A stretch of DNA of 41,023 nucleotides, taken from assembly GCA_017962495.1 (NCBI GenBank), contig JAGCVH010000060.1, forward strand, positions 1-41,023. The letters are read 5' to 3'. Positions within the stretch are counted from its first letter, which is position 1. Each line of letters starts with the position of its first letter. This DNA comes from Bacteroidaceae bacterium (lineage in GTDB: Bacteria > Bacteroidota > Bacteroidia > Bacteroidales > Bacteroidaceae). Both the position numbers and the translations under genes were made by a program. Under the pieces are notes generated by a model, which was not told the DNA's origin, did no database searches, and saw nothing but the letters and a program-made list of their open reading frames with translations. Below, in pieces: positions 1-41,023 of this stretch.

Positions 1-3000
1 CCAAGAATGGTGCTGTTGCCATCGTAGCCGTAGAATCCACCGTCGGCGGCATTGGCAATGGTGTAGTTGCCATTAGCCAGCATGGTGATTGCGAGGGCAA
101 CGGGTGAACCATTGTCCATATAGTCGCCATTGAAGTAGTACTGTGTACCACCGTTATTAACCTGAGATTCCAGCTTGTACTGGCCTTCGGGCATGTCGGT
201 GGGATCGAACTTCACGAACTCGGGATTGGGAATCAGAGAAGCACGTGTGCCCCAATCGTTACCAGCACCCCAGTAGAGTCCGCTGCCCACGTTCTGAACG
301 ATGTACTTGGCATATTCAAGTGTAGGCTGTACACCCAGAGCAATCAATGCCTCCTTGGGATCGAAGTCTGCAGCTTCAATAATGTAGTACTGGTTACCTG
401 GGTCTGCGTTCATCCATGAGTTGATTACATAACCATAAGGATTGTTACCATTGGTATTGAAACCATAGTTTGAACCACCAGCAGTGAAGTATGCGAAGAA
501 GTACGGATCGGTCTTAGCCTCCAGGATGATAGCATCTTCGGTTCCATGAGTGGGCTCGTCAGCCAAAGGACCACGAGAACCATCGTCTGAAACGCTGGGG
601 TCGAACGTCATGAACTTCTTGTCAGCAACACTGTAGAGGTAATAGTGATCCTCGTGGTTGATGATAGCGAACAGGCCAGGCTCAGCATTGGTGAGTGAGC
701 TGTGAGCTGTTGAAGCTACATAGCCGTCCTTTGTGAGCAGAGCACCACGATCGCAACTGATAGTGTATGCCTTATTATTGTTCAGGTCGCTCAATGAGTG
801 AACAACACCCTCCTTGAAGGAACGTACAATCTTGATGGTGCAATCCTCATTGCCGATTGTGCCTTCGGTAGCATAGTCGTAATAAGGAACGCCTGCCAAG
901 TCGGATGGAACGTTAACTTCGCTTCCTGCTTCCTGAACAATAATCTTCTGGCTAACCAATGTGGTGCCGTCAGCTTCATACAGGGCATAGGTCACGTTAA
1001 CGGTCCTAAACGCAGCCTTCAGGGCTTCGTCGATGGCCATAACCTTATCGACATCAAGTGAATAGGTAGGTATGTTTTCCTTAACTACAGCCAATGCCTC
1101 TTCTGCTTCAGGAACGTTGGGCAACATGTAGAACTCAGAGAATGTGAAGAACAGGTGTCCGTTGTTCGTTGCACCGTTGTTAGTACCTGTAATGGTGAAG
1201 CGTACATACTTGTATGCGCTACCGAGGTCGATAACGTCGGAGACGTAGTCAAGAACCGAAGCGTCGGTGGGTAAGCCAGAGTTTATCGTCATCACGTCTG
1301 TGAAACTTGCGCCGTCATTGCTGGCGGAAATAACGATTGACGTCGGGCGGTTGTTGTTATTGTTGTGACGCTTCTTGTAGTAGAACTGGAACTTCTGAGT
1401 AGCTTCAGGCAGTTCAGCCTGCAGATAGTGGTCTTCAGCAGGACCATTGCTCCAGCACGAGTGGAAGTAGCTCTCGTATGTACCATCCAACAGAGCTGCG
1501 ATAGAGCCTTCGCCTTGCTGCACAGCATTACTGGTGTACATAGAAGCATCCTGTACTAGACCCTTGGCAGCCTGAATTGTTGTGACCCAAGTCTGAACTA
1601 GAGCAGCTGCTTCCTCATGTTGTTTAGCAGCTTCGGCATCATATGCATACTCTAACTCCCAGATGTAGTTCATGTCGAAGGAGTATTCAGCAACGGGACC
1701 TTCGTTGACTGTCCAGAATGTCCTTGCGTTCAAAGGCCAACCGCTGTCACCACCAGCGGCATTGGTAGCACGAACGGCATACTTGCCATCCTTCAGGAAG
1801 AATACCTGAGCCTCCCAGTCAGCGCGCTTGCTGGTAGGATCTACAGCGATACGACCATTGGCGAGAACTGGATTACCACCCTGAGGAGGATTGGTGAAGT
1901 AGGATTCAAGCAGGTTGAAACCATACTCGTAAGCAGCACCAGCAATCTTAGAGAACTTATATGCTCCAGCGGAAGCTGCGTCGGCAGTCAGCGTACCATC
2001 AGACTTCAGGTAGTACATTGTCCCACCCACATTGGTCTTGATTCGATAAACGGCACCTGCCTCAATAGAAGCAAGAGCATCGTAATAAGCGGCTTCGTCA
2101 CCTCCCATTTCGGCAATATCCTCTTCCTTTGTGGGATAGAGTTGAATAGTGCTGTTGTAGATGGTAACCAATGCAGCTACTTCGTAAGACTTGCCAGCTT
2201 CTACACCAAACTCAAGTACGAAGTTGTTGCGAAGTACCAAAGCAGTCTCTCCAACAGTGAAGTTGAGGTTAACTTTGGTGGCAACTTCTGCATCCTCTTC
2301 AAACTTAGCAGGCTTAACCGTAACGTACTGGCTAACGTACTTTAAAGGATTTGCAGCCAGGTCAGCAGCATCTACCTCGGTGGGCTTCACCGTATTTCCA
2401 GAAGAAACGGTTTCTACCTCAAATGTGGGGGAAGCGATTTCGGGTAAGCCATTGTAGAGGTATAACTGACCCTGAATGTAACCCTTAATCTTGTCACCAG
2501 CAACGAGTTCGTTAGTACCATAAATCATCATGGCACCAGATGCATCCTGAATGTAGGCGTTGGAACCGTTTACGTAGGTTACCAGAGCGTCAGTGAAGTT
2601 CAGTCGAGAAACAACTCTTGTGCTTGTAGCGGCCTCGTTGGCAGCAGCAAAGGTGTTGTAAACAGGGCCAAAGGTGATGACAACCTTGGCTGTCTCACTC
2701 TTCTCTTCACCCTTCTTGGCATAAGCCTCGATGGTTGTTGTCTCTGTAACGGTGAAAGCAGCCTCGTATTTTTGCTCTTCACCGCCATTCAAGGTGTAGT
2801 AAATGTCTACACCATCCTCGGCTGTAATAGTTACCTCCTGGGCCTCGAATACCGTAGTGGAACCCGGAGTGATGGTGGGTTTCAGCACGGTACCGGCAGC
2901 AGCTTGCTTAAAGAAGATGGGAGCTGTCTGCCCGGAGTTACCATAGCAAGCAAAACGAGGACTCGATGCATTATACTGGAGTTTGCGCTCAGGAGTGCCA

Positions 3001-3386
3001 ACATTGTAGATGTCAGCAGTACCGGCCTCCGTAAATGATACAGTCCACGATGAACTTGCGTCTAGTTCACTAATGGTTTTCAGAGAATTACCAGACGACC
3101 AAGCCAAATAGGCGCCGTCGGCATTCTTAAAACCAAATGAACCGTTTTCGGAGCCTTTCACTACGGTGAGTGGATAGACTCCTGCCGGCGTTGTTGTGTA
3201 ATCTTCAACCTGTCCAATGGTCGTACCGGTAGTGGTTATACCACTCAGTTCTCTGGTTACAGAACCATTGTCCACAGCAAGCACAACAACATCGCCCACT
3301 GCAATTGATGTAGTCTGTTCCCATGCTGCATGAGCAGAGAATAAAGACATCACTGTTGCAATGAGTGAAAGTAGGAACTTTTTCAT
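1..3386 (-). CDS. Large secreted multidomain protein, C-terminus cut by window edge
   Basis: The frame is open from the ATG at 3386 to the left edge, giving 1128 complete codons with no stop. The N-terminus MKKFLLSLIATVMSLFSAHA is a clear signal peptide. At about residues 165-238 there is a chitobiase/hexosaminidase C-terminal-like (CHB_HEX_C) module with 'ITAEDGVDIYYTLNGG'. At about 247-330 an OB-fold-like segment follows ('TDALVTYVNGSNAYIQDASG'). At about 620-730 there is a discoidin (F5/8 type C)-like region ending 'DLGSAYKYVRFTITGT'. The rest holds Prevotella-type 'YYLYSVADKKFM' blocks resembling lectin-like modules. No catalytic domain is visible in the part present, so a surface glycan-binding or adhesive protein, or the N-terminal part of a larger enzyme, are both possible. 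Domain names come from reading motifs, not from a profile search. The gene is monocistronic as far as can be seen and is followed (beyond the window) by unknown sequence. Confidence 0.85.
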   Translation of the reverse strand, partial: MKKFLLSLIATVMSLFSAHAAWEQTTSIAVGDVVVLAVDNGSVTRELSGITTTGTTIGQVEDYTTTPAGVYPLTVVKGSENGSFGFKNADGAYLAWSSGNSLKTISELDASSSWTVSFTEAGTADIYNVGTPERKLQYNASSPRFACYGNSGQTAPIFFKQAAAGTVLKPTITPGSTTVFEAQEVTITAEDGVDIYYTLNGGEEQKYEAAFTVTETTTIEAYAKKGEEKSETAKVVITFGPVYNTFAAANEAATSTRVVSRLNFTDALVTYVNGSNAYIQDASGAMMIYGTNELVAGDKIKGYIQGQLYLYNGLPEIASPTFEVETVSSGNTVKPTEVDAADLAANPLKYVSQYVTVKPAKFEEDAEVATKVNLNFTVGETALVLRNNFVLEFGVEAGKSYEVAALVTIYNSTIQLYPTKEEDIAEMGGDEAAYYDALASIEAGAVYRIKTNVGGTMYYLKSDGTLTADAASAGAYKFSKIAGAAYEYGFNLLESYFTNPPQGGNPVLANGRIAVDPTSKRADWEAQVFFLKDGKYAVRATNAAGGDSGWPLNARTFWTVNEGPVAEYSFDMNYIWELEYAYDAEAAKQHEEAAALVQTWVTTIQAAKGLVQDASMYTSNAVQQGEGSIAALLDGTYESYFHSCWSNGPAEDHYLQAELPEATQKFQFYYKKRHNNNNNRPTSIVISASNDGASFTDVMTINSGLPTDASVLDYVSDVIDLGSAYKYVRFTITGTNNGATNNGHLFFTFSEFYMLPNVPEAEEALAVVKENIPTYSLDVDKVMAIDEALKAAFRTVNVTYALYEADGTTLVSQKIIVQEAGSEVNVPSDLAGVPYYDYATEGTIGNEDCTIKIVRSFKEGVVHSLSDLNNNKAYTISCDRGALLTKDGYVASTAHSSLTNAEPGLFAIINHEDHYYLYSVADKKFMTFDPSVSDDGSRGPLADEPTHGTEDAIILEAKTDPYFFAYFTAGGSNYGFNTNGNNPYGYVINSWMNADPGNQYYIIEAADFDPKEALIALGVQPTLEYAKYIVQNVGSGLYWGAGNDWGTRASLIPNPEFVKFDPTDMPEGQYKLESQVNNGGTQYYFNGDYMDNGSPVALAITMLANGNYTIANAADGGFYGYDGNSTIL

Positions 3387-3438
3387 TGTGTTTTGTTTTA
3401 AGTTAATAATAAGGTTAATTAAATATGTATGTTTGGTG

Positions 3439-3446
3439 CAAATCTA
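3439..3446 (-). promoter_or_regulatory. Probable -7 box for the large secreted protein gene
   Basis: On the minus strand this reads TAGATTTG, which fits the Bacteroidota TAnnTTTG -7 element. It would give a leader of about 45 nt before the ATG at 3386. No good TTTG -33 element is seen at the usual 19-21 nt spacing, so confidence is moderate. The surrounding 3387-3530 is AT-rich and holds no gene. Confidence 0.45.
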
Positions 3447-3530
3447 CTACTTATTATTATAATAAACGCATACAATTTGTGACATATTTGTACGATTTTG
3501 TGCAGTCGCCTTTGTTTAACAATTGACGGC

Positions 3531-4724
3531 CTATTTCACCAATGCCATAGTGTCTTTGGCAATCATCAGTTCTTCGTCAGTGGGGATAACGCAGACGGTC
3601 ACTTTGCTATCTTCGGACGAGATGATGGCCTCTTTGGCACGGATGGCATGATTCTTTTCGGGGTCGACTTTCACACCCATGAATTCCAGACCCTTGGTGG
3701 CACCTTCGCGTACTTCCCATTGGTTTTCGCCAGCGCCTCCAGTGAACAGAATGACATCTACACCACCCATAGCCGCAGCATACTGGGCAATATATTTCTT
3801 GATGCGATAGGTGTACATCTCCTTAGCAAGGCGTGCGCGGTCGTTGCCTTCTTCTATACCTTTCAGGATGTCGCGGAAGTCACTGCTTCCTCCGCTTACT
3901 CCAGCCAGTCCGCTTTGCTTGTTCAGCAGGTTGGAGATGCCTTTGGTGTCAAGATTCAGTTTGTCCATGAGGAAGGTGACAGCCCCAGCATCAATGTCGC
4001 CACTGCGGGTTCCCATCATCAGTCCTTCCAGAGGTGTCAGACCCATGGAGGTGTCAACACATTTCCCATTCTTCACAGCGGCTATGCTGGCGCCATTGCC
4101 CACATGGCAGGTAATGATGCGACTACTTTCTGGCTTGATGCCCAGATATTCGCAAACGCGCTGACTGACGTAGCGGTGACTTGTTCCGTGGAAACCATAT
4201 CGGCGTACCCCATATTGTTTGTACAATTCATAGGGAAGTGCATACATATAAGCGTAGTCGGGCATCGTCTGGTGGAAAGCGGTGTCAAAAACGCCAACTT
4301 GTGGAATCTCTGGCAACAATGCTTTCACGGCGTTCACACCTTTGATGTTGGCAGGGTTGTGCAGAGGTGCCAAATCGTTACATTCGGCAAAGGCTTTCAT
4401 TACCTCCGGTGTGAGGATGACGCTCTTGTTGAACTTCTCGCCTCCATGCACCATGCGATGGCCTACAGCATCCAGTTCTTCGAGATTCTTAAGCACGGCG
4501 TGGTCTCCTGTAGTCAGCACTTCAAAGATAAACTGAACGCCTGCGGTATGTTCCTCGATGGGTCGGTTGATTTGATACTTTTCGCCCTTGAACTTGTATT
4601 TGATGAAAGAGTCGGGTAAACCTATCTTTTCAATTCCGCCACTAATGATGACGCTTTGGTCATCCATGTTATACAATGCGTATTTGATACTACTGCTTCC
4701 GCAATTCAATACTAAAATTTTCAT
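3531..4724 (-). CDS. ackA: Acetate kinase
   Basis: AckA interconverts acetyl phosphate + ADP and acetate + ATP in the cytoplasm; it is the ATP-yielding last step of acetate fermentation. The 397-residue product has the family's usual length. It starts MKILVLNCGSSSIKYALYN, the ASKHA-fold phosphate-1 motif with the conserved Asn and Ser. Further motifs are 'VGHRMVHGGEKF', 'RRYGFHGTSHRYVS', 'LEGLMMGTRSGDIDAG' and the adenosine-binding 'FTGGAGENQ'. It lies 116 nt downstream of pta on the same strand, the usual pta-ackA order. The gap holds a G-rich dispersed repeat. Annotation is firm. Confidence 0.97.
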   Translation of the reverse strand: MKILVLNCGSSSIKYALYNMDDQSVIISGGIEKIGLPDSFIKYKFKGEKYQINRPIEEHTAGVQFIFEVLTTGDHAVLKNLEELDAVGHRMVHGGEKFNKSVILTPEVMKAFAECNDLAPLHNPANIKGVNAVKALLPEIPQVGVFDTAFHQTMPDYAYMYALPYELYKQYGVRRYGFHGTSHRYVSQRVCEYLGIKPESSRIITCHVGNGASIAAVKNGKCVDTSMGLTPLEGLMMGTRSGDIDAGAVTFLMDKLNLDTKGISNLLNKQSGLAGVSGGSSDFRDILKGIEEGNDRARLAKEMYTYRIKKYIAQYAAAMGGVDVILFTGGAGENQWEVREGATKGLEFMGVKVDPEKNHAIRAKEAIISSEDSKVTVCVIPTDEELMIAKDTMALVK

Positions 4725-4732
4725 AATTCAGA

Positions 4733-4798
4733 CCCCCTCCCTGAGCTCCCCTTATTTGGAGGGGAACGGTTTCCTTAAAGGGAGTTATAGGGGCAATT
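4733..4798. repeat. G-rich dispersed repeat between pta and ackA
   Basis: The plus strand reads roughly GACCCCCTCCCTGAGCTCCCC, TTATTT, GGAGGGGAACGG, then CCTTAAAGGGAG and TATAGGGGC. It consists of two nested CCTCC/GGAGG inverted pairs. The same pattern recurs at 18602-18660, 18683-18720, 19109-19165 and 19212-19250, and in coding sequence at 15052-15082, 15594-15632, 40106-40154, 40465-40513 and 40825-40924. It could fold as a hairpin in the pta-ackA transcript. Its function is unknown. Confidence 0.7.
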
Positions 4799-4840
4799 CT
4801 TTAGTTTTTTATTGTTATTAATGTTTGTTTTTTCTGCCTC

Positions 4841-5848
4841 TTATTTTGCATCCATAGCCTGGCAGGCAGTGATAGCAACCATCTTGTAGATGTCATCAAC
4901 CGAGCAACCGCGACTGAGGTCGTTGACAGGGCGAGCTATACCTTGCAGGATGGGGCCAATAGCGTCGGCATTGCCCAGTCGTTGCACCAGTTTGTAACCG
5001 ATGTTACCCACTTCCAGATTGGGGAAGACGAGCACGTTGGCATGTCCAGCAATCTCACTGCCAGGAGCCTTCTTCTCGCCAACTGATGGCACAAGTGCTG
5101 CATCCGCCTGCAGTTCTCCGTCAATCTTCAGTTCGGGGCTTAGTTCCTTGGCCAGTCGTGTGGCTTCCACCACCTTGTCCACAACCTCGTGTTTGGCACT
5201 GCCCTTTGTTGAGAAGGAAAGCATGGCTACGCGAGGATCTTCGAAACCTGCAACGCTCTTGGCAGTCTGTGCCGTACATACAGCAATTTGAGCCAGTTGT
5301 GCAGCATCGGGCATTGGCGTAACTGCCACGTCGCCTACGACCAGCACACCGTCTTCGCCATATTGCGGTGTCTTGGTGATGAGCAGCATTGCACCGCTGA
5401 CACAAGTGATTCCAGGTGCGCACTTGATGATCTGCAGGGCGGGGCGCAAGGTGTCGCCTGTCGTACTGAGAGCACCGCTGATTTGTCCGTCAGCATCGCC
5501 GCTCTTGATGATGAGGCATCCGAAATACAAGGGGTCGAGAACTTTCTTCCAAGCCTCCTGCTGTGTCATTCCTTTCGCCTTCCGTAATTCGTAGAGCAGG
5601 GCGGCATACTCGTTGGTCTTCTCACTGGTCTTCGGGTCGATGATTGTTGCCCCCTCGATGTGTGTCAAGTTCAGTTCCTTGGCACGTGCCAGAATCTCCT
5701 CTCGGTTTCCGATAAGGATGATTTCGGCCAATTGGTCTGCTACAGCGCGGTCGGCGGCAGTCAGTGTGCGTTCTTCCAGTGATTCCGGTAGCACGATACG
5801 CTGGCGGTTGCTTTGTGCGCGAGCAATGATTTTTTCGATTAAGGTCAT
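4841..5848 (-). CDS. pta: Phosphate acetyltransferase
   Basis: Pta converts acetyl-CoA and phosphate to acetyl phosphate and CoA, feeding AckA. The 335-residue product is the short, single-domain PTA_PTB form, without the N-terminal DRTGG/CobB-like part of the long enterobacterial enzyme. It begins MTLIEKIIARAQSNRQRIVL. It has the conserved 'SGALSTTGDTLRPALQIIK' region, 'DGELQADAALVP' and the C-terminal 'LQGIARPVNDLSRGCSVDD' block typical of PTA. It is followed by ackA on the same strand. Only 51 nt, all short tandem repeat, separate it from cdaA upstream, so read-through from the folP-cdaA promoter is likely. Confidence 0.97.
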   Translation of the reverse strand: MTLIEKIIARAQSNRQRIVLPESLEERTLTAADRAVADQLAEIILIGNREEILARAKELNLTHIEGATIIDPKTSEKTNEYAALLYELRKAKGMTQQEAWKKVLDPLYFGCLIIKSGDADGQISGALSTTGDTLRPALQIIKCAPGITCVSGAMLLITKTPQYGEDGVLVVGDVAVTPMPDAAQLAQIAVCTAQTAKSVAGFEDPRVAMLSFSTKGSAKHEVVDKVVEATRLAKELSPELKIDGELQADAALVPSVGEKKAPGSEIAGHANVLVFPNLEVGNIGYKLVQRLGNADAIGPILQGIARPVNDLSRGCSVDDIYKMVAITACQAMDAK

Positions 5849-5901
5849 AGTGTTATGTTTTATGTTTTATGTCAAATGTCAAGTGTCAAATGTTAAATGT
5901 T
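5849..5901. repeat. Short A/T-rich tandem repeat between cdaA and pta
   Basis: The whole cdaA-pta spacer is built from degenerate 7-8-nt units: ATGTTTT twice, then ATGTCAA, GTGTCAA and ATGTTAA variants. This is the same kind of low-complexity unit as at 15407-15442 (inside lpd), 34000-34028 (leuC-leuD), 9832-9862 and 37277-37305. No promoter box is obvious inside it. Confidence 0.7.
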
Positions 5902-6685
5902 AAAACCTTCCCTTTAGCAGAATGATTTCCAGCTCTTCGGCAGTGAGGTGGCTTCGGAACTGGTCGCTGTATGCAGCAGTTATGTTTCCCGTCTCTTCGC
6001 TGACGATGATGGCGAGAGCATCGGTGTCTGAAGTGATGCCTTTACCTGCACGGTGGCGCAGTCCGAATTCCTTGGGGATGTCCAGGTCGTGGGAGATGGG
6101 CAGGATGCAAGCAGCAGCTGTAATCTTTCCTTCCGAAATTATCATGGCACCATCGTGAAGCGGACTGTTCTTGAAGAAGATGTTTTCAATCAATCGTTGT
6201 GTGATGCGAGCGTTGATGGTCTCTCCCGATCGTATGGCTTCAGTCAGAGGCATATCGTTCTCCATGACAATCAGTGCTCCAATGTGCTGCTTACTCATGT
6301 TCAGACAGGCCATTACGATGGGGAAGATGACCTCGCGGTCATTGCGGTATTCGTTGTCCTTGCGTCTCTTCCTGTCACTTCGGAACAGTCGCACAAACTT
6401 ACTGGCTTTCTCGTGTGCTCCCAGGTCGTAAAAGAAATGCCGTATGTCTTCTTGGAACAGGATGATAAGGGCGATTGCACCCACGTTGACCAACTGATTC
6501 AGGATGCCTCCCAGCAGCTTCATGTCGAGCACTTTGGAAACGATGATCCAGAAGCTGACAAAGATGAGCACGCCATAGAAGATGTTGACGGAGCGAGAAC
6601 GCTTCATCACCTTGTAGCAGTAGTAGAGGATGACCGCCACAAGCAGTATGTCTATTGCATCTTTTATTCCGAAATTGAAGAACAC
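5900..6685 (-). CDS. cdaA: Diadenylate cyclase, membrane-bound CdaA type
   Basis: CdaA makes the second messenger c-di-AMP from two ATP at the inner membrane. The 261-residue product has three N-terminal hydrophobic segments (about 9-25, 34-50 and 58-78), then a DAC (DisA_N) domain. The two catalytic signatures are present: 'LHDGAMII' (about residue 178) and 'LRHRAGKGITSDTDALAIIV' (about residue 210). Length and layout match the CdaA/YbbP family. It starts 24 nt after the folP stop on the same strand; folP-cdaA adjacency is common in Bacteroidota. There is no CdaR gene beside it, as expected outside Firmicutes. It probably affects osmotic and cell-wall homeostasis. Confidence 0.95.
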   Translation of the reverse strand: MFFNFGIKDAIDILLVAVILYYCYKVMKRSRSVNIFYGVLIFVSFWIIVSKVLDMKLLGGILNQLVNVGAIALIILFQEDIRHFFYDLGAHEKASKFVRLFRSDRKRRKDNEYRNDREVIFPIVMACLNMSKQHIGALIVMENDMPLTEAIRSGETINARITQRLIENIFFKNSPLHDGAMIISEGKITAAACILPISHDLDIPKEFGLRHRAGKGITSDTDALAIIVSEETGNITAAYSDQFRSHLTAEELEIILLKGRF

Positions 6686-6709
6686 GGCTTGTTAGTTAAT
6701 AATTACGAT

Positions 6710-7516
6710 TTACGAGTTGGGAAAACTCACTTTGTCCACTATTTTAATTGTCTCAACAGCTTCTTTCACGTCATGTACCCGCAGTATGTCGGCTCCACTC
6801 CGGAGGGCGATAGTGTGCAACACCGTGGTGCCGTTGAGGGCATTGTCGGGTGTGCATTCCAGCAGTCGGTATATCATGCTCTTCCTCGACACTCCCACCA
6901 ACAACGGAAGTCCCAGAGCCTTGTAAGCCTCCAGCTGGCCCATTATCTGATAGTTCTCGTCCAATGTCTTGCCAAAACCGAAGCCTGGGTCGATGATGAT
7001 GTCGCACTGTCCCATCTCTCGGAGGCGTGAAATCGACTCGACCAGGGTGAGCGGTAAGGCCGTTGAGCCCACGTTGGTGAGTACATAGGGGAGGCCCATT
7101 CTGCTTACTGTGGAGAACATTTCAGGGTCACTGCCTCCCGTCACGTCGTTAACGATGAAGGGACCAAACTCTCCAGCAATCCTTTCCACTACCGAAGCAC
7201 GGAAGGTGTCAACCGAAAGCACCGCGTCCGGCACTTCCTGCTTGACTACGTCCAGCGCTTGACGCAGTCGGCGCAACTCCTCTTCCTCGCTCACTTCCGA
7301 GGCTCCAGGGCGTGTGCTGTAGGCACCTATGTCGACGATTGCGGCACCTTCTTCCACTATCTGCCTCGCACGTACAGCAATGTCCTCTCGCGTCTGTTTC
7401 CGGCTGTCGGCAAAGAACGAGTCGGGAGTCGCATTTAGGATTCCCATCACGAGTAGCTTTGTCCATTCCAGAAGCCGACCACCGATGTTCATAGAGTATG
7501 TTGCGTCGTTCTTCAT
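6710..7516 (-). CDS. folP: Dihydropteroate synthase
   Basis: FolP condenses p-aminobenzoate with 6-hydroxymethyl-dihydropterin diphosphate in folate synthesis; it is the target of sulfonamides. Conserved motifs are 'MGILNATPDSFF', 'DIGAYSTRPGA', 'DPGFGFGKTLDENY' and 'VGVSRKSMI', in the right order for a TIM-barrel DHPS. A longer frame reaches an ATG at 7600, but the 28 extra residues are unlike the family. A TAACTTTG promoter box at 7567-7574 would place the transcript start near 7560, downstream of that ATG. The start at 7516 (MKNDATYSMNIGG, 268 residues) is therefore preferred; 7492 is possible. cdaA follows after 24 nt. Confidence 0.94.
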   Translation of the reverse strand: MKNDATYSMNIGGRLLEWTKLLVMGILNATPDSFFADSRKQTREDIAVRARQIVEEGAAIVDIGAYSTRPGASEVSEEEELRRLRQALDVVKQEVPDAVLSVDTFRASVVERIAGEFGPFIVNDVTGGSDPEMFSTVSRMGLPYVLTNVGSTALPLTLVESISRLREMGQCDIIIDPGFGFGKTLDENYQIMGQLEAYKALGLPLLVGVSRKSMIYRLLECTPDNALNGTTVLHTIALRSGADILRVHDVKEAVETIKIVDKVSFPNS

Positions 7517-7566
7517 GTTTTGTGCGTATGCGCCCTTGCATGCGCCCCTATCAAATAATTGACAGA

Positions 7567-7602
7567 CAAAGTTAGGAAAAAATTGTGGAATGATGCACAA
7601 AA
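7567..7602 (-). promoter_or_regulatory. Promoter for folP-cdaA(-pta-ackA)
   Basis: On the minus strand TAACTTTG (7574-7567) fits the TAnnTTTG -7 box. A TTTTG (7602-7598) upstream may be the -33 element, at 23 nt rather than the usual 19-21. The predicted transcript start near 7560 gives a leader of about 45 nt and excludes the ATG at 7600 as the folP start. Confidence 0.5.
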
Positions 7603-8030
7603 GCAGAGTTTTTTTTATAAAAAATCGACAGAGAGGTTCTTTAGGCTGGCTCGTTGGGCGCCTACGAGCCGATGATGTGCTTTTCCAGTCGCTTTTGTCT
7701 GGTGAAGTTTGCTCGACAGCGGTCGGTGCATTGCAAGGCGTTTCCTTCTTTAATGAAAATATGTCAAAGAACGTGCTATATCTATTCGGCTATTAATGCC
7801 GTCTTGTCGTATGCTTGTACGCGCCGTCTCGTAAACTTGTACGATGCCCCTCGAATGACCATTCACGAACAAGCAAGGTCTCGAGCGAAGCGAGTAGAGA
7901 ATGGAATGCCGGCTTTTCATTCTCGCCAGAGGCTTCTACCCCTCAACCTTATTGCAAAGATACAACATTCCTATTGCGGTGCACGAATTTTGGGACAACT
8001 TTTTTCATCATTTTCTTTATTTTTTTTCTT
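7603..8030. other. Non-coding stretch with small hairpins, left half of the folP-murF gap
   Basis: No gene could be supported; the open frames here (for example 7654-8082 plus) have no family motif and run into poly-T. Small stems are visible: GGCTCGT 7648-7654 with ACGAGCC 7664-7670; CTCG 7880-7883 with CGAG 7891-7894; GAGAATG 7897-7903 with CATTCTC 7918-7924. The stretch is GC-richer than the AT-rich sequence that follows at 7950-8400. Confidence 0.4.
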
Positions 8031-8181
8031 GTTACACTTGTTACAGTGTTACAGTTCTCCAAACACATTTTCTTTGACTTAGATTGATGCTTATATTTAG
8101 ATATTTATATATATAAATATAAAATTTACTTTTGACATTTGCATTACCAATTTTGGAACTGTAACACTGTAACACTGTAAC
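8031..8181. repeat. Long inverted repeat of 8-nt GTTACAGT units
   Basis: The left arm (8031-8063) is GTTACACTT-GTTACAGT-GTTACAG-TTCTCCAAA. The right arm (8151-8181) is TTTTGGAACT-GTAACACT-GTAACACT-GTAAC. The reverse complement of the right arm matches the left arm except for small insertions. The spacer of about 87 nt is very AT-rich. Each arm contains 2-3 direct 8-nt units. The architecture matches the element at 21596-21777. A perfect simple terminator would not need such long arms or such a spacer. Confidence 0.85.
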
Positions 8182-8410
8182 GCAGGTTGTGTCTTTTCCT
8201 GATTTTGGTTCTTTGTTAAATTAAACGATTTTTTTTCAAAAAGTGCCCATTTCATCGAAGAAAATCGATGTTTTGGGTGACTCCGTGACGAGTTTTATAC
8301 GCCGAATCCTATGAAACCATTATTTCTTTTCCGCTCGTTTAGTCGGACGGAATCGTGTTAAAAACACTAAATATTCTTCATGCGCGAGCGCAGATGTGAA
8401 AAAATTAATG

Positions 8411-8418
8411 TATATTTG
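8411..8418 (+). promoter_or_regulatory. murF: -7 promoter box for murF
   Basis: TATATTTG fits TAnnTTTG. It places the transcript start at about 8425, about 15 nt before the ATG at 8441, and after the alternative upstream ATG at 8396. The -33 region is weak. Confidence 0.5.
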
Positions 8419-8440
8419 TGCCGTTATTTTGGTGAAATTG

Positions 8441-9736
8441 ATGATTTTAGAGCAGTTATATGCCATTTATAGGCAACACCCAGTGGTGACTACCGACAGC
8501 CGTCGTTGTCCTGTCGGCTCTATGTTCTTTGCTCTCAAGGGAGAGACTTTCGATGGCAATCAGTATGCTTCGAAAGCCCTGGAGGCAGGTTGTGCTGTTG
8601 CAGTGGTTGATGATGCGAGCGTGGCTTGTGACGAACGCTTCATGCTGGTTGACAATGTGTTGGAAACCTTGCAACAATTGGCCCATTACCATCGCGAACA
8701 GTTGCCTGGCAAGATGATAATCCAGATTACCGGAACCAATGGTAAGACCACAACCAAGGAACTCGTCTCCTCTGTCCTCAGTCAGATTGGTCCTGTGCAG
8801 TGGACGCAAGGCAACCTGAACAACCACATCGGTGTACCTTTGACACTGCTCACCCTGAAGGACGACGATGGTTTTGGCATCATCGAAACGGGTGCGAACC
8901 ATCCTGGAGAGATTGCTCAGTTGAGTGCAATCGTTGACCCCGACATGGGGCTGATTACCAACGTCGGACGTGCTCATCTGGAAGGTTTTGGGTCGTTTGA
9001 GGGCGTAAAGAAGACCAAAGGTGAACTCTATGACTACATCCGCAGTCACAATAAGATAGGAATCTTCCTGAATGCTTCTGAAGAGAATCTCGTGGCTATG
9101 GCTGGCAATATGCCTGCCGTTAGATACGGTTTGACAGGGACACCTGGTGCTGAAGTGTGGGGTGAGGTGGTGGAATACAATCCGTTCGTGAAATTCCGCT
9201 ATCGTCAGGAACATACCCAGTGGCACACGGTGCAGACACACCTGATTGGCGCTTACAACATCCACAACCTGATGGCGGCTGTAGCCGTGGGCATGCAATT
9301 TGGCGTACCTTTCAGCCTGATAAACGAGGCTCTTGCCAACTATCAACCCACCAATAACCGAAGCGAATTTAGGGATACTGGACGCAACCAACTGATTATC
9401 GACGCCTATAATGCCAATCCTACCTCCATGTCGGCCGCTCTCGACAACTTCCAACAGATATGTGCAGATCGGAAGATGATGATTCTTGGCGATATGGGCG
9501 AGCTGGGTCAGGACAGCAGTGCCGAACACCAACGTGTAGTGGATAAAGCACGCGAAAGTGGGGCAGAAGTGTGGCTTGTGGGCAAGAATTTTGCCCAGAC
9601 GAAGCATGATTTTCGAACTTTTCGCGATGTGGAAGACGTTAAACAAGAGCTAAAAGCCCATCCTCTCGAGGGGCGAACCATACTCATCAAGGGCAGTAAC
9701 AGCACACGACTGTATCAATTGCCCGAATTCTTATGA
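8441..9736 (+). CDS. murF: UDP-MurNAc-tripeptide--D-Ala-D-Ala ligase
   Basis: MurF adds D-Ala-D-Ala to the UDP-MurNAc tripeptide, the last cytoplasmic step of peptidoglycan precursor synthesis. The product has the Mur N-terminal 'HPVVTTDSRRCPVGSMFFAL' block, the ATP-binding 'ITGTNGKTTTKEL' (about residue 97), 'IIETGANHPGEI', and the ligase C-terminal 'DAYNANPTSM' motif. The frame could start at 8396, but the 15 extra residues are not family-like and the promoter box at 8411 lies inside them. The start at 8441 (MILEQLYAIY, 431 residues) fits the family. The PL11 gene follows after 48 nt with no clear promoter of its own. Confidence 0.95.
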   Translation: MILEQLYAIYRQHPVVTTDSRRCPVGSMFFALKGETFDGNQYASKALEAGCAVAVVDDASVACDERFMLVDNVLETLQQLAHYHREQLPGKMIIQITGTNGKTTTKELVSSVLSQIGPVQWTQGNLNNHIGVPLTLLTLKDDDGFGIIETGANHPGEIAQLSAIVDPDMGLITNVGRAHLEGFGSFEGVKKTKGELYDYIRSHNKIGIFLNASEENLVAMAGNMPAVRYGLTGTPGAEVWGEVVEYNPFVKFRYRQEHTQWHTVQTHLIGAYNIHNLMAAVAVGMQFGVPFSLINEALANYQPTNNRSEFRDTGRNQLIIDAYNANPTSMSAALDNFQQICADRKMMILGDMGELGQDSSAEHQRVVDKARESGAEVWLVGKNFAQTKHDFRTFRDVEDVKQELKAHPLEGRTILIKGSNSTRLYQLPEFL

Positions 9737-9784
9737 TTCACAATCGGTTAACGCCGAAAATATAGAACAAATTAACTAACCAAT

Positions 9785-12700
9785 ATGAAAAGATTAAGCA
9801 TCTTGTTGCTATTGCTCGTGGGCGTAGCAAACGTTCAACTCTCTACTTTTGAGTTTCAACTGGGCCTTGTCCAGGCACAGCGTGTGACCGACAAACTCGA
9901 TCGTGGACTTGTGGCTGTGCCCAGTTCGTCGGGTGGAAACCTCGTCAGTTGGCGCATCTTTGCCGAAGAGTACTATGGTGTTACATATAACCTGTATGCA
10001 AACGGAGCATTGGTGGGTTCAAAACTGAAGGCATCGAACTACAACCATTCGTCAGGAAGTGCCACTACGAAATATCAGGTGGCAGCCGTAGTGAATGGTG
10101 TGGAACAGGAAAAGAGTGCCGAAGTAACGCGTTGGAACGATGGTTTCAAGCAATTTGCAGTGGCAAGAGTGGTGGACCGCAATGGGGCTGACGCCACCTC
10201 AGAGTATATCATCAACGACATCTCTTTGGGTGATGTGGACGGCGATGGCATTACGGAGTTTCTCGTGAAGCGCAACTATGGCGGCGACGTGCGTAATCCA
10301 AGCAATAAAACCAGGTTCCATCACTATGAATGTTACAACCTGAAGGGCGAACGCCTGTGGTGGATGGATATGGGTCCCAACATGATGGCAGGTGCTGATG
10401 AACAGTGGGACATCGTCATGTTCGACTGGGATCAGGACGGCAAGGCCGAATGCCTGCTTCGTGGTGCTGACAATATGATAATCCACATGGCCGATGGTAC
10501 GACTAAAACGATAGGTTCAGCATCGGTTGACACGCGTTGGAGTGGTATGGAATTCACCAGCAGTGGGAATGAGTATCTCCTCTATCTGGAAGGTGCTACA
10601 GGTAAGCCGTACAACCTCAGTGGAAATGAGAATTCTCCCTGGATTTCCTATCCGCTTCCTCGCGGAAACGACACCGACTGGGGAAGTGGAATCGTGGGTC
10701 ACCGTTCTACAAAGCACTATTTCGGAGCACCTTTCCTCGATGGTCGCAATCCCTACATCTTCCTCGGGCGAGGTTGTTATACGAAGCACCATATGAAAGC
10801 CTTCAGTGTTGATCGCGAGACGCACAAGCTGACCCAATACTGGGAGTGGAGTAATAATGGCGGTTGGGAAGACCCTTGGTATGGCAATGGTTATCACAAC
10901 TTTGGCATTGCCGATGTCGATGAAGACGGACGCGACGAGATTGTGTTCGGTTCGATGGTTATCGATGACAACGGCAAGGGACTTTCCACCACAGGCCTCG
11001 GACACGGCGATGCCCAGCATTGTGGCGATTTCGATCCCTACCGCAAGGGACTGGAATTCTTCGCTTGCAACGAGGACGAGCCGAACAATAACTATCGCAA
11101 TGCCACTACCTCGAAGATTTACTACCGTTCGAAAGGTACTGCTGACGACGGTCGTGGCTTGATGGGTAATTTCTCCAACTCCTTCCCTGGTTGCATGGGA
11201 CGTTCTGTCAACTCGGGCCTCTTCTCCTCAGTTGCCGACAAGGAACTCACGGGTAGTAATGTGCCTGCAACTGGTGGAACGAACGATGGACTTTTCTGGA
11301 GTCATCTGAATTTCCGTATCTATTGGACGGGCGACCTTATTGAGGGCATTCTTGACAGTCCTGGCACAGAACGAGAGGCTGTGGTGTGGACGACTACTGG
11401 CGGACGCGTGTTCCAGTCGAATGGTTGTAAACTCAATAACGATTCGAAGAACAATCCATGTGCTCAAGGTGACATTATCGGCGACTGGCGTGAGGAAATC
11501 GTTTTACGCACGACAGATAATGCTTATATCCGCATCTACACAACTCCCATCTCCACCACCTATCGCATCCCGACTCTGTGGCACGACCATCAGTATCGCA
11601 ACGCAATGGTTTGGCAATGTATGGGTTATAACCAACCGCCTCATACGAGTTTCTTCCTTGGCCAAATGGAAGGTATCACTGTGGCTCCTCCTCCATATAC
11701 GATGACAGGTCGCACGGAAATCAAGAACGGCGGCACTATCTCTACGGCAAACCAAGGTCAGCACGTAATGGTGTGCGAGACCAATGATACAAAGGTGACT
11801 GTCACCGATGGTGCAAATCCTGATGTGGCAACATTCAACGTGCCTTCGTGGGTACAAGGTACCAACAGCAATAAGACCGATGGAACGGCAGTCATCAACT
11901 ACAAGTATTACACTTGTACGGTTACGGGTGGCGCTTTCACCGGAGGAATGACGTTGGCTAAGCAGGGCGACGGTATCCTTGTATTGCCGAAGGTGGACAT
12001 GACCTACACTGGTCCTACCAACGTGTGGGCAGGCACACTCACCTTTGATGGTAAGTTAACGGAAAGCACTTTGTGGCTCAATCGCCATACTACGCTCAAC
12101 AGCAACGGAGGAACTTTCCGTTCTATAAAGGCCGACTATGGTTCTTCCGTTTGTCCGACAGGTGTTGTCAACACGGATTCTTTGATGCTTAACTTTGGTT
12201 CTCGTTTGAAACTGAATGCCTATAGCGATGGGCTGAAGATTGACCAAATCAATGCCCAATTGCTCAACATCGAAGTCAAGTCCACGACTGTTTGGCAACA
12301 GTATGGTCCTCGATACCTCTCTCCCGTACTTGAAATCGTCGTGCATGGTGAGAACGGTTCTTCGCAGTTGGCTTCAGGCAAGTACCTGATTGGTGAGATG
12401 GGGACCATCAAAGGCAACATCAGCAACATCAAGATTGAAGGTATAAACGGACAAAAGGCAAAATTGACGGTTGAGGAGAACAAGTTGTATCTGAACATTG
12501 AGGGAATTCGCGATGCAGGTATAGTGTACTGGACGGGTAGTGAAAACACGACGTGGAACTATGCCGATGCCGAGAACTTCCAGAACATCGAGGGAGAGAA
12601 GGACATCTTCGTTTCAGGTGATAAGGTTGTCTTCGACGATGCTGCTTCGAAGTTCAGCGTGTCTTTGACAGGAGATCTCGACCCCGATACCGTTATTGTT

Positions 12701-14341
12701 AACAGCTCAAAGTCATATACCTTCACCGGTACGGGTAAGCTTACAGGTAAAGCTTCGCTCGTGAAGCGAGGCTCTGGCACACTGACCATCTCCAACGACA
12801 ACACCTACACGGGTGCTACCATCATCAGTGGTGGAACTGTCAAGGTAAGTAATCTGAGTAACGATGTAAAGGCTTACGGAAATCTTGGTGCAGTGAATAC
12901 GTCGAACCAGAAGTTTATCATTGAGAATGGTGCCGTTCTGCAAACGACAGCAGCAGTGGAGACGGGGACACCTATTCGCGTGCGTACTGACGAAGGTGGC
13001 GTTATCAACAACTCTGCTGACTTCAGTGCCGACAAGCCCATTGTAGGAACTCTGCTTGAGAAACGTGGTTCGGGTACATTGCTGTGCTTTGATACCAACA
13101 CCCTTTCGAAGTTGGTTCTTGTGCAAGGTGCTGTTGCTGAGCGTAAGGGCAATGCCGCTTCCACCATCGAACTCCAGGGTGGAACACTTTGGGACGACAC
13201 ACAATCTACGACACACGCCATTGTGGTTCCAAAGGGTAAGTCGGCAACATGGCAACTGACGAATACTTATTACACGAATTACACCAACAAACTGACGGGT
13301 GAAGGTACGCTGACAGTTGTTCCGCGTAACACCGTTAGTCGTGTTCGTATCTCTGGTGACTGGTCGAAGTTTGAGGGTACGGTTAAACACACAAACACCA
13401 GCATTTGGCTTCCCTTTGACTGCACATCAGGAATGCCTCATGGCACACTCGATATTGCCGCAGGTTGTGGTGTGACGAATGTGGCAAAGGCAATGACCAT
13501 TGGTGCTGTGACGGGTTCTGGTTCGCTGAATCATCCTGTCTCGAACTTCCAGAACCAAACGGCCGTCAGTGGTAGCAACACATGGAACATCGGAAACTCC
13601 GATGGACACGATTTCACCTTTGCTGGACTTATCCACGACGATGGAGGTAGCAACAAGTCGTTGTTCAACAAAGTAGGTACTTGCAAGATGACGTTCACGG
13701 GTAGTGGTGACTTCACTGGTGCATGTCGAGTAAATGCAGGAGAACTTTGTCTCAATAGCGCTAAGTCCGACATCATGCTTGGTAAGAGCACACTGACTGT
13801 TGCCAAGGGTGCAATCCTAAGTGGTAGGGGTACGTTGGGCAATAGTTCTACCACCATAACAGGAACGATTCGGAGTGGTATCACTGAGACCAATTCGGCT
13901 GGAAACTTGAACTTCAGTGGTGGTAATCTAACCATCAACGGAACGGTTCAAACTTATATTGGCGCAAGGTCGTCGTTTAGTAAGTTTACTAACATTGGAA
14001 CTTTGAAACTCGGAGGCACTCTCGTTGTTCGTGGTAAGGAGGATTTGGCTTTGAGCGAAGGCGATGAGATTAAGATTTTCGATGCTTCCTCCATTACTGT
14101 TGTCGACGGACTTGCATTCGACCTCTGTTCGCCCAATCCCGCACTTGGCTTGACTTGGGACACTTCTCGTCTTTCTGAGGGAATCCTTGTCGTAGGTCCT
14201 GCTCCAGTGGGTATCCTGAGCATCAATGCCAGCGAACTCGACAATGCTGATATCTACACGATAAATGGTGTGAAGTTGCAGCAGCGACCCACTCGTCCCG
14301 GCATCTATGTGATTAATGGCAAGAAAATGCAACTGAGGTAA
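9785..14341 (+). CDS. Secreted PL11 rhamnogalacturonan lyase with autotransporter-type repeats
   Basis: This is a 1518-residue secreted protein. After a signal peptide (cleavage near residue 32, 'VQA-QRV') comes a polysaccharide lyase family 11-like beta-propeller, about 33-635. It starts 'RVTDKLDRGLVAVPSS' and has Asp-rich calcium-type blades such as 'LGDVDGDGITEFLVKR' and 'GIADVDEDGRDEIVFG'. PL11 enzymes cut the rhamnogalacturonan I backbone by beta-elimination. The C-terminal 850 residues are beta-rich and hold autotransporter-associated strand repeats at about 720-755, 978-1022 ('KRGSGTLTISNDNTYTGAT') and 1292-1328. The end 'IYTINGVKLQQ…GIYVINGKKMQLR' is a Prevotella-style C-terminal tail, possibly a sorting signal. 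The signal peptide contains a dispersed-repeat-like stretch (9832-9862). The lyase assignment is good; the tail function is inferred. Confidence 0.9.
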   Translation: MKRLSILLLLLVGVANVQLSTFEFQLGLVQAQRVTDKLDRGLVAVPSSSGGNLVSWRIFAEEYYGVTYNLYANGALVGSKLKASNYNHSSGSATTKYQVAAVVNGVEQEKSAEVTRWNDGFKQFAVARVVDRNGADATSEYIINDISLGDVDGDGITEFLVKRNYGGDVRNPSNKTRFHHYECYNLKGERLWWMDMGPNMMAGADEQWDIVMFDWDQDGKAECLLRGADNMIIHMADGTTKTIGSASVDTRWSGMEFTSSGNEYLLYLEGATGKPYNLSGNENSPWISYPLPRGNDTDWGSGIVGHRSTKHYFGAPFLDGRNPYIFLGRGCYTKHHMKAFSVDRETHKLTQYWEWSNNGGWEDPWYGNGYHNFGIADVDEDGRDEIVFGSMVIDDNGKGLSTTGLGHGDAQHCGDFDPYRKGLEFFACNEDEPNNNYRNATTSKIYYRSKGTADDGRGLMGNFSNSFPGCMGRSVNSGLFSSVADKELTGSNVPATGGTNDGLFWSHLNFRIYWTGDLIEGILDSPGTEREAVVWTTTGGRVFQSNGCKLNNDSKNNPCAQGDIIGDWREEIVLRTTDNAYIRIYTTPISTTYRIPTLWHDHQYRNAMVWQCMGYNQPPHTSFFLGQMEGITVAPPPYTMTGRTEIKNGGTISTANQGQHVMVCETNDTKVTVTDGANPDVATFNVPSWVQGTNSNKTDGTAVINYKYYTCTVTGGAFTGGMTLAKQGDGILVLPKVDMTYTGPTNVWAGTLTFDGKLTESTLWLNRHTTLNSNGGTFRSIKADYGSSVCPTGVVNTDSLMLNFGSRLKLNAYSDGLKIDQINAQLLNIEVKSTTVWQQYGPRYLSPVLEIVVHGENGSSQLASGKYLIGEMGTIKGNISNIKIEGINGQKAKLTVEENKLYLNIEGIRDAGIVYWTGSENTTWNYADAENFQNIEGEKDIFVSGDKVVFDDAASKFSVSLTGDLDPDTVIVNSSKSYTFTGTGKLTGKASLVKRGSGTLTISNDNTYTGATIISGGTVKVSNLSNDVKAYGNLGAVNTSNQKFIIENGAVLQTTAAVETGTPIRVRTDEGGVINNSADFSADKPIVGTLLEKRGSGTLLCFDTNTLSKLVLVQGAVAERKGNAASTIELQGGTLWDDTQSTTHAIVVPKGKSATWQLTNTYYTNYTNKLTGEGTLTVVPRNTVSRVRISGDWSKFEGTVKHTNTSIWLPFDCTSGMPHGTLDIAAGCGVTNVAKAMTIGAVTGSGSLNHPVSNFQNQTAVSGSNTWNIGNSDGHDFTFAGLIHDDGGSNKSLFNKVGTCKMTFTGSGDFTGACRVNAGELCLNSAKSDIMLGKSTLTVAKGAILSGRGTLGNSSTTITGTIRSGITETNSAGNLNFSGGNLTINGTVQTYIGARSSFSKFTNIGTLKLGGTLVVRGKEDLALSEGDEIKIFDASSITVVDGLAFDLCSPNPALGLTWDTSRLSEGILVVGPAPVGILSINASELDNADIYTINGVKLQQRPTRPGIYVINGKKMQLR
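9832..9862. repeat. TTCAACTTTC-like repeat inside the PL11 signal peptide
   Basis: The bases GTTCAACTCTCTACTTTT followed by GAGTTTCAACT resemble the GTTCAACTTTCAACT-type spacer repeat seen as its complement between leuC and leuD (34000-34028). Here it is translated as 'VQLSTFEFQL' and lengthens the signal peptide between the hydrophobic core and the cleavage site. Confidence 0.5.
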
Positions 14342-14362
14342 TCTGTTGCATAACGATAACAA

Positions 14363-14403
14363 AAACCGCCTGCCTCCAATCGGGAAGCAGGCGGTTTCTT
14401 TAT
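14363..14403. terminator. Bidirectional terminator between the PL11 gene and lpd
   Basis: An 11-bp perfect stem, AAACCGCCTGC (14363-14373) with GCAGGCGGTTT (14387-14397), has a 13-nt loop. The stem ends in A-run/T-run on both sides. It lies between convergent genes, so it can serve both. Confidence 0.88.
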
Positions 14404-14414
14404 GCGTATTGCAC

Positions 14415-15797
14415 TTAAGCTTCAGCAGCAGCAAGTAAGATTTCGCTGAGCGAGGGATGAGCGTGTACGGTGTCGGCAATATCGTGGATTGTGGCACCAA
14501 GACGCATAGCCAGCGTGGCCTCGTGAATGAGGTCACTGGCGTGAGCGCCAAGGATGTGACATCCCAATATCTTGCCCTCATTGTCGGTCAGAATCTTTAC
14601 CAATCCGTCTTCAGCCTCCATCGCCAAGGCTTTGCCATTGGCGCGATACATCGACTTGTGGGTCTGGTATTCGATACCTGCTTCCTCCAATTGCTCTTCC
14701 GTCTGTCCCACCATAGCGGCCTCGGGAACTGTGAACACAGCACTGGGTACAATCAATTCTTCATTCTTGACTTTTGAGTCTTCATGTAGAATGTGCTTCA
14801 ACGCAATCCTGCCTTGTGCCGAAGCCGCATGGGCCAGTTGGATGAGACCATTGACGTCTCCGATGGCGTAGATGCCAGGAACGTTGGTTTGCATATGTCC
14901 GTCCACTACGATTCCGCGTGGTGTGGTCTCAATACCCACGTCTGCAAGGTTCAGGGAGTCGAGGTTTGCAGCACGCCCTACGGCCATCAGTACCACATCG
15001 GCCTCCACACTTTGTAACTTACCCTTCTCTTCAAAATCAACCTTGAGGACTTTCTCCCCTTCTTCAGAGGGAGCGGGGGAAGTTATGGCTTTTGCAGCAG
15101 CACTCGTGTGGAATTCTATGCCACGTTTCTTGAGGCTTGTGCGAAGGCGTTTTGCCAGATCTCGGTCGAATAAGGGTAGAACCTCCTTGCAGAATTCAAT
15201 CACTGTCACCTGCGAACCCAAGGCCTGGAAGATGCTTGCAAACTCCAAGCCGATGACACCTCCACCAATGATAGCGAGGCGTTGGGGTAGGGTGGTGAGA
15301 TTCAGCATCTCAGTGCTGGTAAGCACACCTTCGGCATGAGCCCCTGGGATGGGAAGGAACTTCGTCACACTACCTGTAGCAATGATGATGTGGGGAGCTG
15401 TAAACTCATTGTCCATTGTCCATTGTTCATTGTCCATTGTCCGTATTGCCACCGTGTGGCTGTCAACGAACTTAGCTTCGCCCTCCACCAGAGTAATCCC
15501 CGGTGTCTTCATCAATTGTGCTACACCCGCTTTCAGTTTATCCACCACTTCGTTCTTCCTTGCAATAGCTTCTGCCAAGTACTCCGATGATTTCCCACCC
15601 TCTCCTTGGGAAGGGGCTGGAGGTAGGCTCTCTGCCGAATGGCACAAGCATTTGGTAGGGATGCAACCTGCATTGAGGCATGTGCCACCCAAGTGCTCCC
15701 TTTCAATGACAACTACCTGCAAACCCGCTTTCGCGGCTCGCACTGCAGTTTCGTATCCACCAGGACCAGCGCCTATGATGATTAGGTCAGTATTCAT
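14415..15797 (-). CDS. lpdA: Dihydrolipoyl dehydrogenase (E3/L-protein)
   Basis: This flavoprotein reoxidises the dihydrolipoyl group of GcvH with NAD+. The 460-residue product has the FAD-binding 'IIGAGPGGYETAVRAAKAG', the redox-active disulfide 'GGTCLNAGCIPTK', the NAD-binding 'IIGGGVIGLEFASIF' and the C-terminal active-site 'HAHPSLSEILLAA'. Its ATG overlaps the gcvPB stop by 4 nt, so it is the last gene of the glycine cleavage operon and probably the dedicated L-protein. It is odd that four stretches look like in-frame copies of dispersed intergenic repeats: 'PPAPSQGEGG' (15594-15632), 'TMDNEQWTMDNEF' (15407-15442), 'PAPSEEGEK' (15052-15082) and 'EDSKVKNEELI' (14755-14785). All fit surface-loop positions and keep the frame. 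Confidence 0.95.
   Translation of the reverse strand: MNTDLIIIGAGPGGYETAVRAAKAGLQVVVIEREHLGGTCLNAGCIPTKCLCHSAESLPPAPSQGEGGKSSEYLAEAIARKNEVVDKLKAGVAQLMKTPGITLVEGEAKFVDSHTVAIRTMDNEQWTMDNEFTAPHIIIATGSVTKFLPIPGAHAEGVLTSTEMLNLTTLPQRLAIIGGGVIGLEFASIFQALGSQVTVIEFCKEVLPLFDRDLAKRLRTSLKKRGIEFHTSAAAKAITSPAPSEEGEKVLKVDFEEKGKLQSVEADVVLMAVGRAANLDSLNLADVGIETTPRGIVVDGHMQTNVPGIYAIGDVNGLIQLAHAASAQGRIALKHILHEDSKVKNEELIVPSAVFTVPEAAMVGQTEEQLEEAGIEYQTHKSMYRANGKALAMEAEDGLVKILTDNEGKILGCHILGAHASDLIHEATLAMRLGATIHDIADTVHAHPSLSEILLAAAEA
14755..14785. repeat. In-frame dispersed-type repeat in lpd (1)
   Basis: The plus strand reads CAATTCTTCATTCTTGAC then TTTTGAGTCTTCA, the low-complexity ATTCTTCATTCTT class that also occurs at 37277-37305. 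It is translated in lpd as 'EDSKVKNEEL'. Confidence 0.5.
15052..15082. repeat. In-frame G-rich dispersed repeat in lpd (2)
   Basis: TCTCCCCTTCTTCAGAGGGA followed by GCGGGGGAAG matches the CTCCCC…GGGG class found between genes of this operon. It is translated as 'SPAPSEEGEK'. Confidence 0.6.
15407..15442. repeat. In-frame ATTGTCC repeat in lpd (3)
   Basis: Four successive copies of a 9-nt CATTGTC/TCATTG unit (CATTGTCCATTGTC, CATTGTTCAT, TGTCCATTGTCC). They are translated as 'TMDNEQWTMDNE'. Such units otherwise look like intergenic spacer repeats. Confidence 0.75.
15594..15632. repeat. In-frame G-rich dispersed repeat in lpd (4)
   Basis: CCACCCTCTCCTTGGGAAGG followed by GGCTGGAGGTAGGC is a CTCTCC…GGGG inverted pair. 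It is translated as 'LPPAPSQGEGG' just after the active-site disulfide region. Confidence 0.65.
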
Positions 15798-17272
15798 AAA
15801 GCCTTAAATGTAAACTTCGGTTCCTTCACTGCCTTCACATCGTCCATACGACGGACGGGAGTGTCGTGAGGTGCTGTCTTCAGCAGTTGTGGGTCGGACT
15901 TGGACTCCTCGGCAATCTTCTTCAGCACCGCGATAAAGTCGTCCAACGTCTCCTTACTTTCCGTCTCCGTAGGCTCAATCATCATGGCCTCGTGGAACAG
16001 AAGCGGGAAGTAAATGGTGGGTGCATGGAAGCCATAGTCGAGCAGACGCTTCGCCACATCAAGGGTGGTAACGTGATTCGAATCGTGATGGTCGCCTCCA
16101 TACTCCTCGCGCAAACCATCAAAGACAAACTCGTGCTTGCACACCGTGTCGATGGGTAGCTCGTAGTGACTGCGTAGGCTCTCCTTGATGTAGTTGGCAT
16201 TCAGCACACTCAGTTTTCCCGCCATGGGGATGTTCTCCTTACCCAGAGAGAGCAGGTAGGCATAGGCTCGAATGATGATGCCGAAGTTGCCCAAGAAGAA
16301 CGAAACATAGCCCAGTGACTTGTCGTCGCAGTGGAGGTCGTAATCTTTTGAGTCTTTAACGACTACATTGGGATTCGGCAGGAACTGTTCCAGACCTTTG
16401 CGAACACCCACAGGACCACTGCCCGGTCCACCACCACCATGAGGTGTGGAGAAGGTCTTGTGCAGGTTGATGTGCATCACGTCGAAGCCCATATCGCCAG
16501 GACGGCATACGCCCAGCATCGGGTTCAGGTTAGCTCCGTCGTAATACATCAGTCCTCCGCACTCATGCACGAGGCGTGCAATCTCTGGAATCTTGGTCTC
16601 AAACAATCCCAACGTATTGGGGTTGGTCATCATCATCCCCGCAATGTCAGGACCGAGCAAAGGTTTCAGTGCCTCCACGTCAACAGTTCCATTTGCCAAC
16701 GATTTCACCTCCACAATCTGCAATCCACATACTGCAGCAGATGCAGGGTTGGTTCCGTGGGCGGAGTCGGGAACGATAATCTTTGTACGAGCGAGGTCGC
16801 CCCTGCTCATATGGTACTGGCGAATCACCATCAAGCCTGTCAGCTCTCCATGAGCTCCGGCATAGGGATTCAGTGTGAATCGACTCAGACCTGCTATTTC
16901 GGCCAATGTCTTTTGCACTTCATCATACAACTTCAAACTACCTTGCGCGTACTTGGCAGGTGTCAGAGGATGCATGTTGAAACCTGGCATCTGACACAAT
17001 TCCTCGTTCAACTTTGGATTGTACTTCATAGTGCAACTACCCAGTGGATAGAAGCCTGTGTCCACGCCAAAGTTGTTGTTCGACATATTGGTATAGTGAC
17101 GCACTACTGTCAGCTCGTCGCACTCAGGCAAAAGTGTTTCGGTCTGGCGCAGAGCATTTGCGCCCAGGTCGTTCACTTTGTATCCCTCAAATTCGTTCTT
17201 GGGCAACGAATAGCCCACGCGACCTTGCTTTGAAAGTTCGAATATCAACTTTCCATAGTATGTTCTGTTCAT
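15794..17272 (-). CDS. gcvPB: Glycine dehydrogenase (decarboxylating) subunit 2
   Basis: This is the C-terminal half of the PLP-dependent P-protein, which decarboxylates glycine and passes the aminomethyl group to GcvH. The 492-residue product carries the PLP-lysine motif 'INLHKTFSTPHGGGGPGSG' (about residue 270) and 'PDSAHGTNPASA'. It overlaps gcvPA upstream and lpd downstream by 4 nt each (ATGA), indicating translational coupling. In Bacteroidota the P-protein is often a single long chain; here it is split into A and B subunits. Confidence 0.97.
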   Translation of the reverse strand: MNRTYYGKLIFELSKQGRVGYSLPKNEFEGYKVNDLGANALRQTETLLPECDELTVVRHYTNMSNNNFGVDTGFYPLGSCTMKYNPKLNEELCQMPGFNMHPLTPAKYAQGSLKLYDEVQKTLAEIAGLSRFTLNPYAGAHGELTGLMVIRQYHMSRGDLARTKIIVPDSAHGTNPASAAVCGLQIVEVKSLANGTVDVEALKPLLGPDIAGMMMTNPNTLGLFETKIPEIARLVHECGGLMYYDGANLNPMLGVCRPGDMGFDVMHINLHKTFSTPHGGGGPGSGPVGVRKGLEQFLPNPNVVVKDSKDYDLHCDDKSLGYVSFFLGNFGIIIRAYAYLLSLGKENIPMAGKLSVLNANYIKESLRSHYELPIDTVCKHEFVFDGLREEYGGDHHDSNHVTTLDVAKRLLDYGFHAPTIYFPLLFHEAMMIEPTETESKETLDDFIAVLKKIAEESKSDPQLLKTAPHDTPVRRMDDVKAVKEPKFTFKAL

Positions 17273-18600
17273 AGGGCTATCGTTTTAATGCGTTCAACCA
17301 TGTTGTCAATCTCTTTCTTCGTGCGGCGTTCCGTGCTTGCGATGGTCAGGCAGTTCTCTTTGAACAAAGTAGGGATACCCAGCAGATAACCCTCTTCTGC
17401 CATAGCCTCGCGCAAAGCTTTAGCGTTGCCCTTGTATCGCAGGGTAAACTCGTTGAGGAAAGGTGCGTCGTACACTTTCTCGAACTTGCCTGTTTTCAGC
17501 AATTCATCGTGCAGATAGTGTGCCGAGGCATAGCTCTGTTCATTCACCTCGCGCATTCCCTTTGGTCCCATCAGACTCAGGTAGCATGCTACATAGAGGC
17601 ACATGAAACCTTGGGCTGTACAGATGTTTGAGGTTGCCTTTTCACGACGAATGTGTTGTTCGCGTGCCTGCATGGTAAGTACGAAGGTTCGGCGTCCGTC
17701 GGCATCTGTGGTGGCACCTACCAGTCGGCCTGGCATCTTACGCACGAGGGCTTCCTTGGTGCAGAGGTAACCGATGTATGGACCACCATAACCCATGGGG
17801 ATACCCAGACTTTGTGCGTCACCACAAGCAATGTCTGCGCCCCATTCACCTGGACTCTTCAGCACGGCAAGTGCTGAGGCCATCGTGTTAATAGCCAGCA
17901 GGGCTTTATGCTCGTGGCACAAGTCGGCCAGACCTGTAAAGTCCTCGATGAGTCCATAGCGGTTGGGCTGGCAAACGATGAGTCCTGCCACGTCGTCCTT
18001 TTCGATGAGTTCGCGTGCGACATCCTTGTCCATCACGCCATCCTTTTCAGGCACCTCCACGAGGTCGATGCCGTGGAACTTTGCGTATGTTCTGCAAACG
18101 GCGAGCACGGCGGGTTGCATGGTCTTGGAAATGAGTACGCGGTTGCGCTTCTTTGCAGCAGCAGTACACATCATCATGGCTTCAGCTGTGGCGGTAGTGC
18201 CGTCATACATCGAGGCGTTGGAGATGTCCATACCTGTGAGGTCGGCCATCAGCGTCTGGTATTCAAAGATGTATTGCAGCGTACCCTGACTGATTTCGGC
18301 CTGATAGGGAGTATAGCTGGTGCTGAACTCCGAACGGCTTGCAATTAATGGTATCACGCTTGGCGTGTAGTGATCATAGCTTCCTGCTCCTGCAAAGCAG
18401 ATAAGTGGTTTGTTTTGTGCGGCCAGGCCTTGGATGATATCACGAACCTCTTCTTCCGATTTCTCGCTTGGGATGTCGAGTTCTCGATGCAGTTTTATCT
18501 CCTCTGGAATCTCGGCATAGAGGTCGTCCAATGACCGCACGCCGATGACGTCGAGCATTTGGCGGATATCATCGGCGGTATGGGGAAAATATTTGAACAT
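17269..18600 (-). CDS. gcvPA: Glycine dehydrogenase (decarboxylating) subunit 1
   Basis: This is the N-terminal-type half of the split P-protein, partner of GcvPB. From the ATG at 18600 the product is 443 residues, the family length, beginning MFKYFPHTADDIRQML. Recognisable motifs are 'FAGAGSYDHYTPSVI', 'TPYQAEISQGTLQ' and 'SNASMYDGTTATAEA'. The frame stays open to 18645, but those 15 extra codons come from a G-rich dispersed repeat ('FLPNMGEVRKGL') and are not counted. The gap to gcvH (18601-18723) holds two such repeats. Confidence 0.96.
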   Translation of the reverse strand: MFKYFPHTADDIRQMLDVIGVRSLDDLYAEIPEEIKLHRELDIPSEKSEEEVRDIIQGLAAQNKPLICFAGAGSYDHYTPSVIPLIASRSEFSTSYTPYQAEISQGTLQYIFEYQTLMADLTGMDISNASMYDGTTATAEAMMMCTAAAKKRNRVLISKTMQPAVLAVCRTYAKFHGIDLVEVPEKDGVMDKDVARELIEKDDVAGLIVCQPNRYGLIEDFTGLADLCHEHKALLAINTMASALAVLKSPGEWGADIACGDAQSLGIPMGYGGPYIGYLCTKEALVRKMPGRLVGATTDADGRRTFVLTMQAREQHIRREKATSNICTAQGFMCLYVACYLSLMGPKGMREVNEQSYASAHYLHDELLKTGKFEKVYDAPFLNEFTLRYKGNAKALREAMAEEGYLLGIPTLFKENCLTIASTERRTKKEIDNMVERIKTIAL

Positions 18601-18601
18601 A

Positions 18602-18720
18602 GTAAGCCCCTTTCTAACCTCCCCCATATTGGGGAGGAACGCCAATAAGGGAATTGGGCGTTATCGTTTTAATTAATAAATTACCCTTTCCCCCTCCCTC
18701 GGGAGGGGTTAGGGGGTCTC
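18602..18720. repeat. Two G-rich dispersed repeats between gcvH and gcvPA
   Basis: First copy (18602-18660): CCCCTTTCTAACCTCCCCC, ATATT, GGGGAGGAACGC, then AATAAGGGAATTGGGCG. Second copy (18683-18720): CCCTTTCCCCCTCCC, TC, GGGAGGGGTTAGGGGG. Both can form strong hairpins in the operon transcript and may set relative expression of the genes. They resemble 19109-19165 closely. Confidence 0.75.
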
Positions 18721-18723
18721 TTT

Positions 18724-19101
18724 TTACTTACAGATAGCCTCGTATGCCGCAGCATCCATCAGGTTGTCGAGTTCGCTCTTGTCGGCGAGTTCAACCTTGA
18801 TGATCCAGTTGGCGAAGGCATCTTTGTTGATGAGTTCGGGCTCGTCTTCCAGTGCCTCGTTTATCTCCACTACTGTTCCACTAACGGGGCTGAACAGGTC
18901 GCTTGCGGCCTTCACGCTCTCTACGGCACCAAACTCCTCGCCGGCCGTTACTTCATCGTCAACCTCGGGCATATCCACGTAAACTACGTTACCCAACTGG
19001 TCCTGAGCATAATCGGTGATACCGATGTAGCCATACTCGCCTTCCACTCTCACATACTCGTGGCTCTCTGCATAATAGAGCCCTTCAATTACTTTTGCCA
19101 T
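18724..19101 (-). CDS. gcvH: Glycine cleavage system H protein
   Basis: GcvH carries the aminomethyl group on a lipoyl-lysine between P-, T- and L-proteins. From the ATG at 19101 the product is 125 residues (MAKVIEGLYYAESHEYV), the family length. The lipoylation site is Lys64 in 'GAVESVKAASDLFSPVSG'. A longer frame reaching 19383 passes through repeat sequence and is rejected. LplA, encoded at the head of the cluster, is the likely enzyme attaching lipoate. Confidence 0.96.
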   Translation of the reverse strand: MAKVIEGLYYAESHEYVRVEGEYGYIGITDYAQDQLGNVVYVDMPEVDDEVTAGEEFGAVESVKAASDLFSPVSGTVVEINEALEDEPELINKDAFANWIIKVELADKSELDNLMDAAAYEAICK

Positions 19102-19108
19102 AGATAAG

Positions 19109-19250
19109 ACCCCCCTCCTGACCTCCCCCTTAATGGGGAGGAACGCAATATGGGACATGGGCGTTTTGTTATTACTATTATTTATGTTTGTCAGTTTGTT
19201 CAGCCTCGTCCAAAACTCCCTCTCCATCGGGGGGGGATTTAGGTAAAGGG
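19109..19250. repeat. Two G-rich dispersed repeats between gcvT and gcvH
   Basis: First copy (19109-19165): GACCCCCCTCCTGACCTCCC, CCTTAAT, GGGGAGGAACGC, then ATATGGGACATGGGCG. Second copy (19212-19250): AACTCCCTCTCCATC, GGGGGGGGATTTAGG. The first is nearly the same as 18602-18660, including the 'GGGGAGGAACGC' core. Confidence 0.75.
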
Positions 19251-19256
19251 CCTTCT

Positions 19257-20348
19257 TTACTTTTTGTAGCTCTTGTCGTAGAATCTCTTCTTGATCACCT
19301 TGCCGGGTTGCAGCTTCTTGTGGATGCGCACCTGAACGGGAGTGTCCAATTTGGCATAATTGATGTCGAGCAGGGCCATGCACACGCTCTTGCCTGTCGA
19401 TATACTGTTATAGCCCGTGGTGACCTCACCGATAACCTTGTCGTCGGCAACTACCTCGTAGCCGTGACGGGGAATGGCGCGTCCTTCGAGTTCGATGCCC
19501 ACAATCTTTCGGGTAATGCCTTCTGCCTTTTGGCGGGCGATGGCTTCCTTGCCCACAAACTCTTCCTTGTCCAGTTTGACGAACATGCCCAATCCCGCCT
19601 CGATGGGGGAGAGGTCGTCGGTCAGTTCGTCACCATAGAGGGGCAGTCCTACCTCGAAGCGCAGGGTGTCGCGACAACCCAGTCCGCAAGGCTTAGCCTC
19701 GCCGCTTTCCATCAGTTTGTCCCACATCTGCTGAATGAGGGCGTGTGAGGCATAGATCTCGAAGCCGTCCTCTCCGGTGTATCCTGTGCGACTGATGATG
19801 ATGGTCTCGTTGCCCACTTGCATCTTTTTGAAGGTGTAGAACACCAACTCTTGGCAGGGAAGTCCCAGCACATTCTCAACTACGCCTTCGGCCTTCGGGC
19901 CCTGCACAGCCAGTTGTCCGTAATAGTCGCTCTGATTCTCAGCCACAGCGTCGAAGGCCTTCACCTGTTCGCTTATCCAGGCATAGTCCTTGTCGATGTT
20001 GGCGGCATTGATGACGAGGAAGAAACGCTCGTCTCCCTCCTTGTAAACCAGCAAATCGTCGATAGTTCCTCCATTGGGATGCAGCATCATACCATAGAAT
20101 ATCTTACCTACGGGAGCACCTGCGACATCGTTGGTGAAGATGTGTTGCACGAAGCGTTCGGCCTCTCGCCCTGTCACCAGCACTTCGCCCATGTGACTCA
20201 CGTCGAACACACCACAAGCCGTGCGAACGGCAATGTGTTCGTCGGCAATGTCGGTGTATTGGATGGGCATCTCAAATCCGCCGAAACTCACCATCTTAGC
20301 TCCCTGTTGGATGTGCCTCTCGTAGAGGCAAGTTCTTTTATCACTCAT
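19257..20348 (-). CDS. gcvT: Glycine cleavage system aminomethyltransferase (T protein)
   Basis: GcvT transfers the methylene group from aminomethyl-GcvH to tetrahydrofolate, releasing ammonia. From the ATG at 20348 the product is 363 residues, the family length, beginning MSDKRTCLYERHIQQGAKMV. Motifs are 'FDVSHMGEVLVTG', 'ISRTGYTGEDGFEIY' and 'GLGCRDTLRFEVGLPLYGDE'. A longer frame to 20570 is rejected because a very good promoter lies at 20379-20409. There is no room for a glycine riboswitch in the leader of about 25 nt. Confidence 0.96.
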   Translation of the reverse strand: MSDKRTCLYERHIQQGAKMVSFGGFEMPIQYTDIADEHIAVRTACGVFDVSHMGEVLVTGREAERFVQHIFTNDVAGAPVGKIFYGMMLHPNGGTIDDLLVYKEGDERFFLVINAANIDKDYAWISEQVKAFDAVAENQSDYYGQLAVQGPKAEGVVENVLGLPCQELVFYTFKKMQVGNETIIISRTGYTGEDGFEIYASHALIQQMWDKLMESGEAKPCGLGCRDTLRFEVGLPLYGDELTDDLSPIEAGLGMFVKLDKEEFVGKEAIARQKAEGITRKIVGIELEGRAIPRHGYEVVADDKVIGEVTTGYNSISTGKSVCMALLDINYAKLDTPVQVRIHKKLQPGKVIKKRFYDKSYKK

Positions 20349-20378
20349 AGTATTATGTGTTATGGTTAATTCGCGCCT

Positions 20379-20409
20379 CAAAAATACTAAAACTTTCCCA
20401 CATGGCAAA
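20379..20409 (-). promoter_or_regulatory. Promoter of the gcvT-gcvH-gcvPA-gcvPB-lpd operon
   Basis: On the minus strand TTTG (20409-20406), 19 nt, TATTTTTG (20386-20379): an exact fit to the Bacteroidota TTTG-N19-TAnnTTTG pattern. The predicted transcript start is about 20372. Confidence 0.8.
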
Positions 20410-20449
20410 GAAATCGTCTCCCTTTCTTTAAGAAAGAGCAAGATTTTTG

Positions 20450-21463
20450 TCAGTTGTCCAGAATCCTGATAAGCCCTTCTTCCGTAAGTCCTCTGATGGA
20501 GCGTTCGGGGTGATATTCGCTGATGGCTTGCACAAGGCTTTCGTGTGTGAAGGACCGTCCTGCAAAGCATGCGTTGAATGCCTTTCCGGCATCAGCCAGC
20601 ACGAAGAAGTCGCCCCTCAGTTCCACTGCTTCCACCGTGTTCCCGTGGAGTCGGAAGTGCAGGCCTATCTGTCCGCATCCCTCAATGCGTGCCGATCGGA
20701 CGATGTCGGCATGTGCCGAATTGCCATAGAAGTATTCAGGGTCGTAGTATCGCTGTTCCAGTTTCTCTATTTTCTGCACGTCAGCGTCTGTCAGGGCGAT
20801 GGTTCGGTTACAAAGCAGCAAGGGCAATTGTCGTCGCAGTTCGTCGACGCCAAAGGGCAGGAAGTCTTTCAGCAGGCCAACCCGACTGCGCACGCTCTTC
20901 ACGCCTTTCTCCTTCAGTTTGCTCGCCTCGGGGTGCAGGGCTCCTTCCATCAGTCGCGTGTTCGTGTCGTAGAGCATGGTTCCGTGGGCTATGCAACGGT
21001 TCTTTTTATGATAGAATGCGTTGCCACAAATTTTTCCACCTCCTTCCAGAACGGTATCGTTGCGCCCAGATACCACGGCTGGTGCTCCCAATTGGCGAAG
21101 TGCGGATGCTACGGCTTCAGCATATTCCTTGAAAAGGGGTTCCACGGCTTCCGTTTCAGTCACCAGGCTTGTCATGATGTTATGCCTATCAGCGAAGATG
21201 GCCCCTCCGCCCGAACGGCGTCGTATGACATCGATGCCCTCTCTGCGACAGAAGTCAAGGTCCACTTCCTGCCGAATGGACTGATTACGGCCAAACACCA
21301 CCGTAGGCCCGAGTTGCCACGTGAAGAAATAGTCGTCAGCAGGAAACTCTTCGGCGATGTACTCCTCTGCGGCTAGGTAGAAAGCTGCCCGTCGGCCTTC
21401 CGTCTCGTGAGGAAGCTCGACGAAGCAGGCGGGAAAGTGTGGTTTGTTGGACGAATCTTTCAT
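20450..21463 (-). CDS. lplA: Lipoate--protein ligase
   Basis: LplA activates free lipoate with ATP and attaches it to the lipoyl-lysine of carrier proteins, here most likely GcvH. The 337-residue product has the BPL/LplA N-terminal domain with 'GPTVVFGRNQSIRQEVDLD', the lipoyl-AMP-binding 'VIRRRSGGGAIFADRHNI' and 'GRNDTVLEGGGKICGNAFY', and a C-terminal accessory domain. It lies just upstream of the gcvT promoter on the same strand and has its own promoter. Confidence 0.95.
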   Translation of the reverse strand: MKDSSNKPHFPACFVELPHETEGRRAAFYLAAEEYIAEEFPADDYFFTWQLGPTVVFGRNQSIRQEVDLDFCRREGIDVIRRRSGGGAIFADRHNIMTSLVTETEAVEPLFKEYAEAVASALRQLGAPAVVSGRNDTVLEGGGKICGNAFYHKKNRCIAHGTMLYDTNTRLMEGALHPEASKLKEKGVKSVRSRVGLLKDFLPFGVDELRRQLPLLLCNRTIALTDADVQKIEKLEQRYYDPEYFYGNSAHADIVRSARIEGCGQIGLHFRLHGNTVEAVELRGDFFVLADAGKAFNACFAGRSFTHESLVQAISEYHPERSIRGLTEEGLIRILDN

Positions 21464-21486
21464 ATGCGTGGAATCTCAAGAGAGTC

Positions 21487-21518
21487 CAAAGATATTGTTT
21501 TTCTCCGACATAGGCAAG
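21487..21518 (-). promoter_or_regulatory. lplA: Promoter of lplA
   Basis: On the minus strand CTTG (21518-21515), 20 nt, TATCTTTG (21494-21487). The -7 box is exact and the -33 box is partial. The leader would be about 15-20 nt. Confidence 0.6.
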
Positions 21519-21595
21519 AAAAGCATCCTTTCTTTACCTTAATATATTTAGACGAACGCAAAAATTCTCGTCTTTGGTGAGACGTTAAACTTCGC

Positions 21596-21777
21596 GAATG
21601 TGACGAATGTGACAATGTGACCGTGACATTCGTTTTTTTTACGTTTTTGAAGGTGGTTTTAGATTGAAAAATAATTTAGTGAATAATTAATAAATTATAA
21701 TGTTTTCGTCTCAGGTTTCCTGTTTTAAAAGTGCAAAAATGAAATGTCACGGTCACATTGTCACATTGGTCACATTC
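21596..21777. repeat. Near-perfect 35-bp inverted repeat of 8-9-nt AATGTGAC units
   Basis: The left arm (21596-21630) is GAATGTGAC-GAATGTGAC-AATGTGAC-CGTGACATT. The right arm (21743-21777) is its reverse complement with about two mismatches. The spacer of about 112 nt is AT-rich. Within each arm the unit is repeated directly three to four times. No open frame lies between the arms. The same layout with a related unit is at 8031-8181. It sits between lplA and a divergent gene, upstream of both promoters. The rest of 21464-22048 shows no gene. Confidence 0.9.
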
Positions 21778-21989
21778 ATTTTTGCTCTTTTAAAAAGCGT
21801 ATAGGCTTGATTGTTAATGATATAGAGTGATTCGTTTACTTGCATTAATGTGACTTTTATGCTTCCCAGCCATCAAAATAACGACTTTTTTCGAGTTTCT
21901 TACTCGCAGATTCATCTGTTTCGCGTCCGGAATTAGCCTCTCGAACTAACGTTTTTTTGTTGTGTCCGAAGGAAATAATCCCCATTTTA

Positions 21990-22021
21990 TTTGCTATTTT
22001 CCTCGATTTTCACTATTTTTG
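21990..22021 (+). promoter_or_regulatory. Promoter of the BspA-like protein gene
   Basis: TTTG (21990-21993), 20 nt, TATTTTTG (22014-22021). Both boxes are exact. The leader to the ATG at 22049 would be about 20 nt. Confidence 0.75.
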
Positions 22022-22048
22022 TAGCAGAAACTCAAAAACCTTACGACT

Positions 22049-25012
22049 ATGAAACACTTTAGGCAAATTCTTACTATCCTTTGCCTGCTCCTGGCAGGTT
22101 GGACAAGCACGGTAAACGGACAGATCGTTCAGTCGATGGGTACGACCCAAGATGATCAGGCCATTTATAACTTGTATTTTTCTTATTACGACAATGGCTA
22201 TGGTGGACATTGGATGGAAAGTTACTATGCCACCATCCAGAAAGTTACGCCTATTATAGGTTACGCCACCATCCCAAAGACGGTTACCTATGGCAACCAT
22301 ACCTATTCCGTTCTCGGTTTTGGCGCGCCAGGTACTGTATACTCTGAAGTGCAAAACGTGGGCACGCTCACTTTCAAGGGTGATGTCACCATGTGGAAAG
22401 CCCCTGTTAGCTTTACTGCGGGGATGACAGGCTTCTCAAACCTTATATTTGAAGGGCAAAGCTATCCCTTTGACGGAGATTACTCGCAGTATTTCACGAA
22501 TTCCGTGGGTTGGGTAGATGTTTATCTGGCAGATAAGACGGAAAGCCAGATTACAGAGTTGAAGAATAAGGCACCTTGGAATCAATTCCACTCTGTTAAC
22601 TATAGACCCGTCAAGCAAACCTTGACGATGAATAAGACGTTCAGCACGGTAGATCCTGAAGCTCATGTGGCATTGTACAGCCTTGGCGATTACGAAACCT
22701 TCTCAGATGCCGACTACAATCTAGACAGACTGACGCTCTTGGAGATGACGAGCCCGTGGCAGTATGAGGTAAACAAGTTCCAGCGATATCTGGCGGTAGC
22801 TCGCTATAATAACAACAAAGTAACGCCTCGGTTGTTCTGCGATGGGCTGGAATACCTAATGACTCCCCACTATAACATTGCGTATTGCCAATTTACGGTT
22901 CGGGACGACATGGTCCTGGATGTCAGTTTCCCGTCAATTGCTACATGGGAGGGAGTATTGAAAAACCAAACCTATGGTATGGTATTCGTGACCGAACTTG
23001 GCGACAAAACCAGTTTTGCCGATAATGGGATGCAGAACGTCATTCCTTACATGTACTCCACCACCAACGGGCAGGTAACCGATGGCCTGTTCGCGGGTTG
23101 CAACTATTCGACAGTATATGTCGATAACGACCCCAGCAAAACACCACACCTGAAGCGCAACGGCGTGGAAGTGGCGCTGCAACACATTGTGCGTGGCATT
23201 GTTAGCTATGCCTATTATAATGAAATCAACGTGCAGGAGAATGTCACCTACGAATGGTATTCTGTGCCAGTGGAAACGGCTGAGAGTAATCCCATCGTGA
23301 AAGTGATAAGAACAGGCGGAGGCGACGTGTCGCTCACTGGTATGTGGGATTGGGACTCTCAGGATGAAACTTGGTATAATACAACGGAAGTGAATTGTAC
23401 TGCTGCTACCACCGACCTTGTCATTCCTCTGCCCACAATGTCTCCAGGAGGCGATGGTGAGTACTGGGGATTTGAATTGAATGTGAGACCTCGGCCTGGC
23501 GAAACGGTGAGGAGTTTCATGATTGGCACTAATGGATATGATTCAGACTCAGGGCAATCAGTCCTCACAATGGAAGAAGCTACGATGACAAAGAACGCCG
23601 ATGGTAGCTATACGTTTATCGTCGACGCATTAGGGGATTATATGGCATGGAGCATAGGCAACTACGTCGTGTCTGTCGATATGGGACCAGAGTCTGTTGA
23701 TAGAGCTACTTTGGACTTTGTGCGAATGGGAGGTGAGAGTAGGGTGCAATTTTATCGCGAAGATTGTGAGATTGACGGATGGTTTGACATCAATGAGGGA
23801 AGCACAACACACGATCTGAAACTCTATTCTCCTGCTGAGGCATATGAATGTGGAACGGGTATGAACATTATGCAAGAGTTGATAATATCTCCTATAGCAG
23901 GCGAGACTATATATGTATATTGCGACGGAGAGGATATTTCCTCTGATTATAGTGTAGATAATAGAAATAATAGAATATATGAGTTGGAACGTGCCGACCA
24001 CACTTATACCATCCTCATTGACCAACTTGAGAACATCGCCTTTGCCGACGCAGCCGTAAAGGCCATCTGTGTGGCAAACTGGGATGAGAACCGCGACGGC
24101 GAACTCTCAATGACAGAAGCGGCAGCAGTAACCGACATAGGCGTAGTGTTTAAAGGCAATACTGAGATAACCTCGTTCGACGAGTTTAAGTATTTTACGG
24201 GTGTAACAAAGATTGGTAAAGAAGCCTTCCTTAATGCCACAAGCCTGATAAGCATCGTGCTTCCACAAAGTGTAAAGAACATTCAAGGTGGATGGACCTT
24301 TTCCGGATGCTCCTCGCTGGAGAATGTTGTTTTGCCAGATAATTTGTCAATAATTGATTCATATACCTTCGAACAAACAGCTATCAAGTTGATAAAGCTT
24401 CCGGAAAAAGGCAGTGTGGTCTTGGGTTATGGTGCGTTCCAAGGAACTCCCCTTCGTTCACTATACATTCCTGCCAATTTGACGGGAACCATTTATAGGG
24501 GTATAGTGTCGAAATGTCAAGACCTTGCCAACATCGCTGTCGATGAAGGCAATAAGTACTACGACTCCCGCGAAGGTTGCAACGCCATCATCAAGAAATC
24601 GACTAACACGCTCATTGCCGGTTGTAAAAACACTGTGATACCCAATAGTGTGAAGGCGCTTGGAGACCACGCTTTCTACTATGCTCCAGTGAAGAAATTG
24701 GAGTTGCCGGCGGGATTGGAGAACATGGGAGAAGGCAGTATTTTCCGTTGCGACAGCCTCACCTCGATAGTGGCTCACATGCCAGAGCCGTTCGCGATTT
24801 CTACTGCCAACATCGGGCTGATCAATGACTGCGTACTTACAGTTCCCTATGGCAAACGTCAGGCTTACATCGATGCTGGTTGGACGGAGAGTATCTTCAA
24901 GGGCGGAGTGGTGGAAGACAAGTCGCAGTTCGATGTTAACCGCGACGGTTCCGTCTCCATTGCTGACGTAACTACGCTTGTGAATGTGATTCTCGGTAAA
25001 CCGATACAGTAA
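22049..25012 (+). CDS. Secreted BspA-like leucine-rich repeat protein with dockerin-like end
   Basis: A 987-residue protein with a signal peptide (MKHFRQILTILCLLLAGWTS…VNG-Q). Residues about 30-650 are a large region of unknown fold. An EF-hand-like loop 'WDENRDGELSMTEAA' follows at about 676. At about 709-917 there are BspA/LRR_5-type repeats ('ITSFDEFKYFTGVTKIGKEA', 'LENVVLPDNLSIIDSYTF', 'LRSLYIPANLTG'). The C-terminus (about 962-984) is 'DVNRDGSVSIADVTTLVNVI', a single dockerin-like calcium-binding repeat common in Prevotella surface proteins. BspA-like proteins act in adhesion or surface recognition. No enzyme motif was seen. It heads a locus of three secreted proteins but has its own promoter. 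Confidence 0.88.
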   Translation: MKHFRQILTILCLLLAGWTSTVNGQIVQSMGTTQDDQAIYNLYFSYYDNGYGGHWMESYYATIQKVTPIIGYATIPKTVTYGNHTYSVLGFGAPGTVYSEVQNVGTLTFKGDVTMWKAPVSFTAGMTGFSNLIFEGQSYPFDGDYSQYFTNSVGWVDVYLADKTESQITELKNKAPWNQFHSVNYRPVKQTLTMNKTFSTVDPEAHVALYSLGDYETFSDADYNLDRLTLLEMTSPWQYEVNKFQRYLAVARYNNNKVTPRLFCDGLEYLMTPHYNIAYCQFTVRDDMVLDVSFPSIATWEGVLKNQTYGMVFVTELGDKTSFADNGMQNVIPYMYSTTNGQVTDGLFAGCNYSTVYVDNDPSKTPHLKRNGVEVALQHIVRGIVSYAYYNEINVQENVTYEWYSVPVETAESNPIVKVIRTGGGDVSLTGMWDWDSQDETWYNTTEVNCTAATTDLVIPLPTMSPGGDGEYWGFELNVRPRPGETVRSFMIGTNGYDSDSGQSVLTMEEATMTKNADGSYTFIVDALGDYMAWSIGNYVVSVDMGPESVDRATLDFVRMGGESRVQFYREDCEIDGWFDINEGSTTHDLKLYSPAEAYECGTGMNIMQELIISPIAGETIYVYCDGEDISSDYSVDNRNNRIYELERADHTYTILIDQLENIAFADAAVKAICVANWDENRDGELSMTEAAAVTDIGVVFKGNTEITSFDEFKYFTGVTKIGKEAFLNATSLISIVLPQSVKNIQGGWTFSGCSSLENVVLPDNLSIIDSYTFEQTAIKLIKLPEKGSVVLGYGAFQGTPLRSLYIPANLTGTIYRGIVSKCQDLANIAVDEGNKYYDSREGCNAIIKKSTNTLIAGCKNTVIPNSVKALGDHAFYYAPVKKLELPAGLENMGEGSIFRCDSLTSIVAHMPEPFAISTANIGLINDCVLTVPYGKRQAYIDAGWTESIFKGGVVEDKSQFDVNRDGSVSIADVTTLVNVILGKPIQ

Positions 25013-25100
25013 GGCGGATGAGGTTTGCCATTTTGTTCCAATCTATTGCCATATTGTAAGGAAATGCGATGCGACGTGCGGTTTATTCAAAAAGAATGTT

Positions 25101-25108
25101 TATATTTG
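25101..25108 (+). promoter_or_regulatory. -7 promoter box for the two-gene unit at 25216-26634
   Basis: TATATTTG fits TAnnTTTG; the -33 region is weak. It would give a leader of about 100 nt before the ATG at 25216. The leader has no recognised riboswitch. Confidence 0.45.
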
Positions 25109-25215
25109 TAACGAGGAAAAGTATGATTTAAAGCGTAATCTTCGCAAGAAGATGGCGAAAATCGGACTTGAGAGAAAAAGAGATACATTACTAACCCATT
25201 AAAAACATTAAGCCT

Positions 25216-25647
25216 ATGCGAAATCGTTACTTAACGTTGCTCCTGCTCGTTATCATGCTTGTAGCAGGGCAGAGCACTTGGGCAGGAATGGCCCTCGTAG
25301 TGCATCAAAAGTCGGGAGGCACGGTAGAGTTTGCATTCAGCAAGAAACCTGTTTTGACCTACTCCGGAGGCAATGTCGTCATTACGTCAACTGAAACCTC
25401 GGTGGAGTATCCCCTTTCCGACATTCAGAAGTTTACCTTCAAGGAGGAAACGGATGGTGTGGAGCGCATCATCGCGCCTGCGAACCAGGTTCCACAGCCT
25501 ACATACATCTATAGTGTAGGCGGTATCCTCATGCGTACCTTGCAACCCAGGGAGGACGGCACAACGCCAGCAACCCTCGAGGGCTTGCCTACAGGTACGT
25601 ACATTATCAAGAACGGAACAACAAAGTACAAAATCATTAAAAAGTAA
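25216..25647 (+). CDS. Small secreted protein with Prevotella-type C-terminal tail
   Basis: A 143-residue protein with a signal peptide (MRNRYLTLLLLVIMLVAGQS…WAG). Residues about 28-75 are a small beta-rich segment ('GGTVEFAFSKKPVLTYSGG … YPLSDIQKFTF') of the type found at the start of many Prevotella exported proteins. The end 'TYIYSVGGILMRTL … LPTGTYIIKNGTTKYKIIKK' resembles a type A-like C-terminal sorting tail. No catalytic motif is present. The next gene starts 6 nt after its stop, so the two are almost certainly co-transcribed; the partner is the EF-Tu-domain protein. Function unknown. Confidence 0.8.
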   Translation: MRNRYLTLLLLVIMLVAGQSTWAGMALVVHQKSGGTVEFAFSKKPVLTYSGGNVVITSTETSVEYPLSDIQKFTFKEETDGVERIIAPANQVPQPTYIYSVGGILMRTLQPREDGTTPATLEGLPTGTYIIKNGTTKYKIIKK

Positions 25648-25653
25648 GAAACC

Positions 25654-26634
25654 ATGAAGAAGATATTTTTACTGGGCTTTGTTGCCCTTTGTGCAATGAC
25701 GATGAATGCACAGATAATGAAGGTTCAATCCGGTGGCGCTGTTATATTCGAAAAGAATGTGGATGCTATTGAGCAGGTGACCTTTGCCGATGCCAATCCC
25801 AGCGAGGTGAGTGTTGCCTTCAAGAACAACTTCATAACTATGGCGAAAGATGCCGAGTTGGCAATTGCCGACATCCTGGTCACGAACAATGTAGCTGTTG
25901 CCGATGTTACGCTCACATCCAGCAACACGGGCATTATAAACATTGCGGATGGCAAACTTGTAGCTAAGAACTATGGAAGTGCAATCATCACTGCAACTGC
26001 TAATAATGCAATTGCTCCTGCCAGACTGTTCGTTTCTGTGGAAACCGGGTTCATGTATATTGACGACGTGTTTACTATAACGGGTAGAGGCACTGTCGTA
26101 ACCGGCACCATCCTAACGGGTAAGTTCAAGATGGCTGACAATGTTATCATAGGTAAGGTAAGTGATGATGCTGAAAACATTAATACGACTCTGGCCGGTA
26201 TCGAAGTGTTCCGTAAGACTCTTGAAGAAGCCTCGGCAGGTGAGAACGTTGGCCTACTGCTTCGTAATGTCGAGAAAACCGCTGTTGAACGTGGAGATGT
26301 TATCATGTCACCAGAGAATACAGCTGTCGTTCAGACCAAAAAGATTCGTGCCTCGGTTTATGTCCTAACAAAAGAAGAAGGTGGTCGCCATGCTCCGTTC
26401 GTTGTAAACTATAGTCCACAATTGTCTGTAGGTGGAAAGGACATGACATGTGTTGTAACCGACCTGGGTACGCAGGATGGTGCAGCTGCTGAATTGGTAA
26501 TGCCAGGTACAACGTGCGAGAACATGGTGATTGAAATTCCGGGTGCTGTCACACCTTTCGTGTACAGAGGTGAGGAGTGCCTCCTTCGCGAGGGTGGCAG
26601 AATCGTTGCAAAGGTAACAATTACAGGTTTCTGA
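25654..26634 (+). CDS. Secreted protein with Ig-like domain and EF-Tu domains 2 and 3 (no GTPase)
   Basis: A 326-residue protein. Residues 1-19 are a signal peptide (MKKIFLLGFVALCAMTMNA). Residues about 20-46 resemble the start of the preceding gene's product ('MKVQSGGAVIFEKNVDAIEQ'). Residues about 50-128 look like a Big_2/Ig-like fold ('LTSSNTGIINIADGKLVAKN', then 'GSAIITATA'). Residues about 132-223 match elongation factor Tu domain 2: 'DDVFTITGRGTVVTGTILTG', 'GIEVFRKTLEEASAGENVGL', 'LLRNVEKTAVERGDVI'. Residues about 229-326 match EF-Tu domain 3: 'ASVYVLTKEEGGRHAPF', 'ELVMPGTTCENMVIEI', 'CLLREGGRIVAKVTI'. The GTP-binding domain 1, with its P-loop, is absent. The frame is intact and the translation signals look normal. 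The similarity is strong enough to be certain by eye. The function outside the cytoplasm is unknown; binding to host matrix or glycans, as suggested for surface EF-Tu, is only a guess. Confidence 0.93.
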   Translation: MKKIFLLGFVALCAMTMNAQIMKVQSGGAVIFEKNVDAIEQVTFADANPSEVSVAFKNNFITMAKDAELAIADILVTNNVAVADVTLTSSNTGIINIADGKLVAKNYGSAIITATANNAIAPARLFVSVETGFMYIDDVFTITGRGTVVTGTILTGKFKMADNVIIGKVSDDAENINTTLAGIEVFRKTLEEASAGENVGLLLRNVEKTAVERGDVIMSPENTAVVQTKKIRASVYVLTKEEGGRHAPFVVNYSPQLSVGGKDMTCVVTDLGTQDGAAAELVMPGTTCENMVIEIPGAVTPFVYRGEECLLREGGRIVAKVTITGF

Positions 26635-26673
26635 TGCGTAGTCCTCTCTTAGGAGAGAATCAGTAGTGACAAT

Positions 26674-26710
26674 GCGCCCGCAGGCTCGATAAAGCTTGCG
26701 GGCGCTATAT
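26674..26710. terminator. Terminator between the EF-Tu-domain gene and the sulfatase gene
   Basis: A 13-nt stem with one G-T pair: GCGCCCGCAGGCT (26674-26686) with AGCTTGCGGGCGC (26693-26705), followed by TATATTTATT. It lies between convergent genes and could act in both directions. Confidence 0.82.
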
Positions 26711-26744
26711 TTATTGTCAGATCCTAACCTGAGCCGTTCAATCT

Positions 26745-28229
26745 TTAAATCCCTTTCTCCTTTTCCAATGCCTCTTGCATCTTACGTGCCAGACGCTTGT
26801 GCTTGCCGATGACGTTTTGCGTTTGCATATGGTCGTCGCGAAGGTTGAAGAGAGAAAGCGTGTCGACAATACCCATCTCATTGCCGGTGGTGTTTCGCTT
26901 GGCACCTTTGTAGGCAGGCAGGAGGGCGTAGTCGCGAGTGCGATAAGCCAGTCGGCCTACGGCTTCCACCACCATGCCTTTGCGTCCTCGCTTCGACTTG
27001 CCAAGGAAGGCATTGAGGTGGTTCTCCGAGTCGAGGCCTTGGGGCAAGGGTTGGCGAAGCATGTGGGCAAAGGAGGCAAGGAGGTCTTGCTGAGCCACGA
27101 GGGCATCGGAAACAACAGGGCGAATGTGGCCCTTCCAATAGACAAAGAACGGCACGCGAGTGCCTGCCTCAAAGAGACTGTACTTCCCACCTCGATAGCC
27201 TCCATTCATATCGTGCTGGCCTATGAGTTCGCGAGCCTGATCGTTGTATCCGTCGTCGAGTACAGGACCATTGTCGCTGGTGAAGATGACGATGGTGTTC
27301 TCCAGCAATCCCTTTTCTTCCAGCTTGCTAATGACCTGACCCACACACCAGTCGGCTTCGATGATGACATCGCCTCGTGGTCCCATGGTGGTTGAACCTA
27401 CAAACTTGCTATTGGGAATGCGGGGTACGTGGGGTTCGTGAAGTCCGTAGTAGAGGAAGAAGGGTTGGTTGGCAGGTTGGTTGTCGATGAACGAAAAAAC
27501 GCGGTCGAGCAAGTCCTGCGCCATGTTCTCATCGTTCCATAGGGCAGAACGTCCACCTCGCATGAATCCGATGCGAGGGATGCCATTGATGACGGTATTG
27601 TTGTGTCCGTGCGACCAAGTGACTTTCGTCATGAGTTCGGGATTGCTGAGTGCTGTGGGCAAGCCTTCGAAGTTCTTCTCGTAACTGACCTCGATGGGGT
27701 CGGAGGGGTCGAGGCCAACGACATTGCCGTTCTCGACATAGACGCAAGGCACACGGTCCACCGTAGCAGGAAGGATGCATGAATAGTCGAAGCCTATCTC
27801 GTTGGGACCTGGCTTGATGGGATGATTCCAATCGACGTGTCCTTGTCCGATGCCTAAATGCCATTTGCCTACTGCACCTGTGCGATAGCCTGCACGCTGG
27901 AACATGCGTGCAATGGTGAACTGGTCCTCGCCAATGATTAGTGGCGCATCGCCCTGCAGGATGTTGGTCTTGCGACGCCAAGGATAAACGCCTGTGAGCA
28001 ATCCGTAACGGCTGGGCGTGGAAGTGGCGGAAGAAGCATGTCCGTTGGTGAGGCAAACTCCGCCTCGTGCCAATCGGTCGATATTGGGCGTCTGTATGGT
28101 CTGACTTCCATACGCACTGACATCACCATAACCGAGGTCGTCGGCAATGATGATTAAGACATTGGGACGCTCTTGTGCGCCTGCCAGCGAAGGCAGGGCG
28201 GCAAGGAGGGAAAAGAGGTGTCTTTTCAT
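26745..28229 (-). CDS. Secreted sulfatase, S1 family, serine type
   Basis: A 494-residue arylsulfatase-type enzyme that removes sulfate esters from glycans or other substrates. From the ATG at 28229 it has a signal peptide (MKRHLFSLLAALPSLAGA). The metal-binding 'IIIADDLGYGDVSAYG' (Asp30, Asp31) follows. The formylglycine site is Ser70-Thr-Pro-Ser-Arg74 in 'ATSTPSRYGLLTG', so maturation needs an anaerobic sulfatase-maturating enzyme (anSME), not encoded here. Further motifs are 'AVGKWHLG' and 'VIFTSDNGPV'. The substrate cannot be told from sequence. The frame extends to 28271, but the signal peptide fixes the start. It follows the MscS gene on the same strand. Confidence 0.93.
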   Translation of the reverse strand: MKRHLFSLLAALPSLAGAQERPNVLIIIADDLGYGDVSAYGSQTIQTPNIDRLARGGVCLTNGHASSATSTPSRYGLLTGVYPWRRKTNILQGDAPLIIGEDQFTIARMFQRAGYRTGAVGKWHLGIGQGHVDWNHPIKPGPNEIGFDYSCILPATVDRVPCVYVENGNVVGLDPSDPIEVSYEKNFEGLPTALSNPELMTKVTWSHGHNNTVINGIPRIGFMRGGRSALWNDENMAQDLLDRVFSFIDNQPANQPFFLYYGLHEPHVPRIPNSKFVGSTTMGPRGDVIIEADWCVGQVISKLEEKGLLENTIVIFTSDNGPVLDDGYNDQARELIGQHDMNGGYRGGKYSLFEAGTRVPFFVYWKGHIRPVVSDALVAQQDLLASFAHMLRQPLPQGLDSENHLNAFLGKSKRGRKGMVVEAVGRLAYRTRDYALLPAYKGAKRNTTGNEMGIVDTLSLFNLRDDHMQTQNVIGKHKRLARKMQEALEKEKGI

Positions 28230-28271
28230 GTGATTAGGCATTGTGGACAGAAGGCTTAGGCTCGATGCCAA

Positions 28272-28335
28272 TTGAACCTAAGGTGCTCGGCATTTGAACC
28301 TAAGGTGCTCGGCGTTTGAACCTAAGGTGCTCGGA
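28272..28335. repeat. Three tandem 22-bp repeats between the MscS gene and the sulfatase gene
   Basis: TTGAACCTAAGGTGCTCGGC occurs three times at an exact 22-bp period (TGAACC at 28273, 28295 and 28317). It is flanked by AAGGCTTAGG (28251-28260) and CCTAAGGCTT (28342-28351), which are inverted relatives of the internal CCTAAGG. Function unknown; it lies in the 121-nt spacer of the probable transcript. Confidence 0.85.
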
Positions 28336-28350
28336 CGGAAGGCCTAAGGC

Positions 28351-30978
28351 TTACGAGTCCTTCTGCTCAATTTGATTATCGTTTATAATATGTAAGTCGC
28401 GTTGCGGGAATGGGATTACGATGTTGTTCTCATTTAGCGTGTTGTAGATGGTCTCCTTAATCTTTGCCGTGAGAGCATAGCGCTGTTCGACAAGCATCCA
28501 TACGAAGACCTTCAGGTCGACGCTGTTCTCACCAAAGTCGGAGAAGCGTACGCTGATGGGTCGATCGGGGTCGATGATGTGTTGTCCGTGTTCGTTCCTC
28601 TCCTCGCAATAGGGTCGCAAGGCTTCGTTGAGCATATAGCGAACATCGTCGACATTCGTGCCATAGGCCACGCCAACGGGTATGGTGATGAGTTCGTAAC
28701 TATGGTTACGCGTCATGTTCTTGAAGTTCTTGCTCAGGAGGTCTTTATTGAGGAAGGAGATGACACATCCGTCGGCCGTTGTCACCTGCGTGCTCTGGTA
28801 AGTGATGCTTTCCACCTGACCGATGATGTCGTCGCACTGGATGTAGTCGCCCACACGCAAACGGCCTGCCATAAGGGAGATGCCGTAGAAGAAGTTTTCG
28901 ATGAGTTCCTGCATGGCAAAGCCGACACCGGTGGCCAGACCTGCGGAAACAATGGAGATGCCACTCTTGGGAACATTCAGGATGACGAGTGTGATGATGA
29001 AGTAGAGACCCCACGTGACGATGGCAATGAGATTCTTGGGAAGGGTCAGGTTCAGTATCTCGTCGGGTGAGGCGGTGAGACGTCGATAGTGGGCGTAGAA
29101 ACAACGCACGGCATAGTTGATGTAACTGAACACAAACCATAGGGCTGCTACGAGGCAAAGTTTGGCAAGGGATATCTGGATGAGGTCCTTCTGGTCGACA
29201 AAGTTGTGGAAGAAGGCCTTCTGGCATATGCTTGTCATCTCAAACACCTCTGCGGCCCAATAGATGCTCACCAGAACGGAGCATACGGCAAGGATGGGTA
29301 CAAGCGTGCGATTGACAAAGTCGTAAATCCAAGTCTTCGTGATGAATTCACCACGCTTCATCTGTCTCAGCAATTGCTTCTTGGCAATAGAGTCGTCGTC
29401 AACTTCTTCCTTGATGCGATGGAGGAGGCGACGGTTCTCGTATATCTCCATCAGGTCGTAGAAGCACGTGATGGTGGTGATTGCGGCAAGCTGGAATGTC
29501 CACCAAACCATAATCTGCACGGCCATGAGGGTATATCCCGCCCAAGCCACCACGCAGGAAACCACCATCGCTATGCTGGTGATGTGGGTGTAAAGGACAT
29601 CGAGCATGGGCAACGATGCACGATGGCGCTTAGCCATCCACAATTGCCAGATGGTGAAGATGAGCAAGATGGGTGGGAAGATGAGGTTCAGTATGCTGTT
29701 GGGTATGAGTATGATGCGGAACATGATGACGATGAACGAAAGCACCATCAGAGGCATGTAGATGTAGGCGGCATGAAGCATCTGCTTGCCCTTGAGACGA
29801 ATGTACAGGGAGAGGAAGATGACTTCGAGAAGCCAAGCCATGTTGATGATGAGGCCTGTGGACATCTGGATAAAATTGCGATGAACAAGCGAACGAACCA
29901 CCATCACCAGGACGGCAAAGAGTGCCGTACCTACAACAAAGGTGAGCATCTGTCGGCGTATCTTGTAGTTGTCGCCTCGCCAACGACGTGGCATAAGCCA
30001 ACGCAGGATGATGTAAGTGATGAGTAGGGCTACGCTCAGATAGAACAGAACGAAGATGCTGATGAAGAGCACGGAGACACCACGCCATTCCGAATAGTTC
30101 TGTTCGTGTTGCTTGAAAGGCTTGTACTTAGTCGTACCAGCGTTTACGGCCTGACGTATGTATCGTGGAAGGTTGGCAAGTATGGTGAAATAGTTTGTGC
30201 CTCCATTCTTGAAGATGTTGTCCTGCAGCAATTTGTAACGCTTCTGGGCATAGCGGTTGAGATGTTCCACCTTCTCTTGCACGCTCTTGTAATAACTGCT
30301 CTCTGCCTCCAGTGTCTCAAGGAATTGCTCCATGTTCTCCTTCAGCGTCTGGGCATAAATGAGGCAAGCCTTGCGGTCCTCCAATTGCTGACCAGTTAGA
30401 TAGAGGGGCTCGTTGTTGATTTCCTCATTGTCGTGCAAGGGCGTGGGAGGCATGGGGGAGTCTTTGACTTCAGCCAATGAGTCCATGCGTGACTCTAACG
30501 AGTCAATGGCGTTGAGCAGGATGCTGTCGCTTTCCGTGAGCAGGTCTTCGTCGTTCTCTGACACAGGTGGGATGCTCTTGAGCGAAGTTATCAGGGAATT
30601 GTATCGCTCGATTTCCCGCTTCAGGCGAATGATAATGCGGTCGTAGGGTAGGGTGTGACCGTTCTTGTCATTGAGTTCGCGATAAAGGTTGACGGCCTGC
30701 TGGCAGGCGTATGCCATATCGAAGGTGTTCTCTGTCGATTGGGAGTATAGCATGAGCCCGATTTGCTCACACTGATTCATGTAGCTAATTAGTTGCTGGT
30801 GCTGTTGTGCGCCTTGTTGCTCATACATCTGCATGAACACCTGTTGCTTCTCGTAATCGGCTCTCAGTTCAGCACGCAACACTCCCAGCGTGCGTGCCAA
30901 ATCACGCTCTTTCAGCACCGCCCGACTGGGTATGACAACCAGAAGGGAAAGGAAGAGCGTTGCAAGGATTTTTTTCAT
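28351..30978 (-). CDS. Large MscS-family mechanosensitive channel
   Basis: An 875-residue membrane protein. It has a signal peptide (MKKILATLFLSLLVVIPSRA) and a long periplasmic helical region (about 21-280, rich in Gln and Glu, coiled-coil-like). Roughly eight hydrophobic segments follow at about 300-640. The MscS core (about 665-800) contains the pore-helix type 'VSAGLATGVGFAMQELIENF' and the beta-domain 'GRLRVGDYIQCDDIIGQVES'. A cytoplasmic domain ends at residue 875. The size and the extra helices put it with the MscK/YbdG-like large channels. It protects against hypo-osmotic shock. The start at 30978 is chosen over 30987 because it begins the signal peptide. Confidence 0.92.
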   Translation of the reverse strand: MKKILATLFLSLLVVIPSRAVLKERDLARTLGVLRAELRADYEKQQVFMQMYEQQGAQQHQQLISYMNQCEQIGLMLYSQSTENTFDMAYACQQAVNLYRELNDKNGHTLPYDRIIIRLKREIERYNSLITSLKSIPPVSENDEDLLTESDSILLNAIDSLESRMDSLAEVKDSPMPPTPLHDNEEINNEPLYLTGQQLEDRKACLIYAQTLKENMEQFLETLEAESSYYKSVQEKVEHLNRYAQKRYKLLQDNIFKNGGTNYFTILANLPRYIRQAVNAGTTKYKPFKQHEQNYSEWRGVSVLFISIFVLFYLSVALLITYIILRWLMPRRWRGDNYKIRRQMLTFVVGTALFAVLVMVVRSLVHRNFIQMSTGLIINMAWLLEVIFLSLYIRLKGKQMLHAAYIYMPLMVLSFIVIMFRIILIPNSILNLIFPPILLIFTIWQLWMAKRHRASLPMLDVLYTHITSIAMVVSCVVAWAGYTLMAVQIMVWWTFQLAAITTITCFYDLMEIYENRRLLHRIKEEVDDDSIAKKQLLRQMKRGEFITKTWIYDFVNRTLVPILAVCSVLVSIYWAAEVFEMTSICQKAFFHNFVDQKDLIQISLAKLCLVAALWFVFSYINYAVRCFYAHYRRLTASPDEILNLTLPKNLIAIVTWGLYFIITLVILNVPKSGISIVSAGLATGVGFAMQELIENFFYGISLMAGRLRVGDYIQCDDIIGQVESITYQSTQVTTADGCVISFLNKDLLSKNFKNMTRNHSYELITIPVGVAYGTNVDDVRYMLNEALRPYCEERNEHGQHIIDPDRPISVRFSDFGENSVDLKVFVWMLVEQRYALTAKIKETIYNTLNENNIVIPFPQRDLHIINDNQIEQKDS

Positions 30979-31011
30979 GTGTAACAAATACCTTATTCAT
31001 TAATAGCTCGA

Positions 31012-31042
31012 CAAAGGTACGAAAAATGTTGAAAAACGCAAA
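31012..31042 (-). promoter_or_regulatory. Promoter of the MscS-family gene (and sulfatase gene)
   Basis: On the minus strand TTTG (31042-31039), 19 nt, TACCTTTG (31019-31012). Both boxes match the consensus. It is back to back with the leu operon promoter, only 4 nt away. Confidence 0.78.
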
Positions 31043-31046
31043 GAAA

Positions 31047-31078
31047 TTTGGCATTTTGCTCACTTATTCGTATCTTTG
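31047..31078 (+). promoter_or_regulatory. Promoter of the leu operon
   Basis: TTTG (31047-31050), 20 nt, TATCTTTG (31071-31078). Both boxes match. The predicted start near 31085 gives a leader of about 30 nt, too short for an attenuator or T-box. Confidence 0.8.
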
Positions 31079-31116
31079 TGCCCTGTTGGGTAAAAGTTTT
31101 TAAGAAGAAAGATATT

Positions 31117-32616
31117 ATGAGTGACAGATTGTACGTATTCGACACCACTCTTCGCGATGGCGAACAGGTGCCAGGTTGCCAGTTGAACACCGTTGAGAAA
31201 ATAGAGGTTGCACGCCAACTGGAGTTGTTGGGCGTGGATGTCATTGAAGCGGGTTTCCCCATATCGAGTCCGGGCGATTTCAATTCTGTAGTTGAAATCT
31301 CAAAGGCTGTGACGTGGCCCACCATTTGTGCGCTTACGCGTGCAGTAGAGAAAGATATCGACGTAGCCAACGAAGCCCTGCAATATGCCAAGCACAAGCG
31401 CATACATACAGGTATTGGCACGAGCGAGAGTCACATCAAATACAAGTTTAATGCCACGCCTGAGGAAATCATCGAACGTGCCATGCGTGCCGTGAAGTAT
31501 GCCAAGCGCTATGTCGAGGATGTGGAGTTCTATGCTGAAGACGCAGGACGAACCGACAATGAGTATCTGGCTCGTGTAGTGGAAGCCGTTGTCAAGGCTG
31601 GTGCTACGGTGGTGAACATCCCTGACACTACGGGTTTCCGTCTGCCCGGCGAATACGGAGAGAAGATTAAGTATCTGATGGAACATGTCGATGGACTCTC
31701 GGCAGGAAAGGCCATCCTCTCCACCCATTGTCACAATGATTTGGGTATGGCTACTGCCAACACTTTGGCTGGTGTGCTTAATGGTGCACGTCAGGTGGAG
31801 GTAACCGTGAATGGCATTGGCGAACGCGCTGGTAACACTAGCCTCGAAGAAGTGGCAATGGCCTTGAAGACCCATCCTTACCTCAACATCGATACAAACA
31901 TCAACACCACGAAGATATTCCCCATAAGCCGCATGGTATCGAGCCTGATGAACATGCCTGTTCAACCCAACAAGGCAGTTGTGGGTCGCAATGCTTTTGC
32001 CCATTCGAGCGGTATCCATCAGGATGGTGTGCTCAAGGATGCATCGACTTACGAAATCATGAATCCCAAGGATGTGGGCATCGACGACAATGCTATCGTC
32101 CTGACGGCACGAAGTGGGCGAGCTGCATTGAAGCATCGTTTGCACGTCAACGGTGTGGATGTCGATGGCGAACGTCTGGATACCATCTACGAAGCCTTCC
32201 TTCGTTTGGCCGATCGCAAGAAGGAAGTTACTGACGACGATATCCTCGTATTGGCAGGCGCAGACCGCTCGGCTTCGCATGCTATCAAACTCGATTATCT
32301 GCAAGTTACTACGGGTATGGGAGTCAAGAGCGTCGCTGCAATAGGACTTAACATCTCGGGCGAGAAGTTCGAGGCATCAGCCTCGGGTAATGGCCCCGTG
32401 GATGCTGCTATTAAGGCATTGAAGGTCATAATCCGTCGACAAATGACACTGAGGGAATTCACTATACAAGCCATTTCAAAGGGTTCCGACGATGTGGGAA
32501 AGGTTCACATGCAGGTGGAATACGACGGACGCGTCTATTATGGCTTTGGGGCCAATACTGACATCGTCACCGCTTCTGTGGAGGCATACATTGACTGTAT
32601 AAATAAGTTTAAATGA
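31117..32616 (+). CDS. leuA: 2-Isopropylmalate synthase
   Basis: LeuA condenses acetyl-CoA with 2-ketoisovalerate, the first committed step of leucine synthesis. From the ATG at 31117 the product is 499 residues, beginning [20 protein letters not shown]. It has the HMGL-type TIM barrel with 'DTTLRDGEQ' and metal-binding '[14 protein letters not shown]', then the C-terminal regulatory (leucine-sensing) domain at about 370-499. The upstream ATG at 31048 lies in the promoter and is rejected. Its stop overlaps the leuC start by 4 nt. Confidence 0.96.
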
Positions 32617-34013
32617 ATACTTTATTTGACAAGATTTGGGACGCCCACGTTATTCAGAATGTGGAAGACGGCCCTACACAACTATACATCGATAGATTGT
32701 ACGTTCACGAAGTAACCAGTCCGCAGGCCTTCGATACATTGCGTGATAAAGGTCTGAAGGTGCATCGTCCGAAACAAATCTATGCGATGCCTGACCACAA
32801 TACACCCAGTGATCAACAGGAACGCATCGACGACCCGATAGGGCGCAAACAAGTGGAAGCGCTTCAGCGCAATTGCAAGGAGTTTGGCATATGTCACTTC
32901 GCGATGGGTTCACGGGACAATGGCATCATCCATGTCGTTGGTCCAGAGAAAGGTTTGTCTTTGCCTGGAATGACGATTGTTTGTGGCGACTCGCATACTT
33001 CGACACATGGGGCAGTTGGTGCCATTGCTATGGGCATTGGTACCAGTGAGGTGACACAGGTGTTGGCTTCGCAATGCATTCTGCAAAGCAAGCCTAAGAC
33101 TATGCGTATCAACATCGAAGGCACTTTACCCAAAGGCACGACTGCTAAGGATGTGGCGCTTTATATCATGGCACAGATGACTACAAGTGGTGCCACAGGT
33201 TATGCGGTGGAGTATGCTGGCTCGACTATACGCTCGATGAGTATGGAAGGACGACTCACCTTGTCGAACCTAAGCATTGAGATGGGTTCGCGTGCAGGTT
33301 TGATAGCCCCTGATGAGATTACGTTTGCCTACCTGAAGGATCGTGAATATGCGCCTAAGGGAGAGGCTTGGGATAAAGCGGTGGAAGAGTGGAAGAAACT
33401 GAAGAGCGACGACGATGCCGTCTTTGACAAAGAGGTTACCTATCGTGCCGAGGACATCGCACCACGAATAACCTATGGAACGAATCCTGGTGCAGGCATC
33501 CCTGTGGATGGATGTATTCCTACACTCGAGGAGGTTTCCGAGGCAGAACGCCCACAACTCGCCGCACAACTCGAATATATGCAATTCAAACCCGGTCAAC
33601 GCTTGGAGGGAACACCTGTCGACTATGTCTTCCTGGGCGCTTGCACTAATGGGCGAATCGAAGACTTCCGTGCTTTCGCTTCGGTGGTGAAAGGCCATCG
33701 GAAAGCCTCTAACGTGGTGGCGTGGCTCGTGCCTGGGTCTTGGTCGGTGCGTCAGCAAATCGTCGACGAAGGCATCGACAAGATTCTGGAAGAGGCAGGC
33801 TTTGAATTGCGTCTGCCCTCGTGCTCGGCTTGCCTTGCTATGAACCCTGACAAAGTACCTGCTGGCAAGTTGGCAATCTCCACTTCGAATCGTAATTTTG
33901 TAGGGCGTCAGGGACCTGGTGCTCGCACTGTGTTGGCAAGTCCGCTTACTGTGGCAGCATCTGCTATTACGGGCGTGATAACGGATGTCAGGACGTTGTT
34001 AGTTGAAAGTTGA
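32613..34013 (+). CDS. leuC: 3-Isopropylmalate dehydratase large subunit
   Basis: LeuC with LeuD isomerises 2-isopropylmalate to 3-isopropylmalate using a [4Fe-4S] cluster. The 466-residue product has the aconitase-type '[20 protein letters not shown]' and the cluster cysteines in '[13 protein letters not shown]' and '[13 protein letters not shown]'. It starts inside the leuA stop codon (ATGA). Its last codons run into the GTTGAAAGTT-type repeat that fills the leuC-leuD spacer. Confidence 0.97.
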
Positions 34014-34028
34014 AAATTGAAAGTTAAC
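34000..34028. repeat. GTTGAAAGTTGAAAATTG spacer repeat at the leuC-leuD junction
   Basis: Three to four degenerate copies of AGTTGAA/AATTGAA. They overlap the last codons of leuC (…Val-Glu-Ser-stop). This is the complement of the TTCAACTTTC type. Confidence 0.65.
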
Positions 34029-34643
34029 ATGAAAGAGCCTTTTTCCATCATACGTTCTACTTGCATTCCCATTGCAATAGATAACTGCAATACCGACCTT
34101 ATTATCCCTGCCCGCTATTTGGCTTCAACAACGCGTGATGCAAAGTTCTTTGGCGATGCTTTTATGCACGACCTGCGCTTTGATGCCGACGGAATGCCAA
34201 TTGCTGACTTTGTGATGAACCAACCGGCTTATGCCGAGACGCCCCATCGTGGAGTTCACGAAATCATTGTGGCTGGTGCCAACTGGGGAAGTGGAAGCAG
34301 TCGTGAACATGCGGCATGGGCCATTGCGGGATATGGTGTACGCGTGGTCGTTAGCAGTAGTTTTGCTGATATCCATCGTAACAATCTTCTCAACAACTTC
34401 GTCTTGCCAGTTGTGGTAAGCCCTTCTTTCCAACAGGAGTTGTTTGAGACCATAGCCTCTAACCCCGACAGCTTGGTGGAGGTGGATGTTCCTCGTCAGC
34501 AGATTACTAATCTGGCAACAGGTCGAAGCGAACATTTCGATATCAATGGTTATAAGAAGTATTGCTTGATGAATGCCCTTGACGACATCGACTTCCTGTT
34601 GGAGAATCAAGATAAAATTAAGGCATGGGAAGAGAAAAGATAA
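34029..34643 (+). CDS. leuD: 3-Isopropylmalate dehydratase small subunit
   Basis: LeuD supplies the swivelling substrate-recognition domain of isopropylmalate isomerase. From the ATG at 34029 the product is 204 residues, normal for the family, with 'NTDLIIPARYL' and the conserved 'NWGSGSSREHAAWAI'. A TTG four codons upstream lies in the spacer repeat and is not used here. Its end overlaps the next gene by 19 nt. Confidence 0.96.
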   Translation: MKEPFSIIRSTCIPIAIDNCNTDLIIPARYLASTTRDAKFFGDAFMHDLRFDADGMPIADFVMNQPAYAETPHRGVHEIIVAGANWGSGSSREHAAWAIAGYGVRVVVSSSFADIHRNNLLNNFVLPVVVSPSFQQELFETIASNPDSLVEVDVPRQQITNLATGRSEHFDINGYKKYCLMNALDDIDFLLENQDKIKAWEEKR

Positions 34644-36166
34644 GACCCATTGAAATCATGGACACAACACTGCGCGATGGTGAACAAACCAGCGGTGTTA
34701 GTTTCATGCCTCATGAAAAGCTTGTGATAGCTCGTGCCTTGTTGCAAGACCTCAATGTCGATAGGATAGAGGTGGCTTCAGCACGTGTGTCGGATGGCGA
34801 GAAAGATGCCGTACGCAATATTTGCCGTTGGGCACGTCGTGCAGGTATGCTCGATAGGGTAGAGGTGCTGGGATTTGTCGATGGACATATGTCGGTGGAT
34901 TGGATTTATGAAACAGGTTGTCGACACCTGAATCTGCTTTGCAAGGGCTCGAAGCGCCATTGCGAAGAACAACTCCATAAAACACTTGACGAACATGTTT
35001 CCGATATCTTAGAGGTAGTCGGATATGCTCGACAGAAAGGCGTCGGAGTAAATGTTTACCTTGAGGATTGGAGCAATGGAATGCGTTTTTCCAAGAATTA
35101 TGTCTTTGACTTAGTGGATAAGTTGAAGGATTCTGGAATTGAGCGCTTCATGCTTCCCGATACTTTGGGCGTATTGAATCCACTTGACCTCATCTCCTAC
35201 ATCCGTCTCATGCGGAAGAGATACCCCGACTTGCATTTTGACTTCCATGCTCACAACGATTATGACCTGGCCATTTCAAATGTATTGGCCGCTGTGCTAG
35301 CAGGTTGTTGGGGAATCCACACCAGCGTTAACGGATTGGGTGAGCGTGCAGGCAATGCCCCGTTGGCAAGTGTGCAGGCAATCTTAAAAGATCAGTTCCA
35401 TGCCGTCACCAACATCAACGAGGGTCGTCTCAACGAGGTGAGCCGTCTTGTGGAAAGTTATTCGGGTATTGCCATTCCGCCCAATCAGCCCATCACAGGC
35501 AATCACGTCTTTACGCAGGTGGCAGGTGTTCATGCCGATGGCGATAACAAGGCAGGCTTGTATCAAAACGACCTCATCCCAGAGCGCTTCGGACGCAAGC
35601 GAGAGTATGCCATGGGTAAGAATTCGGGCAAGGCCAACATCCTTCAAAACCTGAAGGAACTTGGACTTGAACTAACTCCTGAACAAACTCGTAGGGTGAC
35701 GGAGCGCATCATCGAACTTGGCGATAAGAAAGAACTTGTTACGCAGGAAGATTTGCCTTACATCGTGAGCGACGTACTGAAACACGCCACGATTGACGAG
35801 CGGGTAAAGCTTGATAGCTACATGGTAAGCACCTCCTACGGCTTGCGCCCAGTGGCCAGTGTGCGCCTGAACGTCAATGGCACGGTGTATGAGGAAACGG
35901 CAACAGGCGATGGTCAGTACGATGCCTTTGTGCGTTGCATTCGCCACATCTATCGTGACAAACTTAGTCGTCAGTTCCCTTGGCTTTCGAATTATAGTGT
36001 CTCCATCCCGCCAGGTGGACGCACCGATGCCTTGGTGCAAACCATCATCGAATGGAACTTCGAAGGTAAGACCTATCGCACACATGCACTTGATGCCGAC
36101 CAGACGGAAGCGGCTATCAAGGCAACCATAAAATTGTTGAATATAATAGAAGATAATTATAAATGA
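34625..36166 (+). CDS. Second LeuA-like synthase, probable citramalate synthase
   Basis: A 513-residue member of the isopropylmalate/citramalate/homocitrate synthase family. It has '[19 protein letters not shown]', metal-binding '[13 protein letters not shown]', '[17 protein letters not shown]' and a C-terminal LeuA-dimer regulatory domain (about 385-513, '[20 protein letters not shown]'). It lies between leuD and leuB. As a LeuA is already present, the likely substrate is pyruvate, giving citramalate, which LeuCDB could convert to 2-ketobutyrate for isoleucine. A second isopropylmalate synthase is the alternative. It overlaps leuD by 19 nt and leuB by 4 nt, so translation is coupled. Confidence 0.85.
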
Positions 36167-37224
36167 AACTGAAGATTGCTGTTTTGGCCGGTGATGGCAT
36201 CGGTCCTGAGATTATGGAACAAGGCGTGGCTGTTATGTCGGCTGTTGCTGAGAAGTTTGGCCACGAGGTGACGTACAAGGACGCCTTGTGTGGCGCTCAC
36301 GCCATCGACGAAGTGGGTAATCCATTCCCCGAAGAGACCTTTCAAACATGTATGGATGCTGATGCTGTCCTCTTTGCCAGTGTTGGTGACCCCAAATTCG
36401 ATAATGACCCTACGGCAAAGGTGCGTCCCGAACAAGGACTGTTGGCTATGCGCAAGCGTCTGGGCTTGTTTGCCAACATTCGCCCTGTAACCACTTTCGA
36501 TTGCCTTGTACACAAGTCTCCGCTGAAAGACGAACTGGTGCGTGGTGCCGACTTCATCTGCATTCGAGAACTGACAGGCGGCATGTATTTTGGTGAGAAG
36601 AAAGAAGGAACCGAAGAGGCCTACGACACCAACTACTACTCACGTGCTGAGGTCGAGCGCATCCTTCGTGTCGGATATCAGTATGCCCGTCAGCGTCGCC
36701 ATCATCTGACCGTTGTTGATAAAGCCAACGTGTTGGCTTCGAGTCGTTTGTGGCGTCATGTCGCTCAGGAGATGATGAAGGAGTATCCCGACGTGGAGAC
36801 AGACTTTATGTATGTCGACAATGCATCTATGCGCATGATTCAGGAACCCCGTTTCTTCGATGTGATGGTTACCGAGAACACCTTTGGCGACATCCTCACC
36901 GACGAAGGCTCGTGCATCACGGGTTCCATGGGACTTCTGCCCAGTGCTTCCACCGGCGAGCATACCCCCGTCTTCGAGCCCATTCATGGCAGTTGGCCTC
37001 AAGGCAAGGGCCTGAATATTGCCAATCCTCTGGCGCAAATCCTTTCCGTGGCCATGCTCTATGAGTACTTTGGCTTGAAAGCCGAAGGCGAACTCATTCG
37101 CAAGGCTGTCAATGCTTCACTCGACAAAAATGTGCGTACACCCGAGATTCAGGTCGAAGGTGGCGAACGGTACGGAACCCGCGAGGTCGGGCAATGGATT
37201 GTTAAGTGGATAAAGGAGCATTAA
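36163..37224 (+). CDS. leuB: 3-Isopropylmalate dehydrogenase
   Basis: LeuB oxidises and decarboxylates 3-isopropylmalate with NAD+, giving 2-ketoisocaproate. The 353-residue product begins [20 protein letters not shown]. It has '[20 protein letters not shown]', '[12 protein letters not shown]', '[13 protein letters not shown]' and the nucleotide-binding end '[19 protein letters not shown]'. It starts within the stop codon of the preceding synthase. Confidence 0.97.
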
Positions 37225-37248
37225 TTTATAATCCATAATCGTTTAGGC

Positions 37249-38076
37249 ATGTTGAGGCGAATAACGCTGCTGATATTCTTCATTCGTCATTCTTCATTGT
37301 TCATTTCCGTCTGTGCTCAGACGGGATACGACAGTCTTGTGCGTCAAGGGATGGACGCGTTGTCGGGCGACAGCCTCTTGCGAGCCGATAGCCTTTTCCG
37401 CCAGGCAATGCAGCAAGAGCCCACGCATCATGGGAATCACATTCTCTTTCGCTATCTGGGTAGGATAAAAGAACGGCAAGGCCACGATCAGGAGGCTTTG
37501 GATTTGTACACTTCAGGTCTAAACCTTAGTCCTAAGGATATGGAATTGCGACTCGACCGTGCCGCTCTCCTTTATCGCATGGGCAATCAGGCGCGTGCCG
37601 CCTCCGACTATTCCGATGTCCTTGACCTCCAGCCCGAGAACATGGAAGCCCTGCAGATGAGAGCCCACATCTATGCCGGCATGCATGACTACAAGCGAGC
37701 ACGCGCCGACTATGAAACCATCCTCACCATCGAACCACTCGACGAGAAAGCCTACATCGGTCTGATTCTTGTCAACGACCGCTCAGGTCGGCCTCGCGAG
37801 GCTATGGAACAGATCAATGCCCTCATTGCCGTTTATCCCCGTCATGCCGTGCTCTATGCCATTCGTGGGGGGATGGAACAGCACCGCAGGCTCTACGAGC
37901 AGGCTCTTGCTGACCTCACCCAGGCCATAGAGATGGAGCCCGAGAATGCCGATTTCTATGTCAGCAGGGCCACCTTGTATCTGGAGATGAAGAAGCGCAA
38001 ACTTGCTCGCCACGATACGCAGATGGCCATAAAGTACGGTGCCGACCCCATAGAAATGGCTTCATTGCTGAAATAA
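37249..38076 (+). CDS. Exported TPR-repeat protein
   Basis: A 275-residue protein with a hydrophobic N-terminus (MLRRITLLIFFIRHSSLFIS…CAQ) that fits a signal peptide or lipoprotein-like export signal. About six tetratricopeptide repeats follow, from residue 33 to 265 (for example 'GRIKERQGHDQEALDLYTSG', 'AASDYSDVLDLQPENMEALQ', 'ALADLTQAIEMEPENADFY'). TPR proteins act as scaffolds for protein partners. It begins 24 nt after leuB, so it is probably transcribed with the leu operon without any evident link to leucine synthesis. The signal peptide core is encoded by repeat-like ATTCGTCATTCTTCATTG (37277-37305). The partner is unknown. Confidence 0.85.
   Translation: MLRRITLLIFFIRHSSLFISVCAQTGYDSLVRQGMDALSGDSLLRADSLFRQAMQQEPTHHGNHILFRYLGRIKERQGHDQEALDLYTSGLNLSPKDMELRLDRAALLYRMGNQARAASDYSDVLDLQPENMEALQMRAHIYAGMHDYKRARADYETILTIEPLDEKAYIGLILVNDRSGRPREAMEQINALIAVYPRHAVLYAIRGGMEQHRRLYEQALADLTQAIEMEPENADFYVSRATLYLEMKKRKLARHDTQMAIKYGADPIEMASLLK
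37277..37305. repeat. CATTC/TTCATTGTTC repeat inside the TPR protein signal peptide
   Basis: TTCATTCGTCATTCTTCATT followed by GTTCATT is a run of four degenerate TTCATT units. It is translated as 'FIRHSSLFI'. It resembles the spacer repeats at 14755-14785 and 15407-15442. Confidence 0.5.
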
Positions 38077-38079
38077 AAC

Positions 38080-38120
38080 ATCAGGGCGACTCCAATTGGG
38101 GCCGCCCTGATTCTCATTTT
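38080..38120. terminator. Terminator of the leu-TPR transcript
   Basis: A 9-bp perfect stem, ATCAGGGCG (38080-38088) with CGCCCTGAT (38103-38111), is followed by TCTCATTTT. It lies between convergent units. Confidence 0.75.
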
Positions 38121-38165
38121 AGAGACATTAAATGTCTCGATGTCTCGATGTCCCGATGTCTCACT
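38121..38165. repeat. Tandem 8-nt ATGTCTCG array with inverted copy
   Basis: AGAGACATT (38121-38129), a 2-nt centre, then AATGTCTCG, ATGTCTCG, ATGTCCCG, ATGTCTCA (38131-38164) at an 8-nt period. GAGACATT…AATGTCTC forms a tight palindrome, and the flanks TTTTAGAGACAT and ATGTCTCACTTTA are also inverted. It ends at the stop codon of the 36-residue ORF. The layout recalls the larger elements at 8031-8181 and 21596-21777. Confidence 0.8.
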
Positions 38166-38276
38166 TTAGGCAAGCAGGATCATCCATAGCAGTACGATGT
38201 AGATTGTGACGAACACGCCTAATGCCAACAGGAGTTCATCAGTATTCGAGTCGTCGGATTGCCTCTTCTTCCACAT
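38166..38276 (-). CDS. 36-residue single-span membrane ORF overlapping the lysozyme-like gene
   Basis: The minus-strand frame from the ATG at 38276 to TAA at 38166 reads MWKKRQSDDSNTDE, then LLLALGVFVTIYIVLLWMIL and LA. It has a short charged N-terminus and one hydrophobic segment of about 20 residues (15-36). It overlaps the last 38 nt of the lysozyme-like gene in another frame. Small membrane ORFs beside lysins are typical of lysis cassettes, and tiny proteins also accompany amidase genes in Bacteroidales modules. No clear ribosome site is visible, but Bacteroidota often lack one. Function unknown; existence is likely but unproven. Confidence 0.5.
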   Translation of the reverse strand: MWKKRQSDDSNTDELLLALGVFVTIYIVLLWMILLA

Positions 38277-38721
38277 AGAGATCTGTTGCTTTATAGATTC
38301 CAAGACTCAAACTCTTAAAGTCCACGTGCTGCCACCAGCAACCACACTCCACGCAAGTCATTGCCGCCATCAGGACTGCCATCTGCCAAGCCCCCTTCGG
38401 TGTGTTGGGTCGGCAGAGAGGTGCGTTCCTGTCGAATCCCGTCCTTGCGCACACACTGAGGATATAATTCTCCGTGTCGTTCTCATTCGCTGGAGCCCAG
38501 CGACGGATGATGTTCTCCACAGTGAAGGGTCTCCCAAGCTGTGCAAATACGCGATAGTACGACATCAGCACCTTTGCTCCTGCTCTGTACCCGTATGTAG
38601 CATCGTAGAAGATGCAGAATTCGGGGTCATTCTGGTTCGTGGCGAGTCCTTGCCATCGCTCGCCTCTGCGAATGTTCAGTGGGTTATTGTTTCGCCACCC
38701 ACGGCTGTTTTTGTAATTCAT
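38239..38721 (-). CDS. Lysozyme-like 'structural protein P5'-type protein
   Basis: A 160-residue protein with 'RGWRNNNPLNIRRGERWQGL' and 'FCIFYDATYGYRAGAKVLMS', the signature of a lysozyme-fold family found in phages and Bacteroidales mobile modules and often labelled structural protein P5. In such proteins the Asn-Asn-Pro-Leu-Asn-Ile-Arg block starts the substrate-binding lobe. It would cut peptidoglycan. No signal peptide is visible. It starts 4 nt after the primase-helicase stop, so both are co-translated. The catalytic residue cannot be assigned by eye. The C-terminal codons are overlapped by a small membrane ORF. Confidence 0.75.
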   Translation of the reverse strand: MNYKNSRGWRNNNPLNIRRGERWQGLATNQNDPEFCIFYDATYGYRAGAKVLMSYYRVFAQLGRPFTVENIIRRWAPANENDTENYILSVCARTGFDRNAPLCRPNTPKGAWQMAVLMAAMTCVECGCWWQHVDFKSLSLGIYKATDLYVEEEAIRRLEY

Positions 38722-38725
38722 AGTT

Positions 38726-41023
38726 TTAATTATGTAATTCTTTTAGCGTCTTTTCGTATTTACCTCTGCTCATTCTTTTGATTACATTCTCCTTGACTAA
38801 GCGTGTCAAAGCCTTACGTGCCGACGAATTTTCAAGTCCGAAAACTTGCATAAAGCCTTCGATGCCGAACTGCTCGGGCAACTTCTTATAGCACACTTGG
38901 TATCTTGTTGACCTCTGCACTTGTTCAAACGACTTGTTTTGGTCCTCGTAGTATCGGCGTGCCATTTCTCCGAAGAAGAATTGCTGTGTGCGATACTGAA
39001 TTTCCATTGCCAATAAGCAAAGTTGCTTGTCGGTATCGTCCATTTTCAGGGTTTTCTTCTCACTCCACTCCTTCCAATGACGCATAAGGATGAAAGGCAA
39101 CGACACGCCTATGCCATAGTATGGTATGCGCTTCAGGATGCTTCGTTCTGCCTTGTCCTCGTTGAAGTCGGCTATCTCCATCTTCCCTGCTTGCCACTCG
39201 TAGGTTACATCGTTCAAGGGTTCGATGGGGATTTCACCCTGCACCTTGTCGAGTCGGTTTGCCCATTCGCGCAATACGTCGTTGGCTTTTAAGTCTACTT
39301 TCTGCTTGCGCTCTGCCATACCCTCGTCAGGCATGGGAATGACGGCAAGGCGTGTCGACATGCCCGAACCGAAGTTCCTTTGGGTTATCTTCCTCGCAAG
39401 GGCGTAGGGAGTGCCGGTATAGATGAAGTTCCAATAGACATTGAACATGCCTGAAATGCTTTCTTGATTGGCATACATCTGTCCGTCCTGCTCATTGTGG
39501 AACGCCTTCAACTCCATCACCTCACGGTCTTTCCAATCTGCACCTTTGTTGTTCTTGGTGACATTGTCGAGTTCGGAGTCGAACGAGAACATGTGGAGGT
39601 TCATCATCTTGTCTCCCACCTCTTCCACGGCACCAATCATGTGGCGAATGAATTCGCCTGTTGAAGTGCGCGAGGGATGCACCCTTATGATAACGTTCGG
39701 CTTCTTCAGGGCGTCACCCTTCTGCGCCTTGGTGCTAGTGGTACGTTCCGTTCTGCTATCTTTGTACTTGTTCAAGGCATCGATGCCTGGTTGATCTGCC
39801 TCCAGCATGGGTTGTGCCAAAAGGTGGTAGAATTTCTCGATAACGTTCTTTCCTGCACCGGGGTCTCCAATGACGAAGATGCAATAGTTGAGTCTTCGCT
39901 CTATTTCAGGTTCGTACCAGAAATGATACCACGCCCTTGTCATCAGTGTACCGAACATGGCGGCACTCGAAAAGAGGACGGCCGGCATCTTGTGGGGATG
40001 AAGATTTCGGAAGAGTTCTTTCATGCAGGGGTACTTGGGTGTCAGCTTCTTTAATTCACTCGCCCATTCATCAAGGGGAAGAGTAGCATAGATGTTTGAT
40101 GGTGGACTCTCCCTCGGTCCCTCCCTTTTAGGGAGGGAAGTGGAATCATTTTCCTTTTGAAGGACCTGCTTCAACGCCTCGCTCATTCGCTTAGGCATTC
40201 CACTGAGGAAAGTTTGGCTCATGGCGTGTTCAATGGTAGCTGAGATGTCTTCGTTGCGCTCTTCCATGATCTCTTTCACGAATGGGACATCGCGCAAAAT
40301 GCGCTCTATCAGCGTTGCGTCGTTGTCCGTGATGTAACGGAGTTGGTTGGCAAGCATCATCGATGTGCGATGACGGTCGCCCTTCTTTACCTGTTTGCCT
40401 TTCAGCCATGCTTCCACAATCTTCGAGTAAGGAACATCGTGGTAAAGTGGCAAAGTGGTGTCAGGACTCTCCCCCGACCCCTCTCTGTTAGCGAGGGGAG
40501 CAGAATCATTCTCGCCCTTTAAGGGAGAGTTAGAGAGGGTCCTAGTTGGTGCATTTTCGCCTCGGCGATACGCCTCTTCGTACTTTGCTGCAAACTCTTT
40601 GTTCTCATAGCTAAAGAGTTCATCTTCGTTTATAAAGAGCACATCTTCCTCACGGCATACGAACGACATACGCGAGGAGTCCTTACACGATTCGTCAACC
40701 TCAACACCCAGCAATTCCGCCATGCGATGCTGATTATCGATAAGGTTGCCCCATTCCGTTCGAGCCTTGAACACAATCTTCAGCCCCTTGCCGCTCGGTG
40801 TAATGTAAACGAGAAGGATACCAAGACCCCTCTCTGACTCCCCCGAGGGGGAGGAAGAGCCCCCCTCTAAATCTCCCCGAGGGGAGACTTCTCCCTCTCC
40901 TTTGGAGAGGGCTGGGGTGAGGTGGTTCCTCCATTTTTCGAATACTTCTCTGGGGTTGTCGACATGGTCGACATCCATTACAACAAGCCCTGTTAGCCTT
41001 GTCGCTACTTGCACGCGCCAACG
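38726..41023 (-). CDS. Primase-helicase (BT4734/VirE_N-like + DUF3987), N-terminus outside window
   Basis: The frame is open through the right edge (765 codons visible), so the true start lies beyond the window. The first part resembles the BT4734-like/VirE N-terminal archaeo-eukaryotic primase fold: 'GLVVMDVDHVDNP' with paired Asp, 'ITPSGKGLKIVFKA' and 'CKDSSRMSFV'. A DUF3987-type helicase-like domain follows, with the P-loop 'FVIGDPGAGKNVIEKF' (about 39830-39890). The C-terminus looks like a winged helix ('SSARKALTRLVKENVIKRMS'). Such proteins occur with amidase or lysozyme genes in Bacteroidales genomic modules; their function is not known. Three low-complexity inserts (from 40825-40924, 40465-40513 and 40106-40154) are G-rich dispersed repeats translated in frame. 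Confidence 0.82.
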   Translation of the reverse strand, partial: RWRVQVATRLTGLVVMDVDHVDNPREVFEKWRNHLTPALSKGEGEVSPRGDLEGGSSSPSGESERGLGILLVYITPSGKGLKIVFKARTEWGNLIDNQHRMAELLGVEVDESCKDSSRMSFVCREEDVLFINEDELFSYENKEFAAKYEEAYRRGENAPTRTLSNSPLKGENDSAPLANREGSGESPDTTLPLYHDVPYSKIVEAWLKGKQVKKGDRHRTSMMLANQLRYITDNDATLIERILRDVPFVKEIMEERNEDISATIEHAMSQTFLSGMPKRMSEALKQVLQKENDSTSLPKREGPRESPPSNIYATLPLDEWASELKKLTPKYPCMKELFRNLHPHKMPAVLFSSAAMFGTLMTRAWYHFWYEPEIERRLNYCIFVIGDPGAGKNVIEKFYHLLAQPMLEADQPGIDALNKYKDSRTERTTSTKAQKGDALKKPNVIIRVHPSRTSTGEFIRHMIGAVEEVGDKMMNLHMFSFDSELDNVTKNNKGADWKDREVMELKAFHNEQDGQMYANQESISGMFNVYWNFIYTGTPYALARKITQRNFGSGMSTRLAVIPMPDEGMAERKQKVDLKANDVLREWANRLDKVQGEIPIEPLNDVTYEWQAGKMEIADFNEDKAERSILKRIPYYGIGVSLPFILMRHWKEWSEKKTLKMDDTDKQLCLLAMEIQYRTQQFFFGEMARRYYEDQNKSFEQVQRSTRYQVCYKKLPEQFGIEGFMQVFGLENSSARKALTRLVKENVIKRMSRGKYEKTLKELHN
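40106..40154. repeat. In-frame 49-nt dispersed repeat in the primase-helicase gene (copy 3)
   Basis: GACTCTCCCTCGGTCCCTCC, CTTTTA, GGGAGGGAAGTGGAATCATT, TTC. It is a direct relative of 40465-40513, both 49 nt from GACTCT to ATCATTNTC. It is translated as 'ENDSTSLPKREGPRESP'. Confidence 0.8.
40465..40513. repeat. In-frame 49-nt dispersed repeat in the primase-helicase gene (copy 2)
   Basis: GACTCTCCCCCGACCCCTCT, CTGTTA, GCGAGGGGAGCAGAATCATT, CTC, followed by a further small CCCTTTAAGGG palindrome to about 40540. It is translated as 'ENDSAPLANREGSGESP'. Confidence 0.8.
40825..40924. repeat. In-frame compound G-rich dispersed repeat in the primase-helicase gene (copy 1)
   Basis: Three consecutive inverted pairs: GACCCCTCTCTGACTCCCCC/GAGGGGGAGG, then CCCCCCTCTAAATCTCCCC/GAGGGGAG, then CTCCCTCTCC/GGAGAGGGCTGGGG. 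It is translated as 'LTPALSKGEGEVSPRGDLEG' and 'SSSPSGESERGLG', placed between two conserved strands of the primase domain. Confidence 0.8.

Follow-up and report, generated by a model that had tools for sequence, protein, structure and literature searches.

A predicted exported protein of Bacteroidales that carries the two β-barrels of EF-Tu behind an Ig-like domain

What might a bacterium gain from the β-barrels of its elongation factor outside the cytoplasm? Few bacterial proteins are as conserved as EF-Tu, which has often been reported from the surface of bacteria, with leakage from broken cells as a standing doubt. A gene that exports only EF-Tu domains 2 and 3 (D2-D3) and is kept by selection alongside an ordinary tuf would provide natural evidence for an extracellular use of the barrels, and its product would give a clean reagent for finding their extracellular binding partners. 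Such a question is raised by a gene at 25654..26634 (+ strand) of the window, the whole 41,023-nucleotide stretch of a Bacteroidaceae contig (JAGCVH010000060.1) analysed here, in which a piece of the protein-making machinery has seemingly been converted into a protein dedicated to export, shared by a few related Bacteroidales. The reading that we favour, at a probability of roughly 45%, is a dedicated, adhesin-like exported binding protein with a D2-D3 head derived from a captured EF-Tu.

The open reading frame starts at an ATG, has no internal stop and encodes 326 amino acids, in line with the intact frame described in the initial annotation, and the five EF-Tu motifs quoted there are all in the translation. 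Domain 2 (residues 133-222, 26050..26319, +), delimited by the EF-Tu alignment, matches PF03144 (GTP_EFTU_D2) over residues 146-217 (E 2e-13, 51.0 bits, cut-off 30.3), and domain 3 (residues 223-326, 26320..26631, +), delimited with the help of loop lengths, matches PF03143 (GTP_EFTU_D3) over residues 225-324 (E 5.3e-15, 56.1 bits, cut-off 27). The best PDB-sequence match of residues 133-319 in a phmmer search is likewise an EF-Tu, that of Synechococcus (6.6e-41). Together the two domains occupy 194 residues, one fewer than initially counted. The NCBIfam model of EF-Tu (TIGR00485) is matched at its positions 207-389 only (151.8 bits, cut-off 522.4), and no GTPase domain was found by Pfam in the 326-residue protein at E ≤ 1, which bears out the claim that domain 1 is missing. 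Because the GTP site is lost with domain 1, the protein is not to be regarded as an elongation factor, and with the GTPase engine gone it would have no action of that kind.

In place of domain 1, again as first proposed, the N-terminus reads by eye as a Sec signal peptide (residues 1-19, 25654..25710, +), cut after MNA and before Q20; A19 and Q20 are invariant in the four family members described below. This peptide points to export, and the protein is presumably placed at the surface; no T9SS type A sorting domain (NCBIfam TIGR04183) was found on it at E ≤ 1. The following module, 'SGG...VTF' (residues 20-47, 25711..25794, +), is delimited by its identity in the closest relative and by low model confidence (pLDDT <50 for residues 16-46 of the AlphaFold model), and inspection by eye shows similar motifs in further exported proteins among the loci listed. 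The next domain (residues 48-132, 25795..26049, +) had been called Big_2-like, a label with indirect support: PF02368 gives no match in this region at E ≤ 1, but a profile of the four members, aligned by hhalign to three Big_2 domains from this genus, reaches a probability of 94.7% (E 6e-8), and AlphaFold models a β-rich domain with a pLDDT of about 80-89. The single PHROGs match of this Ig-like part is a Hoc-like decoration protein (E 0.032). A toxin role was set aside, no toxin domain being among the Pfam or NCBIfam matches.

The distribution of the gene is narrow. Its own genome (G000) holds two matches, the EF-Tu-like gene itself and, on another contig, a tuf whose frame runs off the contig end and which is 47% identical to it over D2-D3. 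Across the genus, 84 of 139 genomes match at E ≤ 0.001, and in four the match extends over residues 1-326: G000, G103 (81% identity), G087 (38%) and G027 (39%). The other matches cover D2-D3, wholly or partly, or the N-terminal part. As the remaining 55 genomes lack any match, even to tuf, many assemblies must miss regions, and four of 139 is a lower bound. All three relatives pass the cut-off of PF03143, and G087 stays below that of PF03144 (22.3 bits). A four-member profile, with up to five candidates scored per genome, found full-length matches within the genus only (G000, G103 and G027) among 399 genomes from 30 genera of the family, in G000 only among 393 genomes of the order, and in G000 only, at E ≤ 1e-60, among 395 genomes of the phylum. 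Over the 16,396 bases compared, the contig of G103 does not differ from CADCHQ010000023.1, which belongs to the uncultured Bacteroidales MAG RUG14659 (RUG presumably standing for rumen genome). A scan of genome contigs with two short N-terminal patterns returned one locus, on CADCHQ010000023.1; a viral contig scan with two short patterns found no relative. Carriage by plasmids or phages was rejected, in that none of the 85 matching plasmid records and none of the 17 matching phage records covers 80% of the full protein; the matches listed (20 of the 85 and all 17) fall inside residues 122-324. A plasmid tuf of Planktothrix (L159) encodes a product that is, by eye, closer to the E. coli than to the Synechococcus EF-Tu and has a short D3 loop.

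All four carrier genomes are draft assemblies, 80-94% complete, so a tuf fragment, a chimeric assembly or a decaying pseudogene might be suspected. Such an artefact is scarcely credible given that the frame is open in four separate assemblies, that G027 and G087 have the gene at a common locus, that the four sequences form one clade, and that dN/dS is about 0.2. The occurrence in four genomes, the single clade and the purifying selection also speak against a single-strain recombination product, and nothing that the initial annotation had named as counter-evidence was found. In trees built with 39 EF-Tus (28 of 82 tuf records, at <93% identity, and all but one of 12 named EF-Tus, a motif filter having removed the plasmid tuf of Planktothrix), the D2-D3 parts of the four members form one group with support of 100/100. 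Moreover, a D3 loop has 24 residues in all four members, against 19 in all 82 Bacteroidales tuf records (68 distinct sequences). The identity of 47% to the own tuf, the distance of the clade from EF-Tu and the loop difference led us to discard a recent tuf fragment or recombination product, as the initial annotation had also done for a fragment.

The deeper origin of the barrels is less sharply defined. A tree with only the two close members, G000 and G103, places them inside Bacteroidales EF-Tu with support of 99/95 (the bootstrap being rough according to the program) and a branch length of 4.0 changes per site. In line with a cyanobacterial origin, the best PDB matches are Synechococcus EF-Tu, its loop likewise has 24 residues, and the AU test does not reject a grouping with this sequence (p 0.275); for Bacteroidales EF-Tu as one clade without the two members, it gives p 0.271. 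In the four-member tree, the branch is too long for placement. These results are better read as the old capture of a tuf from Bacteroidales, which they do not prove.

Selection on the gene is best followed in the close pair, G000 and G103. Its dS (0.53) lies within the range of eight flanking genes of the window (0.42-0.96), its dN is 0.114 against 0.009-0.086 in those genes, and its dN/dS is 0.215 overall and 0.224 in D2-D3. These values therefore fit descent over the same period as the rest of the two genomes, with purifying selection that is loose yet real. The pair does not differ at residues 1-47, and divergence is greatest in D2-D3 (75% identity). In G027 and G087, the gene has tex on one side and a DUF3127 gene on the other (names from Pfam) and is flanked by five genes with 77-97% identity; its dS is 2.45, near saturation, its dN/dS 0.28, and the flanking dS varies from 0.29 to 2.23. 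In view of this near-saturated dS and of the variable flanking dS, recombination may have brought distant alleles into the locus. Across the EF-Tu-like gene at these loci (L089 and L090), dS rises from 0.29-0.42 (a radA-like gene and tex) to 1.3-2.2 (the DUF3127, coaBC-like and DUF4835 genes), as if recombination were frequent there. Thirty DUF3127 loci, drawn from 131 genomes with a match, were read: the gene is present in two; in ten others, tex is near DUF3127 and the gene is absent; the last 18 contain different genes there or reach a contig end.

In the window, the gene has a close neighbour, which, like the patchiness and fast evolution of the family, is absent from the initial annotation. 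Six bases upstream lies an open reading frame for an exported protein of 143 residues (25216..25647, +), the C-terminus of which bears a weak likeness to the T9SS type A sorting domain (TIGR04183, 19.1 bits, cut-off 23). The two genes are also together in G103, and we infer that they form an operon. They follow a conserved leader (25022..25215, +; similarity to G103 starts at 25022) with TTTATATTTG, which resembles a Bacteroidota -7 box; a sigma-70 scan found sites no commoner than in shuffled sequences (2 against 2.8). Downstream, a stem-loop scan detected a terminator-like structure of 13 pairs (26674..26705, +), and terminator-like sites in the region number four against 1.8 expected. The family of the partner (L095-L122) consists of small exported proteins present in 113 of the 139 genus genomes, and some of its genes adjoin peptidases or Ig-like proteins. 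A comparable tandem pair is found at L088 (2907-4245), where a 129-residue exported protein is followed by one with a signal peptide, a Big_2 domain and an unnamed C-terminal part.

The gene pair and an LRR gene make up a 5.2-kb stretch (21518..26754) that is missing at the corresponding site of G103, where 178 unaligned bases separate a lipoyl ligase gene from a sulfatase gene; the location of the pair has changed between the two genomes, a further point that the initial annotation does not make. The LRR gene (22049-25012) encodes an exported BspA-type protein with a C-terminal dockerin-like repeat (21.4 bits, Pfam cut-off 22.9). Near the start of the stretch is an imperfect inverted repeat (21596-21777; 51-nucleotide arms, 86% complementary). 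Mobile-element ends were considered for this insert and rejected: the inverted repeat has one copy only in its own genome, and repeats near the ends of the insert are weak.

What the barrels do was approached through the columns that are uniform in EF-Tu, 79 in number at ≥97% uniformity in the 39 EF-Tus. Were D2-D3 reused as a stable β scaffold, inert or structural and with no ligand common across the family, fast divergence would be in keeping with it, and indeed the G027 and G087 proteins are only 37% identical at their common locus, 15 of the 79 columns are changed in all four members (one of the 15, F210, lies outside the aligned part), and the gene occurs in so few genomes of the genus. 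We nevertheless hold this reading to be unlikely, for 32 of the columns are unchanged in all four although D2-D3 identities, the close pair aside, are 38-48%, and the stretch KEEGGRHTP is nearly fixed. Lysine and arginine are fewer in the members (14-19) than in EF-Tu (19-27), and net charge is within the EF-Tu range; heparin-type binding is therefore not favoured.

In another proposal, which we find rather improbable, a core translation component would have become an exported receptor with its own gene: D2-D3 would keep the pocket for the 3′ end of charged tRNA and use it outside the cytoplasm, whether for tRNA binding or as a decoy for effectors or drugs aimed at EF-Tu. In the first case, the aminoacyl/CCA pocket and the T-stem face would be kept and extracellular or periplasmic tRNA would be bound. 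At 13 sites that we take to be tRNA contacts, the EF-Tu residue is kept in a mean of 3.38 of the four members against 2.53 over the 79 columns (one-sided permutation, p 0.015, or 0.007 without glycine and proline, the list having been trimmed after the states were seen), and F218, E259, R318, H319, Q329 and G379 are kept in all four. The signal fades when only sites kept in four of four are counted (7 of 13 against 25 of 66, Fisher p 0.36) or when a wider list of 23 sites is used (p 0.20). No member retains R230 or R333, and domain 1, which provides much of the tRNA grip of EF-Tu, is missing, so a binder of tRNA ends or RNA seems improbable.

In the second case, an exported mimic would intercept toxins or antibiotics that have their docking site on D2-D3, and so keep them from the genuine EF-Tu. 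G257 and G275, which we assume to be GE2270-type sites, are kept in three and four of the four members, respectively, and a patchy, fast-evolving gene would suit such a role. PDB entry 5i4q is among the fold matches of the protein. In one report, a contact-inhibition toxin is described as docking on domain 2 of EF-Tu, and its immunity protein on domains 2 and 3 (PMC9086364). The same report, however, has the toxins that use EF-Tu attacking tRNA inside the target cell (PMC9086364), hence in the cytoplasm. VipB, of the T6SS sheath family, was found in none of the four carriers by a search in which E. coli was the sole matching control, a result that says nothing of attackers, and no immunity-type gene caught our attention nearby. 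A decoy appears slightly less probable still.

Our preference for an adhesin-like protein rests on its architecture, its patchy occurrence, its rapid divergence and what has been reported of surface EF-Tu in other bacteria. According to this model, two EF-Tu barrels, probably from Bacteroidales, would have been captured at the boundary of domains 1 and 2, set on an Ig-like stalk and exported by Sec to the cell envelope or surface, with a small exported partner encoded alongside in two species. The D2-D3 block would form a rigid head that binds, most likely in the manner of an adhesin, to a glycan or a host, plant or microbial surface; that it binds a ligand, and which one, is our guess.

Compared with canonical EF-Tu, the product of tuf, the protein agrees in the fold and motifs of D2 and D3 and in their order, and the C-terminal ends are close; it differs in the absence of the GTPase domain, in the signal peptide and Ig-like domain, in the loss of the two arginines, and in the longer D3 loop relative to Bacteroidales, a length shared with Synechococcus. 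The exported Big_2 proteins of the genus (for example L088 3331-4245, Big_2 49.6 bits) also begin with a signal peptide, the N-terminal module and an Ig-like domain and continue with other C-terminal parts, whereas here that part is EF-Tu D2-D3. The papers listed in searches of an open-access library, outside which most subscription papers fall, deal with surface EF-Tu and its fragments and with no exported EF-Tu D2-D3 gene, in agreement with the early remark that this is not a described family. Two reports place EF-Tu barrels outside the cytoplasm, possibly binding to surfaces, in other bacteria (PMC5593925, PMC6822514), and in one of them the extracellular protein is the cytosolic tuf product, devoid of a signal sequence (PMC6822514). 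Our protein resembles this moonlighting EF-Tu in having the barrels outside the cytoplasm, a location that is here predicted, and departs from it in being a separate gene, with tuf on another contig, a signal peptide read by eye and D2-D3 only. EF-Tu parts outside the cell are thus already known; what would be new is that they appear hard-wired as a gene of their own, by which a module of a translation factor joins the rapidly changing set of proteins that Bacteroidales export.
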